64,000 nucleotides of DNA. Origin: Vulcanimicrobiota bacterium (GTDB lineage: Bacteria; Vulcanimicrobiota; Vulcanimicrobiia; Vulcanimicrobiales; Vulcanimicrobiaceae). Shown piece by piece: positions 1 to 64,000 of the stretch. A program made the position numbers and the translations under genes. Every line of letters starts with the position of its first letter. Position 1 is the first letter of the stretch. The notes under the pieces are model-generated. The model saw only the letters and a program-made list of their open reading frames with translations, did not search any database and was not told the origin of the DNA. The stretch spans positions 62,001 through 126,000 of the forward strand of contig DAIDGX010000008.1 of the NCBI GenBank assembly GCA_027452165.1, read 5' to 3'.

Positions 1-348
1 ACCGATTACATCTACGCCGCGTTCTCCGAGGAGTTCGGCTTGCTCGGTGCGTTCGTGCTCATCGCGTTCTTCGCCGTGCTCGTGCGCCGCATGCTCGCCG
101 TCGGGCGCGATCAGCCCGATCTCTACGCAAAGCTGCTCGCTACCGGTCTTGCCGCGACGCTTGGATTCCAAGTTGTCATCATCATCGGTGGCGTCATCGG
201 TGCGTTCCCGCTCACGGGCATCACGCTACCGTTTCTTTCGTACGGGGGAAGCTCGCTCGTCGCGAATTTCCTCATGATCGCGCTCATCTGGGCGATGAGC
301 GCTCGCGTATGCGCACCAACACGATCTCGCTCGTCGTCATCGCCTTAG
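1..348 (+). CDS. SEDS-family (FtsW/RodA) peptidoglycan polymerase, C-terminal part
   Basis: The gene enters from the left edge in frame 1, so only about 115 C-terminal residues are visible. SEDS proteins polymerise lipid II into glycan strands in the cytoplasmic membrane together with a class B PBP. The visible part opens with the conserved periplasmic-loop text TDYIYAAFSEEFGLLGA. Hydrophobic helices follow, then the family hallmark LTGITLPFLSYGGSSLVAN near the C-terminus. The 3' end overlaps the next gene by 40 bases. FtsW (division) and RodA (elongation) cannot be told apart from this fragment. Family assignment is firm; the missing start is outside the window. Confidence 0.9.
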   Translation, partial: TDYIYAAFSEEFGLLGAFVLIAFFAVLVRRMLAVGRDQPDLYAKLLATGLAATLGFQVVIIIGGVIGAFPLTGITLPFLSYGGSSLVANFLMIALIWAMSARVCAPTRSRSSSSP

Positions 349-1103
349 CGCTGCTCGCCATCGGCGCGGGTTTTGTGAGCGGCGCGGCGGGAAGCCGCCC
401 TCCGGCGGTCGTGACGTACCGGCCGCAACCGCTCGCAAGCGTGCACGCGCGCGCGGGGGCGGATGCATCGGACATTGCGGTGGATGACATCTTCAGTCGC
501 GACGACGTTGTCGTCGATCGTCACGCGAGCGCTTCGACGACCTGGCGCCCGGCGCGCCTTGCGATCGTCGTCGGGTTATGCGGCTACTCCGTGCGGATCG
601 AATCGGCGTTTTTGCATCTGGGAGTGCCGCTTGCGTTCGACGTGGACCCCCATGGGGCCGATGCGGTGCGTTTTGCGCATCTCGCACAAATGGCGAAGAT
701 GCCGTTCTTCCTCCACGTGAACGACGTTCCGTCCGCGGCGATGCTCACGTCGTTGCGCGCGCGCTTCGGCACCTTTACGGGCATCGCGTCGCGCACGAGC
801 GCGGGCATGGCGCGCGCGCTCGCCGGCACGGGCTTCACGTTCTTCGACGAACGTGGGGACGCGAATCCGACAGCCTTTTTCGCTGCGCGCGTACCGTTCG
901 TGGCCCGCGACGGTACGGTGGACGATCGCGCCGCCGAGAGCTACATCCTGTTCATGCTGCAACGCGCCGCCGATCGCTCCGAGCACGAGGGAGCCTTGAC
1001 CTTGCTCATGCGGCCGCTGCCGGCGTCGCTTGCCGCGTTCGAGAGCTTCGTGCAAACGAGGAGTGTCCAAATCGCAGCGCTAACGCCCGAAAGCACGAAC
1101 TGA
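309..1103 (+). CDS. YibQ-like divergent polysaccharide deacetylase (DUF610-like), membrane-anchored
   Basis: 264 residues with an N-terminal signal-anchor (about residues 7-28) and a periplasmic domain. From about residue 95 the order of segments resembles the divergent polysaccharide deacetylase family (YibQ): a strand ending VVGLCGY where the family has IDDLGY, then a segment on the protein 'handled' as FDVDPHGADA, FFLHVND, a middle stretch like the 'serine-hidden' GTFTGIASRTSAGMA, then FFDERG and a closing segment about Leu/Ala-rich. The catalytic-type Asp-Asp of the first motif is replaced by Gly-Leu, so enzymatic activity is doubtful. The start lies inside the upstream SEDS gene, giving a 40-base overlap. 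The family match is by eye and moderate; otherwise this is a hypothetical anchored periplasmic protein. Confidence 0.55.
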   Translation: MRTNTISLVVIALALLAIGAGFVSGAAGSRPPAVVTYRPQPLASVHARAGADASDIAVDDIFSRDDVVVDRHASASTTWRPARLAIVVGLCGYSVRIESAFLHLGVPLAFDVDPHGADAVRFAHLAQMAKMPFFLHVNDVPSAAMLTSLRARFGTFTGIASRTSAGMARALAGTGFTFFDERGDANPTAFFAARVPFVARDGTVDDRAAESYILFMLQRAADRSEHEGALTLLMRPLPASLAAFESFVQTRSVQIAALTPESTN

Positions 1104-1114
1104 AAGGAGCGAAC

Positions 1115-1621
1115 ATGGAGCGTTTTTCCAAGATCGGACTCGTCGGTGTCGCACTCGTGCTTGCGCTGGGTGCTTGCTCGAAGAGCAGTACGTCGAGCAG
1201 CACGTCGTCGGCCTCGACGGCTCCTGAAGCCACGGCAGCGGCATCGGCTGCCGCATCTCCGGCGGCATCGGTCGCTGCGGCACCGCAGAACGCTGCGGCT
1301 GCGGCAGACGGCGGTAAGGTGTATCAAACGAACTGTTCGAGTTGCCACCAAGCCGAGGGCACGGGTCTGGCCGGATCGTTCCCGCCGCTTGCGGGCAACC
1401 CAGTCGTGACGGGTGACGCGACCAAAGTGGCGCACATCGTGAAATATGGCTTGAGCGGCAACATTACGGTGGCCGGCAAGGCCTACAACGGGATGATGCC
1501 CGCGTGGGGGCAATCGCTCTCGAACGCCGACATCGCCGCGGTGCTCACGTTCATCCGCTCGTCGTGGGGGAACAAGGCCGGCGCCGTGACGGAAGCGCAG
1601 GTCGCGGGCGTAGCGCAGTAG
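1115..1621 (+). CDS. c-type cytochrome lipoprotein
   Basis: 168 residues. The signal peptide ends in a lipobox (LALGAC, Cys21), followed by a low-complexity Ser/Ala-rich linker to about residue 65. One class I cytochrome c domain then follows, with a CSSCH haem-binding motif and a downstream MMPAW segment that can supply the axial methionine. It is likely a lipid-anchored, single-haem electron carrier on the outer face of the membrane. The ATG is chosen because AAAGGAG lies 8 bases upstream and the lipoprotein signal begins there; longer in-frame extensions would run through the previous gene. A B-type oxidase lies about 5 kb away and could be its electron acceptor (inference). Confidence 0.9.
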   Translation: MERFSKIGLVGVALVLALGACSKSSTSSSTSSASTAPEATAAASAAASPAASVAAAPQNAAAAADGGKVYQTNCSSCHQAEGTGLAGSFPPLAGNPVVTGDATKVAHIVKYGLSGNITVAGKAYNGMMPAWGQSLSNADIAAVLTFIRSSWGNKAGAVTEAQVAGVAQ

Positions 1622-1623
1622 CG

Positions 1624-2406
1624 CTAGCCGAAACGAACGCTTAGCATCGAGATGGAGCCGCCGTCGATTCCTTCGACCGGAAACGTTACCGCGTCGTCGG
1701 GCGTGGCGGCGCCCATCGCATAGATCAACGGAAGATAATGATCGGGCGTCGGTGCGGATCGTAGCGCGTCGTCACCCAGCGTCTCATAGTCTACGAGCGG
1801 ATCGAACCGGCGCGCGAGCATCAACTCGCGCGCCGTCGTTTCGAAGCGCATGGCCCAGTCGTAGGGCTCCTGGACATGGCGTCCCCATGCGTACGCGTGC
1901 AGATTGTGCACGATGTTTCCACTCGCCGCGATGAGCACGCCCTCGTCACGCAGCGGACGCAAGCGCACTCCGAGCTCGTAGTGGTACGAGGGCGGCTGCA
2001 ACTCGTCGATGCTGAGTTGGACGACGGGGACGTCTGCGTCGGGATAGACGTGACGAAGTACGGACCACGTGCCGTGATCGAGGCCCCAGGCGTGATCCAT
2101 GCGCACGCGCGCCGGTGCGAGCAGGGTGGCGACGTGCGCTGCGAGTTCCGGATCGCCGGGCGCCGGGTAGCGCACCTCGAACAGCGCGCGCGGAAAACCA
2201 CCGAAATCGTGGATCGTGCGCGGGTGCTCCATCGCCGTCACGAAGGTGCCGGGCAGATACCAGTGCGCCGAAACCATCAGTATCGCGCGCGGGCGCGGGA
2301 TCGATCGTCCGATTTCATTCCACGCGCGCGTGTAGGCGTTGTCGTCCAAGGCGTTGAGCGGGTTGCCGTGACCGAGGAACAGGACCGGCATGCGTGGTGG
2401 GTTCAT
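1624..2406 (-). CDS. ygiD: extradiol ring-cleavage dioxygenase, DODA/YgiD family
   Basis: 260 residues, the usual length for the class III (LigB-type) DOPA-dioxygenase family. Metal-ligand histidines can be read at H13 (LFLGHGNP), H48 (MVSAHW), H167 (SGNIVHNL) and H223 (TPDHYLPL). E. coli YgiD opens the ring of L-DOPA in vitro, but the physiological substrate is unknown here. It starts within the stop of the upstream methyltransferase (4-base ATGA overlap), so the two are probably co-translated. It converges with the cytochrome c gene, separated by only 2 bases. Confidence 0.88.
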   Translation of the reverse strand: MNPPRMPVLFLGHGNPLNALDDNAYTRAWNEIGRSIPRPRAILMVSAHWYLPGTFVTAMEHPRTIHDFGGFPRALFEVRYPAPGDPELAAHVATLLAPARVRMDHAWGLDHGTWSVLRHVYPDADVPVVQLSIDELQPPSYHYELGVRLRPLRDEGVLIAASGNIVHNLHAYAWGRHVQEPYDWAMRFETTARELMLARRFDPLVDYETLGDDALRSAPTPDHYLPLIYAMGAATPDDAVTFPVEGIDGGSISMLSVRFG

Positions 2407-3377
2407 CGGCGTGCGATCTTCACGAGGCGAAACGGCAATTGCACGTCAAGGCGTCCATCGAACTCCGCAAGGGTTTCGGCCTTACGCTGCACGGCTTCGA
2501 CGATGCGCTCGCGTTCGGGGACCGAACTGAAAAGGTAGAGACGATTGTAGATGGCGGCGGCGCGATCGGGCGTCATGTATGCGTGTGCCGTGAACGGGGT
2601 GATCTCGAGCGTGTCGCGCGCGAAAGCGATCGACTCACCGAGCAGATTGGCGATACCGTCGTCGTCGTAGATCCGGCGGTCTTCCATGTCGGGCCACACG
2701 AAGTGCGGATAGAATGAGCGGAGTCTCTCGACGGCTGCCGTGTGCAGTTCGATCCATGTGTTGTCGCGGTCATTTTGCCATCCGCGATTGGTCACAAACG
2801 TGAGGCGCCCGCCCTTGCGCAGAACGCGCGCGGCTTCGGCAAAGTAGCGCTTGGGATCGGGAAGAAAGTTGAAAAACTGATGCGCAAGCACCAGATCGAA
2901 GCTCGCGCTTTGATAGGGAAGATCGGCCGCATCGGCAAGTTCGAGCGTAAGATTGGGCGAGCCACCGTAGCGCCCGAGCGCCACGGAGAGTTCGGATTCG
3001 CTAATGGTGGTAGCCGTGATCCAGCGTGCGCCGGTGCCGAGACGGTCGAGCAGCGCCTCCACCAAGTTGCCGTCGCCGCAGCCAACTTCGAGCATCTCGT
3101 CGTCGGGGCGCGCTTCGAGCGCCAGCCGCTCGTAGCTCGTGCACCCGTGCTCGTCGCGCAGGAGCGTAAAGAGGTCGTTCGCGGTGGGGTATGCGTCGTG
3201 GAACTCCTGGAAATATGCGAGCCACTCGCCGGCGGTGTTCCGGCGGCCGTTCAACACGGCATCGAGCAGGCGTGACGTCGCATTCTCCACAGCAGTGAGT
3301 ATTGTGTCGAGCAACCGCTCGTGCCTGTAGGTTCTTTGGATCTGCGTCGCCTGCAAGAAGCGTGCATTGTCAGGCAA
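2403..3377 (-). CDS. class I SAM-dependent methyltransferase
   Basis: 324 residues. The Rossmann methyltransferase core begins at about residue 92, with the SAM-binding loop EVGCGDG (97-103). A later acidic loop (LADAADLPY) and the post-core segment VLRKGGRLTFVTNRGW follow the usual order of motifs. About 90 N-terminal residues precede the core, and a C-terminal cap of about 100 residues probably binds substrate. The substrate cannot be read. The start used is TTG at 3377; no in-frame ATG precedes the catalytic core, so the true start may be this TTG or another TTG seven codons further in. It is first in a two-gene unit with the dioxygenase and is transcribed away from the blaI-like gene. Confidence 0.85.
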   Translation of the reverse strand: MPDNARFLQATQIQRTYRHERLLDTILTAVENATSRLLDAVLNGRRNTAGEWLAYFQEFHDAYPTANDLFTLLRDEHGCTSYERLALEARPDDEMLEVGCGDGNLVEALLDRLGTGARWITATTISESELSVALGRYGGSPNLTLELADAADLPYQSASFDLVLAHQFFNFLPDPKRYFAEAARVLRKGGRLTFVTNRGWQNDRDNTWIELHTAAVERLRSFYPHFVWPDMEDRRIYDDDGIANLLGESIAFARDTLEITPFTAHAYMTPDRAAAIYNRLYLFSSVPERERIVEAVQRKAETLAEFDGRLDVQLPFRLVKIARR

Positions 3378-3411
3378 GCTCGCGGCACTCGATCGTCACC
3401 TATGATACTAG

Positions 3412-3440
3412 TTGACACCCGGCGGCGTTGCGGATATCCT
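3412..3440 (+). promoter_or_regulatory. sigma70-type promoter of the blaI/blaR1-like operon
   Basis: A perfect -35 TTGACA (3412-3417) is followed, after exactly 17 bases, by TATCCT (3435-3440; 4 of 6 to consensus). The start codon of the repressor is 27 bases further on. A 6-base palindrome ACTAGT (3408-3413) touches the -35. The location, between divergent genes and directly before a BlaI-type repressor, fits an autoregulated promoter. Confidence 0.7.
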
Positions 3441-3443
3441 ACA

Positions 3444-3457
3444 CCTAGTAATCTAGG
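3444..3457. promoter_or_regulatory. probable BlaI-type operator (palindrome CCTAG-TAAT-CTAGG)
   Basis: A perfect 5-base inverted repeat with a 4-base AT-rich centre lies just after the -10 box and overlaps the ribosome binding region of the repressor gene. BlaI/MecI repressors bind short dyads over their own promoter as dimers. The location is right, although the sequence is not the staphylococcal TACA/TGTA operator. Binding by the adjacent repressor is inferred. Confidence 0.6.
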
Positions 3458-3466
3458 AGATACATC

Positions 3467-3853
3467 ATGCCGAAGAAAAGGGCGCTCGTACTCACCGACC
3501 ATGAACTGCGGCTCATGGACGTGCTGTGGGCGCGAGGACCCTCCACCGTTTCCGAAGTGACCGCCGCACTGACCGCGCCGCCGCTGGCATACAACACCGT
3601 CCTCTCGACGCTTGGAACGCTCGAAAAAAAAGGTTACGTCGCACACAAAACGGCGGGTCGGGCGTTTATCTATGATGCGCGAGTCGAGCGAGAGGATGCA
3701 GCAAAAACCGCCGTAAGCCACGTGATCGCGCGTTTTTTTGGAAATTCCCCAAACGCGCTCGCCCTTGCGCTGCTCAATGACGTACCCGTTAGCGATGCCG
3801 ACCGCAAGCGTATCCGCGAACTTCTCGAACGTTCTGCAAAGGATAAACAGTGA
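3467..3853 (+). CDS. blaI: BlaI/MecI/CopY-family transcriptional repressor
   Basis: 128 residues, the family's usual size. It is a winged-helix DNA-binding domain (about residues 8-75: LTDHELRLMDVLWARGPSTV, then YNTVLSTLGTLEKKGYVAH, then the wing GRAFIYDA) plus a C-terminal dimerisation helix. Such repressors are cleaved when the partner BlaR1 protease is activated. The ATG follows TAGGAGA. Its stop overlaps the start of the BlaR1-like gene by 4 bases (GTGA), the standard arrangement for the pair. No beta-lactamase gene is visible nearby, so the regulon is unknown. Confidence 0.93.
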   Translation: MPKKRALVLTDHELRLMDVLWARGPSTVSEVTAALTAPPLAYNTVLSTLGTLEKKGYVAHKTAGRAFIYDARVEREDAAKTAVSHVIARFFGNSPNALALALLNDVPVSDADRKRIRELLERSAKDKQ

Positions 3854-5604
3854 ACAGCATTTTGGCGCCAATGGCGCTCGCGATATCGAGCATGCTCTTC
3901 ACGAGCATTTGGGAGGGCGCGATCATCGTCGCCATCGTTTGGACCGGCTTGCGATGCGTTCCGAAGCTTGGCGCATCGACCCGTCACGCGATTTGGCTCT
4001 GCACCCTTATGGCACTCGTCGCCGCACCGATCGCGACCACGGTCGCGGCCTCGACCGTGCCGTCTTCGTCGAATACGCCAGTCGTCCTGATTCCGGTAAC
4101 GTCGAGTTCAGAAACCTCTGCCCATCGTATGGTTGCTGCGAGAAACGCGCAGCACTCCGCCGCAGCGGCGAAGGTGGTGGTGCCATCGCGTCGCTACATT
4201 GACGTGCCGCTGGTGTTTTCCATGGTGGTTGCGTTGCTTTGCTTGGCGCTCGCGGCGGCCCGTAGCGCAATTCTCGTCGCGCACCTGTCGGAGCTTGCTC
4301 GGCTGCGGCGGACCGCGGTGCGGGTGCGCGATGCGTTCGGGTATCCGGTTCTCGCGTCGGCTCGAGCCACGGTGCCGCTGGCGGTCGGCTTCTTTCGCCC
4401 CGCCGTCATGTTGCCGGCAAACCTAGGGGCCGAGCTTTCGCCGAAGGCGATCGAGGCCATCGTCATGCACGAGGCGGCTCATCTGCGGCGTTATGACGTC
4501 TGGACGAACCTCGTCGTACGCATCCTTGAAATCGCGCTCGTGCTCAATCCGATCGCGTGGTTCGTCTCCGGGCGCCTCTGTGTGGAACGCGAGATCGCCT
4601 GTGACGATTGGGTTGTATCCCGCATCGACGGAGGTGAAGTCCTTGCAAGGGCGCTCGCGACGCTATCTTGCCGCCCACTTGTTCCGTCGCTCGCCGTACC
4701 GGCTGCGGTTGGATCAAAAAACGCCCTCGTCGAACGCATCGAACGGCTCCTGGACCGGCGCCCACGACGACTGCGGGTCTCTGCAGGAGCGCTTGCCGGC
4801 GCGTTGGCGCTCTTGCTCGCGTTCACGGCGATCGTGCCGGTGTTCTCGCCGGTGCTGGCCCTTGCCGAAGGACCATCGCTTGCATCCACGACGGCGTGCG
4901 TGAATCACGGGATCATGATCGCACTCCCCGATTTTCGCACTGGAAAACCATCACATCGATGGGTTCCGCTCGGCGCCTACGCGAAGCGTGCAACGAATCC
5001 AAGAGACACGGTGGTCGATGCGACCGTCGATGCGAACGGGAAACTGACGAACGTCACCATCGTCTCGTCGCCTTACGAACGCGATGCTGCAGCAGCAAAG
5101 AACCTATTCGAGCGCAGCGCGTATCGGCCGGCAGTCATCGGATGTCACCCGACGGCGTCGAGCATACGTGTAGCGTTTGGCATGAACATGGGTGCAGCCG
5201 TGCCGATCTCGGTTGTGAGCGCAGTCTATCCGCATGGCTGGAGTCGTCAGCATCCAGGCGCGTGCAAGGTTCCCGATCTCCTCCATGGCGGTATACCAGA
5301 CGTCAAGCTCACGCAAAATACGACGCTCTCCGGCTCGGTGCGCGTGGTCGTTGACGCCCGTGGGAACGTCATTCGTGCCTCGCTGCTACATCGGACCGGA
5401 GATCGTGCATTCGACGCGGCCATGCTCGCGGCAGCGAAAAGCTATGTATATCCTCTGGGTGCGAGCAATCGCTTTAAGCCGGTCCGTCCGGACGGTGCGC
5501 CGCTCGCATGGAACGCGACACACGGATACAACTCGTATGCAACGTGCGCCCCGCTACCCACGCAATATACCTGGACCACGACCTTCCCATCGGCTGGGAA
5601 GTAG
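3850..5604 (+). CDS. BlaR1/MecR1-like M56 metalloprotease with two C-terminal TonB_C-like domains
   Basis: 584 residues, GTG start overlapping the blaI stop. Four or so membrane helices (about 7-32, 45-68, 118-142, 315-340) surround a cytosolic zinc-protease region with HEAAH at residues 207-211. A second conserved segment with ERE-ACDDWV follows, typical of peptidase family M56. In BlaR1 the external C-terminus is a penicillin-binding sensor; here it is replaced by two repeats shaped like TonB C-terminal domains (about 385-440 and 495-550), each with a 'VDA-G-V/L' strand pair then an 'AAK…Y-P' helix and strand. It probably senses an envelope signal and triggers BlaI proteolysis. The ligand is unknown. 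Confidence 0.88.
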   Translation: MNSILAPMALAISSMLFTSIWEGAIIVAIVWTGLRCVPKLGASTRHAIWLCTLMALVAAPIATTVAASTVPSSSNTPVVLIPVTSSSETSAHRMVAARNAQHSAAAAKVVVPSRRYIDVPLVFSMVVALLCLALAAARSAILVAHLSELARLRRTAVRVRDAFGYPVLASARATVPLAVGFFRPAVMLPANLGAELSPKAIEAIVMHEAAHLRRYDVWTNLVVRILEIALVLNPIAWFVSGRLCVEREIACDDWVVSRIDGGEVLARALATLSCRPLVPSLAVPAAVGSKNALVERIERLLDRRPRRLRVSAGALAGALALLLAFTAIVPVFSPVLALAEGPSLASTTACVNHGIMIALPDFRTGKPSHRWVPLGAYAKRATNPRDTVVDATVDANGKLTNVTIVSSPYERDAAAAKNLFERSAYRPAVIGCHPTASSIRVAFGMNMGAAVPISVVSAVYPHGWSRQHPGACKVPDLLHGGIPDVKLTQNTTLSGSVRVVVDARGNVIRASLLHRTGDRAFDAAMLAAAKSYVYPLGASNRFKPVRPDGAPLAWNATHGYNSYATCAPLPTQYTWTTTFPSAGK

Positions 5605-5626
5605 ATGTGGCGCACTCGAACCCGGC

Positions 5627-5674
5627 GAGTTCTGCGCTGAGCAACAGATTGAACCGCAAAGCGGAACTCGTTTT
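5627..5674 (+). terminator. weak hairpin with T run after the blaR1-like gene
   Basis: GAGTTC (5627-5632) can pair with GAACTC (5664-5669), and the small hairpin CCGC-AAA-GCGG lies inside the 3' part. GTTTTG follows directly. It lies 22 bases after the blaR1-like stop in the gap between convergent genes. The loop is long and the call is tentative. Confidence 0.35.
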
Positions 5675-5708
5675 GCCAGGCGCCGGTCCTGCGTGCCCAA
5701 ACGTGCAA

Positions 5709-6296
5709 TTAGGCTGCAAATCGGAAATCGACGAGAAAGAGACGCTCCGCGTAGTTGTACAAATCTGGATCGACCTTCCGCAGGCGCGCCTTCGTCGCTC
5801 TTGGCCAATGCGAGGTGACGTCGTTGATTTCGACATAGGCGCGCAACGCCTCTGCGAAATATTCGTCGATGCCGGTTGCTGCGTAGGGCGTGACGAAGCG
5901 CGTTGCCGCGGTAAAGATCGCGCGCAGGGCCGGGTCGATTCCCGAGCGATAGACCCCGCCGCCGAGCGCGCAATCGAGCGCGTGGCCGAACTCGTGCGCG
6001 ACGGTCATCGGGCTGCGCGAACGCACATACACGGTGCGTTCCTCGACGACGAAGAGCCCCGCCGGCGGGGCGGGCCAGGCATCGACGTCGATGTTGAGAC
6101 GTGCGAGGGCGGGCGAGGCATTGCGGTAGAGTTCGCCGCGGTGCAGCGGAGCGATGCGCGTGCCGGCACGATGCGCGAAGGCGAGTGCTCCCGCGCCGAA
6201 GCGTTCGAGGGTGCGGGCGATTGCGCGCCCGGTATCGGGGCGTTCGCGTGCGATCAGTCGTGCGGCGAGGGTTGGTGCGGTGGACATCCGCACCAT
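5709..6296 (-). CDS. anthrax-lethal-factor-like (ATLF) zinc metallopeptidase domain protein
   Basis: 195 residues from the ATG at 6296. It contains HEFGHALD (H101, H105) followed after 40 residues by DEYFAEA (E145, a plausible third zinc ligand). A conserved tail, VDPDLYNYAERLF, follows. This HEFGH…EYFAEA…P-x-x-Y pattern is that of the gluzincin-like ATLF domain (lethal factor, Pro-Pro endopeptidase and related proteins). There is no signal peptide, so it may be cytosolic or exported by another route. Substrate and role are unknown. Open frame continues to 6458, but that would overlap the next gene by 104 bases, so the ATG at 6296 (or 6287) is preferred. No clear Shine-Dalgarno is seen. Confidence 0.75.
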   Translation of the reverse strand: MVRMSTAPTLAARLIARERPDTGRAIARTLERFGAGALAFAHRAGTRIAPLHRGELYRNASPALARLNIDVDAWPAPPAGLFVVEERTVYVRSRSPMTVAHEFGHALDCALGGGVYRSGIDPALRAIFTAATRFVTPYAATGIDEYFAEALRAYVEINDVTSHWPRATKARLRKVDPDLYNYAERLFLVDFRFAA

Positions 6297-6354
6297 CGTG
6301 TCGCGTGAACGTGGCGCGGATGCTGCCGCGGTGTGTCTGCGGGATGTCCGTCCA

Positions 6355-6789
6355 TCAGTGTCGGACGACGAGCACGGGCACGTCGGCGCGGCGCAACACC
6401 CCTTCGGCGACGCTGCCGATGAAGAGGCGTGAAAGCCCCTTGCGGCCATGCGTGCCAAGCACGATCAAATCGGCGTGGACCGACGTTGCGGTAGCAAGAA
6501 TCTCCTCGACCGCGTCGCCTTCGCCGGTGACCGTTGCCGGGGTGAGACCGTAGGTTGCGCACGTTGCGCTCGCCTCGCTCAACATCTGCGCTCCGTCTTT
6601 GCGCATGATCTCGATCGCATCGACGGGGTAGGGCGTTTCGTAGCCCGCGACCGCGAGCAGTTTGGAGACGTCAATGACGTTGACGAGCGTCACCTTTGCT
6701 TTGGCTAATGTCGCTACGTCGCACGCTTGCCGGAGGGCCGCTTGCGCGGCCTCCGATGCGTCGACGGCGACGAGTATCGATGAAAACAT
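6355..6789 (-). CDS. universal stress protein, UspA family
   Basis: 144 residues, a single Usp domain. It starts with the strand ILVAVDASEAAQ and ends with the ATP-binding-type signature GTHGRKGLSRLFIGSVAEGV followed by PVLVVRH. Such proteins are cytosolic and induced in growth arrest, hypoxia or stress; the G-x2-G-x9-G(S/T) pattern suggests the nucleotide-binding subclass. It lies immediately after the cytochrome oxidase subunit I gene on the same strand (1-base gap), so it probably belongs to that operon. Confidence 0.93.
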   Translation of the reverse strand: MFSSILVAVDASEAAQAALRQACDVATLAKAKVTLVNVIDVSKLLAVAGYETPYPVDAIEIMRKDGAQMLSEASATCATYGLTPATVTGEGDAVEEILATATSVHADLIVLGTHGRKGLSRLFIGSVAEGVLRRADVPVLVVRH

Positions 6790-6790
6790 T

Positions 6791-8431
6791 TCACCACGTC
6801 CTCATGCCTGGAGCTAAGAATCCCTGCGTATGCATCAATTCCGCGATGGGTCCCGCGTACGCGAGCACCGCGAGGACGAGCGCAACGACGCCCCAGCGGA
6901 AGATACGATCGAAGATGGCCGGCGTCGCTCCCGATTCCTCGGACGGCGTCGCGAAGTCCGCGTCCATCGTTTGCGTCTTCCGGTTTGCGACGAGCGTTCC
7001 TATAGCGACGACCGCAAACATCATCGCGCTGACAAACAGGATCGTTCCGCCGGCGGCGGCGACGAGATTGTAGGGGTGCCAGAGGGTGGCGACGGCGCTT
7101 CCTAGGTAGTCGACGCTCGCGGTGCGGCGCGGTTCGCCCATGAGGCCCACGAGGTGCATCGCCATCGACATGACGAGCATGCCGACGAACCATAGGCGCG
7201 CTTGCCAGAGCGCCCACGTCTTCGACCAGAGTTCACGGCCGGTCAACTTTGGAATGAGCCAATAGGCCGTGCCGAGGAATGTGAGCGCGGCCGGTCCGCC
7301 CACGGTCACGTGGAAGTGACCGACCACCCAGATGGTGTTGTGAACGAGCAGATCCATGTTGTACGACGCGTTGACGAGGCCGCCGAATCCGCCCAGGATG
7401 AAGAGCAGCATCGCGTACCCGGTCGCGGCGAACGCGGGGTTATCCCACGGCAGCGAGCGTGCCGTCGCCCAGAAGCCGATCTTGCCGAGCGTGCGCGCTT
7501 TCAACTCGAACGACGCGAAGATCGCAAACGCGGTTAAGAACGACGGGATAGCGACGCCGTAGGTAAGGACGGTGTGTAGCATCTTCCATCGATCGGCGAT
7601 GCCTGGCTCGAGAAACTCGTGATGGATGCCGACCGGCGTCGAGAGCAACAGCAAGAAGATGAACGTGAGCCGGGTCAGGCTGTCGGAGAAGAGATGACCC
7701 TTGTAGTACGTCGGCACGATGTTATACCACGCAATGTACGCGCCCATGATCCAGAAATAGACGAGCGGGTGGCCGAAGTACCAAAAGAGCAGACGCGTGA
7801 GCAACACATTGACGCCCGGCGTCCAGCCGAACGCCCACGGTATCAGGATGCCGATCACTTCGGTCGCAACGCCGAGTGTGGCGATCCACCACATGAGAAA
7901 GGTCGTGGCAGCGCAGAAGGCTGGAAGCGGAATGCGCTCGCCGCGATGCGTGCGTCGCCACCAGATCACGTTTGCGAAGATGTCGGTGGCGACCAGCCAC
8001 GTGCCGACGATCAACAACGTTGCGCCGATGTAGAACCACGGACTTGCCTTGAGCGGCGCGTAGAACGTGTAGAGCACGGTCGCATTACCGGCTAGGATCT
8101 CGTAGGCCGCCATCAGCGTCCCCGCGAGCATCACCCACCAGCCGAGCCACCCGATCACGAGCAAGCGCGCGCGCGGGATCGAACGATAGGTTACGAACGT
8201 CGAGAGGCCGGTGATGAAAAACGTCGTGAAGACGAGCGCCATCATCACGCCGTGCGTGGTGAGGATCCGGTAGTAGTCGAACCACGGGGGCGCCGTGATC
8301 GCATCGGCGCGCGAAAAGACCTGAAGCAAGCCGAAGAGTGCGCCGAGAACGAACGCGACGGTTCCGGTATAGACGTGGGCGATGACGAGGCGGTTCTCCG
8401 CGCGTTGGGCGCGGTCTGCAGATGCGCTCAT
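6791..8431 (-). CDS. cbaA: B-family (ba3-type) haem-copper oxidase subunit I
   Basis: 546 residues with about 13 membrane helices. Ligand motifs are in the expected order: an early haem histidine (TTHGVMMALVF), the CuB segment with the cross-link-type His-Pro-x-x-Tyr (YFGHPLVYFW), the His pair (VGIHHEF) and the VVGHFHVTVG segment binding both haems. The tyrosine position and the short neighbouring subunits point to a ba3-type terminal oxidase, a proton-pumping enzyme usually with high oxygen affinity. The operon order here is subunit IIa, II, I, Usp. Symbol given by family resemblance. Confidence 0.93.
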   Translation of the reverse strand: MSASADRAQRAENRLVIAHVYTGTVAFVLGALFGLLQVFSRADAITAPPWFDYYRILTTHGVMMALVFTTFFITGLSTFVTYRSIPRARLLVIGWLGWWVMLAGTLMAAYEILAGNATVLYTFYAPLKASPWFYIGATLLIVGTWLVATDIFANVIWWRRTHRGERIPLPAFCAATTFLMWWIATLGVATEVIGILIPWAFGWTPGVNVLLTRLLFWYFGHPLVYFWIMGAYIAWYNIVPTYYKGHLFSDSLTRLTFIFLLLLSTPVGIHHEFLEPGIADRWKMLHTVLTYGVAIPSFLTAFAIFASFELKARTLGKIGFWATARSLPWDNPAFAATGYAMLLFILGGFGGLVNASYNMDLLVHNTIWVVGHFHVTVGGPAALTFLGTAYWLIPKLTGRELWSKTWALWQARLWFVGMLVMSMAMHLVGLMGEPRRTASVDYLGSAVATLWHPYNLVAAAGGTILFVSAMMFAVVAIGTLVANRKTQTMDADFATPSEESGATPAIFDRIFRWGVVALVLAVLAYAGPIAELMHTQGFLAPGMRTW

Positions 8432-8432
8432 G

Positions 8433-8900
8433 CTAGATCACCTCGATCTTCGCGAACATGTTTTGATGACCGATGCCGCAGTATTCATGACAGAGCAGCA
8501 AGTAGGTACCCTTCTTCGTAAACGTATGCGTTTCGGTGTTGACCCAACCGGGGACCACCATCATGTTGATGTCCGTGTCCGGGACGAAGAATCCATGAAC
8601 GACGTCGGGGCTCGTGACGTAGAACGTGACGGTGCTGCCCACCGGAACCCTCAGGTCGCTCGGCGTGAACTGGAAGACCTGGGCGACGTAATAGGCTTCG
8701 TAGCGGTGGTCGCCGATCTGACGAAGACCGGGCTTGTCGAACGGCGGCGTCTGCGCGACCTTGGTCGGGTCGATCGTCTGCATGCCGGAAGGCGGATTGA
8801 TGTTGTCAGCGATCGACGCAAAGCCGATCGCCCCTAAGAAGACGACCAGCATGGCGGCGCCGAAAATCATCCAAAGGCGCTCGTAACGATGGATGTGCAT
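8433..8900 (-). CDS. cbaB: cytochrome ba3 oxidase subunit II (CuA)
   Basis: 155 residues. One N-terminal membrane helix (about 10-30) anchors a periplasmic cupredoxin domain. The CuA ligands are complete: H102, then CHEYCGIGHQNM with C137, E139 carbonyl, C141, H145 and M148. The single helix and short length are those of B-family oxidases rather than the two-helix mitochondrial type. It accepts electrons from cytochrome c and passes them to subunit I. The stop is separated from the subunit I start by one base. Confidence 0.93.
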   Translation of the reverse strand: MHIHRYERLWMIFGAAMLVVFLGAIGFASIADNINPPSGMQTIDPTKVAQTPPFDKPGLRQIGDHRYEAYYVAQVFQFTPSDLRVPVGSTVTFYVTSPDVVHGFFVPDTDINMMVVPGWVNTETHTFTKKGTYLLLCHEYCGIGHQNMFAKIEVI

Positions 8901-8903
8901 GCG

Positions 8904-9035
8904 TTACCACCGCCCGAGCATCAAGAAGTACAGAAGAAACCACCCCACGGCAAAACACGCGCCCATCACAAGGACGAAGCGTAGCGTTCCCGGGAGCGGC
9001 GTCTCACGATCATGGTCGTGGTCGATCACCGGCAT
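8904..9035 (-). CDS. cbaD: cytochrome ba3 oxidase subunit IIa-like small membrane protein
   Basis: A 43-residue frame with a strong GGAGG five bases before its ATG, ending three bases before the subunit II start. It has a polar N-terminus rich in His and Asp, then PLPGTLRFVL and one membrane helix ending FLMLGRW. Subunit IIa of ba3 oxidases is a single helix of this size that fills the place of the missing first helix of subunit II. Position, size and the P-x-GT-L start of the helix all agree. The gene is short enough to be missed by ordinary length cut-offs. Confidence 0.75.
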   Translation of the reverse strand: MPVIDHDHDRETPLPGTLRFVLVMGACFAVGWFLLYFLMLGRW

Positions 9036-9114
9036 ATCCCTCCAAGTGGTGACAAGAGGCTACCGATGCTACGCTAGCTTCTCGCCATGAAGCCCTTGAG
9101 AACATCGTGCGAAG

Positions 9115-9840
9115 GTGCCCGTCCTGAGCGTACCTAAGCCCCGTTTGGTGAAGCGCATCTTGATCGTTGACGACGAGCCGCAGATCGGGGAGGTGCTGAG
9201 CGCCTATCTGCAGCGCGAGGGCTTCGAAACGATCGTTCGCGAGACGGTTGCCGGGGCGGCCGCGGAGCTCGAAGGCGGGTTACCCGACCTCCTGATCCTC
9301 GATATCACCCTGCCCGACGGTAGCGGCCTCGATATCCTACGCTCGATCCAGGAGCATGGCGTTCCGGTGATCCTGCTGACCGCGCGAGCCGACGAGGTCG
9401 ATCGCATCGTCGGGCTTGAGCTTGGGGCCGACGATTACGTCACGAAGCCGTTCTCGGCGCGCGAAGTGGTTGCGCGCGTGCGCGCCGTGATGCGACGCTC
9501 GGGCGAGGTGCCCGCTGCCGCGAACGGCAGCGAACCCGAGCAGCGCATACGTATCGGTGGGCTTGAGGTCGATCTTGGGGCCCATGAGGTGCGCATCGGC
9601 GGCGAGGGCGTGCCGCTGACCCCGTCGGAGTTTCGCATTCTTACGGTGCTCGGCGAGCATCCGGGCCAGGTTTTCACGCGCGCGCAATTGCTCGACCATC
9701 TGCACGACGATGGATCGATCTTCGAACGCACGCTCGACCGTCATATCAACAACCTGCGCAAAAAGATCGAACCTAATCCGCAAGAGCCCGAGTACGTGCT
9801 GACGGTCTATGGCGTCGGTTACAAGATGAGAAAGCCGTGA
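9115..9840 (+). CDS. OmpR/PhoB-family response regulator
   Basis: 241 residues from a GTG. The receiver domain has the acidic pair in LIVDDEPQ (D19, D20), the phosphoacceptor in ILDITLPDGSG (D63), T89 in LLTARAD and K111 in VTKPF. A C-terminal winged-helix DNA-binding domain follows, with TPSEFRILTVLGEHPGQVF and DRHINNLRKKIE. The start could instead be TTG or GTG at 9145/9148, which would remove ten poorly conserved residues. It is transcribed away from the oxidase operon and overlaps the next gene by 4 bases, so it probably controls one or both neighbouring units. Confidence 0.9.
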   Translation: MPVLSVPKPRLVKRILIVDDEPQIGEVLSAYLQREGFETIVRETVAGAAAELEGGLPDLLILDITLPDGSGLDILRSIQEHGVPVILLTARADEVDRIVGLELGADDYVTKPFSAREVVARVRAVMRRSGEVPAAANGSEPEQRIRIGGLEVDLGAHEVRIGGEGVPLTPSEFRILTVLGEHPGQVFTRAQLLDHLHDDGSIFERTLDRHINNLRKKIEPNPQEPEYVLTVYGVGYKMRKP

Positions 9841-10523
9841 TCGAACGCGACGCGGAGCGCGATGCCATCCTCCATTGCCTCGACCTTGCGATGATGCAAG
9901 AGTTCGATGAAGCCAAACGTCTGCTCGAACCATACGACAACGCGATCGCCGGGCGTCTGTTTTTGCTCGTCTGCGAACTCGAACAGCGGGAGCAGGCGCG
10001 CGCGCGGGCCGTTGCGGTGACGCGTCACGAGATCGGCAACGCGCTCTCGATCGCGCAGGCTAATCTGGAAGGCATGGCCGACGGGGTGCTCGAGGCAACG
10101 CCGCAGCGCCTGGAGGCGGTGGTGCGATCGCTGCGCTCGGCGGGCGCGCTGTTGGACGAGTTGCGACGCATCCCGGCGCGCAACGATATTCGTGACGTGG
10201 GCGACGAGCGGATGGCGCTTGCCGAGTTGATCGAGGCCAACGTCGCGGCGATTACGGGGCTTGCGAGCGAGAAGGGCGTGCAGGTCACGTACGTGCGTAC
10301 GCCCGGCTCCGAACATTGCCGCGGCGATGCGACGCACGTCCGGCGTATGGTCCGCAAGGCGGTCATCGACGCCGTTCGCTATGCTCCGCCGCACGGCTCG
10401 GTCGAGTTGAGCGTCCCCACGGGCGACAGCCAATTGGCGGTCGCGATTCGTGATGCCGCCTCGAACGGCCATGGAGCGTTACAACGGATGATCAGCATCC
10501 GTCTGCCGATCGTGGCAGAGTGA
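9837..10523 (+). CDS. soluble histidine-kinase-like protein with degenerate ATPase domain
   Basis: 228 residues, GTG start overlapping the response regulator stop (GTGA). An N-terminal helical segment leads to an H-box, RHEIGNALSIAQANLEGM, with the likely phosphoacceptor H64. The C-terminal region has the outline of a HATPase domain (GDATHVRRMVRKAVIDAVRYAPPHG), but the N-box asparagine is absent. No DxGxG or GxG motifs can be found before the short C-terminus. There is no membrane helix or sensor domain. It is probably a partner of the adjacent regulator, acting as a phosphotransfer protein or a cytosolic modulator rather than a normal kinase (inference). Confidence 0.75.
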   Translation: MIERDAERDAILHCLDLAMMQEFDEAKRLLEPYDNAIAGRLFLLVCELEQREQARARAVAVTRHEIGNALSIAQANLEGMADGVLEATPQRLEAVVRSLRSAGALLDELRRIPARNDIRDVGDERMALAELIEANVAAITGLASEKGVQVTYVRTPGSEHCRGDATHVRRMVRKAVIDAVRYAPPHGSVELSVPTGDSQLAVAIRDAASNGHGALQRMISIRLPIVAE

Positions 10524-10527
10524 CGCT

Positions 10528-11031
10528 CTACGCGTGTCCTTGGCGCGCGGCCCGGGCGACGTCGTGCTCGTGCTCGCCTACGATGCGCACGACCTCGTTT
10601 GCAACCCACGTAAGGAAGGTCTGCAGGCTGCGCTCGGCCGCGCCGTGCAGCACCGTGGTATCGGTGCCCGCGCCGAGCGCGCCGAGTGGGGGTTCGTAAC
10701 TGCCTTGGAGCCACAGCTCCGATTCGTCGTTGCCGTTCGGCGTCACCGTCAGCGTGCCGTCGAAACGCGGGAAGAGTTGACGGTTGTGCTCCGCTTCGAG
10801 TTGGAGGCGGCACTCCCATCGCATCGGACGCGCTTCGACGGCGGCTGAGACGGGAACGCTAATCGCTCCGTCGAGCGGCAGGTGCACGTCGCGTAATCCC
10901 ATCGAGAGCGTGACGTGTTCGTACGGTGCGCGTCGCGCCGCGATACTTTCGAGAATGCCGAGCGCGGCGTCGCGCGCGAGTGTGGCAGGGAGATGCATCG
11001 GCGCATAGATTTCAATCTTCGAACTGCTCAT
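10528..11031 (-). CDS. hypothetical protein, SRPBCC-like paralogue A of a three-member local family
   Basis: 167 residues, no signal peptide or membrane helix. Shares with the two neighbours at 11028-11516 and 12094-12570 the block FPRFDGTL (87-94), then LQGSYEPPLGALG and a long C-terminal amphipathic helix. The strand, G-x-Y-x-PPLG turn and terminal helix resemble the end of an SRPBCC/START (helix-grip) fold, which often binds hydrophobic ligands. That fold assignment is inferred. This is the most divergent copy: the GAAFDA motif of the others reads GAGTDT. Its ATG overlaps the upstream paralogue's stop (ATGA). It is convergent with the kinase-like gene. Confidence 0.75.
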   Translation of the reverse strand: MSSSKIEIYAPMHLPATLARDAALGILESIAARRAPYEHVTLSMGLRDVHLPLDGAISVPVSAAVEARPMRWECRLQLEAEHNRQLFPRFDGTLTVTPNGNDESELWLQGSYEPPLGALGAGTDTTVLHGAAERSLQTFLTWVANEVVRIVGEHEHDVARAARQGHA

Positions 11032-11516
11032 GAGGCTTCGTGCCCTTTCTCGTGCTCTTCGCTGCGGTAGCGGTTCTCGATGTCGCGTCCGATCCGGCGC
11101 AAGAACTCGCGGGCGGTTGCCGAGGCGATGCGAGAGCCGAGAACCGCGTCGAAGGCCGCACCGACGATGCCGAGCGGTGGATCGTAGGTTCCCTGTAACT
11201 CGAGCACGCAAACATTGAAGTCTTCGTCCGCACGTACGGTGAGCGTGCCGTCGAAATCGGGAAACGGGCCACCGCGATTCGGGGTCCAGCGCACGGTCCA
11301 TGGTTCGTCGAAATGCAGTGGATCGGTTCCCTTGCCGTACTGCACGAGCACGTCCTTTTGAAGCCCGGCGGCGGATCCGTCGAGGTCGATCGGGACGCGC
11401 AGCCGGACCACTTGATGCTCGCCCGACTCGGCAAACGCTCCGAGCGCAGCGTCGAGGTGCGTGCGCGCGCGTGCGTACGGGCAATGGAGGTAATAGCGCT
11501 GGAGCAGCGTGGTCAT
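11028..11516 (-). CDS. hypothetical protein, SRPBCC-like paralogue B
   Basis: 162 residues, cytosolic by appearance. It carries the family block GGPFPDFDGTL (83-92), then LELQGTYDPPLG, then GAAFDAVLGSRIASATAREFL in the final helix. It is closest to the copy at 12094-12570. The ATG at 11516 is used because the N-terminus then lines up with the paralogues; the open frame runs 54 codons further upstream with no conserved sequence. It is the first gene of a two-gene minus-strand unit and lies 11 bases downstream of the Fur-family gene, which is on the same strand, so Fur-B-A is probably one operon. Confidence 0.78.
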   Translation of the reverse strand: MTTLLQRYYLHCPYARARTHLDAALGAFAESGEHQVVRLRVPIDLDGSAAGLQKDVLVQYGKGTDPLHFDEPWTVRWTPNRGGPFPDFDGTLTVRADEDFNVCVLELQGTYDPPLGIVGAAFDAVLGSRIASATAREFLRRIGRDIENRYRSEEHEKGHEAS

Positions 11517-11527
11517 CGGCGCAGAGC

Positions 11528-11950
11528 TTAGCTCGCTACGGTGGTCGAGGTCGTGCACGTATGGCACCGGCCGAGCAGGCTCACGACGGAGTCGCTGACC
11601 TGCGCCCCAAGTTCGCTTGCGACAACCGTGACCACGTCGGGTGGAAGCGCGAATCGTACGTTGCTCACGTTGCCGCACTGGATGCAGCGGAAATGAGCGT
11701 GCGCGGGTCCGGCTGCTTCGTAAAACGCGCTATCGGCTCCGGGCAGCGTGATCTCCGAGACCATGCCGAGATCGCGCAGGCGCGTCAGGGCACGATAGAC
11801 GGTCGTGAATCCAATGCCGGGGCGGCGCGTCCGTGCAAGCTCGTAGAGGTCGGACATCGGGAGATGGCGACCAACCCCCTGCTCCTGAACGATGTCGTAG
11901 ACCAAGCGGTGATTCTTGGAAAGCCGGGTGTCGTCGAGCGTAGCAGTCAT
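11528..11950 (-). CDS. Fur-family metalloregulator (Fur/PerR/Zur type)
   Basis: 140 residues. The winged-helix half contains RLSKNHRLVYDIVQ and GFTTVYRALTRLRDLGMV (the recognition helix with TTVYRAL). The dimerisation half has AHFRCIQCG and, near the end, GRCHTC, the two CxxC pairs of the structural zinc site. The sensory site includes H-A-H before the first CxxC. Whether it senses iron, peroxide or zinc cannot be decided from the sequence. It heads a unit with two SRPBCC-like proteins and is divergent from the third, so it probably regulates that family. Confidence 0.9.
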   Translation of the reverse strand: MTATLDDTRLSKNHRLVYDIVQEQGVGRHLPMSDLYELARTRRPGIGFTTVYRALTRLRDLGMVSEITLPGADSAFYEAAGPAHAHFRCIQCGNVSNVRFALPPDVVTVVASELGAQVSDSVVSLLGRCHTCTTSTTVAS

Positions 11951-12093
11951 ACTGATTGCATCTGTCCTGTAGGAAGAGTGATTGACCGCAGTCTAGCGCC
12001 GCCTCGGGAAGAGGTAGTGAAAGACTTTTCCAGGCGTCTTCTTCATCGCGCGCTACGGCGGCGGTACGCTCGGTCCGAGAGGAAGGTACACCC

Positions 12094-12570
12094 ATGGAAC
12101 GAGTGCGGGCGAGCGTCGCCCTTGCGTGTCCGCAACACGAGGCGGAGGCCCTGCTTCCGCGGGTCTTCGAGCGCTATCGCGGCGCTGACGGTATCATTCG
12201 TTTCCCGCTTCACGTCGCGCTCGAGGATTTCGGCGTGCCGCTCGGTCTTGAGATCGGACGCGAGGTCGAGGTGCGGGTGACCCGGCGTCGCGACGAGCAG
12301 AACTTGAACGAGATCTATGCCATCACATGGCAACCGGCGGGCGGCGGGCCGTTCCCGGCGTTCGATGGGACGTTGATCCTTTGGAGCGAGGAGCACCCAG
12401 CCGCATGTTATCTCGAACTCGACGGCACCTACGAACCGCCGCTCGGGCACGTCGTCGGTGCAGCGTTTGACGCGACGATCGGCCATCTGATCGCCGAGCG
12501 TACGGCGACGCAGTTTCTCCACGACATCGCCGCTGCGATTGGTACCCTGCGCGCCTCCGTGCGCACCTGA
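12094..12570 (+). CDS. hypothetical protein, SRPBCC-like paralogue C
   Basis: 158 residues, soluble. It carries the family blocks GGGPFPAFDGTL (83-94), LELDGTYEPPLG and VGAAFDATIGHLIAERTATQFL. It is divergent from the Fur-family gene with a gap of 143 bases that must hold both promoters. It is followed six bases later by the P-type ATPase gene, with which it probably forms an operon ending in a universal stress protein. Ligand and role are unknown; the repeated association with a metalloregulator and an ion pump suggests a stress or ion-homeostasis function. Confidence 0.78.
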   Translation: MERVRASVALACPQHEAEALLPRVFERYRGADGIIRFPLHVALEDFGVPLGLEIGREVEVRVTRRRDEQNLNEIYAITWQPAGGGPFPAFDGTLILWSEEHPAACYLELDGTYEPPLGHVVGAAFDATIGHLIAERTATQFLHDIAAAIGTLRASVRT

Positions 12571-12576
12571 CGGTTC

Positions 12577-15066
12577 ATGCTGACGCCGGCGGATATACCG
12601 CTCGCCGCAGCGAGCGTCGAACCGCTCGACGACGACGAAGCGGCTCGGCGTCTGATCGCATATGGGCCGAACGTGCTCGTGCCGGAGCGGCACGGGCATC
12701 CGTTGCTGTGGGCGTTGCGTTTCTTTGCGGATCCGATGGTCGTGCTCCTCATCGTCGCCGGCATCACCTACGTGGTGCTTGGCGATCGCTTTGATGCGTC
12801 GATTGCGTTCGGCGCGCTCCTACCGATCTTTCTCGTGACGGCGGTACTGGAGCATCGATCGGAGCGCGCGCTCGAGGCATTGAAGAATGCGGCGTTACCG
12901 ACGGCGCGCGTACGGCGCGCCGCGCGCGAGCTCGTCATCGACGCACGCGAGATCGTGCCGGGCGACATGATGCTCGTGCAGGAAGGCGACGTCTTCGTTG
13001 CTGACGGCACGCTCGTATCGGGTGACGTCTTGATCGTTGACGAATCGGCGCTGACCGGTGAATCGCACCCGGTGCTCAAGGAGCGGGAGGCCGATACGGT
13101 CTTCGCGGGGACCGCGCTGCGCAGCGGGCGCGGGGTGGTCCTGGTTACGGCGACCGGCGCTGCGACACGGTATGGCCGCATCGGGACCTTGATGTCGCAA
13201 ATGCACGAGGCGTCCACGCCGATCGAGCGGGCGATCCGGAAGGTGGTGTATCAGATCGGTTCGGCCGTGCTGGTATTGTGCGTGGCGGTCGTCATCCTCG
13301 AACGCTCGCACGGCGAACTCTGGCCCGCCGCGTTGATCGCCGGAGTGAGTCTTGCGATGGCGGCACTGCCCGAAGAGCTGCCCGCGGTCTATACGCTCTA
13401 CCTGGCGCTTGGCGCGTGGCGACTCGCAAAGGCGCATGCGCTCGTACGGCGGCTTGCGAGCGTGGAGACGCTCGGCGCGGCGAACGTCATCTGCGTCGAT
13501 AAGACCGGAACGCTTACCTACGGGACGCTCGACGTTGCGGAGGTGAGCGCGATGCCGGGATGGTCGCGCGACGATGTCGTCGCATGCGCGGTGCGCGCGT
13601 GCGAAGCCAAACCCTTCGATCCGCTCGATCAGGCGATCCTCCGCTATGCCGAGCGTACCGGTGCGCCGGCCGGCGTGCTCGAGCGCGAGCATCCGGTGCG
13701 CTCGTATCCGTTCGACGCGATGCATCGGCGCACGACCAAAGTATGGTCGCGCGACGGCGGCGTGCTGGTGGTTGCGAAGGGCGCCCCCGAGGCGATCGCA
13801 GCATTGAGCATCGGCGACGACGAGCGCCGTTCCGCGTTCGCGCGCGAAGCGGAACGCTATGCGGCCGAAGGCATGCGGGTCATCGCGATCGCGAGCACCA
13901 CGCACGCTGCGGGCGATGCGGCGCGGGCGCAGGACGAACGCGGATTCGAACTCGTTGGGCTCATGGCGTTGAGCGATCCCGTGCGCGAGAGCGTGCCGGA
14001 GGCGCTCGTTGCGTGCGAACGCGCGCGGATAGCGGTGATCATGGTCACGGGCGATCATCCGGCGACGGCCGAGGCGGTGGCCCGTCAGGTGCGCTTGCAC
14101 AGTTCCACAACGATCACCGGCGCACAACTCGAACGGCTCGACGATCTCGGGTTGGTGCGGGCGCTCGATGAGGGAGCGCGTATCTTTGCGCGCATCGCCC
14201 CCGAGCAGAAGCTGCGCATCGTGACGGCGCTGCACCTTCGCGGTGACGTCGTGGCAATGACCGGCGACGGAACCAACGACGCGCTTGCCATGCGCGAAGC
14301 GGATATCGGGGTTGCGATGGGCAAGCGTGGGACCGACGTTGCGCGGGCCGCCGCCGACCTCATTTTGCTCGACGACGAGTTCGCGACGATCGCCGGCGCC
14401 ATCGCGGGCGGGCGGCGGATTTTTCGCAATTTGCGTCGCGCGTTCCGGTATCTCAACGCGTTTCATCTGCCGCTGATCGTTGCGGCGGTTGCGACGCCTG
14501 CGCTCGGTGTGCCGCTGCTGCTCTTACCCGTGCATATGGTGGCACTCGAGCTGATCGTGCATCCGACCTCGGCGCTCGTGTACGAGAACGATGAAGGCGG
14601 CGAGGACGTGATGACGCTTGCGCCGCGCGGCAACGCGGCGGGCCTGCTACGCGGCGATGATTGGGTGCGCCCCATGATGTTGGGAATGACGCTGGCGATT
14701 GCCTCGCTCGGGATGTTTCTGTGGGCGCTTGCCGCGGGCGAAGGCGAGGCGCTTGCGCGGGGCGTCGGGCTTGCGACGCTGCTTGCCGGCGAGATGGCGA
14801 TGGTCGTCGCGGAGCGATCGTCGGACGTGCCGGTCTGGCGTCAATCGCTCAGGGATAATCCGCGATTGCTGCTCGTTCTCGCCGGAACGTTCGCATTCAT
14901 CATCGCACTGCTCTACGTTACGCCGGTCGCGAGCGCGTTTCGAATCGCGACGCCATCGATGTCGCAATTTGCGTTCGCGTGTGCCGTCGGGTTACTCGCC
15001 ACACTGTGGTTCGAGCCGTTCAAAGGCGTCGTCGCGCGCAGGCGCGCAGGGAGGTCCACGGCGTGA
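12577..15066 (+). CDS. P-type cation-transporting ATPase (P2-like, CtpF-like)
   Basis: 829 residues. Motifs in order: the actuator loop VDESALTGESHPV, the M4 ion site AALPEELPAVYTLYLALG, the phosphorylation site CVDKTGTLT (D308), the nucleotide-binding KGAPE segment, MTGDGTNDALAMREADIGVAMG, and the M5-M6 pair with PVHMVALELIVHPTSALVYE. PEELP places it with P2-like Ca2+/Mn2+ or related pumps rather than copper or zinc CPx pumps. The transported ion is not certain. The next gene, a universal stress protein, overlaps by 4 bases. In mycobacteria a similar pump (CtpF) belongs to the dormancy regulon with Usp proteins. Confidence 0.92.
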   Translation: MLTPADIPLAAASVEPLDDDEAARRLIAYGPNVLVPERHGHPLLWALRFFADPMVVLLIVAGITYVVLGDRFDASIAFGALLPIFLVTAVLEHRSERALEALKNAALPTARVRRAARELVIDAREIVPGDMMLVQEGDVFVADGTLVSGDVLIVDESALTGESHPVLKEREADTVFAGTALRSGRGVVLVTATGAATRYGRIGTLMSQMHEASTPIERAIRKVVYQIGSAVLVLCVAVVILERSHGELWPAALIAGVSLAMAALPEELPAVYTLYLALGAWRLAKAHALVRRLASVETLGAANVICVDKTGTLTYGTLDVAEVSAMPGWSRDDVVACAVRACEAKPFDPLDQAILRYAERTGAPAGVLEREHPVRSYPFDAMHRRTTKVWSRDGGVLVVAKGAPEAIAALSIGDDERRSAFAREAERYAAEGMRVIAIASTTHAAGDAARAQDERGFELVGLMALSDPVRESVPEALVACERARIAVIMVTGDHPATAEAVARQVRLHSSTTITGAQLERLDDLGLVRALDEGARIFARIAPEQKLRIVTALHLRGDVVAMTGDGTNDALAMREADIGVAMGKRGTDVARAAADLILLDDEFATIAGAIAGGRRIFRNLRRAFRYLNAFHLPLIVAAVATPALGVPLLLLPVHMVALELIVHPTSALVYENDEGGEDVMTLAPRGNAAGLLRGDDWVRPMMLGMTLAIASLGMFLWALAAGEGEALARGVGLATLLAGEMAMVVAERSSDVPVWRQSLRDNPRLLLVLAGTFAFIIALLYVTPVASAFRIATPSMSQFAFACAVGLLATLWFEPFKGVVARRRAGRSTA

Positions 15067-15506
15067 AGATCGTCGTTGCAACCGATGGTTCGAGTGTCGC
15101 CAAGCAGGCGCTGTGTGCCGCGTTCGATCTGGCGCGTGAATTCCGGACGCCTCCCGAGATTCACGTCGTCGCGGTGGTCGATTACTTTACGCCGCCGGCC
15201 GGCCTTGCGAAGGCGGTCGCCGACGCACCCGATCTCCTGGCTGACGAAGCCCAGAGGGCGCTTGGCGGAGCGCGCGAGCATGCGGCGTCGTATGGTGTGG
15301 AGATCGAGACCCACGTGCTGCGCGGCCACGTCAGCGTGCAGGTGTTGGAGTACGCGCGTTCGATCGGTGCGGCGCTGATCGCCGTGGGGACGCACGGGCG
15401 GCGCGGGCTCGCGCGGGTGCTCCTCGGCAGCACGTGCGAAAACCTCGTGCGCCAGTCCGAGATTCCGCTGCTGACCGTCCGTGAGCATGGCGCTGCCGAC
15501 GGCTGA
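15063..15506 (+). CDS. universal stress protein, UspA family
   Basis: 147 residues from GTG 15063, which overlaps the ATPase stop (GTGA). It begins KIVVATDGSSVAKQAL and ends with GTHGRRGLARVLLGSTCENLV then PLLTVREHG, the nucleotide-binding-type signature of UspA proteins. It is the last gene of the paralogue C-ATPase-Usp unit. The open frame extends upstream into the ATPase gene but the homologous part begins at this GTG. Confidence 0.92.
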   Translation: MKIVVATDGSSVAKQALCAAFDLAREFRTPPEIHVVAVVDYFTPPAGLAKAVADAPDLLADEAQRALGGAREHAASYGVEIETHVLRGHVSVQVLEYARSIGAALIAVGTHGRRGLARVLLGSTCENLVRQSEIPLLTVREHGAADG

Positions 15507-15550
15507 GGTGCGACCGGGGGGCGGTAGCGGAAGAACCTTGGGCGCCCCTC

Positions 15551-15579
15551 TTGTCAAAAGCGAGCTTATTAGTTTTAAT
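15551..15579 (+). promoter_or_regulatory. sigma70-type promoter of the padR-like gene
   Basis: -35 TTGTCA (15551-15556; 5 of 6) and -10 TTTAAT (15574-15579; 5 of 6) are 17 bases apart in a locally AT-rich island. The start codon lies only 15 bases after the -10, so the transcript would have a very short or absent leader. Confidence 0.68.
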
Positions 15580-15581
15580 AA
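15566..15581. promoter_or_regulatory. probable PadR operator (TTATTA-GTTT-TAATAA)
   Basis: A perfect 6-base inverted repeat with a 4-base centre covers the -10 box of the promoter above. PadR-type repressors bind AT-rich dyads of this kind over their own promoter. Autoregulation is inferred from the position. Confidence 0.6.
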
Positions 15582-15594
15582 TGTTCTATCTATC

Positions 15595-16005
15595 ATGGCG
15601 ACAAAGGCAGCAGGCAAGCCCTCTGCAGCGCCGGCCGATTGGGCCGAGCTCCTTCAGGGGCCAATCAAATCGAAGACGGTCTTCCCCGTCCTCGTGCTGC
15701 ATCTGCTCGCCTCCGCACCCGACACCGGCTCCGGGCTGATGGCCCGCATCGAAAGCCTCTGCGCCGGGCTGCTCGCGGTGAATACCAACACCATCTACCC
15801 GCTGTTGCGACGTTTGGAAGAGCGCGGTTTTATCATCGGTGAGTGGGAGCATCCGACCAAGCGCTCTCGCCGGTTCTACCGGATCACCGACGCCGGAAAC
15901 GCGCGCCTCGAACGGATCAAAGCGGGGATGCTTCCCTATCTCGACATGCTCGCAGGATCGATCGAACGACTCCGTCGCGAGCTCTACGACGTTGATGCTG
16001 CCTGA
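15595..16005 (+). CDS. PadR-family transcriptional regulator
   Basis: 136 residues from the ATG at 15595. The winged helix covers about residues 25-110: FPVLVLHLLAS, TGSGLMARIE, NTNTIYPLLRRLEERGFI, then the wing EWEHPTKRSRRFYRITDAG. A short C-terminal helix should serve for dimerisation. The start is fixed by the promoter: upstream in-frame codons lie before or inside it. It stands 31 bases before the beta-oxidation operon on the same strand, so fatty acyl-CoA or a related ligand may be its inducer (inference). Confidence 0.88.
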   Translation: MATKAAGKPSAAPADWAELLQGPIKSKTVFPVLVLHLLASAPDTGSGLMARIESLCAGLLAVNTNTIYPLLRRLEERGFIIGEWEHPTKRSRRFYRITDAGNARLERIKAGMLPYLDMLAGSIERLRRELYDVDAA

Positions 16006-16036
16006 CGCTTAAACAAGCGGAAAGAGAACGACGAGG

Positions 16037-17857
16037 ATGAGCACCTATCAAGCCCCACTCCGTGACATGCAGTTCGTGCTGCGTGAACTTGCCGACGTCG
16101 AAGGCGTCGCCAAACTCCCGGGATACGAAGACACGACCGACGTGCTCGATTCGATCCTCGAAGAGGCCGGCTCGTTTGCGAGCGGCGTGCTCGATCCGTT
16201 GAACCGGATCGCCGACAAAGAAGGCTGTACGTGGGTTGACGGCAAGGTCACGACGCCCACCGGTTTCAAAGAGGCGTACAAGAAATTTGCCGCAGCCGGA
16301 TGGATCGGACTTCCCGTTCCGGCCGAGTATGGCGGTCAGGGGCTCCCGTCGCTCTTGCTCGGGCCGACGCTCGAGATGTGGAACGCGTCGAACATCGGCT
16401 TTGCCAACGGTCCGTTGTTGAACCAAGGTGCGATCGAAGCGATCGAACTCTGCGGTTCCGACGAGCAAAAGAAGAAGTGGATTCCGAACCTCGTCTCGGG
16501 CAAGTGGACGGGCACGATGAACCTTACCGAGCCGCAGGCAGGCTCCGACCTCGCCAAGGTGCGCGCGAAGGCGGTTCCGGAGGGCGATCACTACCTGATC
16601 TCAGGCGAGAAGATCTTCATCACGTTCGGCGAGCACGACATGGCGGAGAATATCGTGCATCTCGTTCTTGCGCGTCTTCCCGACGCGCCGGAGGGCACCA
16701 AGGGCATCTCGATGTTCATCGTGCCGAAGTTCCTCGTCGATGATGCCGGTAAGCTCGGCGAAGCCAACGACGTCGTCTGTGCGGGCATCGAGCACAAGCT
16801 CGGCATCAACGGCAACCCGACGTGTACCATGAAGTTCGGCGAGAAGGGCAAGGGCGCCGTCGGCTACCTCGTGGGCGAAGCGAACCGTGGCCTCGAGTAC
16901 ATGTTCATCATGATGAACGCGGCGCGTTTCTCGGTCGGCGTACAGGGCTATGCCGTCGCTGATCGCGCATATCAATCGTCGCTTGCCTACGCGAAGGAAC
17001 GCGTGCAGATGACCGACGTCGCCTCGCGTAGCAAGGAGTCGGTACGCATCATCGAGCACCCCGACGTGCGTCGCATGCTCATGTGGCAGAAGGCGAACAT
17101 CGAAGCGATGCGCGCGATTTCGTACGTGACCGCGGCTTCGCTCGATTTTGCGCACAAATCGCCCGACGAGAAGGTGCGTAAGGAGCACAAGGCGTTTGTC
17201 GAGCTGATGATTCCGGTCGTCAAGGGCTGGTGCACTGAGAATGCGATCGATCTGTGCTCGAACGCGTTGCAGATCTTCGGCGGCATGGGGTACGTGGAAG
17301 AGACCGGTATCGCGCAGCAGTATCGCGACGTGCGCATCACGACTATCTATGAAGGCACGACGGGTATCCAGGCGCTTGACTTGGTCGGACGCAAGCTCGT
17401 GCGCGACATGGGCGCCACCGCGACCGCGGTGATCAAGCGCATGGAGGCCGACGCAAAGGTCGCGGCTGCAAGCGAGAACGCCGACGTCAAAGCGACCGGC
17501 GAAGCGCTGCTCAAGAGCATCGCGACGCTCGCCGAAGTCTCGCAGTGGCTCGGTATGAACGCGATGGGCGATCTGCGCAAGGCCTTCGCGTGCTCGGTCC
17601 CCTACCTCAAGCTTTGGGGTGTCGTCGCGGGCGGCTGGCAGATGGCGCGCGCTGCGACGGTCTGCGCCGCAAAGATCGCAAGCGGTGACAAGGATCCGTT
17701 CTACGCCGCCAAGATCACGACGGCGAAGTTCTTTGCCTCGCACGTGCTCTCGCAGGGCGCGTGGTACAAGCGTCAGGTGATCGATGGATCAGGCGACGTG
17801 ATGACGCTGCCCGAAGAGGCCTACGAACTCGATCGCAAGATGGCGGTGACGGCGTAA
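16037..17857 (+). CDS. fadE: acyl-CoA dehydrogenase, long form with C-terminal extension
   Basis: 606 residues, longer than the 380-residue classical enzyme and matching the FadE5/DmdC-like subgroup with an extra C-terminal helical domain. Visible motifs are LTEPQAGSDL in the FAD/substrate region, the substrate-loop INGNPTCTM, and the catalytic glutamate segment TTIYEGTTGIQALDL. It catalyses the first, FAD-dependent step of fatty-acid beta-oxidation. The ATG has GAGG upstream. It is followed after 2 bases by the hydratase/dehydrogenase gene and then by thiolase, so all the steps of the spiral are encoded together. Confidence 0.93.
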   Translation: MSTYQAPLRDMQFVLRELADVEGVAKLPGYEDTTDVLDSILEEAGSFASGVLDPLNRIADKEGCTWVDGKVTTPTGFKEAYKKFAAAGWIGLPVPAEYGGQGLPSLLLGPTLEMWNASNIGFANGPLLNQGAIEAIELCGSDEQKKKWIPNLVSGKWTGTMNLTEPQAGSDLAKVRAKAVPEGDHYLISGEKIFITFGEHDMAENIVHLVLARLPDAPEGTKGISMFIVPKFLVDDAGKLGEANDVVCAGIEHKLGINGNPTCTMKFGEKGKGAVGYLVGEANRGLEYMFIMMNAARFSVGVQGYAVADRAYQSSLAYAKERVQMTDVASRSKESVRIIEHPDVRRMLMWQKANIEAMRAISYVTAASLDFAHKSPDEKVRKEHKAFVELMIPVVKGWCTENAIDLCSNALQIFGGMGYVEETGIAQQYRDVRITTIYEGTTGIQALDLVGRKLVRDMGATATAVIKRMEADAKVAAASENADVKATGEALLKSIATLAEVSQWLGMNAMGDLRKAFACSVPYLKLWGVVAGGWQMARAATVCAAKIASGDKDPFYAAKITTAKFFASHVLSQGAWYKRQVIDGSGDVMTLPEEAYELDRKMAVTA

Positions 17858-17859
17858 TC

Positions 17860-19962
17860 ATGTCGTTCATCCGCACGGAAGATCGCGACGGCGTGCGGGT
17901 TATCACGCTCGATAACCCGCCCGTCAACTCTCTCTCGTTCGCGCTCTCGGGCGAACTCGTGCCGATCGTCGAGGCCGCGGACAAGGACGACGGCGTCAAA
18001 GCGGTCGTCTTCATCGGCGCAAACGGCATCTTCTCGGCTGGTGCCGACGTCAACGACTTCTCGACCGAACCGACGCCCGAGACGCGCACGATCCGCGACG
18101 TGATCGCGGCGGTCGAGCGCAGCAACAAGATCTACGTCGCCGCGATTCAGAAGAACGCGCTCGGCGGCGGTCTCGAGCTCTCGCTCGCGTGCGACTACCG
18201 CGTCGCGACGGCGGACACGAAGGTCGGTCTGCCCGAGATTAAACTCGGCTTGCTGCCGGGTGCCGGCGGCACGCAGCGTCTGCCGCGTTTGATCGGTGCG
18301 CAAGATGCGCTCGACATGATGCTCAAGGGCAAGAACGTCAAAGCTGCGGACGCGAAAGAGAAAGGCATCCTCGACGAGGTCGTCGAGTCGGCCGATGGGC
18401 TGCTTGATGCCGCGCTGAAGCTCGCAAAGAACACGGAGAAGCGTCGCATCTCGCGCCGCAAGGTCGAACTCGGCAAAGGCATCACCGCGCAAGCTGCGCC
18501 CTTCATCGTCTCGCAAGCGCACAAGATGGTTCCGGCGGAAGATGCGGGCGGCTTCGCGGCGCACAAGCTGATCGACGCGGTCGAAGCCGCGTTCGAACTT
18601 CCCTTCGAATTCGGTATCGCGCGCGAAGCGCGCCTGTTCGAAGAACTCGCGCGCTCGGCGCCATCGTTTGCACTGCGCCATGTGTTCTTCGCCGAGCGCG
18701 AGCTCGCGAAGATCCCGGGCCTTGGCGACGCGAAGCCGCTCGAAGTCAAGAAAGCGGGCGTCATCGGTGCGGGAACGATGGGCACCGGCATCGCGATCAC
18801 CTTCGCGCAGGCGGGCATCCCCGTTGCGGTGATCGATTCGAACGCCGACGCGGTCGAAAAGGCGCGCCAGACCGTCTTCGGCATGTTCATGTATCAGGTC
18901 CAGAAGGGCCGCATGACGCAGGAAGAAGCCTGGAAGCTCGGTCAGTCGATCCACTTCACCGATGACTACAACGAGCTCGCCGACGCCGACGTCGTGATCG
19001 AAGCCGTCTTCGAGAGCATGGACGTGAAGAAGCAGGTCTTCGAGAAGCTCGACGGCATCGTAAAACCCGAGGGTATCCTCGCCTCGAACACTTCGACGCT
19101 CGACATCGACGAGATGGCCTCGGTTACGAAGCGTCGCGACAAGTTCGTCGGCTTGCACTTCTTCGTGCCCGCGAACATCATGCCGTTGCTCGAGATCGTG
19201 CGCGGTAAAGACACGTCGGCGCAGACGCTCGCGACCGCGTTCAAGCTCGGCAAAACGCTGCGTAAGACCGCGGTGCTCTCGACCAACGCCTTCGGCTTCA
19301 TCGGCAACCGCATGGTCTTCGATTACGCGAAGGCGGCGGGAGCGCTCGCGGAAGAGGGCATCTCACCGATGCGCATCGACCGCGTCGCCAAGACGTTCGG
19401 CTTCCCGATGGGACCGTTCGCGATGGGCGATCTCTCCGGCATCGACGTTGCGTGGCATATCGCAAAGGCGCGCCCCGACGTCGCCAAGGGTCGCACCGAC
19501 GTGATCGATCGTCTGGTCGAGATGAAGCGGCTCGGGCAGAAGACGATGGCTGGATATTTCCGCTACGACAAGAGCGTGGGCAAGGGCCGCGAGCCAATCG
19601 CCGATCCGGAGATCGAAGCGCTCTTCGCCGATGAGGCCAAGAAGCACGGCATCGCTCCACGCGAGGTCTCGGACGACGAGATCCTGCAACGCCTCGTCTT
19701 TGCGCTCATCAATCGCGGTGCATATCTGCTTGAAGAGGGCGTCGCGCTACGACCGGGCGACATCGACATCGTCTATATCTTCGGATACGGATTCCCGCCG
19801 CACCACGGCGGCCCGATGTGGTATGCCGACGAGGTTGGCGTAAAGCACGTGTACGACAAGGTGGTCGAGTTCGGCTGGGAGCCGGCCCCGCTGCTGAAAT
19901 CTATCGCCGAGAAGAACGGCACCTTTGCTGCTCTGAAACAGGGAGAGTTGATCAATGCGTGA
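17860..19962 (+). CDS. fadB: fatty-acid oxidation multifunctional enzyme: enoyl-CoA hydratase / 3-hydroxyacyl-CoA dehydrogenase
   Basis: 700 residues from ATG 17860. The N-terminal crotonase domain (about 1-190) has the oxyanion and catalytic segments [14 protein letters not shown] and [21 protein letters not shown] with both catalytic-type glutamates. From about residue 300 an NAD-binding Rossmann motif [10 protein letters not shown] begins the dehydrogenase domain, with the catalytic pair in [17 protein letters not shown]. Two C-terminal helical domains follow. It performs steps two and three of beta-oxidation. The 3' end overlaps the thiolase gene by 8 bases. Confidence 0.94.
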
Positions 19963-21142
19963 GGCGGTCATCGTCTCCGCGGCGCGGACGCCGATCGGTA
20001 AGGCATTTCGCGGCGCTTTCAATCAAACGCCGAGCGCGACGCTCGCGGGCTTCGTCGCGCGTGAAGCGATGAACCGCGCGCAGGTCGATCCGGCCGAAAT
20101 CGAAGAAGTCGTGATCGGCGCGGGCTTGCCCGAGGGCGCGAGCGGCAACAACATCGGGCGCACGACGGCGTTGCGTGCCGGTTGCCCGGTGACGGTCGCC
20201 GGTTCGACGGTGAGCCGTTTCTGTGCGTCCGGCCTCGACGCGATCGTAGCGGGCGCGAAGCGCGTTATCGTCGATGGCGCCGACGTCGTCGTTGCGGGCG
20301 GGGTTGAGTCGATCTCGATGGTACAGAACGAGTTGAACATGGCGCACTACACCGAGGAGTGGCTGCTGCGCCACACGCCGGACGTGTACATGCCGATGTT
20401 GTATACCGCCGACAACGTGGCGAAGAAGTACAAGGTCTCGCGTGAAGCGCAGGACGAGTACGCGCTCCAGAGTCAGCAGCGCACGGCCGCCGCGCAGCAG
20501 GCAGGGCGCTTCGATGCCGAGATCGTCGCGATGCCGTCGTGGATGTACGTGCAAGATCGAGAGACCGGCGTCGTTAGCGAAAAGCACGTGACGCTGCGTC
20601 ACGACGAAGGCAATCGTCCCGAGACGACGCTCGATGGACTCTCGCAACTCAAGGGCGCGGTTCCGGGCATCAAAGAGACCTCGATCACGGCCGGCAACTC
20701 CTCGCAGCTCTCCGACGGCGCCGCCGCGGTCGTGCTGATGGATGCGAAACTCGCCGAACAACGTGGGCTCCAACCGCTCGGATACTATCGCGGTTTCGCG
20801 GTCGCCGGATGCGAACCGGGTGAGATGGGTATCGGTCCGGTCTTTGCCGTTCCGAAGCTGCTCAAGGCGCATGGGTTGAAGATTGACGACGTCGGCCTGT
20901 GGGAACTCAACGAAGCCTTCGCGGTGCAGACCGTGTACTGCCGCGATACGCTCGGTATCCCGAACGACCGTTACAATGTTGACGGTGGAGCGATCTCGAT
21001 CGGTCATCCATATGGGATGAGCGGTGCGCGCATGACGATGCATGCGCTGATCGAAGGCAAGCGTCGCGGCGTGAAGTACGTCGTCGTGACGATGTGCGTC
21101 GGCGGCGGGATGGGCGCGGCGGGACTTTTCGAAGTCGCCTAG
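19955..21142 (+). CDS. fadA: acetyl-CoA acyltransferase (3-ketoacyl-CoA thiolase)
   Basis: 395 residues, typical thiolase length. Catalytic residues are complete: the nucleophile in [13 protein letters not shown] (C90), the histidine of [10 protein letters not shown] (H351) and the second cysteine in TMCVGGGMG (C381). It cleaves 3-ketoacyl-CoA to acetyl-CoA and a shortened acyl-CoA, the last step of the spiral, probably as a complex with the preceding protein. The ATG overlaps the fadB-like stop. A strong hairpin 28 bases after the stop ends the operon. Confidence 0.94.
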
Positions 21143-21170
21143 GCGCTTCGCACGCGGGCCTTTATCCGTA

Positions 21171-21212
21171 TGCAACGATGCCCGCGTCCGTATGGACGCG
21201 GGCATCGTTGCA
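21171..21212. terminator. perfect 19-bp hairpin between convergent genes
   Basis: TGCAACGATGCCCGCGTCC (21171-21189) pairs without mismatch with 21194-21212 around a GTAT loop. It lies between the ends of the thiolase gene (+) and the HiPIP gene (-), so it can act in both directions. There is no T run on either side, so it is either a factor-assisted terminator or a processing/stability hairpin. Confidence 0.65.
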
Positions 21213-21232
21213 CGTGCGCGAGAGACGCGCCG

Positions 21233-21523
21233 CTACTTTGCTTTGGGCGCGAAGGCGGTGCACCAGCCGTGCGGGCTGATCGGTCCTCCGACCACCTTAC
21301 ACGTACCGGCAGCCTTCGCCGTCTTGCCCGGAATGAAGAGCGCGCAGCCGGAGCACTGCTGCTTGCCGTTTGGGTGATCCTGATATTTGAACTGCGCCTT
21401 CGTGCCCTTGGCCTCGGCGATGGCCGTCGTGCCGGCGATCAGCGTCGCGGCGAGTGCGGGAAGGACAACGAGCCCACCGAGAGCTTCTTTGCGCGACATG
21501 GAGCGACGGTCGGAAGGATTCAT
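21233..21523 (-). CDS. high-potential iron-sulfur protein (HiPIP)
   Basis: 96 residues. The mature part carries the four cluster cysteines with HiPIP spacing: C57 and C60 (QQCSGCALF), C75 (GTCKVVGG) and C88 (GWCTAF). The N-terminus (RRSMSRKEALGG then a hydrophobic stretch ending AEAKG) looks like a Tat-type signal, as expected for a cofactor-containing periplasmic protein. HiPIPs shuttle electrons between membrane complexes and terminal oxidases or reaction centres. AAGGAG lies nine bases before the ATG at 21523, favouring it over the internal methionine. Confidence 0.9.
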   Translation of the reverse strand: MNPSDRRSMSRKEALGGLVVLPALAATLIAGTTAIAEAKGTKAQFKYQDHPNGKQQCSGCALFIPGKTAKAAGTCKVVGGPISPHGWCTAFAPKAK

Positions 21524-21665
21524 CTGCGGAGTCTCCTTGTGTTTGGTCGTGATGATCTTTCGCGCGAGCGCCGCGGCACCTCTTGGCTTGAGGACTTTTT
21601 GACCGTCAGCCCGATATAGTGATCGAAAGACGACCGTTCTTCCTCAAGAAGGGTGAGCTACGATC

Positions 21666-24600
21666 ATGGATCTTCGCCGCATCGCTCCGCTTGCGTGCGT
21701 GCTGCTCGCAGCGTGTTCCACCGGAACGCCGATGCCGTCACCGATCGTGACCGCGGGTCCGGTCGTCGATGCGCGCGCAACCGTTGCACCGCGCGATTTC
21801 GGTGCCTTGCACTGGCGCATCGTTGGCCCAGCCGTGATGGGCGGGCGGCTCGATACGGTTGCCGGTATTCCCGGCAACCCACGGATCATCTACCTGGGGC
21901 ACAGCTCGAGCGGTCTCTACAAATCGACCGACGGCGGCGTTTCGTTTTCGTCGATCTTCGATGCGGGACGCTCGTCGGCGATCGGAGCGCTCGCCATCGC
22001 GCCGTCGGACCCGAACGTGCTCTATGTTGGTACGGGCGAAGGCTTCCCACGCAACACGGCGGCACTCGGTGATGGCATCTACCGCTCCGCCGATGCCGGT
22101 AAAACCTGGCGCGCGCTCGGTTTGCGCGGAACGCAGCATATCGCGCGGATTGCCGTTGATCCGGACGATCCCAACGTTGCGCTCGTCGCGGCCATGGGCC
22201 CGGAGTACACGCCGGGCGGCGAGCGCGGCATCTATCGTACGAGCGACGGCGGGAAGCACTGGCAGCGTGTGCTTGCGGGCAACGCGACGACGGGCGGTAG
22301 CGACGTTGCGTTCGATCCGAGCAACCCGGCGATCGCCTTCGCCGGCACCTTCGACTACCTGCGCCGACCGTGGACGTTTCGCGGCGGCGGTTCCGGCAGC
22401 GGACTCTTTCGCTCGACCGACGGCGGCGTAACGTGGACGCGTCTTACCGATCCGTCGCTCCACGACGGACTCCCGGGCGGCATCATCAATCGCGTCGGCC
22501 TCTCGATCTGCGCGCAGCATCCGAACGTCGTCTATGCTATCGTGCCGACCAAGCGCGGTATGCTCTACCGGTCTGACGACGGCGGCGTACGCTGGCGGCT
22601 GGTCAACGCGAATCAAGATCTCGTGTTCCGGCCGTTCTACTTCTCGCAGGTGCGCGCCGATCCGCACGACCCGAACCGCGTATGGATCGTCTCCGGCGAG
22701 CTACGGCTCTCGACCGACGGCGGCAAAACGTTTAAGAGCGTCGATGCCGGCGGCGACAATCACGATTTGTGGATCGATCCAACCGATTCGCATCGCGTGC
22801 TACTGGGCAGCGACATGGGCTTCGATCGTTCGCTCGACGGCGGTGCGAATTGGACGTACGAGAACACCGTGCCCTTCGCGCAGGTCTATCGCGTCGGCTA
22901 CGATCGCGACGTGCCCTATCACATCATGGGCGGGATGCAGGATCACGAGGTGTGGTGGGGGCCGAATACCCTCTGGAACGACACCGGCGTCTCGGACGGT
23001 TCATGGCGCAATATCTCCGATTGGGGCGACGGGCAGTATGCCGTGCCCGATCCGCGCGATTCGCACGTGATCTACGAAGATACGCACTTTGGCGATCTCA
23101 CGCGTCGCGATCTGCGCACCGGGGAGGCGCGCTACATCTCGCCGCAACCGGAGATTACCTTTGGTACCGGCGTCGGCAGCTATCCCTATCGCTTTAGCTG
23201 GAGCGCGCCGCTGCTCGTTACGCCGCGCGGGACGCTGTACTTTGGTGGGAACGTGCTTTTTCGCTCGCGCAATGGCGGCGCGTCGTGGCGCGTCGTAAGC
23301 CCGGATCTCACCCAACCGTGCAAACGTGCGTGGCTGGCTTCGAGCGGCGGACCGATCACCCACGACAACACCAACGCGGAGGCGTACTGCACCATCTACG
23401 CGATCGCTCACGGACGCGTGCGCGGCTCGCTCTGGGTTGGAACCGATGATGGCAATCTGGAGCACTCGAGCGACGGTGGTGCGACGTGGCACGACCTCAC
23501 GTCGCGCATCCCCGGTCTGCCGCCGCGCTCGTGGATCGCCTCGATCGAGGCCTCGCGCGTGACACGCGGAACCGTGTACGTCACGTTCGATCGTCATCGT
23601 TTCGGCGATACGCGGCCCTACGTGTACGTGACGCGCGACGACGGCGCGACGTGGTCGCGCGTCGACCGGGGGCTTCCGCTCTGGGCCTATGTGGTGCGCG
23701 AGGATCCACGCGAACCGAAACTGCTCTTTGCGGGTACGGAAGACGGCATCTACGTCTCGTTCGACGCGGGCGCGTATTGGCAGAGCCTCTTGCTCGGAAC
23801 GCACCACGTGCCGGTGTACGATCTGCAGATTCAACCCGATGCAAACGACCTGATCGCGGGGACGCATGGACGCGGCTTCGCAATCCTCGACGATATCACG
23901 CCGCTCGAAGGGCTCGCGCGAGCCGTGCGTACGCGCGTCGCGCTCTTTGCGCCGCGCGACGCCTGGCGCTATGTGTCGCGTCCGTACTACGACATTGGCC
24001 ACGACGCGTTTGTCGCCGACAACAAACCCTACGGCGCGACCATCTCGTACTTTCTTGCGCCGATGCCGCCGGTGCGTGGCACCGTGAAGAAGAAGGCCGC
24101 GCCCGAGAAGGTCGTGCTCGAGATCCTCGATGGAACGCGGGTGATCCGACATCTCCATGCAACAGCGAAACCCGGCATCAACCGCGTGACGTGGGATTTG
24201 ACGACCGATCCTCCGGGCGGCTTGGCGGCGAAGCAAGATTCGCGACCCTACTACGTCTTCTATCCGTTACAGATCGATGGACCGCAGGTGCTGCCGGGAC
24301 GGTACACCGTGCGCCTGAGGGCGCGCGGCGTGACGCTCGAACAGGCCGTTCGCGTGCGCCTCGATCCGCGGACGAAGGCCCGGACGAGCGATCTGCGCGC
24401 GCAGTACGCGGCGCTCGCGCGTCTCGCACGCGCGCAAGAGACCGGCGAGATGTGGCTCGCGGATGTCAGCGCGGCGAAAAAGCGCATCGGCACGCGCGAT
24501 CCAAAGCTCGTGCGCGCACTCGATGCCTTCGCGAATGCCTTACGCAACGGTAACGGGAGTGAGAACGCGGGCTATCAGGCTCCGGCTCGTCCGATCGACC

Positions 24601-24779
24601 AGATTGCGTACCTGCGACATATCATCGAAACCTCGTTGACGGGTCCGACGCAAGCGCAGGCGCAACTGATTGAGCGCGACGATGCGTCAATCCGTGCCTT
24701 CGCATCACGCGCGCACGCGCTCTTCGCGCGAGCCGATGCGATCAGGGCTACACCATCGCCGCACCGCTCACGCCGCTAA
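21666..24779 (+). CDS. large BNR/sortilin-type beta-propeller lipoprotein
   Basis: 1037 residues. The lipobox CVLLAAC places it as a lipoprotein. Many BNR repeats of the form S-x-D-G-G-x-x-W/F run from about residue 70 to 720 (for example LYKSTDGGVSF, IYRSADAGKTW, LFRSTDGGVTW, LEHSSDGGATW), the arrangement of the VPS10/sortilin-type or exo-sialidase-like ten-bladed propellers. A C-terminal region of about 300 residues holds a beta-sandwich-like segment (about 810-900) and a helical tail. It has no recognisable catalytic set. It is probably a surface binding or hydrolase-like protein; related open frames are often mis-annotated as glycosyl hydrolases. AAGAAGGG precedes the ATG. Confidence 0.82.
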   Translation: MDLRRIAPLACVLLAACSTGTPMPSPIVTAGPVVDARATVAPRDFGALHWRIVGPAVMGGRLDTVAGIPGNPRIIYLGHSSSGLYKSTDGGVSFSSIFDAGRSSAIGALAIAPSDPNVLYVGTGEGFPRNTAALGDGIYRSADAGKTWRALGLRGTQHIARIAVDPDDPNVALVAAMGPEYTPGGERGIYRTSDGGKHWQRVLAGNATTGGSDVAFDPSNPAIAFAGTFDYLRRPWTFRGGGSGSGLFRSTDGGVTWTRLTDPSLHDGLPGGIINRVGLSICAQHPNVVYAIVPTKRGMLYRSDDGGVRWRLVNANQDLVFRPFYFSQVRADPHDPNRVWIVSGELRLSTDGGKTFKSVDAGGDNHDLWIDPTDSHRVLLGSDMGFDRSLDGGANWTYENTVPFAQVYRVGYDRDVPYHIMGGMQDHEVWWGPNTLWNDTGVSDGSWRNISDWGDGQYAVPDPRDSHVIYEDTHFGDLTRRDLRTGEARYISPQPEITFGTGVGSYPYRFSWSAPLLVTPRGTLYFGGNVLFRSRNGGASWRVVSPDLTQPCKRAWLASSGGPITHDNTNAEAYCTIYAIAHGRVRGSLWVGTDDGNLEHSSDGGATWHDLTSRIPGLPPRSWIASIEASRVTRGTVYVTFDRHRFGDTRPYVYVTRDDGATWSRVDRGLPLWAYVVREDPREPKLLFAGTEDGIYVSFDAGAYWQSLLLGTHHVPVYDLQIQPDANDLIAGTHGRGFAILDDITPLEGLARAVRTRVALFAPRDAWRYVSRPYYDIGHDAFVADNKPYGATISYFLAPMPPVRGTVKKKAAPEKVVLEILDGTRVIRHLHATAKPGINRVTWDLTTDPPGGLAAKQDSRPYYVFYPLQIDGPQVLPGRYTVRLRARGVTLEQAVRVRLDPRTKARTSDLRAQYAALARLARAQETGEMWLADVSAAKKRIGTRDPKLVRALDAFANALRNGNGSENAGYQAPARPIDQIAYLRHIIETSLTGPTQAQAQLIERDDASIRAFASRAHALFARADAIRATPSPHRSRR

Positions 24780-24793
24780 CGCGAGCATGCCGC

Positions 24794-26461
24794 CTAGCTG
24801 AGCGTGAGCGGGCGATAGCGGATGCGTTTGGGGCGCGCAGCCTCTTCGCCGAGCCGCTTGATCTTGTCGGCCTCGTACTCTTGGTAGTTGCCTTCAAAGA
24901 AATGCACGCGGCTATCGCCTTCGAACGCGAGAATGTGCGTCGCGATGCGATCGAGGAACCAGCGGTCGTGCGAGATGACGAGGACGGTTCCCGCAAACTC
25001 GAGCAGCGCGTCTTCAAGCGCACGCAAGGTTTCAACGTCGAGGTCGTTTGAAGGCTCGTCGAGCAGCAGCACGTTCGCGCCGGTGAGCAAGGTTTTTGCA
25101 AGGTGCAGTCGGCCGCGTTCACCACCCGAGAGCGTACCCACGATCTTCTGTTGATCGGCGCCCCTGAAGTTAAAACGCCCGACGTATGCGCGCGAGTTCA
25201 TCTCGAACTTGCCGACCCGCATCAGATCGAGTCCGCCGCTCACGTCTTCCCAGACCGTCTTTGTGTTGTCGAGCGATTCGCGGCTCTGATCCACGAGTGC
25301 GAGCTTGACGCTCGAACCGACCGTCACCGTGCCACTATCGGGCTGCTCTTTCCCGGAGATCATGCGAAAGAGCGTCGATTTGCCGGCGCCGTTTGGACCG
25401 ATGATGCCGACGATCGCACCTGGTGGGATCGCGACGTTCACGTCGTCCATCAACAGGCGGTCGCCATAGCCTTTGCGCACGTGCGTCAGTTCGATGACCT
25501 GCTCGCCGAGCCGCTCGGCGACGGGGATGAATATCTCCTGCGTTTCGTTGCGGCGCTGATATTCGTAGCTGCTCATCTCTTCGAAACGCGCGATGCGGCT
25601 CTTGCTCTTGGATTGGCGACCCTTCGTCCCTTGGCGGACCCAATCGAGCTCGCGTTTGAGCGCTTTGCGCCGTGCGGATTCTGCGGCCTCTTCTTGCGCG
25701 AGACGCTCTTGCTTCTGATCGAGCCACGAACTGTAGTTGCCCTTCCAGGGGATCCCGCGCCCGCGGTCGAGCTCGAGGATCCATTCGGCGGCGTTGTCGA
25801 GGAAGTAACGATCGTGCGTCACGGCGACGACGGTGCCGGGAAAGCGCTGGAGAAATTGTTCGAGCCATTCGACACTCTCGGCGTCGAGGTGGTTTGTCGG
25901 CTCATCGAGCAAGAGCATATCGGGCTTCGAGAGCAGCAGGCGGCAGAGCGCCACGCGGCGTTTCTCGCCGCCGGAGAGCGGTGCGATTTTTGCATCCCAC
26001 GGCGGCAAGCGCAACGCGTCGGCCGCGATCTCCAGTTGCGCATCGAGATCGTCGCCGGCGGCGGCGATGATCGCCTCGAGGCGCGACTGCTCTTCGGCGA
26101 GTTTGTCGAAATCGGCGTCGGGGTCACCGTACTGCGCGTAGAGTTCTTCGAGGCGCTTGCGCGCGACGATCAATTCGCCCAGGCCCTCCTCGACACACTC
26201 GCGCACGGTCTTTTCGGGGTCGAGTTTGGGTTCTTGTTCCAGAAACCCGATCGTGAGGTTCGGCGCCGGCGACGCGTCGCCATCGAACTCCGTATCGACG
26301 CCCGCCATGATGCGTAGCAGCGAGGACTTTCCCGCGCCGTTGAGCCCGAGGATGCCGATCTTGGCGCCCGGGAAAAAGCTCAGCGAGATATCTTTGAGAA
26401 TTTGGCGCTTCGGCGGTACGAGCTTGCCGACGCGATACATGGAGTAAACGTACTGTGACAC
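24794..26461 (-). CDS. ettA: energy-dependent translational throttle protein EttA (ABC-F ATPase)
   Basis: 555 residues, the standard length. Two ABC domains: Walker A GLNGAGKSS, signature LSGGEKRRVAL and Walker B LLLDEPTNHLD in the first; GPNGAGKST, LSGGERGRLHLAKTL and LLLDEPSNDLD in the second, joined by a charged linker. EttA binds the ribosomal E site and gates the first elongation steps according to the ATP/ADP ratio. The GTG at 26461 is preferred because the protein then begins MSQYVYSMYRVGKLVPPK, which matches the usual EttA N-terminus. Convergent with the BNR lipoprotein gene. Confidence 0.95.
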   Translation of the reverse strand: MSQYVYSMYRVGKLVPPKRQILKDISLSFFPGAKIGILGLNGAGKSSLLRIMAGVDTEFDGDASPAPNLTIGFLEQEPKLDPEKTVRECVEEGLGELIVARKRLEELYAQYGDPDADFDKLAEEQSRLEAIIAAAGDDLDAQLEIAADALRLPPWDAKIAPLSGGEKRRVALCRLLLSKPDMLLLDEPTNHLDAESVEWLEQFLQRFPGTVVAVTHDRYFLDNAAEWILELDRGRGIPWKGNYSSWLDQKQERLAQEEAAESARRKALKRELDWVRQGTKGRQSKSKSRIARFEEMSSYEYQRRNETQEIFIPVAERLGEQVIELTHVRKGYGDRLLMDDVNVAIPPGAIVGIIGPNGAGKSTLFRMISGKEQPDSGTVTVGSSVKLALVDQSRESLDNTKTVWEDVSGGLDLMRVGKFEMNSRAYVGRFNFRGADQQKIVGTLSGGERGRLHLAKTLLTGANVLLLDEPSNDLDVETLRALEDALLEFAGTVLVISHDRWFLDRIATHILAFEGDSRVHFFEGNYQEYEADKIKRLGEEAARPKRIRYRPLTLS

Positions 26462-26504
26462 GGGATGGGCGATTCGCCGGAGAGCGGCGCGTATTCCCTC
26501 TGTA

Positions 26505-27278
26505 CTATCCGCCGATAGCGACGGGCGCGTGGCCGAAGAGCGGCGGGATGTAGTGGCCCGCGAGGAACGAGAGGGCGAAGACGATGCAGCCGAACGCGAC
26601 GATCTCGAGCCCCTTCATGACCGGATTGCGATCGGTGTTCTGCGCCGCAAAATAGCCGACCGTGAAGAGCCCGACGACGGCGAGCACGAGCGAGGTGATC
26701 GACGAGGCGATCATCGAGATCGGCAACAGGAACGCCAGGATCGGCACGAGCGATCCAACCGCGAAGGACGCGCCCATCGAGAGCGGGCCGCGCAAACTCG
26801 CGTCGTCGGCTTCGCGTGGATCGATCCCGAACTCGTCGCGCATCATCTCGTAGAGGTAGATTTCGGGATGTTGCGTGAGCCGCGTGACGATCATCTGGGC
26901 TTCGTCGGAGCTGAAGCCTTTGAGCTTGTAGTAGGCGACTTGTTCCGCAAACTCGGCTTGCGGATCGGCGGCCATCTCCTCGCTCTCCATCCGAATCGTC
27001 GCGCGGACGACCTCGCGTTCGGATTTGCCGCCGAGATACTCGCCGACGCCCATCGAGAGCGCGCCGGCCAGCAGACCGAGAAAGCCGCTGATGAATACGG
27101 CGGAGCGTTCGCCCTCGGCGACGCCCACGCCGGTAACGAGACCGAGCGTGGTGAGGATGCCGTCTTGCATGCCGAAGACGATCTCGCGAACGCTGCGTTG
27201 ACGTGCGAGCCGCCGGCGTTGCGGCGTGTCGGGGATACGCGGTACCACGCGCTTGACGGGCTGCTCGCCGGTCATCAT
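26505..27278 (-). CDS. VIT1/CCC1-family Fe2+/Mn2+ transporter
   Basis: 257 residues. The first helix region reads REIVFGMQDGILTTLGLVTGVGVAEG, the family's signature, followed by SGFLGLLAGALSMGVGEYLGGKSE. A cytosolic metal-binding helical insert (about 105-155, rich in Glu and ending YLYEMMRDEFGID) then leads to three more helices. Family members export or sequester iron or manganese. The ATG at 27278 is one base after the upstream stop; a further ATG at 27311 would overlap that gene. Function by family only. Confidence 0.88.
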   Translation of the reverse strand: MMTGEQPVKRVVPRIPDTPQRRRLARQRSVREIVFGMQDGILTTLGLVTGVGVAEGERSAVFISGFLGLLAGALSMGVGEYLGGKSEREVVRATIRMESEEMAADPQAEFAEQVAYYKLKGFSSDEAQMIVTRLTQHPEIYLYEMMRDEFGIDPREADDASLRGPLSMGASFAVGSLVPILAFLLPISMIASSITSLVLAVVGLFTVGYFAAQNTDRNPVMKGLEIVAFGCIVFALSFLAGHYIPPLFGHAPVAIGG

Positions 27279-27279
27279 C

Positions 27280-27612
27280 TTATCCGGGACCGTTGCCTCC
27301 CGCGCCGGCACACGAATAGTCGAGCGTCGTGCTGCAGACGACGAAATTGCGCCGTGTCGTACGCACGCCGACGTGGACGCGCGTGCTCACGGGAGGTACG
27401 TCGTTTGACTCGAGCGTCACCGTGTACACACCGGGACGCAATCCATCGAGCCTGTAGCGTCCGCTGCGATCGGTGGTGGCGGTCGCGCGGATGCTCCCGC
27501 GTAGATGCAGCGTTACGCGCGGCATCGGCTGACCGGTCGTACGATCGGTGACCTGCCCGAAGAGCACCGCGAGGGCGAGTGTTACGACCGTTGCGAGCTG
27601 TGCGCGACGCAT
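27280..27612 (-). CDS. small secreted protein with carboxypeptidase-regulatory/CnaB-like domain
   Basis: 110 residues. A signal peptide (about 1-20) is followed by a single seven-stranded beta domain: GQVTDRTTGQPMPRVTLHL, then ATATTDRSGRYRLDGLRPGVYTVTL, the typical core of a transthyretin-like carboxypeptidase regulatory domain. A short tail has two cysteines. Such domains act as extracellular structural modules. It lies 3 bases downstream of the S1-domain gene and 1 base before the VIT-like gene, so all three may share a transcript. Confidence 0.75.
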   Translation of the reverse strand: MRRAQLATVVTLALAVLFGQVTDRTTGQPMPRVTLHLRGSIRATATTDRSGRYRLDGLRPGVYTVTLESNDVPPVSTRVHVGVRTTRRNFVVCSTTLDYSCAGAGGNGPG

Positions 27613-27615
27613 CGC

Positions 27616-28647
27616 CTACGAGCGCTTGAGCTCGATGCCGAGCGGGGCGAAGCCGGTCGAGGATACGGCGGTCGCGTTGTGCATGGTGCTCAGGCGGATG
27701 CGACGATTGCGGTAATCCACGGTGCGCACCGAGACCTCGACGCTTTCGCCGATTTCGTACTCGTCGGGGTTGGCTTCGCGATCGGAGATGCTGCCGATAA
27801 CGCCGGGCGCGATCTCGACTTCGAGGCGCGGCATTTTGGCGACGACTTTGCCTTCGACGACGTTGCCTTGGCGCAGCAGATCGCCGTGATCCCGCCACGG
27901 GTCGGCAAGCGCAGCCTTACGCGAGGCCGAGATCTTCTTGCCACCTTGATCGATGCGCATGATCTTTACCGGGAATGCGTCGCCGACCGCAACCACGTCG
28001 GTGGGTTTCTCAACGCGCTCGAAGGCGAGTTCACCGATCGGCACGAGCGCATCGACGCCGCCGAGATCGACAAACGCGCCGAAGTCGGCGATGCGAACGA
28101 CCGTTGCGTCGCGCTCTTCGCCCACGTGCAATGACTGCAACAGCGCCGTGCGCGCCGAGCGCCGCTCTTCTTCGAGTGCGCGCCGATGCGAGACCACGAC
28201 GCGCTTGCGCTTCTCATCGACCTCGATGACCTTCAGCGGAACCGTCTGTCCCACGAGCGTCGCGAGCGGCGTCCCTTTGGGAACGCGTGCTTGCGATGCG
28301 GGAAGAAACGCGCGATAGCCCTCGACGTCGGCGAGCAGCCCGCCCTTAATCTCGGATTTGACGCGTCCGTGGACGGTCGCCGAGCTCTCTTTTGCGCCGG
28401 CGATGCGCTGCCACGTCTCCGCGGCGCGCTTACGGCCCTCGTCGGCCGCCTTGCGTGCGGCCAGCTGCTCCGGCGTGGGCTCCGGTGCCGGGGCTTTCAC
28501 CGCCGGTTCGGGGGTGACCGCCGCCGGCTCATGAACCGGCATGGCAACCGGCTGCGTCTCCGGTTCGGGGGCGACTTCGGGGGAAACCACGGTCATGTCG
28601 AGCGCGGCGGGCGTCTCGAGGGCGGGGTGCAGCTCTTCGGTGTTCAT
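27616..28647 (-). CDS. S1-domain RNA-binding protein (RpsA-like, three S1 repeats)
   Basis: 343 residues from the ATG at 28647. A low-complexity Pro/Glu/Ala tail (1-60) precedes three S1 repeats at about 88-156, 173-245 and 259-328. The middle repeat is the best preserved (VVRIADFGAFVDLGGVDALVPIGEL). Ribosomal protein S1 normally has four to six repeats, so this may be a shortened S1 or an accessory RNA-binding protein. An attenuator-like terminator ends 11 bases before the start codon, which suggests regulated read-through. Confidence 0.85.
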   Translation of the reverse strand: MNTEELHPALETPAALDMTVVSPEVAPEPETQPVAMPVHEPAAVTPEPAVKAPAPEPTPEQLAARKAADEGRKRAAETWQRIAGAKESSATVHGRVKSEIKGGLLADVEGYRAFLPASQARVPKGTPLATLVGQTVPLKVIEVDEKRKRVVVSHRRALEEERRSARTALLQSLHVGEERDATVVRIADFGAFVDLGGVDALVPIGELAFERVEKPTDVVAVGDAFPVKIMRIDQGGKKISASRKAALADPWRDHGDLLRQGNVVEGKVVAKMPRLEVEIAPGVIGSISDREANPDEYEIGESVEVSVRTVDYRNRRIRLSTMHNATAVSSTGFAPLGIELKRS

Positions 28648-28658
28648 GGCGCTCTCGC

Positions 28659-28690
28659 AAAAAAGGAAACCCCGCACGCACGAGATTTCC
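28659..28690 (-). terminator. intrinsic terminator just before the S1-domain gene
   Basis: On the minus strand GGAAATCTCG (28690-28681) pairs with CGGGGTTTCC (28674-28665), with some G-U pairs, around a 6-base loop. A run of six T (28664-28659) follows at once. It is a complete intrinsic terminator whose T run ends 11 bases before the S1-domain ATG. It may terminate the upstream barrel gene, act as an attenuator, or both. Confidence 0.75.
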
Positions 28691-28788
28691 CGAAGGAATG
28701 GTGACATTCAGGGGTACCACGCGAACCGCGTCCGCTCCTGGGCCCCTTGGCCTATCGAGAGGCTTTCGTCCCCGCGCAGGGCGGACGC
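28691..28788 (-). promoter_or_regulatory. candidate structured leader RNA upstream of the S1-domain gene
   Basis: Between the barrel gene's stop and the terminator the minus strand can form a domain closed by GCGTCCGC (28788-28781) with GCGGACGC (28735-28728), enclosing CCTG/CAGG and a GCCT-AGGC hairpin. A second hairpin, ACGCG-GTT-CGCGT (28731-28719), uses part of the same 3' strand and so excludes the first. A third, GAATG-TCAC-CATTC (28709-28696), comes just before the terminator. It matches no riboswitch class I recognise. Regulation is inferred from the layout. Confidence 0.4.
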
Positions 28789-29619
28789 CTAGTGGAGCGT
28801 CGCCCCGAATCCGAGGTAATGCGGCTTGCTGTTATCCGATTGATTGAAGGCGCTCCCGATCTCGACGTTGAGCAGCAGACGGTGTGAGACCGCATGAGCG
28901 AAGGCGATGGTGACGCTCGATTGGGCGCTTGCGCCGATCGACGACGCGGATTGCAGGGCGTATTCACCCGTCAGGAAGTTGTCGTGAGGCAGCGTGTGCG
29001 TCGCCGAGAGGGCCACGAGCGGCGTGCTCCGGTGTCCCGACTCGTCGTTGCTCGCGTAGTTGAGCAGGCCCGCCATCGCGGTGTACTGCATCGCATCCGC
29101 GCCGCTCCAATTGGCGGAGAGGTGGACGTCCGAGAGCGGAATCAGATCGGTGTTTGCAAGCGCGCTCATCGGCGGGTGCGACTCGGCCGTCAGGCTCACG
29201 GCCGCATCGCCGAGATCGGCCACGTGCAGTTTTAGCCCGAGGCCCGGATGCGTCATCGTGTACACGCCGGCGCCGCGGAGCCCCGATTTCGCGATCTCCG
29301 ACGGCGCGTCGTAGAAGGCCTCGAGATGGGCGAGTACGCCGTAGCGGACGCGCACCTCCGGATATGCGGCGAGCGCCGTGCCGCCGGCCTTCGACGCGTT
29401 CTGATAGTACATCGTCTCGACGATCGTGCGGTGCAGCCCTGCGGTGCACGGCGACAAGCGTGCGTGCGTGCGGTTTGACGCGAGCGTCGCTCGATGGCAG
29501 GGCGTCGTATGAATCGTCTGCTGCGCGAGGACCGGAGCGCAGGCAGCGGCGGCGCAGGCGAGGCCGAGGGTGATGGTGCGAAGGGCGGACGTTGGGCGCA
29601 TAACGATGAGTTTAATCAT
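28789..29619 (-). CDS. outer-membrane beta-barrel-like protein (transporter-like)
   Basis: 276 residues. A signal peptide (about 1-35, ending PVLAQQ) is followed by alternating-hydrophobicity strands that look like a barrel: VRVRYGVLAHLEAFYDAP, GLGLKLHVADLG, VHLSANWSG and RLLLNVEIGSAFN. It resembles the 'phenol-degradation meta-pathway' type outer-membrane proteins, but no ligand can be named. Two cysteines (near residues 46 and 61) may form a disulfide. GGGGA precedes the ATG at 29619. The open frame extends much further upstream without conserved sequence. Confidence 0.65.
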   Translation of the reverse strand: MIKLIVMRPTSALRTITLGLACAAAACAPVLAQQTIHTTPCHRATLASNRTHARLSPCTAGLHRTIVETMYYQNASKAGGTALAAYPEVRVRYGVLAHLEAFYDAPSEIAKSGLRGAGVYTMTHPGLGLKLHVADLGDAAVSLTAESHPPMSALANTDLIPLSDVHLSANWSGADAMQYTAMAGLLNYASNDESGHRSTPLVALSATHTLPHDNFLTGEYALQSASSIGASAQSSVTIAFAHAVSHRLLLNVEIGSAFNQSDNSKPHYLGFGATLH

Positions 29620-29712
29620 GATTTCCCCGCTCGCGTCAAGCTGCGAGGTCGTTTCGAAACCTACCGCGGCACCCGGGGTTTCAAGCTCGATATGGAGAGC
29701 AGTCAGAACACC

Positions 29713-30720
29713 ATGCGGGCCGTTTGCGTGCCGGCGGCCGACCGTCCGGAGCTCGTGATCGAGACGCTGGCAAAACCGGCGGTGCGGCCGGGCAGCGTGC
29801 GCGTTCGCGTCGGGGCGTGCGGTATCTGCCACAGTGACGCGCTGACCGTCCATAACGTCTTCCCCGGCATCACCTTTCCCCGGGCGCCGGGCCACGAGAT
29901 CGCCGGGACGATCGACGCGGTGGGCGAGGGGGTTACCGGATTCGCGGTGGGCGATCGCGTCGGCGTGGGCTGGCATGGCGGGCACTGCGGCCGGTGCGAT
30001 CGTTGCCGTCGCGGAGATTTCATCACCTGCCGCGCCTTACAAGTGCCGGGCATGGCCTACGACGGCGGTTACGCCGAGTACGTGGTCGTTCCGGCGAACG
30101 CGCTTGCGCGCATTCCAAGCGAACTGCGCGACGAAGAGGCGGCACCGCTCCTGTGCGCGGGCGTTACGACCTATAATGCGCTTCGCCACAGTCCGGCGCG
30201 CGCGGGTGACCTGGTGGCGGTCCTCGGCATCGGCGGCCTCGGTCACCTCGCGGTGCAATTCGCGGCGAAGATGGGCTTCGAGACCGTCGCGATTGCGCGT
30301 GGTGCGCAGAAGGCGAGCTTCGCCCGGGAACTCGGCGCGCATCATTATGTGGACAGCCGGGCCGTGGATGTCGGAGAGGAACTGCAGCGTCTGGGTGGGG
30401 CGGCGGTCGTACTCTCGACGGTGACGGCGGCCGACGCGATGCAGCCCGCGTTGCAGGGGCTCGGGATCGATGGCCAACTGCTCGTCGTCGGGGCGGCGAT
30501 GGAGCCGCTTGCGGTGCCGACCGCACCCATGATCGGCGGTCGTCACTCGATCAAAGCGTGGCCGTCGGGAACGTGCGTCGATTCCGAAGAGACGATGGCG
30601 TTTGCCGTGCGACACGGTGTCCGCGCCATGATCGAAACGATGCCGTTCGATCGCGCGCCGGACGCCTACGCGCGCATGATGCGCGGCGACGCGCGCTTTC
30701 GTATGGTGTTGACCGCGTAG
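29713..30720 (+). CDS. zinc-dependent alcohol dehydrogenase (MDR superfamily)
   Basis: 335 residues from ATG 29713. Catalytic zinc ligands are in GACGICHSD and the GHE segment (APGHEIAG); structural zinc cysteines are in GHCGRCDRCRRGDFITC; the NAD(P)-binding loop is VLGIGGLGHLAVQFA. It is an oxidoreductase of the AdhP/YahK-like group acting on alcohols or aldehydes. An in-frame ATG seven codons upstream (29692) is possible. The next gene, an SDR, starts immediately after the stop (no gap), so the two redox enzymes are probably co-transcribed. Confidence 0.9.
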   Translation: MRAVCVPAADRPELVIETLAKPAVRPGSVRVRVGACGICHSDALTVHNVFPGITFPRAPGHEIAGTIDAVGEGVTGFAVGDRVGVGWHGGHCGRCDRCRRGDFITCRALQVPGMAYDGGYAEYVVVPANALARIPSELRDEEAAPLLCAGVTTYNALRHSPARAGDLVAVLGIGGLGHLAVQFAAKMGFETVAIARGAQKASFARELGAHHYVDSRAVDVGEELQRLGGAAVVLSTVTAADAMQPALQGLGIDGQLLVVGAAMEPLAVPTAPMIGGRHSIKAWPSGTCVDSEETMAFAVRHGVRAMIETMPFDRAPDAYARMMRGDARFRMVLTA

Positions 30721-31482
30721 ATGCGAGCATCGAGCGGTTTGGAGGGGCGCGTTGTTCTCGTGACCGGCGGCACGCGTGGAATCGGGGAAGCGATCGTGCG
30801 CGAAGTGCATGCGCGTGGCGCGCGCGTATGTTTTACCTACGCGACGGCCGATGACCGCGCCCACGCGCTGTACGGTGAACTCGGCGAGCGAGCGTTCGCG
30901 TTGCGCGCAGATCTTGCCGAACATGCGACGCTTCCCGCGGTCGTCGAAGGCTGCATCGGGCGCTTTGGACGCATCGACGTGTTGGTGAACAACGCCGCGA
31001 TCTTTGAAGAGAATCCGTTTTTCGGCACCACCTACGACGCGTGGCGCGCCGGGTGGGAACGCACCTTTGCGGTCAACGTCTTCGGGACCGCCGATCTCAC
31101 GTGGCTCGTCTTGCAGCACATGCGCGAGCGCGGCGGGGGGACGGTGGTGAACGTCACGTCGCGCGCGGGGCATCGCGGCGAGCTCACCTTTGCCGCTTAC
31201 GGCGCAAGCAAAGCGGCACTTGCGAACCTGACGAAGTCGATCGCCCGCTCGTGCGCGGCCGATGGCATCGTGGCGATCGCCGTGGCACCGGGGTTCATCG
31301 AGACCGAGATGGCCGCGCAGGAGCTCGAGCGCCGCCGCGGCGAGATCGAGGGCGAGATTCCCGGCCGGCGGGTCGGGACGCCGGCGGAGGTGGCCCGTAT
31401 CGTCGCGTTCTTCGCGGGCGGCGAGGGCGACTACGCAAACGGGGCCACGATCGACGTCAACGGGGGCAGCTACGTGCGCTGA
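30721..31482 (+). CDS. short-chain dehydrogenase/reductase (FabG-like)
   Basis: 253 residues, classical SDR length. The cofactor loop is TGGTRGIGEAI, the NNA motif is VLVNNAAIF, and the active site is made of the Ser in VNVTSRAG and Y-x-x-x-K in AAYGASKAAL. The C-terminal part (VAPGFIETEMA, then IDVNGGSYVR) is like 3-oxoacyl-ACP reductases. The substrate is not known. It directly abuts the alcohol dehydrogenase gene. Confidence 0.9.
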   Translation: MRASSGLEGRVVLVTGGTRGIGEAIVREVHARGARVCFTYATADDRAHALYGELGERAFALRADLAEHATLPAVVEGCIGRFGRIDVLVNNAAIFEENPFFGTTYDAWRAGWERTFAVNVFGTADLTWLVLQHMRERGGGTVVNVTSRAGHRGELTFAAYGASKAALANLTKSIARSCAADGIVAIAVAPGFIETEMAAQELERRRGEIEGEIPGRRVGTPAEVARIVAFFAGGEGDYANGATIDVNGGSYVR

Positions 31483-31566
31483 CGGCCCGCACGCTCGCGA
31501 CCGGCTGCCAGCTAGATGCGTTTTGCCGACTAGGCAGCTCCTTCAAACTTGTTCAGAATCGGTTAA

Positions 31567-31593
31567 GCGGCCACTCCCCCGTGGAGAGGCCGC
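31567..31593 (+). terminator. GC-rich hairpin in the gap after the SDR gene
   Basis: GCGGCC (31567-31572) pairs with GGCCGC (31588-31593), with TCC/GGA pairing inside around CCCGT. It lies 85 bases after the SDR stop and 36 before the next start. There is no T run. It could end the ADH-SDR transcript or sit in the leader of the next gene. Confidence 0.35.
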
Positions 31594-31628
31594 GCTTGCT
31601 GCATTAGAGTCTGGAGGATCTTTCGCTC

Positions 31629-33143
31629 TTGAAATCACTCCGTTCATCGACCCGCGCGCTCGTCGCGTTGACGGCAGCCGCATCGATCTTCGCCGGTTGC
31701 GGCGGCGGATCGCACGGCGCATCGGTCGTTCCGGCCGGCCCGACCAACACGGCGCAAAAGCCGGCGGCCCAGGGACACCGCATTTTTTTCTATAGCAAAC
31801 CGTATGTCGAAGCGCATCCGCAGCTTCCCCACAGCGGTCCCCATGCACAGGTGAATCGCGTGGCCGCGATGGCGACGAACAACCTCGTGTACAACGGCGG
31901 CCCGATTCAGAAGACGCCGAAAATCTACTTGATTTTCTGGGGATGGACCGGCGCCAACGACACCAACGCCGATCCCGACGGCATGGCGACGTATCTCGTG
32001 AATTACGTGACCGCGCTTGGCGGGAGCAACCTCGCCGACGTTGCGACGCAGTACACCGGTACGGGCCAAGGCAACATCACGAACCCGAGCAATCAGCTCG
32101 GCGGCGTGTGGTACGACTCGTCGACCCCGCCCTCGAACTACGCGGATTCGGACATTCAGGCCGAAGCCGCGAAGGCGGTTTCGCACTTTGGCTACAGCGC
32201 CGATGCAAACTACTTCGTCGTGACGCCGACCGGCTACACGACGAGTGGCTTCGGCTCGCAGTGGTGCGCGTACCACAACACGTTTAGCGGATCGGGCGGC
32301 CCGGTCGCCTACACCGACTTCCCGTATGTGCCGGATGCCGGCTCGGGCTGCGGCCAGGGAAGCGTGAACTCGCCCGGCACCCTCGATGGCGCGTCGATCG
32401 TCGGCGGCCACGAGATCACCGAGACCATCACCGATCCGGGAGCTGGCAACGGTTGGATCGATTCGAGCGGTTCGGAGATCGGCGATAAGTGCGCCTGGAC
32501 GAACGACCAGAACGTGACGATGAGCGGTGGTGCGGTGTTCCCGAACCAGCCGGAGTGGAGCAACGCGATCTCTGGATGCGCCTTCAGCTACGGCTCGGCT
32601 CCGACGCCGACCCCGGTCCCGACCGCGACGCCGGTTCCGACGCCGGTTCCGACCGCGACGCCGACCGTCGGCCCGACGCCGACCCCGACGCCGAGCTCGA
32701 ACTGCAAGGGCCAGCTTCTGGTCAACCCTGGCTTCGAAAGCGGTCAGACGGGCTGGAGCAGCACCTCGGGCGTCATCAACACCGACGGCGCCTACTCGTA
32801 CCAGGGCGTTGGCTACGCGTGGCTTGACGGCTACGGCTATGCCCACACCGATACGCTGAGCCAGTCGGCGACGATCCCGGCCGGTTGCACCGCGACGCTC
32901 ACCTACTGGCTGAGCATCGAGACGCAGAAGACCGGAAACACGGCGCTCGACCACCTCGTCCTGACGGTCAACGGAAACAAGGTGCAGTCGTTCTCGAACG
33001 TCGACGCCGGACCGTACACCCTTGAGACGGTGAACCTCTCGGCCTACGCCGGCAAGAAGGTGACCATCCTCTGGACGGGCACCGAAGACAACGGCCTTGA
33101 AACCTCGTTCTTCATCGACAGCACGGGTCTGACGCTGAAGTAA
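31629..33143 (+). CDS. EXORDIUM/phosphate-induced-like secreted lipoprotein with carbohydrate-binding-like C-terminus
   Basis: 504 residues, TTG start with GGAGGATC upstream. The lipobox SIFAGC is followed by a domain (about 75-325) with KIYLIFWGW near its start, the HEITET motif (H261, E262, E265) and then DPGAGNGWIDSSGSEIGDKCAW. This 'HE…DP…GW-D…EIGD-C' set is shared with EXORDIUM/phosphate-induced-like proteins and may be a metal site, though it is not HExxH. A Thr-Pro linker (325-355) leads to a C-terminal beta-sandwich of about 150 residues (LLVNPGFESGQTGW), like carbohydrate-binding modules. It is probably displayed on the cell surface. Confidence 0.75.
   Translation: MKSLRSSTRALVALTAAASIFAGCGGGSHGASVVPAGPTNTAQKPAAQGHRIFFYSKPYVEAHPQLPHSGPHAQVNRVAAMATNNLVYNGGPIQKTPKIYLIFWGWTGANDTNADPDGMATYLVNYVTALGGSNLADVATQYTGTGQGNITNPSNQLGGVWYDSSTPPSNYADSDIQAEAAKAVSHFGYSADANYFVVTPTGYTTSGFGSQWCAYHNTFSGSGGPVAYTDFPYVPDAGSGCGQGSVNSPGTLDGASIVGGHEITETITDPGAGNGWIDSSGSEIGDKCAWTNDQNVTMSGGAVFPNQPEWSNAISGCAFSYGSAPTPTPVPTATPVPTPVPTATPTVGPTPTPTPSSNCKGQLLVNPGFESGQTGWSSTSGVINTDGAYSYQGVGYAWLDGYGYAHTDTLSQSATIPAGCTATLTYWLSIETQKTGNTALDHLVLTVNGNKVQSFSNVDAGPYTLETVNLSAYAGKKVTILWTGTEDNGLETSFFIDSTGLTLK
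32601..32693 (+). repeat. Pro-Thr linker repeat inside the EXORDIUM-like gene
   Basis: Near-repeats of CCGACGCCGACC and CCGACCGCGACG encode a run of P-T, P-V-P-T-A-T units. It is an interdomain linker of the kind found in secreted glycoside-binding proteins. Such tracts can change length by slippage. Confidence 0.8.
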
Positions 33144-33173
33144 CGCGCAGTACGGGAATTCACTTCCCAAACG

Positions 33174-33206
33174 ATGGGGACTCGCCGCGGCGCGGCGGGT
33201 CCCCAT
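33174..33206 (+). terminator. hairpin after the EXORDIUM-like gene
   Basis: ATGGGGAC (33174-33181) pairs with GTCCCCAT (33199-33206) and, after one mismatch, CGCCG pairs with CGGCG. It lies 31 bases after the stop. It is very stable but has no T run. Confidence 0.6.
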
Positions 33207-33256
33207 TCGCGTTGTATGCGGGCGGGCGGCCCGGTCCATGCGGCGAATGCCGCGCC

Positions 33257-34828
33257 ATGAAGACACCGCTCTCGCCGCTCGAGTTCATGCGTCGCGCGCG
33301 CCGCCTCTACGGCTCGCAAGAGGCCGCTGTCGATGAGGGCATGCGTCTTACCTACGCGGAGTTTTTCGCCCGGTGCGATCGCTGGTCGGCGGCGCTGCAG
33401 CGTATGGGTGTGCGCAAGGGCGACCGGGTTGCGTATATCGCGCCGAACACGCATGCGCAGCTCGAATCGTTCTACGCCGTACCCCAACTTGGCGCAGTCC
33501 TCGTGCCGATCAACTATCGGCTCACCGCGCACGATTTCGCGTATATCATCAACCATTCGGGTGCCACGGTCGTCTGCGCGCACGGCGAGTATCTCGAGGC
33601 GATCGATGCGGTGCGCGACGAGGTGCCGCGCGTCCACACCTACGTTGCGTTGGAGGGCGTGCGCGACGGATGGCGTTCGTATGAAGCGGAGCTGGCCTCG
33701 GCGCCGGCGACCTTCGAACGTCCGGATATTTCCGAAGACGATCTGTTGACGATCAACTACACGAGCGGTACCACGGCGCATCCCAAGGGCGTGATGATCA
33801 CGCATCGCAACGCCTATTGCAATACGATCGGGACGTTGATTCACGTGCACATGACGCCCGACGACCGGTACCTATGGACGCTGCCGATGTTCCATGCCAA
33901 CGGCTGGACGTTCGTGTGGACGGTAACGGCCGCAGGCGGCACGCACGTGTGTTTGCGTAAGGTCGAGGCCGCGCGCATCTTCGACGTGATCGAACGCGAG
34001 CGCGTGACGATGCTCTGCGCGGCGCCGACGGTGCTGATCGCGATCGCAAACGCCCCACAGGAACTACGCCGTAACGTCCCACGCGGCGTGCGCGTGCTCA
34101 CCGCGGGTGCGCCGCCCGCCGCGGCGACCATCGAACGCATCGAGCACGAGCTCGGCTGGGAGATCACGCAGGTGTACGGGCTCACCGAGACGGCGCCGTT
34201 CATCACCGTGTGCGAACCGCGCGCGGCACACGCCACCCTCTCGCTCGAAGAGCGCGCACGTATCAAAGCGCGTCAAGGCGTCGAGCTTGCGACCTCGGGA
34301 GAACTGCTCGTCGTCGATGAGCACGGCATCGAGGTGCCGCACGACGGCGCGACGGTGGGCGAAATCGTGGTGCGTGGGAACGTCGTCATGGAGGGCTACT
34401 ACAACGATCCCGATGCGACCGAGCGGGCCTTCATGGGCGGATACTTTCACACCGGCGACGCGGCGGTCGTGCATCCGGACGGGTACGTGGAGATTCGCGA
34501 TCGCATCAAAGACGTGATCATCTCCGGCGGTGAAAACATCTCGTCGGTCGAGGTGGAGGGGGTGCTCTTGCGCCACCCGGGCGTCATCGAGGTGGCGGTC
34601 GTGGGAATGCCCGACGAACGCTGGGGTGAAGCACCGCATGCCTTCGTCGTTGCAGCGCCCGCGAACGTGCCGAGCGAAGAAGCGTTACGCGCGTTCGCGC
34701 GAACGGAACTGGCCCACTTCAAAGTGCCAAAACGCTTTCACTTTATCGACGAATTGCCCAAGACGGCGACCGGAAAGATCCAGAAATACGTGTTGCGCGG
34801 ACGCGCGTCGTCGATCGCCGCGCAATAG
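33257..34828 (+). CDS. acyl-CoA synthetase, AMP-forming (ANL superfamily)
   Basis: 523 residues. The P-loop-like A3 motif is NYTSGTTAHPKGVMITHRN, followed by QVYGLTETAPF (A5), YFHTGDAAVVHPDGY (A7), RIKDVIISGGENIS (A8) and the catalytic lysine in PKTATGKIQKY (A10). It activates a fatty or related carboxylic acid to its CoA thioester, and could feed the beta-oxidation operon 12 kb upstream. Chain length cannot be read. The start at 33257 gives the normal N-terminus; the frame is open 15 codons further. Confidence 0.92.
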   Translation: MKTPLSPLEFMRRARRLYGSQEAAVDEGMRLTYAEFFARCDRWSAALQRMGVRKGDRVAYIAPNTHAQLESFYAVPQLGAVLVPINYRLTAHDFAYIINHSGATVVCAHGEYLEAIDAVRDEVPRVHTYVALEGVRDGWRSYEAELASAPATFERPDISEDDLLTINYTSGTTAHPKGVMITHRNAYCNTIGTLIHVHMTPDDRYLWTLPMFHANGWTFVWTVTAAGGTHVCLRKVEAARIFDVIERERVTMLCAAPTVLIAIANAPQELRRNVPRGVRVLTAGAPPAAATIERIEHELGWEITQVYGLTETAPFITVCEPRAAHATLSLEERARIKARQGVELATSGELLVVDEHGIEVPHDGATVGEIVVRGNVVMEGYYNDPDATERAFMGGYFHTGDAAVVHPDGYVEIRDRIKDVIISGGENISSVEVEGVLLRHPGVIEVAVVGMPDERWGEAPHAFVVAAPANVPSEEALRAFARTELAHFKVPKRFHFIDELPKTATGKIQKYVLRGRASSIAAQ

Positions 34829-34833
34829 GCGCA

Positions 34834-34856
34834 ACCACCGGAAAACCGCCGGTGGT
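34834..34856 (+). terminator. short hairpin between the acyl-CoA synthetase and aldo-keto reductase genes
   Basis: ACCACCGG (34834-34841) pairs perfectly with CCGGTGGT (34849-34856) around a 7-base loop. It begins 6 bases after one stop and ends 11 bases before the next start, covering the ribosome binding region. There is no T run. It may end the upstream transcript or limit translation of the downstream gene. Confidence 0.4.
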
Positions 34857-34867
34857 CCCATGGTGGT

Positions 34868-35848
<981 letters not shown>

Positions 35849-35860
35849 AGCAGCGGGCCG

Positions 35861-36850
35861 TCACGCGCCGGTAGCGGGCGAACTCCATTCGTAGGTCGCA
35901 TAGCCATCGACGTTGCGATCGGTTGCGACGAAGCCGTCGGGTTTTGCGAGCTTTGCATAGACGGCATCGCTGATCTGCAGTCCGTCGGGCTGTGCGTGTT
36001 TTTGCATGTGGCCGGCGACGTCGATGACGTGATCGGCTACTTTCTCGAGCGCGCTATCTTCGAAAACGACGACCTCGCCTTGGTTGAGTCCGCAACGGAC
36101 GCGAATCGGCGTACGTAGCTGGTTCTCGCTTTCGTTGAATTTTGGAAGCGCGAGCAGCACCTGTTGCGCGGCCGAGACGGCAAGGTCGCAATCGAGAAAG
36201 CAGGCCATCACGCCGTCGGGCGTCCAGGTGTCTTTCCACACGCGGTACTGCGCGAAGATCGTACGTACCATCTCTTCGTAGGCTTGGAAGGTGGCGGCGA
36301 TCGCGGTCTCGCGCTCGCCGCGTTTCATCTCGGTGGAGCCCACGACGTCGATGGAAACGAACGTGCAGGTTTTGCGTGCCGTCGATTTGAGCGCCTCCTC
36401 GATCTCGCGATAGCGTTTGAGCAGCAGCGTGCGGTCGGTCTCCGATTGCGCGCTCAACGTATAGCGGCTTTGCGCGCGCGCCTCGCCCGCGGCGTTCTTG
36501 GGAGCGGCGGGCTTCCAGAGACGGCGAATCGCGCCGTCGAGGCGGAAGAGTGCGCCGTCGATCAGACTGCGGGCGATCGCGACAGCTGCACTCAGGATGA
36601 GCGGCGCCCAGTTGGGATGCGTGCCGGGCCAGCGCCAGCCGAATTGACGCGAGAGCGCAACGATCGACGGGGCGAGCAGGTGCGCGATGCGTTCGACGTA
36701 GCGATTCGACGCGATGTGCGGTGCGTGAACCAGGCTAAGAACGAAGAGCCCGATGTAAGCGAGCGCGGCGAGTAACCCAATCGCGCCGACGAGAAAACGA
36801 ATGGCGGCGAATGTGGCAAGAACGAGCCCACGGGGTGAAAACGACAACAA
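35861..36850 (-). CDS. membrane-bound class III adenylate/guanylate cyclase-like protein
   Basis: 329 residues. Two or three N-terminal membrane helices (about 10-42 and 80-98) are followed by a linker and, from about residue 160, a class III cyclase catalytic domain. The first metal aspartate is in FVSIDVVGSTEMKRGE (D168). The second sits in TPDGVMACF, where the usual GDG has become PDG but Asp212 is kept. A transition-state Asn/Arg pair could lie in the later GHMQKHAQPDG segment. Activity is likely but not certain, and substrate preference cannot be told. It stands alone and converges with the aldo-keto reductase. Confidence 0.8.
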   Translation of the reverse strand: MLSFSPRGLVLATFAAIRFLVGAIGLLAALAYIGLFVLSLVHAPHIASNRYVERIAHLLAPSIVALSRQFGWRWPGTHPNWAPLILSAAVAIARSLIDGALFRLDGAIRRLWKPAAPKNAAGEARAQSRYTLSAQSETDRTLLLKRYREIEEALKSTARKTCTFVSIDVVGSTEMKRGERETAIAATFQAYEEMVRTIFAQYRVWKDTWTPDGVMACFLDCDLAVSAAQQVLLALPKFNESENQLRTPIRVRCGLNQGEVVVFEDSALEKVADHVIDVAGHMQKHAQPDGLQISDAVYAKLAKPDGFVATDRNVDGYATYEWSSPATGA

Positions 36851-36908
36851 GAAGCCCTCCCGGAGCTCAGCTCCGAGTTTATGAAAGCGCCTTCCTGCGT
36901 AAAAAGTG

Positions 36909-37049
36909 TTAGTGGGCGGTCTGAATTGACGCCGCCGAGACGAGTGCCGGGGCGTGAACCGAGAGCGTGGCGAGCCGGTGCTGAACGCCGAACAGGGTGG
37001 CTGCGACGAGCGCCATGAGGATGGTCCAGCGGTTTATCAGCTTGCGCAT
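36909..37049 (-). CDS. possible small single-pass membrane protein
   Basis: 46 residues from ATG 37049 (MRKLINRW, then a hydrophobic stretch to about residue 22, then a short polar tail). No Shine-Dalgarno is seen and the frame extends upstream to 37124. It occupies the otherwise empty gap of 283 bases between the cyclase and propeller genes, in which I see nothing else. It may not be real. Confidence 0.3.
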   Translation of the reverse strand: MRKLINRWTILMALVAATLFGVQHRLATLSVHAPALVSAASIQTAH

Positions 37050-37133
37050 AGTCGGGATATCGGCAGGTGCAGATTGGCTTCGGATTGTGCGAAGGCGACT
37101 TGGCGGACTCTTTACATTGGCCATACGTTTGCT

Positions 37134-39290
37134 TTACAAATGCCCCGTCGAACGTAGATAATGCGTGCTCGTGATCAGGGTTCGCGGCGTCTGGTGCAGG
37201 CGTTCGCGCAGGGGAAGCGCGGCCGTCGTGCCCATCTGGTAGGGCAGCTTCCAGGCATAGACGTTTCCGGCGTTGTCGATCGCGTAAACGCCGCTTGCGA
37301 CCACGGCCGGCCCCCCGTAGAAGTAGGCCATGACGTTGACCGGGTTGGCGGTCCAGATGATTTTGCAGCTGTCGTTGAAGGCGACGAACTCGGGTGCCGG
37401 GTTTGCCGCTCCCGTCGGGACGCCCGCCGTGGCACCGTTGTCGATGCCGATAAAACCGACGCCCGAGCCATACGCGGCGTAGGAGAAGATCGTCGAGTTG
37501 GTTGCCTGCAACATCCCAAGCGGTGTTGAGGACCCCGGCGTGAAGCAGTCGAGATTGCTTGCGAGACAGGCGTTCCCGGCGTTGCAGACGTTGTATCCCG
37601 AGGATGCGGTGATGATGGTGCCGTCGGTCGTCGGGGTGCCGATGCCGCCGTTGCCGGCCGGGCGCGGGTTCGTGTTGATCATCGTCTGCACGAGCGGCGT
37701 CGCGGCGTTGGTTTCACTGAACGCGTAGAAGTCGCCGTTCTTCGCGGTGAAGTAGAGGTTGCCGCCCAAGAGCAGGATGCCGCCGCCGACGTCTTCGTCG
37801 GCTGAGACACTATCGAAGGTATCGATCACGTAGCCGGTGTCGACCGTGGGCGGAGCGCCGGGCTGCGGGTTGAGCGCGAGGATGCCGTCTTCGTAGCCGT
37901 CGTCGTTGCGCGTGTTGCCGGTGCCGAGCAAGAGACGCGATCCGTCGTAGGTGATGGGCGACCAGGAACTGCCGCCGTCGTAGGTGCCGTACGTACTGTT
38001 GGGCGGCGCGAAGTAGAGCGTCGAGCCGATCTGGGTGCCGGTCGTCTCGTTGAAGACCGCGAGGCCGCCGTTGACGAAGCCGCTCGAGGTATCGCCTCCG
38101 GAGATGCCTTCGTACACCTGACCGTTGAGGACGAAGGGCTCACCGCGCATGTTGCCGAGCGCGAGCGGCGCGCTCTGCCAGAGCAGTGCGCCCGTGGTCG
38201 CGTTGAGGGCGAGCAGGTACCCGCCGTGCGCGCGATCGCACGTCGCGAGCGTCGAGAGCACGCAGTTGCCGGGATCGCCCCAGATCGGGACGATCAGCGT
38301 CGTGCCGTCGAGGACGGGCGTTCCGAGCACACCGTCGATGCCGTGGGGGATATTCGGGGCTTGGTACCACCACGCGACCTTCCCGGTATCGCGGTTGAGG
38401 GCGGCGATATAGCCGCAGGTGTCGGCGTAGTACACCAAACCGTTTGCGACCAGCGGACTTGCCTCATCCACGACGACCGCATTGGCGGTTGCGGTGGTGT
38501 GGCAGGCCGGGTCGGGTGCGTTGCTCCACGCGAGCGCAAGCGACGGCGCGTTCTGCGCCGTGATCGTGCCGAGCGGACTCGAGCCGCTCGGCAGCGTCTC
38601 GTGACCGGTGCGCTGTGCGTCGTGCGCGTAGGTCGTCCAGTCGTCGGTGAACGCGGGCGTCGGGATCGCGTAGATGGCAAACGTGTACGTGGTGCCGGCT
38701 TGGACGTTCCAGGCGCCAACGTTCAGGTTTGCGGGAAGGGTGAGCTGAACGCCGCTCTGCGTGGCCGGGCCGAGCAGTGGCTCTTGCCAGGCGGTCGCGC
38801 CCGGCGCGAGCGCGGCGACGTAGTAGCTCATGCCGCTCGTCACCGTGGCGGTGCCGAGGTTGACGATGATGCTCGGGGTGGTCGCGAACGATGCCGGGGC
38901 CGAGGGGGTGAGCGTGACGTACGCGAGCGCGACCGGCGCGGGCCCGACCGGTGCCGTCAGTGCCGCCGTGCCCGGCGGCAATGTGGTCCAGCCGCCGACC
39001 GCGAACGAGCCGGTCGCGCTGGTCGGCGGCAGCGCCACCGTGATCCCCGAGACGCCGTTCGTCGCTGCGGGTGCCAAGATGAGGCCGACCGTCGAACCGT
39101 TACCGCCGCTCATCGCGGCGGTCGCCGTTGCCACCGGCGTTGGAGCCGATGCGGGAGAGCTGCTGGGCGTCGGCGGGATGATGCCGCCGCCACCACCGCT
39201 CGAGGAGCCGCCACCGCCACCTCCGCCGCCGCATGCGACGACGAGCGTCAATGCGCTCGCGAGGAGGGCGAAGAGAACGAACTGACGCAT
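37134..39290 (-). CDS. PQQ/BamB-type beta-propeller lipoprotein
   Basis: 718 residues from ATG 39290, with AGGAGA upstream. The lipobox LVVAC is followed by a run of glycines and serines (about 20-40), then an Ig-like beta region. From about residue 245 repeats typical of PQQ-type propellers appear: LVYYADTCGYIAALNRDTGKVAWWYQ, YLLALNATTGALLWQ, LYFTAKNGDFYAF, VYAIDNAGNVYAWKL. No cofactor-dehydrogenase active site is seen. It could be a surface binding or scaffold protein; its role is unknown. It lies 22 bases downstream of the YaiO-like gene on the same strand. Confidence 0.78.
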   Translation of the reverse strand: MRQFVLFALLASALTLVVACGGGGGGGGSSSGGGGGIIPPTPSSSPASAPTPVATATAAMSGGNGSTVGLILAPAATNGVSGITVALPPTSATGSFAVGGWTTLPPGTAALTAPVGPAPVALAYVTLTPSAPASFATTPSIIVNLGTATVTSGMSYYVAALAPGATAWQEPLLGPATQSGVQLTLPANLNVGAWNVQAGTTYTFAIYAIPTPAFTDDWTTYAHDAQRTGHETLPSGSSPLGTITAQNAPSLALAWSNAPDPACHTTATANAVVVDEASPLVANGLVYYADTCGYIAALNRDTGKVAWWYQAPNIPHGIDGVLGTPVLDGTTLIVPIWGDPGNCVLSTLATCDRAHGGYLLALNATTGALLWQSAPLALGNMRGEPFVLNGQVYEGISGGDTSSGFVNGGLAVFNETTGTQIGSTLYFAPPNSTYGTYDGGSSWSPITYDGSRLLLGTGNTRNDDGYEDGILALNPQPGAPPTVDTGYVIDTFDSVSADEDVGGGILLLGGNLYFTAKNGDFYAFSETNAATPLVQTMINTNPRPAGNGGIGTPTTDGTIITASSGYNVCNAGNACLASNLDCFTPGSSTPLGMLQATNSTIFSYAAYGSGVGFIGIDNGATAGVPTGAANPAPEFVAFNDSCKIIWTANPVNVMAYFYGGPAVVASGVYAIDNAGNVYAWKLPYQMGTTAALPLRERLHQTPRTLITSTHYLRSTGHL

Positions 39291-39312
39291 CGCGCGGTCT
39301 CCTGGCTCGTAG

Positions 39313-40227
39313 TTAGCGCGGCAAGCCGACGGCCCGACCGAAGAATAGGCCGAGGGTGATTCCCGATTGGTGGTAGATGTTCGCCCCGGTGCTCTGCAGC
39401 GCATGCGAGGCGATCGTTCCGCCGACGATCACGCCGAAGTCGCGCCGGATCCAATGCTTTGCGGTGAGATCGATCTCGCCGACCCGTTGCAAGCTCGTGA
39501 ACGAAGGGGGAAGCGCGCCGACGAAGCCGACCAGCAAGCCCGGCTGCGTACCGCCGAGGTACGTCGCGGTGATTTGGTTCTTGCCGAGCACGTTGTACTC
39601 GGCCACGAGTTCGAGCGCGGAGCCGCTCGCGCTATTCGCGCCCGAGACGACCGTCCCGTTCGAATTGAGCCCCGTATAGTTGCCGCGCACCGTCGTCGGC
39701 AGATAGCGAGCGGTGTACACCATCGGGCCGGTATAGAGCGTCGGTCCGACGCTGAGCGAGCGCGTGACGCTCCCGTCCGGGTTTGCATAGAGCGACGCGC
39801 CCGTTCCAAAGACCAGCGTATGGTTTCGACCGAGCTTGACATCGCCTTCGAGATACGCAAGGCGGTTTGGTAGGATGTTGCCGCTCGACGTCATGACTTG
39901 CGCGTAGGTGAAGAAACTCTGCGACCACGTGTGGTAGTCGTCGGCGTAGATGGCGGTCGAGCGCGTGGGCGCCGCTTCGTTCAGCGCGTTACGGTCGCGA
40001 TCGTTACGATCGATGAGCGTGAACGACGGCACGTCCTTGGGGTCGGCTTGCCACTGATATTCGAGCAGTTCGGTCTGCCACGGTCCGTAGAGATTGCCGG
40101 GGCTCGAAAAGGTGTCGAGCGTGGTTGAGAGCGTGAGTTCTTGCGCGGATGCTTGCGTGGCGACGCCGACGGTGCAGGCGATGGCGGCTGCAAACATCGC
40201 GATGGTGCGAGCGCGTGCGAGGTTCAT
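39313..40227 (-). CDS. YaiO-like outer-membrane beta-barrel protein
   Basis: 304 residues from ATG 40227, with a signal peptide ending ASAQ. The rest shows barrel-like alternation, with repeated strands such as LEGDVKLGRNHTLVFGTGASLY, SALELVAEYNV and EIDLTAKHWIRRDFGVIVGG. It ends ITLGLFFGRAVGLPR. Overall shape and length resemble the YaiO family, which accompanies exopolysaccharide glycosyltransferases. It overlaps the bactofilin-like gene by 4 bases (ATGA), making it the probable outer-membrane exit part of the locus. Confidence 0.65.
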   Translation of the reverse strand: MNLARARTIAMFAAAIACTVGVATQASAQELTLSTTLDTFSSPGNLYGPWQTELLEYQWQADPKDVPSFTLIDRNDRDRNALNEAAPTRSTAIYADDYHTWSQSFFTYAQVMTSSGNILPNRLAYLEGDVKLGRNHTLVFGTGASLYANPDGSVTRSLSVGPTLYTGPMVYTARYLPTTVRGNYTGLNSNGTVVSGANSASGSALELVAEYNVLGKNQITATYLGGTQPGLLVGFVGALPPSFTSLQRVGEIDLTAKHWIRRDFGVIVGGTIASHALQSTGANIYHQSGITLGLFFGRAVGLPR

Positions 40228-41258
40228 GCGGGGGAGTCCTTTGCAGTGGTTTGGCCGCCACGCTCGGCGATCAGCCAGCCAAAAATACAAGCCTCCGGCG
40301 CGATACGCACCGCGCGTGAGGCGTGGATCGTTTTCGGCGCATGCCGGTCGCCGACGAGCGCGCCCGCGTGCAGCACGACGTCGAGGTCGCCGAAGATGTG
40401 CCCGAGGACCATCGCGTCGGCTTCGAGCGTGACGGTTTCTCGCGCAACAATATTACCCACGACGCAAGCATTCGCGCGAAGCGTGACCGTTCCGCCCGCC
40501 TTGAGGCTTCCGGCGATCACCGCGCCCGGCAAGAGTTCGACATCGCCTGCGGCGACGACGTCATCCTCGATGCGCGCGCCGGGATCGAGGGTGAGCGTTT
40601 TGACCAGACGTCGCGCGCCGGAGGCACGCGCGAGAAGCGGACCCGCGCTGAGGGCGTGCAATTCGGCGCGACGTCCGTCAATCACGGAAATCGGACGGCC
40701 AAAGAGACGACTGAAGCGCACGCCCGCGCCGATGACGAGACGTTTCGAGGCGGCGACCGACTGGCCGAGATCGGCGGCGTCGCCGATCGTGCAATCGCCC
40801 TCGACGTCGATCCAGCGTACGACGCTCAAGCGCGACCCGAAGCGCGCATTCCGCCCGGCCGCGAGCGTACGCACCTGGGCGTATGCCCCGACGGCAACGT
40901 CGCCGCGCGCATACACGTCGAGCATCACGCTACGATCGCCGACGTGAAAATCTCCGCGCGAGAGCACGATATCGTCGAAGCGCACGCGATCGGGCGAGCG
41001 ATAGGCGTCGGTGATCAACGCGAACTCATTTTTGCGATTGAGAAACTGCACGCGGGCCTCGCCGTGCGTCGCATCCACGATCGGCTCGACCTTGGCACGC
41101 ATCGACTTCCCGAGGAAGCGCGGGTCACGCGCGTACGACGCATCGATTTTTAGCGGATCGTCGTCGTCGCCCGCGCGCAGTTCGAGTAGACCGGGGAGGA
41201 GCGGCAATGCGACGACCAGCGCGTAAAGCAGGTACAGGCCGATTTCGACCGGCGTCAC
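40224..41258 (-). CDS. membrane-anchored bactofilin-like (polymer-forming) protein
   Basis: 344 residues. One N-terminal helix (about 7-28) is followed by a region of short regular repeats that suggest a right-handed beta-helix: DVAVGAYAQVRTL, VAAGDVELLPGAVIAGSLKAGG, TVTLRANACVVGNIVARETVTL, EADAMVLGHIFGDLDVVL. Bactofilins form filaments that recruit wall- or polymer-synthesis enzymes. Here it overlaps both the glycosyltransferase upstream and the barrel gene downstream by 4 bases each, so a role in scaffolding this exopolysaccharide machine is likely. Confidence 0.75.
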   Translation of the reverse strand: MTPVEIGLYLLYALVVALPLLPGLLELRAGDDDDPLKIDASYARDPRFLGKSMRAKVEPIVDATHGEARVQFLNRKNEFALITDAYRSPDRVRFDDIVLSRGDFHVGDRSVMLDVYARGDVAVGAYAQVRTLAAGRNARFGSRLSVVRWIDVEGDCTIGDAADLGQSVAASKRLVIGAGVRFSRLFGRPISVIDGRRAELHALSAGPLLARASGARRLVKTLTLDPGARIEDDVVAAGDVELLPGAVIAGSLKAGGTVTLRANACVVGNIVARETVTLEADAMVLGHIFGDLDVVLHAGALVGDRHAPKTIHASRAVRIAPEACIFGWLIAERGGQTTAKDSPA

Positions 41259-42511
41259 GGCGCGTTTCCAACGCGGGCGGTCTTATCCCATCGCCCGCGC
41301 CGGCTCTTGACGATGTCGCCTACCGCATCGATGAAGCCGGTCGTGATCGCCCACGTATTGAACGGAAACATGTAGAAGAGATAGGGGAGCAGCAGCAGTC
41401 GCGTCGTCGAGCCATCTAAGACTTCTGCGGTCGCGACTTGATACACCGGAGCAAAATTGCCGAACGCGTTGTAGAGCACGACGGCAAATGCGAGGGTGAC
41501 GCCGCCGACGTAGGGGAGGCGCCCGAGTAAGAAGAGCGCGATCGCCGCGAGCCATCCGGAGAGCAAAATCGGCGGCACCGCGTAGCAAAGCATGAGCAGC
41601 GCAGCGTCGATGCGTTGCGGGATCGTGAGGACCGGCGCGGTGACGAGGCCGAAGAGATGGCTCCAAAGGACGCGATTGTGTCCGCGCGACCAGCGGCGCA
41701 GTTGCTTGAAACGGGATTCCCACGCTTCGGGAACTTCTTCGTAGCACTCTGCCCGGTTGTCGTACACGATCTTCCATCCGTGCTGAAAGATCTTTGCCGT
41801 GAGCTCGGTGTCCTCGGCGAGCGCATGCGGGTCGAAGCCACCAAGCTCGGCGAGCATGCGGCGCCGAAAACCACCGACCGTGCCGCCATATTGCGGCAAG
41901 AGGTTGAAGTTGTAGCGGGCTTGCTGATCGACTTGGTAGCCGCCCGCGCGCTCCATCGAGAGCAGGCGCGTGAGCAGGCTGCGGCTGGTATTACGCGGGA
42001 CCACGCGACCCATGACCGCGCCGACCTCCGGATCGACGAACGCGTTGATGAGGGTGCGGATCAGACCGCGACCGGGCGTGTAGTCGGCGTCGAAGACGAG
42101 CACGAAGTCGGACTGGACCGATTCGAGGGCGACGTTGAGGGCGTTGGCTTTACCGCGTTCGGGGCCCGCCATGGTGAGGATCTTCACCTGTGGGTGACGC
42201 TCGATATACGCGTGTAGGATGTCGTTGGTGGCATCGGCGGACTGATCGTCGATCGCGACGATCTCCAACTGGTCTTTCGGATACTCGGAGGCGAGCAATG
42301 CGTCGAGGCAGGCTTCGGCGACCTTCTCTTCGTTGTGCATGGGGACGAGCACGGTGACCGACGGGGGATGCTCCTCGTAGGCATCCGAGAACGACATGCG
42401 CTGTTTGCCGTACACGCGCGAGAACGTGAAGACCCAGTGCCGGATCGTGTAGATCGACATCAAGGCGATGACGACCGTGAGCCAGGCGTTGAGCGCTACA
42501 ACCATTCCCAC
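41255..42511 (-). CDS. processive family 2 glycosyltransferase, membrane-bound (cellulose synthase/PgaC-like)
   Basis: 418 residues. An N-terminal helix, a GT-A domain with PMHNEE, VAIDDQSAD, VFDADY (D141, D143), AEDTEL (233-234) and QLRRW (270-274, the Q-x-x-R-W motif of processive enzymes), then four to five C-terminal helices. It would polymerise a beta-linked polysaccharide and extrude it across the inner membrane. It overlaps the neighbouring membrane-protein gene by 16 bases and the bactofilin-like gene by 4. The sugar donor is not identifiable. Confidence 0.9.
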   Translation of the reverse strand: MGMVVALNAWLTVVIALMSIYTIRHWVFTFSRVYGKQRMSFSDAYEEHPPSVTVLVPMHNEEKVAEACLDALLASEYPKDQLEIVAIDDQSADATNDILHAYIERHPQVKILTMAGPERGKANALNVALESVQSDFVLVFDADYTPGRGLIRTLINAFVDPEVGAVMGRVVPRNTSRSLLTRLLSMERAGGYQVDQQARYNFNLLPQYGGTVGGFRRRMLAELGGFDPHALAEDTELTAKIFQHGWKIVYDNRAECYEEVPEAWESRFKQLRRWSRGHNRVLWSHLFGLVTAPVLTIPQRIDAALLMLCYAVPPILLSGWLAAIALFLLGRLPYVGGVTLAFAVVLYNAFGNFAPVYQVATAEVLDGSTTRLLLLPYLFYMFPFNTWAITTGFIDAVGDIVKSRRGRWDKTARVGNAP

Positions 42512-43278
42512 GCATCCTCGGTGCGCGCGAGCCTTCGGCTGAGCGAGACGACGACCAACGAATAGACGGCGATGAAATAGACCACGTCGATCAGCGGCCC
42601 AAGAAAGAGGTAAAGATTGGTCTCAAGGATCACGCCCGTGTGGGTGAGGATCAGGGCAAAGACCGCAAGGCGCAGCACCGACATGAAGAAATCGAGCGCG
42701 ATCAGCAGGGTAAAGAGCGTGACCCGCTCGAGCAGGGTGAAGGGTAAGAGCGCGGCGACGACGACCGCAAAGATCGGCGAACAGAGGATCATGATGACGC
42801 TCGTGCGCTCGAGCAGCAGCATGTAGGTCGGTCCGTCGTACCCGGCGCGTCCTTCGAAAAAGGCCCAGAGGGCCGTGATCAGCAGGACGATCAGGTTGCC
42901 GATGATCCAGAGCGGTAGCGGCGCGTTCTTCTTGGCGTAGAACCCCGCAAGGAGGATCGCCGCGGCGCAGAGCCCCGCCACGTCGAGCGCGCCGAAGACC
43001 GAGAGTGGGGGAAGGTTCGGAATCGGCACGGTGGAGGCAATGAAGAGAAAATTATCGGGCACGTTTCGCGTGATGGGGGTTGACTGTGCTAAAAGCGCAC
43101 TCATCCACGCGGTTGCACGCGGCCATAGCACGAGCAGCGCGGCATAGGCGAGCAGCACGCCGATCGGTAGGGTGACCGCGCTTCCCAGCCAACTCACACG
43201 TGAGACGCGCAACGTTCTATAGGAACGATGCGGACGAATGGTAACGCGCGCAGCCTGCGCGGCCCCAGCTTTCGGCAC
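42496..43278 (-). CDS. polytopic membrane protein of the exopolysaccharide locus
   Basis: 260 residues with about six helices (roughly 30-52, 90-112, 120-140, 158-182, 190-215, 220-245). No enzyme motif is recognised. The start used is GTG 43278, preceded by AAAGGG; GTG 43197 would remove a basic N-terminus and begin directly before the first helix. It is first in a tightly overlapped operon with the GT2, bactofilin-like and YaiO-like genes. It may be an accessory subunit of the synthase. Confidence 0.75.
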   Translation of the reverse strand: MPKAGAAQAARVTIRPHRSYRTLRVSRVSWLGSAVTLPIGVLLAYAALLVLWPRATAWMSALLAQSTPITRNVPDNFLFIASTVPIPNLPPLSVFGALDVAGLCAAAILLAGFYAKKNAPLPLWIIGNLIVLLITALWAFFEGRAGYDGPTYMLLLERTSVIMILCSPIFAVVVAALLPFTLLERVTLFTLLIALDFFMSVLRLAVFALILTHTGVILETNLYLFLGPLIDVVYFIAVYSLVVVSLSRRLARTEDAWEWL

Positions 43279-43313
43279 CTCGACCCTTTCACCGGAACGG
43301 TGGAAGCAACCCG

Positions 43314-44351
43314 GTGGCTTCCTTTATGATGATTTTCGGCCCTGTAGCCCTCATTATTTCGCTCCTGCAGCCAGAGGTGCAGCGCGAACGCGCAAGTACC
43401 TGGGTTGCCGCACATTGCGTATTGCCCGGTGGCGCCCTGCGCGTGCGTCCCGGGGGGCACTTCGTGAGCGGATATTTTGGGAGCATGACCGCGGATGGTC
43501 TCGTGCGCGCTCGGATGCAACCACAGCTCGTGCTCGGCTGGATGGCATGGTACGTCGCGCATGCCCATGGATCGGGAAGCGGGATCGACGGCGTTGCTGA
43601 CGACGCGACCGTGCGCGACGGCGTCGAGACCTCGCGCGGCCGCCCCGACTCGACCGATGCCTACGGCGCCGTCTTTCTTTCGCTTGCGCGCGACGCGTAC
43701 GAAAGCGGCGATCCGTCGCTGCGCGCCTTCGTCGTCGCGCATCATGCCGATCTGGTTCGCATCGCGGACTCCAGCATTGCGACGCTGCAACCGATTGGCC
43801 TGACGTGGGCACGCCCAAACCGCCACGTGTTCTATGCAATCGATAACGAGCAGGTGATGCGCGGCATGCGCGACGCGGCGGCGCTCATGCGTGAGGCTTT
43901 CGACGATCGAGCGAATGCGCGCCGCTTCGACCGCGCGGCCGCGACGGTGGCGCGCGCACTGCGTGCGCACCTGTGGGATGATCGCGTGCAAGCGGTACGT
44001 CCGTACGAGATGGCAAGCGGGCGCTTCTCGACGCCCGACCCAGGACGTATCTATCCCGACGCGCTAGCGCAACTCTTTGCGGTCGTCGATCGCGTTCCGT
44101 CGCTTTCATTCGCACAGCGGCAAACGCTAGCGTCGCGGGTGGCCGCGTCGGTGCTCGCGCAGTCGGATGCACTGGACGAAGCCGCGCTCGTTGCCCTCGT
44201 GGCAGAGCGCGATGCCGGCATTGCCGTGCGCGTTCCCGCGTTTCACGCGCCGCCGTTGTGCGCGAACGCCGGTTGGTATCTGCGCGTTGCCTCGGAGCCA
44301 ACCGCGCCAAGCGACTCGCATGCCCTGATGCCGGCTACTGGTACACCGTGA
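43314..44351 (+). CDS. secreted six-hairpin (alpha/alpha barrel) glycosidase-like protein
   Basis: 345 residues, GTG start with GGAAG seven bases upstream; ATG 43326 is an alternative. The N-terminal hydrophobic segment could be a signal. The body shows repeating helix pairs with RPDSTDAYGAVFLSLARD (112-128), WARPNRHVFYAIDNE and PDPGRIYPDALAQLFAV, resembling six-hairpin glycosidases. The catalytic residues cannot be assigned with confidence. It is divergent from the exopolysaccharide operon (35 bases apart) and converges with the LCP gene, overlapping it by 17 bases. It may trim or release the polymer. Confidence 0.65.
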   Translation: MASFMMIFGPVALIISLLQPEVQRERASTWVAAHCVLPGGALRVRPGGHFVSGYFGSMTADGLVRARMQPQLVLGWMAWYVAHAHGSGSGIDGVADDATVRDGVETSRGRPDSTDAYGAVFLSLARDAYESGDPSLRAFVVAHHADLVRIADSSIATLQPIGLTWARPNRHVFYAIDNEQVMRGMRDAAALMREAFDDRANARRFDRAAATVARALRAHLWDDRVQAVRPYEMASGRFSTPDPGRIYPDALAQLFAVVDRVPSLSFAQRQTLASRVAASVLAQSDALDEAALVALVAERDAGIAVRVPAFHAPPLCANAGWYLRVASEPTAPSDSHALMPATGTP

Positions 44352-45582
44352 CGTTCGTGACGTTGCCGGGGGTAACGTACACGCTGCCGGTACCAAGGGA
44401 GCGTGCAACGAGCCAACCATTCGCGGGAGCGCTTGCCGGATAGACGACCTCGTTCTCTCCGGTTGGGGCTCCCGCGATCGTTACGTGCGAAAAGCCGAGA
44501 TGCTCGAGGTGGAGCGCCATATGCTGCGTGCCGTAGAGGGTGACGGGCAGATCGGCGGGCGGTTGGGGCGATGGCAGGCCCATCTCGGATGGCCGCGCGC
44601 CGAACGGCGCAAGTTTAGCGTCGATCTCGTGCGGATCCAGGACGTCGTAATCGGCCCCGTCCAGATAGCCGTCGGCGTTGATGCCCGGGACCGACGCGCC
44701 CGCGAGTTGCATGGCGTCGGCGATCGTGCCGAGCGGCACTTGATAGACGGGGGCGCCGGCCATGGCGATGCCGATGCGAATCAAGCGATCTTCCGGAAGG
44801 TTGGTCGCGATGTCGCCTTTCATCGTGGCTACGAAGCGTGGTATGCGATGGGATGCGTGGAGTGGGTCGAGTAGCGTATTGCGCAGGATGCCGAGGACCT
44901 GTACCTCGGCCTGCATGCGCTGGAAATCGTTGACGCGGTAGCCGTTGCCTGCTTCGTTCTGGCGCACGCGTACAAACGCAAGAGCCTGTGCGCCGTTCAT
45001 GCGCTGGACGCCCGGAAAAAAGTTTGCGCCGCTATGACGCGGATCGATGATGCGTGCTTTGACGTCGATCGTGACGCCGCCGACGGCATCGATCGCTCTT
45101 TCGAAGCCGGCGAAGTTTGCCGCGATGTATCCATCGACGGGTAGGCCGGTGACGTGCGCGACCGCCTTGGCAAGATCTTGTGGGCCGCGAGCCGGCGTCT
45201 CTTGGTCGCCCATGAAGAAGAGCGTTTTGATTTTGGGAACCGGATCGTGCCAGTCGGGCTGCGCATAGAGCATGTCGCGCGGGACGGTGATTGCATAGAT
45301 GCGATGCGCGGCGGGGTCGAGACGCGCGAGCAGGATGACGTCGGCTTGTCCGGCGGCAGTGCCAAGGCCGAGCGGATCGTTGGCGGCGACCCCGCGTGCG
45401 TTGTTGGCGATAAGCAAGATGTCCACGGGAGTTCCTCCCATGGCGATGCGTGCGGTGACGCCGCCGGTAAGGCGGCGAAAGGGCTTCGCAAAGAACACGA
45501 CGATCGTAAGGACGATCGTTGCGGCGATGAACATGGCGATGAGGCGTCGGCGACGCCCACGCGAACGGCGAGAGAGCGACAC
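44335..45582 (-). CDS. LytR-CpsA-Psr (LCP) family envelope glycopolymer ligase
   Basis: 415 residues. A basic N-terminus and one helix (13-31) anchor an external LCP domain: VDILLIANNARG, ADVILLARLDP (D81), ITVPRDMLYA (R102, D103), then GVQRMNGAQALAFVRVR and DFQRMQAEVQ. A C-terminal LytR_C-like domain (about 345-415) follows. LCP enzymes move polyprenyl-linked glycopolymers onto peptidoglycan or other acceptors. The nearby exopolysaccharide locus and a WecG/TagA glycosyltransferase 15 kb away make a wall- or surface-polymer role likely. Confidence 0.9.
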   Translation of the reverse strand: MSLSRRSRGRRRRLIAMFIAATIVLTIVVFFAKPFRRLTGGVTARIAMGGTPVDILLIANNARGVAANDPLGLGTAAGQADVILLARLDPAAHRIYAITVPRDMLYAQPDWHDPVPKIKTLFFMGDQETPARGPQDLAKAVAHVTGLPVDGYIAANFAGFERAIDAVGGVTIDVKARIIDPRHSGANFFPGVQRMNGAQALAFVRVRQNEAGNGYRVNDFQRMQAEVQVLGILRNTLLDPLHASHRIPRFVATMKGDIATNLPEDRLIRIGIAMAGAPVYQVPLGTIADAMQLAGASVPGINADGYLDGADYDVLDPHEIDAKLAPFGARPSEMGLPSPQPPADLPVTLYGTQHMALHLEHLGFSHVTIAGAPTGENEVVYPASAPANGWLVARSLGTGSVYVTPGNVTNVTVYQ

Positions 45583-45627
45583 GGAGAATCCCTTCGTGCG
45601 AAAGCAGACAAGGTGCGATATATGCGG

Positions 45628-46233
45628 TTATGCTGCTTCGTACGAGGGAGGGGCGCGTTCGCCAAGGCGCGTGAGCGCATACCACGCATGCGTGCGTGGT
45701 GGCGTGGAGGCGATGGGTAACCGTGCGGGGCGGCCGGTGCCGCGCGGACGTGTGGCGAGAATGCGTAGGTGGCGGATCAGCCGGATCGTACTGCCGTAGA
45801 TCGCGTCGAGGAGCGCTGCGAGCCCGGCGAGCGCAAGCACACCGAAGAGCGCGTGAACGCCGAGTGCGATTGCGACCGGGGCGCCAAGCCAGATCGCCGG
45901 TCCGAGCAGATGTCCGTAGATCGCGAGTTGCTCGCACGATTCCATGACGTACACAGTCGCGATTTGGGCAAGAAAGATCGCCGGAAAGAGACGCCACGCG
46001 CGCGTGGGAACCGATCCCGGCGCGCCCTCGCGCAGGCGCGATGCGAGGTACACGATTGCGAAGCACAGCGCGATCGCGAGCGCCGGGCCCACGTCGGCGT
46101 TGCTGTTGTCGGTGAAGGTGCCGCGACCGAAGAGGCCGGCGTTGGATGCCGCCTCGAGCAAAGGGTCTGCGCAGCTCGCCGCGGTGAGGGCCGCGACGAG
46201 GCAGAACCACGCGGCTGTCGCTCGGCGTCCCAT
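45628..46233 (-). CDS. hypothetical polytopic membrane protein
   Basis: 201 residues from ATG 46233. Four or five helices are predicted by eye (about 8-25, 47-66, 80-98, 100-125, 128-152), followed by a basic C-terminal tail. Notable polar residues are in YVMESCEQLAIYGHLLGP, inside or next to helices, and could bind a ligand or metal. I do not recognise the family. It lies 45 bases upstream of the LCP gene on the same strand. The open frame extends further upstream but without conserved-looking sequence and antisense to the next gene. Confidence 0.6.
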   Translation of the reverse strand: MGRRATAAWFCLVAALTAASCADPLLEAASNAGLFGRGTFTDNSNADVGPALAIALCFAIVYLASRLREGAPGSVPTRAWRLFPAIFLAQIATVYVMESCEQLAIYGHLLGPAIWLGAPVAIALGVHALFGVLALAGLAALLDAIYGSTIRLIRHLRILATRPRGTGRPARLPIASTPPRTHAWYALTRLGERAPPSYEAA

Positions 46234-46322
46234 CGGAGGCGCGCCTTCTTGGCGCCGGTGGAATCGTCCCGCTTGCGGTATGCCTGCGGGCGCTCGTTCG
46301 CTGCCGCGCGAAGAGATGGTCG

Positions 46323-46721
46323 ATGCGTTCGTTCGTCGTGCTTGCCCTTGCTGCGCTCGCGCTCGCGCGCGGTGGCGATGCACGCGCGTGGGCCGGGACG
46401 TGGACCGCACGAACCGGCGCAAACCAACAGTCGATCACGATCGTGCGACGTGGCTCGCTCGTGCGCATCTCCGGCACGGACGTCTGGTACGATCGTGCGT
46501 TTGCTGCACGCGGTCTGATTCCGGTTGGAACCTTTACCGCGACGATCGCCACGCCGGCAGGCGATCGCATCACGATCGAACCACCCGACATGCCGGGCTG
46601 CATCGTGCACCTTCGGCGCGCCGGGGCATACCTTGTCGTGCGCGATAACGACCGGTGCGGCGGTATCAACGTTACGTTTACGGGGAACTATCGGCGAGTT
46701 CGCAAAGGAGCCGCGATATGA
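46323..46721 (+). CDS. small secreted hypothetical protein
   Basis: 132 residues with a signal peptide (about 1-22). The mature part is a beta-rich domain starting [22 protein letters not shown], then [17 protein letters not shown] and a C-terminal [10 protein letters not shown]. Two cysteines (in GCIVH and DRCGG) may bond. It resembles lipocalin-like or 'protease-inhibitor-like' small beta barrels, without a firm match. Its stop overlaps the BNR protein start by 4 bases (ATGA), so the two are translationally coupled. Confidence 0.6.
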
Positions 46722-47833
46722 GCAAAGTTCGGGTTCTCGTTGGAACGCATAAGGGTGCCTTCGTCCTTACCGCCGACGGCATGCGGCGCGACTGGCGCAT
46801 CGAGGGGCCGCACTTTGCCGGTTGGGATGTCTATCACCTGAAGGGATCGCCGGTCGATCCGAACCGGATCTATGCATCGCAGAGCTCGTCGTGGTTTGGG
46901 CAAGTCGTGCAGCGTTCCGACGACGGCGGCATCACCTGGCAGCAGATGAGCAACGCATTTGCCTACGATGGGAAGCCCGGCACGCACCAATGGTACGACG
47001 GAACGCCGCATCCGTGGGAGTTCGCACGCGTTTGGCATTTCGAACCCGATCCGCACGATGCGCAGACGGTGTATGCTGGCGTGGAAGATGCTGCGCTGTT
47101 TCGCTCGCGCGACGGCGGAGCGAGTTGGCACGAGCTTGCGGGACTGCGCGATCATGAGACCGGATCGCAGTGGCAACCGGGGGCGGGCGGCATGTGTCTG
47201 CACACGATCGTGATCGATCCGGGAGACCCGCAGCGTATCTATACCGCCATTTCGGCGGCGGGTGCATTTCGTAGCGACGATGGCGGGGAGCATTGGAAAC
47301 CGATCAATCGCGGGCTGCATTCCGAGCAGTTGCCGGACCCTGACCGTACGGTCGGCCATTGCGTCCACCGCATCGCGATGCATCCGGCGCGTTCCCAGGT
47401 GCTCTACATGCAGAAGCATTGGGACGTGATGCGCAGCGACGATGCGGGCGAGCATTGGCGCGAAGTGAGCGGTAACCTACCGACGGATTTCGGCTTTCCG
47501 ATCGAGGTACACGCGCATGAGCCCGAAACGATCTACGTCGTTCCGATCACGAGTGACTCATACCACTATCCGCCCGACGGCATGCTGCGTGTGTATCGCA
47601 GCCGTACCGGGGGCGACGAGTGGGAGGCGCTTGGCCGTGGGCTTCCCGAACGGCATTGCTACGTAAACGTGCTGCGCGATGCGATGGCCACGGACGCACT
47701 CGATCCGTGCGGCATCTATTTCGGAACCACGGGAGGGCAAGTGTACGTTTCGCCCGATGGCGGAGATCATTGGCAGGCAATCGCGGAGCATCTGCCGTCG
47801 GTCCTCTCGGTTGAGGTGCAGACCCTCGCGTGA
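46718..47833 (+). CDS. BNR-repeat (exo-sialidase-like) beta-propeller protein
   Basis: 371 residues from ATG 46718, preceded by AAAGGAG. It starts [15 protein letters not shown] and contains BNR repeats such as [44 protein letters not shown] and [11 protein letters not shown]. There is no signal peptide. Enzymatic function is unproven. It overlaps the MoaD-like gene by 4 bases; BNR proteins of exactly this type are often found next to a MoaD/ThiS-like gene in diverse genomes, which suggests a shared, uncharacterised role. Confidence 0.85.
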
Positions 47834-48129
47834 TTCGCGTCGTCTTGCCCGCGCATCTGCGTACGCTTGCGCACGTGGGTGAACGCGAGGTTGTCGTGGC
47901 GATCGAGGGGGAGGCGACGCTGCTCGCGGTGCTCGATGCCCTTGAAGCACGCTTTCCGCAACTGCGTGGCACCATTCGCGATCGCGCGAGCGGGGCGCGC
48001 CGTCCCTACGTGCGATACTTTGCCTGCAAGCGCGACCTTTCGCACGTCTCCCCCGAAACGCCGTTGCCTAACGAGGTATGCGAGGGGCGCGAACCCCTGC
48101 TCATCGTGGGGGCCATGGCCGGCGGGTGA
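47830..48129 (+). CDS. MoaD/ThiS-family beta-grasp (ubiquitin-like) protein
   Basis: 99 residues, GTG start overlapping the BNR stop. The beta-grasp fold is suggested by [22 protein letters not shown], the helix [16 protein letters not shown], and an ending MAGG. A free C-terminal Gly-Gly is the feature activated by adenylylation and thiocarboxylation in molybdopterin and thiamine synthesis, or used for conjugation. No MoaE, MoeB or ThiF-like gene is near. It may serve as a sulfur carrier or as a modifier linked to the BNR protein. Confidence 0.88.
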
Positions 48130-48193
48130 GCCGCCCGCGCTCGCCGGCTGTGGGAAGCGGTAGGCGGTCGCACCGGCGTCGAATCGGGGCGGC

Positions 48194-48397
48194 ATGACCA
48201 AACCCCGAATCAAACGCAAGTGGTATAGCGTGCCGGCAGCCGAGAGGCGGACGTGTCAAACGCCCGGATGCGATGTTCTTGCGCGCGAGCGATGCAAGCA
48301 GCAAAACTGCGGAGAGATCATTTGCACCGAGCATAAGGGGAGCCATTCGGCGCTCCACACCTTCCTCAAGCAACGCGCGGCCACGCTGAAGCCGTAG
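48194..48397 (+). CDS. 67-residue Cys/His-rich zinc-finger-like protein
   Basis: The basic N-terminus (MTKPRIKRKWY) is followed by C21, C26, C34, C39, C44, H47, H51 and H55. The spacing C-x4-C-x7-C-x4-C-x4-C-x2-H-x3-H resembles a two-zinc B-box or AN1-type finger, which is uncommon in bacteria. No helix-turn-helix is present. It might bind nucleic acid or protein. It stands alone on its strand between the MoaD-like gene and a membrane protein. I do not recognise a named family. Confidence 0.65.
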   Translation: MTKPRIKRKWYSVPAAERRTCQTPGCDVLARERCKQQNCGEIICTEHKGSHSALHTFLKQRAATLKP

Positions 48398-48418
48398 CGT
48401 TTACGCTCAGCTATCGCG

Positions 48419-48937
48419 ATGAGGTTGCGGCGGGTGCTGGAAGTCGCTTTAGCCACGCTGTTCGCGGCGGCGGCGATTCTGTGGGGCATCGCGATCTTCG
48501 ATTCTCTTTCCGGGGCCAATGCGATCGTACCGTCGCTCCTGTGCGATGTCGTCGCGATCCTCGCATTCGTCCTCGGAGCGATTACGGCACGGTCGTGGAT
48601 CGGCGCGGTTGCAGCGCTATTGTGGGTGCCGTACTGGATTCTCGACGGCATGCTCCGTGCGTTCAGCGGGGTTCGGGGCGACTCGAGCGTGCCGGTTTCG
48701 GCGATCGCATTCTACCAGGGAGACGTTGCCTGGTATCCGGTGTTTGCATCGGTGCTGATCGTTCTGCTTGCATTTAGCCTTCGCGCGCGGGCACCGCTTG
48801 CGTGGGCCGTTGCCTTGGGCGTATGCACCGCATCGGTTGTGCTCGCTGCGCTTGGCCACGACGCGTCGATGCTTGCCGGACTCTGGTATCTCGCGGTTGC
48901 CATCGATGTTGCGCGCCCGCAACCAACTCGCTCCTGA
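48419..48937 (+). CDS. hypothetical membrane protein
   Basis: 172 residues with five helices (about 8-28, 38-58, 60-78, 102-122, 128-160). No motif is recognised. It starts 21 bases after the Cys/His-rich gene, so the two may be co-transcribed. The final tail (ARPQPTRS) is short. It converges with a secreted protein gene 37 bases away. Confidence 0.6.
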   Translation: MRLRRVLEVALATLFAAAAILWGIAIFDSLSGANAIVPSLLCDVVAILAFVLGAITARSWIGAVAALLWVPYWILDGMLRAFSGVRGDSSVPVSAIAFYQGDVAWYPVFASVLIVLLAFSLRARAPLAWAVALGVCTASVVLAALGHDASMLAGLWYLAVAIDVARPQPTRS

Positions 48938-48974
48938 CGCGCGGGAGAACGAAGGAACCAGAGGAGGGCTACTC

Positions 48975-49550
48975 CTACGGCTTATCGCCCGCGAGTGCAT
49001 CGTGCGGCACGGGTGGGTTGCTTTCTGTAGTGGCTTGCCCGCAAATTCTCTGCGGATATGCGGTCACGGCGATATATTTTTGGCCGTCGATGATCTGGAC
49101 GTCTTTTTCGGATCCAAAAATGCCTTGTCGCCTGCGATACTCACTGCGAATAAAGTCCAGGTGTATCGTGTCGCCGCAAAAATTGTGAACCTTCTCCGCG
49201 GATATCCGCAGGTCTGCGGCTTTATAGTCGAATCCATCGAGGCCCGCTTTACCCTGCTGCGCCTCAAGCACATGGCCGTCGGCCTCGTCGCCAGTCTTCG
49301 CGATCAAATATCCATTGACGACAACGTCTTGCTCCACGGTGTATGGAATGGGCTCGCGCGGGCTCGCCGCATATGAATTTATCGCCTCGGCGGTGGCGAT
49401 TACGATTACGGTGCCCTTCGGGACGAAGACCGACACGGTGTGTGGCGCTCCAGCGGCTGCGCCCGCGCCTGGTGGCGGCGTTTGCGCTGACGCCCCCATT
49501 GGGCAGAATAACACGAAGAAGAAAATGAAGTACGCAGTAACGCGCTGCAT
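48975..49550 (-). CDS. secreted hypothetical protein
   Basis: 191 residues. A signal peptide (FIFFFVLFCPMGASAQ) and a Pro/Gly/Ala linker precede a beta-rich domain: VSVFVPKGTVIVIATAEAINS, VEQDVVVNGYLIAKTGDEADGHV and LRISAEKVHNFCGDTIHLDF. This layout is seen in proteins that set a 'default value' pore or fibre (TrbI/LPS-export-like), but no named family can be given. Base composition is visibly lower in GC than its neighbours, especially 49060-49240, which may point to later acquisition. Confidence 0.65.
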   Translation of the reverse strand: MQRVTAYFIFFFVLFCPMGASAQTPPPGAGAAAGAPHTVSVFVPKGTVIVIATAEAINSYAASPREPIPYTVEQDVVVNGYLIAKTGDEADGHVLEAQQGKAGLDGFDYKAADLRISAEKVHNFCGDTIHLDFIRSEYRRRQGIFGSEKDVQIIDGQKYIAVTAYPQRICGQATTESNPPVPHDALAGDKP

Positions 49551-49658
49551 ATACCCTCCAGCGGCTGCCTACGGTTGCATCGCTTTACACACGCGGGCAA
49601 CATTCTCGAAAAGACTTGCGATAGAACGGCTTGTTTATTTACGCGCGTGCTCGCGTAT

Positions 49659-49793
49659 TTATTTGGGAGCGTTCTGGGCGGCTTTCGTCGCGATAAAAAC
49701 GATGCCCCAGATGATACCGGCGATGACGCCAAGGCTCAAGAGTCCGGCGGCGAGTATGACAACGAGAATCGGGCCGTCGATGAATCCTAACAT
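49659..49793 (-). CDS. 44-residue single-pass membrane protein
   Basis: From ATG 49793, with AAAGGA eight bases upstream. One long hydrophobic stretch (about 7-34: PILVVILAAGLLSLGVIAGI…) and a short polar tail. Small proteins of this kind are commonly regulators or subunits of membrane complexes; nothing more can be said. The gap 49794-49951 on its upstream side shows no gene. Confidence 0.55.
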   Translation of the reverse strand: MLGFIDGPILVVILAAGLLSLGVIAGIIWGIVFIATKAAQNAPK

Positions 49794-49951
49794 GGTGATC
49801 CTTTCGTTATCATAGCGACTATCCGGTACCCTCTTCCCCGGGTCAGTCCGAAGTCGGGATTGCGAACGCGAGTGGATAGTTCTCAATCGTGTGGCCGCGT
49901 CTCCGTGACGCCGAGGCGGCGGCAGCGTTCGAGAGAGGCTCCTCGGATAGG

Positions 49952-50000
49952 AAAAAAGAGTCGAGCCTCCGTTGCAGATCTGTTGAACGGAGGCTCGACT
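49952..50000 (-). terminator. intrinsic terminator of the tRNA pair
   Basis: On the minus strand a perfect 15-base stem, AGTCGAGCCTCCGTT (50000-49986) with AACGGAGGCTCGACT (49973-49959), has a 12-base loop. It is followed by CTTTTTT (49958-49952). It lies 34 bases after the tRNA-Glu 3' end and is the strongest terminator in the window. Confidence 0.9.
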
Positions 50001-50033
50001 GTCGCGGAAAGCCTTGATTTACAAGGCCGGAAA

Positions 50034-50109
50034 TGGTAGCCCCAGCGGGATTCGAACCCGCGTTACCGCCGTGAGAGGGCGGCGTCCTAGGCCTCTAGAC
50101 GATAGGGCC
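50034..50109 (-). tRNA. tRNA-Glu (anticodon CTC)
   Basis: 76 bases with an encoded CCA. The acceptor stem GGCCCUA pairs with UGGGGCU (one G-U at the first pair and one inside), discriminator A. The anticodon stem-loop CCGCC-CUCUCAC-GGCGG shows CUC, and the T arm CGGGUUCGAAUCCCG is canonical. The D arm UCGUCUAGAGGCCUAGGA is typical of tRNA-Glu. Confidence 0.96.
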
Positions 50110-50110
50110 A

Positions 50111-50184
50111 TGGCTCCCGGTCATGGACTCGAACCACGAATACCTGGTTCAGAGCCAGGCGTGATACCATTTCACCAACCGGGA
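50111..50184 (-). tRNA. tRNA-Gln (anticodon CTG)
   Basis: 74 bases with encoded CCA, separated from tRNA-Glu by one base. The acceptor stem UCCCGGU pairs with ACCGGGA, with U1-A72 as usual for bacterial tRNA-Gln; discriminator G. The anticodon stem-loop CCUGG-CUCUGAA-CCAGG shows CUG. The T arm GUGGUUCGAGUCCAU is normal. It is the 5' member of the transcript. Confidence 0.96.
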
Positions 50185-50199
50185 ACGGCAGCGACGGTT

Positions 50200-50229
50200 A
50201 TACTACACGACCCGGTCGTGGTCTTGCAA
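50200..50229 (-). promoter_or_regulatory. possible promoter of the tRNA pair
   Basis: On the minus strand TTGCAA (50229-50224) and TAGTAT (50205-50200) are 18 bases apart, each 4 of 6 to consensus, ending 15 bases before the tRNA-Gln start. They overlap the end of the HNH gene. Confidence 0.4.
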
Positions 50230-50637
50230 GCGTCGTCGTCGCTTTGCGTTCCGCCCTGCATACGTCGCCGTTTGACTGTGGCAGTTTGGGCATAACATCC
50301 GCAGGTTCTCGATGCGATGGTCGGTCGGCACACCATTGATGTGATCGATGTGCATCGTAAGCGGAGTCCCGCGCCATGAGGTGAGACCGCAGGTTGAGCA
50401 CCGGTTTTCGAGCAGACCCTCTGCCAATAGGCGTCGCCGGATCGCGGCTCGCGAGGACGACGTTGCGAGGAGAAGAGCGAGCGGTCGTGCGCGAGCCCGC
50501 GCCTTGAGCACGCCGCGCCGAACGGCCTTCGTCCAGGATTGCGCGGCGAAGCCGAATCGCTCACGGCATTCCCGATAGGTGTGCCCCTCGTCGTAGAACT
50601 GCTGGACGGCGGTCCAATCGTAGATGAGTCGTCCCAT
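50203..50637 (-). CDS. HNH endonuclease domain protein
   Basis: 144 residues from ATG 50637. An N-terminal helical, HTH-like segment (YDWTAVQQFYDEGHTYRECRERFGF) precedes the nuclease domain: CSTCG, then LTMHIDHINGVPTDHRIENLRMLCPNCHSQT. The two Cys-x-x-Cys pairs bind structural zinc and the HIDH…N…H set is the catalytic HNH core. Such stand-alone genes occur as homing or mobile elements and as parts of host defence; nothing here decides which. It sits directly upstream of two tRNA genes. Confidence 0.85.
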   Translation of the reverse strand: MGRLIYDWTAVQQFYDEGHTYRECRERFGFAAQSWTKAVRRGVLKARARARPLALLLATSSSRAAIRRRLLAEGLLENRCSTCGLTSWRGTPLTMHIDHINGVPTDHRIENLRMLCPNCHSQTATYAGRNAKRRRRLQDHDRVV

Positions 50638-50759
50638 CGCCTTCAGTGTATCCGAACGTGCGTTCGCGAGTGTTGCCGCGATGTTGCCGGAGGGTGAACG
50701 TCGAATGGCGCGCCTTCGGCCCATGCGGGCCGGCGCGGCGCTGAGAAAGGAGCTCCTGG

Positions 50760-51845
50760 TTGCAAGCCATCGTATTGGTCGGCGGTGAAGGCACCCGCCT
50801 TCGGCCCCTGACGTATGGAACGCCGAAGCCGATGGTGCCCATCATGGGCGTGCCGTTCCTGGCGCGGACGCTCGAACGCTTGCACCACGCGGGCATCAAC
50901 GACGTGATCTTGCCTGCCGGCTACATGCCGCAAGCGATCGTCGATTACTTCGGCGACGGCTCGCGTCTGGGCATGAAGATCACCTACGTGATCGAGGAGA
51001 CGCCGCTCGGCACGGCGGGCGCCCTCAAGAACGTGGAACAGCACATCCACGGGCCGTTCTTCGTGCTCAACGGCGACGTGCTCACAAGCCTCGATCTGCA
51101 GGCGATGATCGCCGAACACGAACGTCTCGGCGGCCTCGGGCTCTTGCACCTCATCCGCGTCGATGATCCGTCGGCGTTTGGCTGCGTCGTGCATGATGCG
51201 CAGCAGCGCATCTCGGCCTTCGTCGAAAAACCGCCGCGCGAGACGGCGCCCACGAACGAGATTAACGCGGGCACGTATCTTTTCGAACGCGAGATTCTCG
51301 ACATGATTCCAGCCGGGCGAAACGTGTCGATCGAACGCGAAACGTTTCCGGCGGTGATTGCGGCGGGCAAAGGGCTCTATGCTTGTACCACGAGCGATTA
51401 CTGGATGGATCTCGGCAAGCCCGAGCAGTATCTGGCAGCGCATCGGGATATCCTCGCGCGACGGATGCCAATGCTCGCGCTCGAACCGGGTGCTACCGGC
51501 GAGGGTGCGGCGGCGCTTGCACGCGTTGCGCGACTCGAACTCCCGGTGCATGCGGACGCACAGGTGACGATCGATCCGTCAGCGGTGGTAGGACCGAACG
51601 TCGTTATCGGCGCCGGATGCTCGATTGGCGCGCGGGTGGTATTGCGAGACTCCGTTTTGTGGGATGGCGTCGTGCTCGAGGAGGGCGCGATCGTCGAAGG
51701 GGCGATCGTCGCGAGCGGCGCGCGGATCGGGCGCGAGGCGCGCGTCTTCGAGGGCAGCGTGATTGGGCACGATACGACGATCGAACCGGGACGCGTGCTC
51801 GACGCCGGCAGCCGTGTAGGAGCGACCGCACCGATTGCGCGCTAA
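50760..51845 (+). CDS. sugar nucleotidyltransferase (NDP-sugar pyrophosphorylase) with left-handed beta-helix tail
   Basis: 361 residues, TTG start with AAAGGAG eight bases upstream. The nucleotide-binding signature is GGEGTRLRPLTYGTPKPMVP; later motifs are FFVLNGDVLT, VEKPPRE and EINAGTYLF. The C-terminal third (from about 255) has hexapeptide-repeat text such as VVGPNVVIGAGCSIGARVVL, typical of GlmU/ManC-like enzymes. It makes an activated sugar, most like mannose-1-phosphate guanylyltransferase or glucose-1-phosphate thymidylyltransferase. It begins a long co-directional gene run. Confidence 0.88.
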   Translation: MQAIVLVGGEGTRLRPLTYGTPKPMVPIMGVPFLARTLERLHHAGINDVILPAGYMPQAIVDYFGDGSRLGMKITYVIEETPLGTAGALKNVEQHIHGPFFVLNGDVLTSLDLQAMIAEHERLGGLGLLHLIRVDDPSAFGCVVHDAQQRISAFVEKPPRETAPTNEINAGTYLFEREILDMIPAGRNVSIERETFPAVIAAGKGLYACTTSDYWMDLGKPEQYLAAHRDILARRMPMLALEPGATGEGAAALARVARLELPVHADAQVTIDPSAVVGPNVVIGAGCSIGARVVLRDSVLWDGVVLEEGAIVEGAIVASGARIGREARVFEGSVIGHDTTIEPGRVLDAGSRVGATAPIAR

Positions 51846-51911
51846 CGCGGATTGAGGTTTATCCCTCGCGCCGTTTGGGGTACACTAGGAACGGAGCGGG
51901 AAGGAGTTTCC

Positions 51912-53096
51912 TTGGTTAAAGTGGGTGAAGTACCGCGAGCGTTACTGCTCGGCTCATATCCACCGCGGGAATGCGGCATAGCGACGTTTACACACGACGT
52001 GGCCGATGCGTTCGCTCGTGCGTTCGGCGTGCGCAGTTCGGTTGTCGCGATCGATGAGCCGGGCGGCGAGATGCGCCGCTATCCGAGCGACGTCGTCGCG
52101 CGTTTGAACGAGCAGGATCGCTACAGTTATCGCGCGATCGCGCAGTTCGTCAACGAGCATCCCGCCGAGCTGCTTGCGATTCAGCACGAGTACGGGTTGT
52201 TCGGCGGCGAACGCGGCGAATGGCTCGTCGATATGCTCGATGCGGTGGAGAAGCCGATCGTACTTACGTTGCATACCGTGTTGCCCGAACCCGATGAGAC
52301 GATGTTGCGCGTGACGCGTGAACTCTGCCGGCGTTCGTCGGCGGTGGTCTCGCTCTCGGGGACCGGGCGCGATCTGCTCGAACGCGTCTATGGCATCGAT
52401 CCCGAGGTGGTGCGCGTGATTCATCACGGCGTTCCCGACGTACCGTTCCGTTCGACCGATGCGGCAAAGGCCTCGTTCGGCATCGGGCAGCGACTCGTGA
52501 TCTCGACGTTCGGCTTGATCAATCGTGGCAAGGGACTGGAGTACGCGATCGAGGCGATGCGCGCGGTCGTGAAGCGCCATCCTGAGGCCCTGTACCTGAT
52601 CCTTGGCGAGACACATCCGGTCGTTCGTCGTCGTGAGGGCGAATCGTACCGTGAATCGTTACAGGAATTGATTCGCGAGTACGGCTTGCAACACAACGTT
52701 CAACTGGTCGATAAGTATCTCGACTTCGACGAACTGGTCAGTTATCTCGAAGCAACCGACATCTATCTTACGCCATACCTGAATCCGGTGCAGATCGTGA
52801 GCGGCACGCTCGCCTATGCAATGGGGTGTGGTAAGGCGATCGTTTCGACGCCGTACCTGTACGCGCGAGAACTGCTCGAGCATCATCGCGGCCTCTTATG
52901 CGAGTTCCGCGACGCTGCGTCGATCGCGCGGCAACTGAACGTGTTCTTGGACGACGCCGCGTTACGCCGGGCGACGGAGCGCCGGGCCTACCGGTTTGGC
53001 CGTCAGATGACGTGGTCGAATCTCGCACGCGAGTACGGTCAACTCTTCGCGAGTCTGGTGCCGCCCACCGAGATGGCGCTCGTTACCTCGGCGTGA
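51912..53096 (+). CDS. family 4 glycosyltransferase
   Basis: 394 residues from TTG 51912, which has GGAAGGAG six bases upstream; a TTG 60 bases earlier has no such site. The N-terminal part begins ALLLGSYPPRECGIATFTHDVA, the usual opening of GT4 enzymes, and the donor-binding half contains FGLINRGKGLEYAIEAM, ILGETHP and GCGKAIVSTPYLYARELL. A possible -10 box (TACACT, 51881) precedes it. It overlaps the following glycosidase gene by 4 bases. It is likely to build a mannan-like or related glycan from the activated sugar made by the upstream enzyme. Confidence 0.9.
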   Translation: MVKVGEVPRALLLGSYPPRECGIATFTHDVADAFARAFGVRSSVVAIDEPGGEMRRYPSDVVARLNEQDRYSYRAIAQFVNEHPAELLAIQHEYGLFGGERGEWLVDMLDAVEKPIVLTLHTVLPEPDETMLRVTRELCRRSSAVVSLSGTGRDLLERVYGIDPEVVRVIHHGVPDVPFRSTDAAKASFGIGQRLVISTFGLINRGKGLEYAIEAMRAVVKRHPEALYLILGETHPVVRRREGESYRESLQELIREYGLQHNVQLVDKYLDFDELVSYLEATDIYLTPYLNPVQIVSGTLAYAMGCGKAIVSTPYLYARELLEHHRGLLCEFRDAASIARQLNVFLDDAALRRATERRAYRFGRQMTWSNLAREYGQLFASLVPPTEMALVTSA

Positions 53097-54139
53097 GCGC
53101 GCAGGTACCGGGGCTCGAGCACGTCGTCACGCTCAGCGACGACGTCGGCATCGTGCAGCATGCGACGGAGTCGGTCCCCAACCGTTCGACGGGATACTGT
53201 ACCGACGATGTGGCGCGCGCGTTCATGGTGACGCTCGCGCGCCTGCGTCAGGTGCCACAAGACGCGCAAGCGCATCGCTTAGCGGGCATCTACCTCGCCT
53301 TTTTGCACGACGCGCAGATTCCGGACGGCCGCTTTCACAACTTCATGAGCTACGATCGCACGTGGCTCGACGCGGTGGGCACGCACGATAGCTGTGGACG
53401 GGCGATCTGGGCGCTCGGGTACGGTGCGCGGTTTGCACCCGATGCACCGTGGCGACGCGTCTGTGCCGCCATGCTCGATCGCGCGCTTACGGGCATCCCC
53501 TGGCTGACCTACGAGCGCTCCGAAGCCTACGCGATGCTGGGCCTCGCGCACGCGGTCGCTGCAGACGGCGGCGCGCATCTGCGTTCTTCGCTGCGACATT
53601 TAGCGGATCGCTCGGCCGCGCGGCTGGACGAGGCGACGCGCGAGGAATGGGTGTGGTTCGACGAATGTTTGACCTACGACAACGCACGGTTGCCCGAAGC
53701 GCTGCTGCGGGCCGCGTCGGCGCTGGACGATGCCGCGTACGCACGGGTCGGACTCGCGTCGCTCGGCTTCCTTGAAGGCGTGGTCTTCGAGGGCGGTTGC
53801 TTCGTCCCGATTGGAAACGACGGCTGGTACCGGCGTGGCGGGGCGCGCGCGCGATTTGCACAGCAGCCGCTCGAGGCCGCTGCGATGGTCCAGGCCGAGC
53901 TTGCCGCGCATGCGCTCACGCACGAGGCGCGCTACCTTACGGCCGCGGAGACGGCATTCGCGTGGTTCCACGGCAAGAATCTGCTCGGCGTCACGATGGC
54001 GCAGGGCGGCGGCTGCTACGATGGCCTCGAGCACGACGGCCCCAACCGCAACATGGGCGCGGAGTCCACGCTTGCGTACCTTGCGGCGAGCTACGCACTG
54101 GCCGAGGCGCGTCCCTCCGAGCTGCGCGCGGCACGTTGA
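53093..54139 (+). CDS. six-hairpin glycosidase-like protein (glycosyltransferase-associated)
   Basis: 348 residues from GTG 53093, overlapping the GT4 stop (GTGA). It starts with a His-containing segment VGIVQHATESVPNRSTGYCTDDVARAF, then helix pairs including GRFHNFMSYDRTWLDAVGTHDSCGRAIWALG and AAYDGLEHDGPNRNMGAESTLAYL. The layout is that of an alpha/alpha six-barrel, as in families of N-acylglucosamine 2-epimerase-like or GH-like proteins. There is no signal peptide. The consistent pairing with a GT4 gene suggests processing of the same glycan inside the cell. Confidence 0.78.
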   Translation: MSAQVPGLEHVVTLSDDVGIVQHATESVPNRSTGYCTDDVARAFMVTLARLRQVPQDAQAHRLAGIYLAFLHDAQIPDGRFHNFMSYDRTWLDAVGTHDSCGRAIWALGYGARFAPDAPWRRVCAAMLDRALTGIPWLTYERSEAYAMLGLAHAVAADGGAHLRSSLRHLADRSAARLDEATREEWVWFDECLTYDNARLPEALLRAASALDDAAYARVGLASLGFLEGVVFEGGCFVPIGNDGWYRRGGARARFAQQPLEAAAMVQAELAAHALTHEARYLTAAETAFAWFHGKNLLGVTMAQGGGCYDGLEHDGPNRNMGAESTLAYLAASYALAEARPSELRAAR

Positions 54140-54185
54140 GGCGCCATTCGAGGCCGATGTGCCTTGCACGGCGAAGTATTACGGG

Positions 54186-56351
54186 ATGATGATCCTGGAG
54201 TCCGAGTCCCTTAACGCCGTTCAGGCCGAGGCCGTCGCGCATACCGACGGCCCCGTTTTGATTTTCGCAGGCGCGGGAAGTGGCAAGACGCGCGTCCTCA
54301 CCCACCGCATCGCGTACCTGCTCAACGAACGCGCAATCGCTCCGGATCGTATCCTTGCGGTCACGTTCACCAACAAGGCCGCGGGCGAGATGAAGGCGCG
54401 CCTCGAGCGCATGGTCGGCTCGCAGGCCCGCGACCTGTGGGTGGGAACCTTCCACTCGATGTGCGTGCGCATTTTGCGCCGCGATGGTTCGCGTGTCGGC
54501 GTTGCACCGAGTTTCGCGATCATCGACGACACGGATCAGCGCCAACTCGTCAAAGAGATTCTCGATGACCTCGATTACGATGAACGCCAGATCGCTCCGG
54601 GCGCCTGCCTGCACGAGATCAGCAAGGCCAAGAACGCGCTCGTGTGGCCCGAGCAGTACCTCGAGAAGCAGACCGCATTTCTCGGCGAGCGTATCGGCAA
54701 CGTGTATGCCGAGTACCAGCGGCGTTTGAGCGAATCGAACAGCCTCGATTTCGACGATTTGATCGTGCGCACGATCGACCTCTTGGAAAAAGACGCGGCC
54801 GTTCGCGAGCGATATCAGAACAAGTTTCAGTACGTGCTGGTCGATGAGTACCAGGACGTCAACATCGCGCAGTATCGCCTGATCGCGCTGCTCGCCGGCA
54901 AGCACAAGAACGTGACGGTTGTCGGCGACGACGACCAGTCGATTTACTCGTGGCGCGGCAGCGACTATCGCATGATCCTGCGCTTTGAAGATGACTTCCC
55001 GGGCGCGAAGGTGTTCAAGCTGGAGGAGAACTATCGTTCGACCCAGCGCATCCTCGATGCGGCAAATGCGATGGTTGCGAATAATCGCACCCGCGCGAAT
55101 AAGAAGCTCTTCACGCAGCGCGCCGAAGGCGAACCGATCACCGTCTATCCGGCGGCGACCGAGCGCGACGAAGCGCGATACGTCACCGAGAAGATTAAAG
55201 AGATGGTTCGCGAGGGTTCCGCCTATCGGGACTTCCTCGTGCTCTACCGGACAAACGCGCAGTCGCGCGTGTTCGAAGAGTCGCTCCTGGCCGATGGCAT
55301 TCCCTATCGCGTGGTCGGAGGCGTTGGGTTCTACGCGCGTTCCGAGATCAAGGACGTGATCGCGTACCTGCGCTATATCATGAACCCTTCGGATGCGCTT
55401 GCCTTCAAGCGGATCGTGAACGTGCCGCGACGCGGCATCGGCGCTCAGACGCTTGCCTCGCTCGTGCAGGCGGCGACGCGTCGCAACATTTCGGTAGGCG
55501 AAGCGATCTTCGACGGTGAGTTGCTCAAAGAGGCGGTGCCGAAGAAGCTCAAAGAACTCGAGCGCTTCGCGGAATTGATGCGCACGTTCCAGGCGCGCTC
55601 GGAATCGCTCGGCGTGGCCGACCTGGTGGTCGCGGTCCTGGAAGATTCGGGGTACGTACGCGAATTGCAGGCCGAGGAGACGCACGACGCCCGCGCACGG
55701 ATCGAGAACCTGCAAGAGCTCGTCGGCGTGGCGCGCGAGTATGAGGCCGGCGACGGCGAGCCGACACTCATGGGCTTTCTTGCCAACATTGCGCTGATTA
55801 GCGATCTCGACGCGCTCGACGCCGACGCGTCGTACGTGACGTTGATGACGCTGCACGGCGCGAAGGGGCTCGAGTTCTCGAACGTGTTCCTGACCGGGCT
55901 CGAAGAGGGCGTTTTCCCGCACAGTCGCGCATTGACCGATATGCCGGAGCTCGAAGAAGAGCGTCGCCTGGCCTACGTCGGCGTGACGCGCGCGATGGAT
56001 CGCCTGTTTCTTTCGTACGCGCAGCGGCGTGCGATCTTCGGCAACACTTACGCCTATCCGAAGTCACGCTTCTTGGAAGAGATGCCGGGCCTCGACGTGC
56101 TCGAGAGCACGAGCGTCGCGCTGCCGCGCCCGTCGGGCGGTCGCTGGCGCGAGGTATCGATCCACGAATCGGCGGGCGCCGGTATCGGCATGGATCTCAA
56201 GGATGGCGATAAAGTGCGCCATCCGAAATGGGGCGAGGGGACGATTCGCGATATCGCAGGCGCGGGCGGCGATGGCCTCGTGACGATCGATTTCCCGAAC
56301 GTCGGCCAGAAGATGCTGATGCTCAAGTACGCACCCCTCGAGAAAATCTAG
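54186..56351 (+). CDS. pcrA: ATP-dependent DNA helicase PcrA/UvrD
   Basis: 721 residues from ATG 54186. SF1A motifs in order: LNAVQAEAVAHTDGPVLIFAGAGSGKTRVL (Q motif and Walker A), AVTFTNKAAGEMKARL (Ia), LVDEYQDVN (II), VVGDDDQSIYSWRGS (III), VLYRTNAQSR (IV), TLMTLHGAKGLEFSNVFLTG (V) and LAYVGVTRAMDRL (VI). The C-terminus ends in a small SH3-like domain (KVRHPKWGEGTI), as in PcrA. It unwinds DNA in repair and replication restart. It stands between glycan and lysine genes without a clear functional link. Confidence 0.95.
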   Translation: MMILESESLNAVQAEAVAHTDGPVLIFAGAGSGKTRVLTHRIAYLLNERAIAPDRILAVTFTNKAAGEMKARLERMVGSQARDLWVGTFHSMCVRILRRDGSRVGVAPSFAIIDDTDQRQLVKEILDDLDYDERQIAPGACLHEISKAKNALVWPEQYLEKQTAFLGERIGNVYAEYQRRLSESNSLDFDDLIVRTIDLLEKDAAVRERYQNKFQYVLVDEYQDVNIAQYRLIALLAGKHKNVTVVGDDDQSIYSWRGSDYRMILRFEDDFPGAKVFKLEENYRSTQRILDAANAMVANNRTRANKKLFTQRAEGEPITVYPAATERDEARYVTEKIKEMVREGSAYRDFLVLYRTNAQSRVFEESLLADGIPYRVVGGVGFYARSEIKDVIAYLRYIMNPSDALAFKRIVNVPRRGIGAQTLASLVQAATRRNISVGEAIFDGELLKEAVPKKLKELERFAELMRTFQARSESLGVADLVVAVLEDSGYVRELQAEETHDARARIENLQELVGVAREYEAGDGEPTLMGFLANIALISDLDALDADASYVTLMTLHGAKGLEFSNVFLTGLEEGVFPHSRALTDMPELEEERRLAYVGVTRAMDRLFLSYAQRRAIFGNTYAYPKSRFLEEMPGLDVLESTSVALPRPSGGRWREVSIHESAGAGIGMDLKDGDKVRHPKWGEGTIRDIAGAGGDGLVTIDFPNVGQKMLMLKYAPLEKI

Positions 56352-56368
56352 CCGAAACGAAGACGCCG

Positions 56369-57064
56369 ATGCTACGTGTTGCCGTGGCCGGCGCGCTCGG
56401 CCGCATGGGGCGCGTCGCCTGTACCGCACTGCAAACGACCGACGGCATGACCTATGCCGGCGGTTTCGCGCGTGCGCCCCTTGCAAGCGAGGGGATCGTG
56501 GACGATCTCGACACGCTGCTTGCATCGAAACCCGACGTGCTGCTCGATCTCACCACGCATCCCTCGAGCGTCGAGATCGCGACGCGGGCGATGACGTCGG
56601 GCGTGCGCGTGGTGATCGGTGCAACCGGTTGGAGCGACGGCGAGCGCAGCGCCCTCGATGCGCTCGCCCGCGAGCGCGGCCTCGGCGCGATGCTCGTGCC
56701 GAATTTCGCGCTTGGTGCGATCCTCATGATGCGCTTTGCCGAGATGGCCGCACGCTACTTTCCGAGCGTCGAGATCGTGGAACTGCATCACGACAAGAAG
56801 AAGGACGCACCATCGGGCACGGCACGTCTGACCGCGCAGCGTGTACGCGCGGCCGGCGGGCCCGCGAACGTTCCGATTCATAGCGTGCGCATGCGTGGAT
56901 TGCTCGCGCACCAAGAGGTGCTCTTTGGCACGGAAGGCGAGTTGTTGACGATCCGGCACGATTCGTTCGGCCGCGAATCGTTTGTGCCGGGCATGCTCGC
57001 CGCGGTGCGGGCGGTAGGCAGCGTGAGCGGGCTTGTGGTGGGGTTGGACCATGTCGTCGGTTGA
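56369..57064 (+). CDS. dapB: 4-hydroxy-tetrahydrodipicolinate reductase
   Basis: 231 residues from ATG 56369. The nucleotide loop is VAGALGRMGRVA and the catalytic segment is ELHHDKKKDAPSGTA, with H140 and K144 aligned to the E. coli His159/Lys163 pair. It reduces the DapA product with NAD(P)H on the diaminopimelate/lysine path. At 231 residues it is a little shorter than the 250-270 usual, mainly in the N-terminal domain. It lies 17 bases after pcrA and overlaps asd by 14 bases. Confidence 0.94.
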   Translation: MLRVAVAGALGRMGRVACTALQTTDGMTYAGGFARAPLASEGIVDDLDTLLASKPDVLLDLTTHPSSVEIATRAMTSGVRVVIGATGWSDGERSALDALARERGLGAMLVPNFALGAILMMRFAEMAARYFPSVEIVELHHDKKKDAPSGTARLTAQRVRAAGGPANVPIHSVRMRGLLAHQEVLFGTEGELLTIRHDSFGRESFVPGMLAAVRAVGSVSGLVVGLDHVVG

Positions 57065-58025
57065 CGTTGCGATCGTCGGCGCGACCGGCGTGGTGGGCGA
57101 GACGATCTTGCGCGTGCTCGAAGAGCGGCGCGTGCCGGTCGGCCGGGTGGGGCGCTTTGCCTCGCGCGCGCGCGACGGCGTGGAGGCGACGACGCTCGAT
57201 GCGCTCGCTCCCTATCCGGTGGTGTTCTTTGCCAGTACGGAAGATGCAAGCGCCGAGTATGCGCCGAGCCTCGTCGATCGCGGCGCGATCGTGATCGATA
57301 ATAGCGCCACCTTTCGCATGGCCGAGGATGTACCGCTCGTGATTCCCGAGGTGAATCCGGGCGACGTGACACGCGATCACCGGCTCTTCCCCGTGGCGAA
57401 TTGCACCGCGATCATCCTTTGCACCGCGCTTGCGCCGCTGCGTGACGCGGCGGGCTTGCGCTCCGTACGTGTGGCGACCTATCAGGCGGCCAGCGGTGCT
57501 GGGCGCGCGGGGCTTGACGAGTTGCTCGCGGGCGAACGCGCGCTCGTGAGCGGTGCGACGGAGCCGCCGGCAGCGGTCTTCCCTCGTGCGCTTGCGCGAA
57601 ACGTGGTGCCGCAGATCGGCAGTTTCGATGCGTCGGGGTACACGGGCGAAGAACGCAAAGTGCGCGAGGAGACGCGCAAGATGCTCGGGTTGCCGTCGCT
57701 GCGCGTGAGCGCGACGACGGTGCGCGTGCCCGTGCGCACCGCGCACTCCGAGGCCGTATGGTTTGAGACGGAACGCGCGACCAGCGTCGAGGAACTCGCG
57801 CACGCATGTGAGGGCGCGCCGGGCGTGGTGTTTCATCGCGACGGGATCGTGACGCCGCGCGACGTGGAGGGAACCGATCTCGTCCACGTAGCACGCCTCC
57901 ACGCCGAAGAAGACGGCGCGACGCATCACTTCATGCTGTGGTGCGTGGGCGATCAGTTACGTAAGGGAGCGGCGACGAACGCGGTGCAGATTTTGGAACT
58001 GTTGCTCGAACGAGGCTACGTATAG
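57051..58025 (+). CDS. asd: aspartate-semialdehyde dehydrogenase
   Basis: 324 residues from ATG 57051. The NADP loop is VAIVGATGVVGETIL, the nucleophile is in FPVANCTAI (C118) and the catalytic histidine in VPVRTAHSEAV (H232). It makes the branch-point aldehyde for lysine, threonine and methionine. The start overlaps dapB by 14 bases, indicating translational coupling; lysC follows 3 bases after the stop. Confidence 0.95.
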   Translation: MSSVDVAIVGATGVVGETILRVLEERRVPVGRVGRFASRARDGVEATTLDALAPYPVVFFASTEDASAEYAPSLVDRGAIVIDNSATFRMAEDVPLVIPEVNPGDVTRDHRLFPVANCTAIILCTALAPLRDAAGLRSVRVATYQAASGAGRAGLDELLAGERALVSGATEPPAAVFPRALARNVVPQIGSFDASGYTGEERKVREETRKMLGLPSLRVSATTVRVPVRTAHSEAVWFETERATSVEELAHACEGAPGVVFHRDGIVTPRDVEGTDLVHVARLHAEEDGATHHFMLWCVGDQLRKGAATNAVQILELLLERGYV

Positions 58026-58028
58026 GCG

Positions 58029-59243
58029 ATGCAGACGATGCGCGTGGCGGTGATGAAGTTTGGCGGCACGTCGGTTGCGACGCGGGAAGCGCGCGAGACG
58101 GCATTCGCGCGCATCCTCGAGGCGCGCGAGGCGGGCTTTGCGCCGGTTGCCGTGGTCTCGGCGATGGGGCGTTCGCCGCAGCCCTACGCGACCGATACGC
58201 TGCTCGGCTTGATCGGTGGCAATACGGGAAGCGCCAATGCGGACGTGCTGCTCGCGTGCGGTGAGTTGATCGCTGCGGCGGTGTTTGCCGAGGAGTTGCG
58301 CGCGATGAACGTGGAGGCGCAGGCGATGACCGGCGCGCAGGCGGGCGTGCGCACCGACGGCGCGCACGGCGATGCGAAGATTCTTGACGTGGACGGCGAG
58401 GCGCTGCGCGCTGCGATCGATCGCGGCGTGGTGCCGATCGTCGCTGGTTTTCAGGGTGCCGGACCCGACGGCGCGATCACGACGCTCGGCCGCGGCGGCA
58501 GCGACCTCTCGGCGATTGCGCTCGGCCATGCGCTCGGTGCGGAGCGCGTGGATATCTACACCGATGTCTCGGGCGCGATGACCGCCGACCCGCGCCGCGT
58601 CACGACTGCACACGTCATCGACCGCGCATCACACGAAGAGATGACCGAACTCGCGGAGCGTGGCGCGAAGGTGATGCATCATAAGGCCGCCGCGTATGCC
58701 GAACGAACCGGCACCACCTACACGATCAAGGGGCTGACGACCGACATCGGTACCACGGTGCAAGCCGGGTACGAATCGGAACGCCCGGTGACCGGGGTGA
58801 CCGCGTCGGGGCGTGTGACGTGGGTGCGTGTGATCCGCGGAGACATCGAGAATCCGACGCAACGCATGCAGACCGAACTCGAGATGTTTCGGCGCATCGC
58901 CGACGCGGGCATCTCGATCGATCAGGTGACGATCAATCAGGCGGGCGTAGCCTTCGTGGTTGACGGCGACCGCGGTCGTGACGTGCGCACGCTGCTTGGC
59001 GACCTGAACCTGGCCGTGCGCGTGCGCGAGGGTTGCGCGAAGATCTCGGTCGTCGGGCACGGCATGCGCTACATGCCGGGCGTCGTTCATCAGTGCGTCC
59101 AAGCGCTGAGCCGGGCGAACGTGGAGATCATCCATTGCACCGATAGCAACATCACGATTTCGATTCTGGTGCCCGAGAGCGACGTGGTTCGCGCCGAGGC
59201 CGCCGTTCACGATCAGTTCCATCTGGAAGCAGGAGAGGCATAA
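58029..59243 (+). CDS. lysC: aspartate kinase
   Basis: 404 residues. The kinase domain (about 1-250) begins VAVMKFGGTSVA and includes GFQGAGPDGAITTLGRGGSDLSA and DIYTDVSGAMTADPR. Two ACT domains (about 260-400) form the allosteric site for feedback by lysine and/or threonine. It catalyses the first step of the aspartate family pathway. ATG 58038, three codons in, is an alternative start. It lies between asd and dapA with gaps of 3 and 1 base. Confidence 0.95.
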   Translation: MQTMRVAVMKFGGTSVATREARETAFARILEAREAGFAPVAVVSAMGRSPQPYATDTLLGLIGGNTGSANADVLLACGELIAAAVFAEELRAMNVEAQAMTGAQAGVRTDGAHGDAKILDVDGEALRAAIDRGVVPIVAGFQGAGPDGAITTLGRGGSDLSAIALGHALGAERVDIYTDVSGAMTADPRRVTTAHVIDRASHEEMTELAERGAKVMHHKAAAYAERTGTTYTIKGLTTDIGTTVQAGYESERPVTGVTASGRVTWVRVIRGDIENPTQRMQTELEMFRRIADAGISIDQVTINQAGVAFVVDGDRGRDVRTLLGDLNLAVRVREGCAKISVVGHGMRYMPGVVHQCVQALSRANVEIIHCTDSNITISILVPESDVVRAEAAVHDQFHLEAGEA

Positions 59244-59244
59244 G

Positions 59245-60141
59245 GTGCAGAGACTCGGCACGATCGTGACCGCGATGGTCACGCCGTTCGACGAACGCGG
59301 AGAGCTGGATACACGAGAAGCGGGACGGTTGGCGCGTTGGCTCGTGGAGCGCGGCAACGACGGGCTCGTGATCGCCGGTTCGACCGGCGAAGGGATGACG
59401 CTCGACGCAAACGAGCGTAATGCGCTTGTGTCCGCGGTGAAAGAGGCGGTTGGCACGCGCGCGACCGTGATCGCCAACGTGGGGACGAGCGACACGCGCG
59501 CCAGTTGTCGCGCCGCGCGCGAAGCACAGAATGCGGGCGCGGATGCGCTGCTCGTGGTGGTGCCTCCATACAGCAAGCCGACGCAGAGCGGGATGCTCGC
59601 GCACTTCGGCGGCGTTGCCGAAGCAACGCCGCTGCCGGTCATCGTGTACAACATCCCGGGTCGCACCGCGGCGAACATGCTGCCGGAGACGCTGCTCGAA
59701 CTGCACCGGCGGAATCGCAATGTGCTCGGGGTGAAGGAGTCGAGCGGAGACCTCAAACAGATCGCCACCATCGTGCGCGATCGCGCTCCCGGCTTCCGGG
59801 TGCTCGCGGGCGACGATCATCTCTTTCTGCCGTGTCTCGCGGTTGGCGCGGATGGCGTGGTCGGTGTGGCCTCGCATCTGTGCGCCACGGAGTTTCGCTC
59901 CATGCTCGAAGCCTATCGTGCGGGTCGGGTTGCCGATGCGGCGGCGATTCACGCATCGCTGTTGGCGCTCTTCGACGCGCTCTTTGCGACGAGCAACCCG
60001 ATTCCGATCAAGTGGGCAATGAACGAGTTGGGCTTCAAGGTGGGACGCTGTCGTCTGCCGCTCGATGAGTTGCCGGCATCGCTTGCACAGCGCCTGGCGC
60101 CGCTCGTCGCGGCCTATCGCACGGCGACGGCCGGCGCGTAA
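59245..60141 (+). CDS. dapA: 4-hydroxy-tetrahydrodipicolinate synthase
   Basis: 298 residues, GTG start preceded by GGAGAGG. The Schiff-base lysine is in LGVKESSGD (K164), the catalytic tyrosine in VYNIPGR (Y135), and the GSTGEG loop (45-50) supplies the threonine. It condenses pyruvate with aspartate semialdehyde, the committed step to diaminopimelate and lysine. With dapB, asd and lysC it forms a four-gene cluster; dapF, dapD/E or ddh and lysA are not in the window. Confidence 0.95.
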   Translation: MQRLGTIVTAMVTPFDERGELDTREAGRLARWLVERGNDGLVIAGSTGEGMTLDANERNALVSAVKEAVGTRATVIANVGTSDTRASCRAAREAQNAGADALLVVVPPYSKPTQSGMLAHFGGVAEATPLPVIVYNIPGRTAANMLPETLLELHRRNRNVLGVKESSGDLKQIATIVRDRAPGFRVLAGDDHLFLPCLAVGADGVVGVASHLCATEFRSMLEAYRAGRVADAAAIHASLLALFDALFATSNPIPIKWAMNELGFKVGRCRLPLDELPASLAQRLAPLVAAYRTATAGA

Positions 60142-60148
60142 GGCATCC

Positions 60149-60898
60149 GTGCCCGATTCGATCGAGATTCTCGGTTGCCGGCTCGATCTGCTCGATGCGG
60201 CAACCGCCACGGATCGCGTGCTCGATTTTGCGCGCACCGGAGCGGCGGCCCAGGTTGTCACGCTCGGCACCGAGATGGTGGTGCTCGCGCAGCGTGACGC
60301 GGCATTTCGCGACGTGGTGAATCACGCGGCGCTCTCGCTTTGCGACACGGTCGGCCTGTTGACCGTCGCGCGACGACGCGGTGCGACGCTGCGCGAGCGG
60401 GTGACGGGCGTTGAGTTGGTGGAGCGTCTGTGCGCGCGCGCTGCTGCCGAGCAGGTACCAGTCTATTTTTTGGGCGGTGCCGAAGGGGTTGCGGCGGATG
60501 CGGCGGCGGTGCTCGAGGCGCGTTTTCCAGGCTTGCCGATCGCGGGTGTGCGCAGCGGATACTTCGCCCAGGAAGATATTGCCGACATCGTTGCCGAGAT
60601 TCGAACGAGCGCGGCGCAGTTGCTCTTCGTCGGTCTGGGTTCGCCGCGTCAGGAACTGTGGCTGGCGGAGCACTTGCGTGCAACGGGCTGCGGCGCCGGC
60701 ATCGGTGTGGGCGGATCGTTTGACGTCATCAGCGGGCGCGTGCGCCGCGCGCCGGCTGCGTGGCGTCGTTTCGGTCTCGAATGGCTCTACCGGCTCATAC
60801 GCGAGCCGCGCCGCTGGCAGCGGCAACTCGCGCTGCCGTATTTCGTGTGGCTCATCACCATCGAACGATTCGGACTTGCGACCAAGAAAGGGACGTAA
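60149..60898 (+). CDS. WecG/TagA/CpsF-family glycosyltransferase (GT26)
   Basis: 249 residues from GTG 60149, 8 bases after dapA. Family motifs: TLGTEMVVLAQRDAAFRD near the start, SLCDTVGLLTVAR (active-site loop of the family), FFLGG-type loop VYFLGGAEGVAADAA, LLFVGLGSPRQELWLAEH and GVGGSFDVISGRVRRAP. It transfers N-acetylmannosaminuronate or N-acetylmannosamine to a lipid-linked sugar, making linkage units of wall teichoic acid or enterobacterial common antigen. The next gene is a sugar nucleotidyltransferase. Confidence 0.92.
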   Translation: MPDSIEILGCRLDLLDAATATDRVLDFARTGAAAQVVTLGTEMVVLAQRDAAFRDVVNHAALSLCDTVGLLTVARRRGATLRERVTGVELVERLCARAAAEQVPVYFLGGAEGVAADAAAVLEARFPGLPIAGVRSGYFAQEDIADIVAEIRTSAAQLLFVGLGSPRQELWLAEHLRATGCGAGIGVGGSFDVISGRVRRAPAAWRRFGLEWLYRLIREPRRWQRQLALPYFVWLITIERFGLATKKGT

Positions 60899-60904
60899 CC
60901 CCAC

Positions 60905-61930
60905 GTGAAAGCGATGATCCTCGCCGGAGGCCTTTCGACGCGCCTCTATCCGCTAACGAAGCAAGTGCCGAAGCCGCTCGTGCCCGTGGCTGGTGTGCCG
61001 AACGCCGTGCATTTGATCAACTATTTGAAGGCGTACGGTTACGACGAGATCGCGATCAACGTACATTACCTGGCCGACACGATCTGTACGACGCTTGGTG
61101 ACGGCGCACGATTCGGCGCGAAACTCACCTACCTGCATGAAGCCCAACTGATGGGAAGCGCCGGCGCCGTGAAGGCGATGCAATCCTTCTTTGGTGACGA
61201 GACCTTCGTGGTCGTCGGTTGCGACGATCTCACCGATCTGCCGCTCGATGCGTTGATGGCCGAGCATCAGCGCCACGCGGCGCTCGCAACGATTGGACTT
61301 GTGATTCGCCCCGAAGTGGAGCACTACGGCGTCGTCGTGCTTGGCGACGACGGGCGGATCGCGGGGTTTCAGGAGAAGCCCGCGCGCGGAACGGAGCGCA
61401 GCAAGCTCGTGAATACCGGTATCTATGCGTTCTCGCCGGATATCTTTGCGCATATCCCCGATGCGGAGTTTTACGACTTTGGCAAACAGGTCTTTCCCGA
61501 ACTGCTTGCATCCGGTGCGCGCTTTTTCGGCTATGACGCACGCGATGCGTACTGGTGCGATATCGGCACGCCGGGCGAATACCGGCGCGCAAGCGAAGAT
61601 GTGGTGAACGGCATCTTTCGCATTCCGGGCACGCGCGGCAGCGGCGCCGACGCGAGTGCCTCGATCGATGCGAGCGCGCAGATCGATGCGAACGTGTGGA
61701 TCGGCCCGCACGCACGGATCGGAGCGCACGTACGTATCGCGGGGCCCGCGGTCGTGGGCGAAGGCGTGCAACTTGCCGAGGGCGCGCAGATCGAGCGCAG
61801 CATCTTGTGGACGGGTGCCACGGTTGGCGCCGGCGCGACGGTGCGCGACTCGGTGGTCGGCATCGGCTATGCCGTTGCACCGGATGCGCGCTTGAACGGC
61901 GCGGTCGTCGCAAACGAACCTTTGGCGTAG
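60905..61930 (+). CDS. sugar nucleotidyltransferase (mannose-1-phosphate guanylyltransferase/GlmU-like)
   Basis: 341 residues, GTG start 6 bases after the GT26 gene. Motifs are LAGGLSTRLYPLTKQVPKPL, VVVGCDDLTDL, FQEKPARG and VNTGIYAF, and a C-terminal hexapeptide-like tail (NVWIGPHARIGAHVRIAG) follows. It resembles the enzyme at 50760-51845 in architecture, with the C-terminal part shorter. It would supply the nucleotide sugar for the preceding glycosyltransferase. The sugar cannot be read. Confidence 0.88.
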   Translation: MKAMILAGGLSTRLYPLTKQVPKPLVPVAGVPNAVHLINYLKAYGYDEIAINVHYLADTICTTLGDGARFGAKLTYLHEAQLMGSAGAVKAMQSFFGDETFVVVGCDDLTDLPLDALMAEHQRHAALATIGLVIRPEVEHYGVVVLGDDGRIAGFQEKPARGTERSKLVNTGIYAFSPDIFAHIPDAEFYDFGKQVFPELLASGARFFGYDARDAYWCDIGTPGEYRRASEDVVNGIFRIPGTRGSGADASASIDASAQIDANVWIGPHARIGAHVRIAGPAVVGEGVQLAEGAQIERSILWTGATVGAGATVRDSVVGIGYAVAPDARLNGAVVANEPLA

Positions 61931-61973
61931 CAGCCCGGACGTTGGGCCTTGGCGGATGGCGCGTAGCGCGTGA

Positions 61974-62579
61974 ATGCCTTGCGTGCTCACCCATCTGGTC
62001 GAGGTGCTCTTTCCACGGCAGTGCGCGGCATGCGGTGCGCTCGGCTGGGGACTTTGCGAGCAATGTGTTCCTTACAACGAGCCCTTGCTCACCCGCGCGT
62101 TGCCGACGTTGCGCGTGCGCGCGCTCGGCGCGTACGAAGGCGCGTTACGCACTGCGGTCCTGGCGCTCAAGGATGGCCGGCGCGACGTTGCCGAGGCGTT
62201 TGCGTTGCGTCTCGCGCGCGGTGGCCCTCCAGGCGTGCTCGTTCCCGTCTGCACGAGTGCGGCGCGACGGCGTGTACGTGGCTTCGACGGTGCGGTAACG
62301 ATCGCACGCCGCCTCGCGCAGTTGACCGATACCGCGTGTTACGCCGTGCTGACGCGCCGTGGTGCCGACGCGCAGCGTGGTCGCAGCGGCGAGGAGCGGC
62401 GCGCGGCGCGCGGGCGGTACGCGTGCGATGCGGAGATGCTTGCGGGGCGAGAAGTGGTCCTGATCGACGACGTCTGTACGACGGGAACGACGCTCGAGGA
62501 TTGTGCCGCGGCGATTCGGTCGGCCGGCGGACGGGTGGCGCATGCGTTGGTGATAGCTATCGCGAACGGAGGAGCGTGA
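61974..62579 (+). CDS. comF: ComF-family phosphoribosyltransferase-like protein
   Basis: 201 residues. The N-terminal zinc-ribbon has C17, C20, C28 and C31 (PRQCAACGALGWGLCEQC). The C-terminal half is a type I phosphoribosyltransferase fold with the PRPP loop VVLIDDVCTTGTTLEDC and the segment RRVRGFDGAVTIARRLA. ComF proteins take part in competence-related DNA uptake in several species, by an unclear mechanism. The stop overlaps ribD by 4 bases (GTGA). Confidence 0.9.
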   Translation: MPCVLTHLVEVLFPRQCAACGALGWGLCEQCVPYNEPLLTRALPTLRVRALGAYEGALRTAVLALKDGRRDVAEAFALRLARGGPPGVLVPVCTSAARRRVRGFDGAVTIARRLAQLTDTACYAVLTRRGADAQRGRSGEERRAARGRYACDAEMLAGREVVLIDDVCTTGTTLEDCAAAIRSAGGRVAHALVIAIANGGA

Positions 62580-63676
62580 CCTCAGCGGATCGGCTCTTTA
62601 TGGAGCGTGCCTACGAGCTTGCGGCGCGCGGTATAGGTAACACGGCACCCAATCCAGCCGTCGGATCGGTCATCGTGCGTGACGGCCGTATTCTCGGCGA
62701 AGGCTATCACCATCGCGCGGGTGGTGCCCACGCTGAAGTGAATGCGCTTGCGCAGGCGGGCGATGCTCGGGGCGCAACGGTGTACGTGACCCTCGAGCCG
62801 TGCAACCATGTGGGCCGCACGGCTGCGTGTTCGCGCACGCTCGTCGAGGCAGGCATCGCGCGCGTGATCGTGGGGACACTCGATCCTAACCCGAAAACCA
62901 ACGGCGGCGGTGTCGCCCTGCTGCGCGAACACGGTATCGACGTAACGGTGCTGGACGAACCGCGCGCGCGCCGCATCATCGAACCCTTTGCCGTGGCGGT
63001 TACCCGCGATCGTCCGTATGTCGCGCTCAAGATGGCGATGTCGCTCGACGGGCGCATTACGTCGCGTCCGGGCGTGCAGCAGTGGATCACGAGCGAAGAA
63101 GAGCGCCTCTACGTGCGCGCGCTGCGTATTGCCCACGATGCGGTGATGGTGGGCGCGGGAACGGTGCGTGTGGACGATCCCCAACTCACCGTGCGACCAT
63201 CGTCGCACCGCCTCCGGCCATACACGCGTGTTGTTGCCTGTGAAACGGACACCGTTTCCGAAACGAGCAGAGTGTTTGCTTCGCTTGACGATTATGCGCG
63301 CACGGTCGTGCTTGCGCCATCCGGCGCGCGTGCGCGATTCAAGAATATCCGCGACGTGGCGGAAGTGATATTCGTCGGCAGCGATGATGCCATGCAACTC
63401 GATCTCGCCGCAGCGATGCGTGCGCTACGCGGTTACGGGATTCAGAGCGTGTTGTGCGAAGGCGGACCGACCCTGGGTGCGCGAATGATCGCTGCGGATG
63501 CCGTCGATCGCGTGTACTGGGCTATTGCACCGGTGCTCCTCACGACGGATGTGGCCGTACCGGTGCTTGCTGGTGCCGATCTTGCGGCGTATGGTGCGCG
63601 CGTGCGCTTTGACGGGGTTGAAATGATCGGTGCGGATGTGGTGTTGACCGGGATGATGGAGCACAAGCGTGTTTAG
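62576..63676 (+). CDS. ribD: bifunctional riboflavin-specific deaminase/reductase
   Basis: 366 residues from GTG 62576. The N-terminal deaminase domain has the zinc ligands H52-A-E54 (AHAEVNALAQ), C76 and C85 (LEPCNHVGRTAACSR). The reductase domain starts near residue 140 with VALKMAMSLDGRIT and includes CEGGPTLGA. It carries out the second and third steps of riboflavin synthesis from GTP. GGAGGAGC upstream is a strong ribosome binding site. The 3' end overlaps the riboflavin synthase gene by 8 bases. Confidence 0.95.
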   Translation: MTSADRLFMERAYELAARGIGNTAPNPAVGSVIVRDGRILGEGYHHRAGGAHAEVNALAQAGDARGATVYVTLEPCNHVGRTAACSRTLVEAGIARVIVGTLDPNPKTNGGGVALLREHGIDVTVLDEPRARRIIEPFAVAVTRDRPYVALKMAMSLDGRITSRPGVQQWITSEEERLYVRALRIAHDAVMVGAGTVRVDDPQLTVRPSSHRLRPYTRVVACETDTVSETSRVFASLDDYARTVVLAPSGARARFKNIRDVAEVIFVGSDDAMQLDLAAAMRALRGYGIQSVLCEGGPTLGARMIAADAVDRVYWAIAPVLLTTDVAVPVLAGADLAAYGARVRFDGVEMIGADVVLTGMMEHKRV

Positions 63677-64000
63677 CGGGCTTATCGGGTATCGCGGAAC
63701 GGTGGTTGGAAACGACGCGCTTGAGGGCGGCGGCGCAACCCTGCGCTTGCGGTGCGAGGGCGTTGCGGCCGAGAAACCCGCCGTGAAGGATTCGATCGCG
63801 GTGAACGGCGTCTGCTTGACGGCGACGCGGATCGACGGTGACGTCGTGACGTTCGACGTGATTCCGGAAACGCTCGACCGCAGCACGCTTGGCACGTTGC
63901 GCGTCGGCGACGTGACGAATCTCGAATACTCGCTGCGCATTGGCGATCGCATGGGCGGACACTTTGTGTACGGACACGTTGATACGACCGCGCGCGTGCT
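63669..64000 (+). CDS. ribE: riboflavin synthase alpha chain, 5' part (truncated by window end)
   Basis: 110 codons are visible from GTG 63669. The start is the family's F-S-G-L-I tripeptide region (VFSGLIGYRGTVVG), followed by DSIAVNGVCLTAT, DVIPETLDRSTLG and RIGDRMGGHFVYGHVD, which are the substrate-binding motifs of the first lumazine-type domain. It makes riboflavin from two 6,7-dimethyl-8-ribityllumazine molecules. The rest, probably followed by ribA/B or ribH, lies beyond the window. Confidence 0.93.
   Translation, partial: MFSGLIGYRGTVVGNDALEGGGATLRLRCEGVAAEKPAVKDSIAVNGVCLTATRIDGDVVTFDVIPETLDRSTLGTLRVGDVTNLEYSLRIGDRMGGHFVYGHVDTTARV

Follow-up and report, generated by a model that had tools for sequence, protein, structure and literature searches.

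A class-restricted family of predicted SRPBCC-fold proteins in a putative respiratory two-component regulon

Gene layout of the locus

The window, meaning the whole 64,000-nucleotide stretch that was analysed, contains three related small genes, here called A, B and C, together with genes for a Fur-family regulator, a P-type ATPase, universal stress proteins (Usp), a two-component system and a cytochrome c oxidase. The features discussed below are the following; genes were called with a codon-usage script, not a standard gene finder.

6355-6789, minus strand: universal stress protein, end of the coxII-coxI-Usp unit (Pfam Usp, E 1e-32)
6791-8431, minus strand: ba3-type (B-family) cytochrome c oxidase subunit I (PDB matches)
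8433-8900, minus strand: cytochrome c oxidase subunit II (Pfam COX2, E 6e-12)
9091-9123, plus strand: direct-repeat box in the divergent coxII / response-regulator promoter (score 20.1, the top score in the window)
9115-9840, plus strand: PhoB/OmpR-type response regulator (Pfam Response_reg, Trans_reg_C)
9837-10523, plus strand: degenerate soluble histidine kinase
10528-11031, minus strand: protein A, family member with predicted SRPBCC fold, 167 aa, last gene of the fur-B-A operon
11028-11516, minus strand: protein B, family member with predicted SRPBCC fold, 162 aa
11528-11950, minus strand: Fur-family regulator, first gene of the fur-B-A operon (Pfam FUR, E 1.5e-17)
11999-12031, plus strand: direct-repeat box (GAAGAGGTAGTGAAA core) in the divergent fur-B-A / C-ATPase-Usp promoter
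12094-12570, plus strand: protein C, family member with predicted SRPBCC fold, 158 aa, first gene of the C-ATPase-Usp operon
12577-15066, plus strand: P-type cation ATPase (Pfam E1-E2_ATPase, Cation_ATPase_C)
15063-15506, plus strand: universal stress protein (Pfam Usp, E 1.8e-28)

Two divergent transcription units, fur-B-A on the minus strand and C-ATPase-Usp on the plus strand, surround the promoter that holds the second box. The gap between fur and B is 11 bp, B and A overlap by 4 bp (ATGA, with the start of A over the stop of B), C and the ATPase gene are separated by 6 bp, and the ATPase and Usp genes overlap. All three family genes had been described as flanking fur, but A itself is not in contact with it. 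The translation start of the response regulator is probably at 9151 (VKRILIVDDE), judging from relatives (L035/L036). The product of 6791-8431 scores 373 bits against the Thermus ba3 structures 1ehk/3eh3 and at most 56 bits against A-family oxidases.

A class-wide protein family

The original prediction described A, B and C as paralogous open reading frames sharing FPxFDGTL and PPLG motifs, and this description holds. In BLASTP comparisons, B and C are 39% identical over 142 aa (E 3e-27) and A and B 29% identical over 161 aa (E 1e-11), with A matching C at E 1e-10. The motifs read FPRFDGTL and LQGSYEPPLG in A, FPDFDGTL and LQGTYDPPLG in B, and FPAFDGTL and LDGTYEPPLG in C. Two further shared elements were only partly borne out: the G-A-x-x-D-x-x-x-G motif attributed to all three deviates in its spacing in A, and the C-terminal FL pair is present but occupies an internal position in the long C-terminal helix rather than its end. 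A fourth copy is found on another contig of the same genome (G000:C26, ~107,400-107,820), beside a pyridoxamine-phosphate-oxidase-like gene.

In three rounds of searching the loci of relatives, a profile seeded with A, B and C gathered about 100 members, which places the family far beyond chance. Over 80 aligned sequences P88, G110 and P115 are invariant, and F90, G92, Y112, P114, G117, G120, D124 and A132 are conserved in at least 90%, giving the signature FPxFxGxL ... GxYxPP(L/F)GxxGxxxDxxxG. The invariant residues are mainly P, G, Y and D, located near the final strand and where the C-terminal helix begins; from the alignment they look structural, with no pointer to a particular ligand. Searched with an 80-sequence profile, 103 of the 117 class genomes contain the family, often with 2-5 copies; the 32 genomes examined from elsewhere in the phylum yielded no member. 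Two of the three named records matching the family are titled Candidatus Eremiobacterota; no match was found on plasmids, and searching the profile against PDB sequences gave nothing meaningful. This is a previously unnamed, clade-wide family.

In the family tree the three proteins belong to three different clades, each of which includes sequences from several genera, and C sits within a supported group of 8 (SH-aLRT 98). They are therefore old subfamilies shared across genera, and the earlier picture of tandem divergence at this locus is misleading. Tandem order as such recurs: it is seen in 29 of the 37 pairs of neighbouring family genes, many with a 4-bp overlap. Two loci from genomes assigned to different taxonomic families, L063 (G006) and L088 (G044), encode an identical family protein in the same gene order, which suggests shared or misassigned contigs, or recent transfer. 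A subgroup in another taxonomic family of the class (L087:3987-4466, L093:7137-7610 and L095:2053-2520) lies beside a gene for a ~1230-aa protein, and in two of these loci near an MGS-domain protein; it has another neighbourhood and no copy of the promoter box described below, and possibly a different role.

The guess of an SRPBCC/START helix-grip fold is supported by structure prediction. AlphaFold2 models from ten aligned sequences reached pLDDT 85 and pTM 0.81 for B and pLDDT 72 for A, and both follow the order strand, helix, sheet, long helix. All 50 of the Foldseek matches listed for B, and nearly all of those listed for A, are SRPBCC/START-type; between them they include ZhuI, TcmN, Bet v 1, PYL2, TTHA0849 and CoxG, and the top PDB matches of A are TTHA0849, Ara h 8 and ZhuI. 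The top matches of both proteins have probabilities of about 1.0 but TM scores of only 0.4-0.5, so the superfamily is clear and no closer relation is indicated. On the models of B and A, and on the 39% identity of C to B, all three are predicted to be SRPBCC/START helix-grip proteins. The family had been called uncharacterised, and it does lie outside the curated Pfam and NCBIfam families: no model from either reaches threshold for A, B or C. Polyketide_cyc2 (PF10604) scores 14.2 bits against B, under its gathering cut-off of 27.4 bits, and has no match in A or C, which are without any Pfam or NCBIfam match; across 80 members it gives weak matches in 26, at best E 3e-4. The likeness to Polyketide_cyc2 thus consists of these weak matches and the helix-grip topology (strand, helix, sheet, long C-terminal helix), while the family differs in its own signature, its restriction to one class and its regulon context.

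Respiratory neighbours and a shared promoter repeat

Neighbours were counted within four genes of the family in loci chosen only for holding a family gene, and were named, not exhaustively, via clusters and Pfam matches of representatives. A PhoB-type response regulator leads with 26 loci, followed by oxidase subunit II-like genes (25), the soluble histidine kinase (23), subunit I of the ba3 oxidase (19) and Usp (14); a P-type ATPase (7), a phosphoketolase (6) and an acetate kinase (5, labelled by sequence inspection only) are rarer. In an independent genome search, 27 of 38 kinase matches and 21 of 33 matches to ba3 subunit I lay within 6 kb of a family gene, against 0.5 and 0.4 expected, so that each is enriched about 50-fold over chance. 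In 40 further loci the response regulator was near the family in 23, coxI in 17 and Usp in 15. The kinase is present in 30 of the 44 genomes with the family versus 2 of the 11 without it, and the oxidase in 33 of 44 versus 3 of 11 (p about 0.004-0.005, uncorrected for kinship). The recurring neighbourhood of the family is therefore respiratory and redox-related, consisting of the response regulator, the soluble kinase and the ba3 oxidase. DUF2249 proteins are also encoded near family genes in several genomes (L083-L085, L046).

The Fur-family gene, by comparison, is a local feature of one genus. Of 21 Fur homologues (E<=1e-20), only 3 have a family gene within 6 kb, all of them in the window's genus, and the metalloregulator link of the original prediction, taken as a general one, was rejected outside that genus. 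The recurrence of the neighbourhood in relatives was accordingly confirmed in part: Usp and the P-type ATPase (7 loci) do recur, but fur does not.

Promoters were compared by enumerating spaced dyads upstream of the family and its recurring neighbours, with regions upstream of other genes in the same loci as background. The top dyad among 148,000 tested was GAAG-N7-GAAC, present in 37 of 137 regions versus 6 of 208 (p=3e-11), and when the pattern is relaxed to GAA[G/C]-N7-GAA[G/C], it is carried by 56 of the 108 unique intergenic regions against 13 of 167 (p=2e-16); the compared genomes are related, so these p-values overstate independence, and the background promoters may include some true targets. 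Shuffled sequences gave a mean of 1.8 hits. The spacing is strict: 6 and 8 nucleotides give 2 and 3 hits against 56 for 7, spacings of 5, 6 and 8 are not enriched, and enrichment returns at 18, one 11-bp step further. A second set of 40 loci came from genomes outside the discovery set, which are different species partly of the same genera; here 22 of the 45 family promoters contained the pattern, against 5 of 43 (p=1.3e-4), and 1 had it with spacing 6. Family genes without a regulator nearby carry the box as well (17 of 39), and about a third of family promoters are without a clear box (29 of 95 score <12). The promoters of family genes and of their neighbours contain no consensus site for FNR (TTGAT-N4-ATCAA), CRP or PhoB.

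The two best-scoring sites in the 64 kb are those at 9091-9123 and 11999-12031, both of which were among the 89 training sites; the mirrored window sequence held no site of score 16. The box at 11999-12031 is kept in the two other genomes of the genus, where the surrounding region is variable. Strong intergenic boxes elsewhere in the window's genome lie ahead of genes for a dihaem cytochrome, a cupredoxin similar to COX2 and an SCO1 copper chaperone, and G002 too has a box before SCO1. The regions had been selected by eye among the matched sequences at a stage when their genes were not yet known, and the cupredoxin site turned up inside the region chosen for the cytochrome site. The pattern is short and degenerate, and genome-wide, in three genomes, it has many intragenic hits, so that it is usable only after scoring and a check of position. 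At L168:2943-4473 (G000 contig 5), two boxes precede the dihaem cytochrome (DHOR) and the cupredoxin, both of which are likely to be further regulon members.

Direct repeats with an 11-bp period are the expected layout for OmpR/PhoB regulators, and such a repeat is what the target promoters contain. Given this layout, the co-location of regulator and targets, and apparent autoregulation, we infer that the window's response regulator is the protein that would bind the box. Membership of the family in this regulon is well supported on computational grounds.

Kinase, signal and roles of the family

In relatives, the linked kinase is a soluble protein of 220-290 residues that combines a HEIGN phosphoacceptor helix with a HATPase domain and in which a recognised sensor domain was not found. 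Four cysteines of the catalytic domain are each present in 20-23 of 30 kinases and tend to disappear together. Two of them, C151 and C193 (numbering of L061:10311-11138), align by phmmer with two cysteines of the SrrB structure 6paj, and this pair is present in about 20 of the 30 kinases and absent from the window's own. According to reviews, the catalytic domain of SrrB contains an intramolecular redox-active disulfide, and the role of SrrAB is respiratory and hypoxia-related (PMC8534201, PMC8774646). By their alignment, the two SrrB cysteines matching C151 and C193 would be those of the disulfide, which suggests that redox state or low oxygen is probably what switches the regulon; "low oxygen" is here a reading of gene content. 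The resemblance to SrrAB of Staphylococcus aureus lies in the respiratory targets and, in relatives, the positions of the cysteine pair. Unlike SrrB, the kinase described here is soluble, lacks PAS, HAMP and Cache domains and has two more conserved cysteines, an arrangement that is unusual for oxygen or redox sensing; the output also differs in including the SRPBCC family and the ba3 oxidase, and the window's own kinase has none of the four cysteines.

In the window's genus the kinase (9837-10523; L058:8759-9445; L059:6348-7034) has lost the cysteines, the N-box Asn and the glycine boxes and has kept the phosphoacceptor His. With neither cysteines nor ATP-binding boxes, the signal there must enter otherwise. 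The degenerate kinase occurs in the same genus in which the Fur gene heads the B-A operon, and kinase decay and the fur-led operon possibly represent a change of input signal, as one event in three genomes. The idea that the linked kinases form a pseudokinase family was dropped, as the kinase is intact in most relatives and degenerate in the window's genus and a few others. In L083, L084 and L085 (G037-G039), two or three response-regulator/kinase pairs are interleaved with three or four family genes and Usp, and one kinase set in these arrays retains only part of the cysteines.

The explanation that we favour, and consider somewhat better than even, is that the three small proteins are cytosolic ligand binders of helix-grip fold and belong to a redox or low-oxygen respiratory two-component regulon. 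Their family is restricted to the one class of Eremiobacterota, and their genes would be outputs of a regulon that tunes aerobic respiration. The response regulator (9115-9840) would bind the 11-bp-period GAA[G/C] repeat in the promoters of the family genes, the high-affinity ba3 oxidase, the Usp genes and its own gene. The source of the signal, in most relatives, would be the soluble kinase with its four catalytic-domain cysteines, two of them at the predicted SrrB redox-disulfide positions. The family proteins would bind a hydrophobic small molecule in the helix-grip cavity, with a quinone, haem or lipid of the respiratory chain as leading candidates; paralogues may be tuned to different ligands or partners, and B and A, being translationally coupled, may act as a pair. 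CoxG and COQ10 are quinone-linked proteins of the SRPBCC superfamily, and since CoxG is among the fold matches a respiratory quinone is the leading single guess, albeit a doubtful one; haem, lipid or another metabolite is as compatible with the sequences.

Other roles for the family are each less probable. The proteins could be co-sensors instead of outputs, with a ligand-bound SRPBCC protein contacting the soluble kinase and setting its activity, much as PYL acts on a phosphatase. Such a partner would suit a soluble kinase that, in relatives, has no recognised sensor domain and whose gene adjoins a family gene in 27 of 38 cases, and it would fit the interleaving of several kinase-regulator pairs with several family copies in L083-L085 and the presence of PYL2, a plant PYL receptor of the same fold, among the matches of B. 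However, the family genes usually form a separate convergent unit outside the kinase operon, they carry the box as outputs would, and the family is kept in genomes without a clear kinase, and co-sensing seems unlikely. An enzymatic role, of the aromatase/cyclase or hydratase type, on a metabolite made under the same conditions is suggested by the polyketide aromatase/cyclases ZhuI and TcmN among the closest folds. We regard it as decidedly improbable, since biosynthetic genes are not recurrent near the family and the invariant polar set typical of an active site is lacking.

The metal-linked stress function of the original prediction, tied to the Fur-family regulator and the P-type ATPase, has in its favour that fur, B and A are one operon in the window's genus, that 7 family loci have a P-type ATPase gene close by and that Nramp transporters lie near some family loci. 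Against it, fur is near the family in only three genomes of one genus, other genomes retain the family and mostly the box without fur, and no conserved set of metal ligands was seen in the family alignment; we hold this reading to be very improbable indeed. Nearly as little weight is given to a variant in which the family proteins are diffusible couplers that collect a quinone or a similar redox-active ligand from the membrane and hand it over to the four-cysteine soluble kinase. If true, it would provide a cytosolic route from the state of the respiratory chain to a two-component system and a high-affinity oxidase.

Returning to the favoured explanation, that of regulon outputs binding a ligand, it gives a functional setting to an unannotated small family that nearly 90% of the genomes of a poorly cultivated class encode, as a rule in several copies, and as a prediction it names the regulator, its DNA site and the target genes. 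The cultivated relative Vulcanimicrobium alpinus is reported to grow at 1-20% O2 (PMC9758169). Known systems resemble parts of it. CoxG and COQ10-type proteins (8uds; 2ns9, "Pfam COXG") share the fold match and the respiratory setting, but no Mo-CO dehydrogenase genes are found among the recurring neighbour clusters of the family, the signature differs, and the family has a charged tail in place of a hydrophobic C-terminal anchor (the best 19-residue hydropathy in the family is 2.08, the median 1.04). The DosR regulon is a low-oxygen stress regulon with Usp and electron-transfer or metabolic genes. Similarly, the lxa locus of Burkholderia cenocepacia is a low-oxygen stress locus in which Usp genes are grouped with electron-transfer and metabolic genes (PMC6127331). 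The locus described here shares that grouping with both and differs from them in its PhoB-type regulator, 11-bp direct repeat, ba3 oxidase and clade-specific SRPBCC family.
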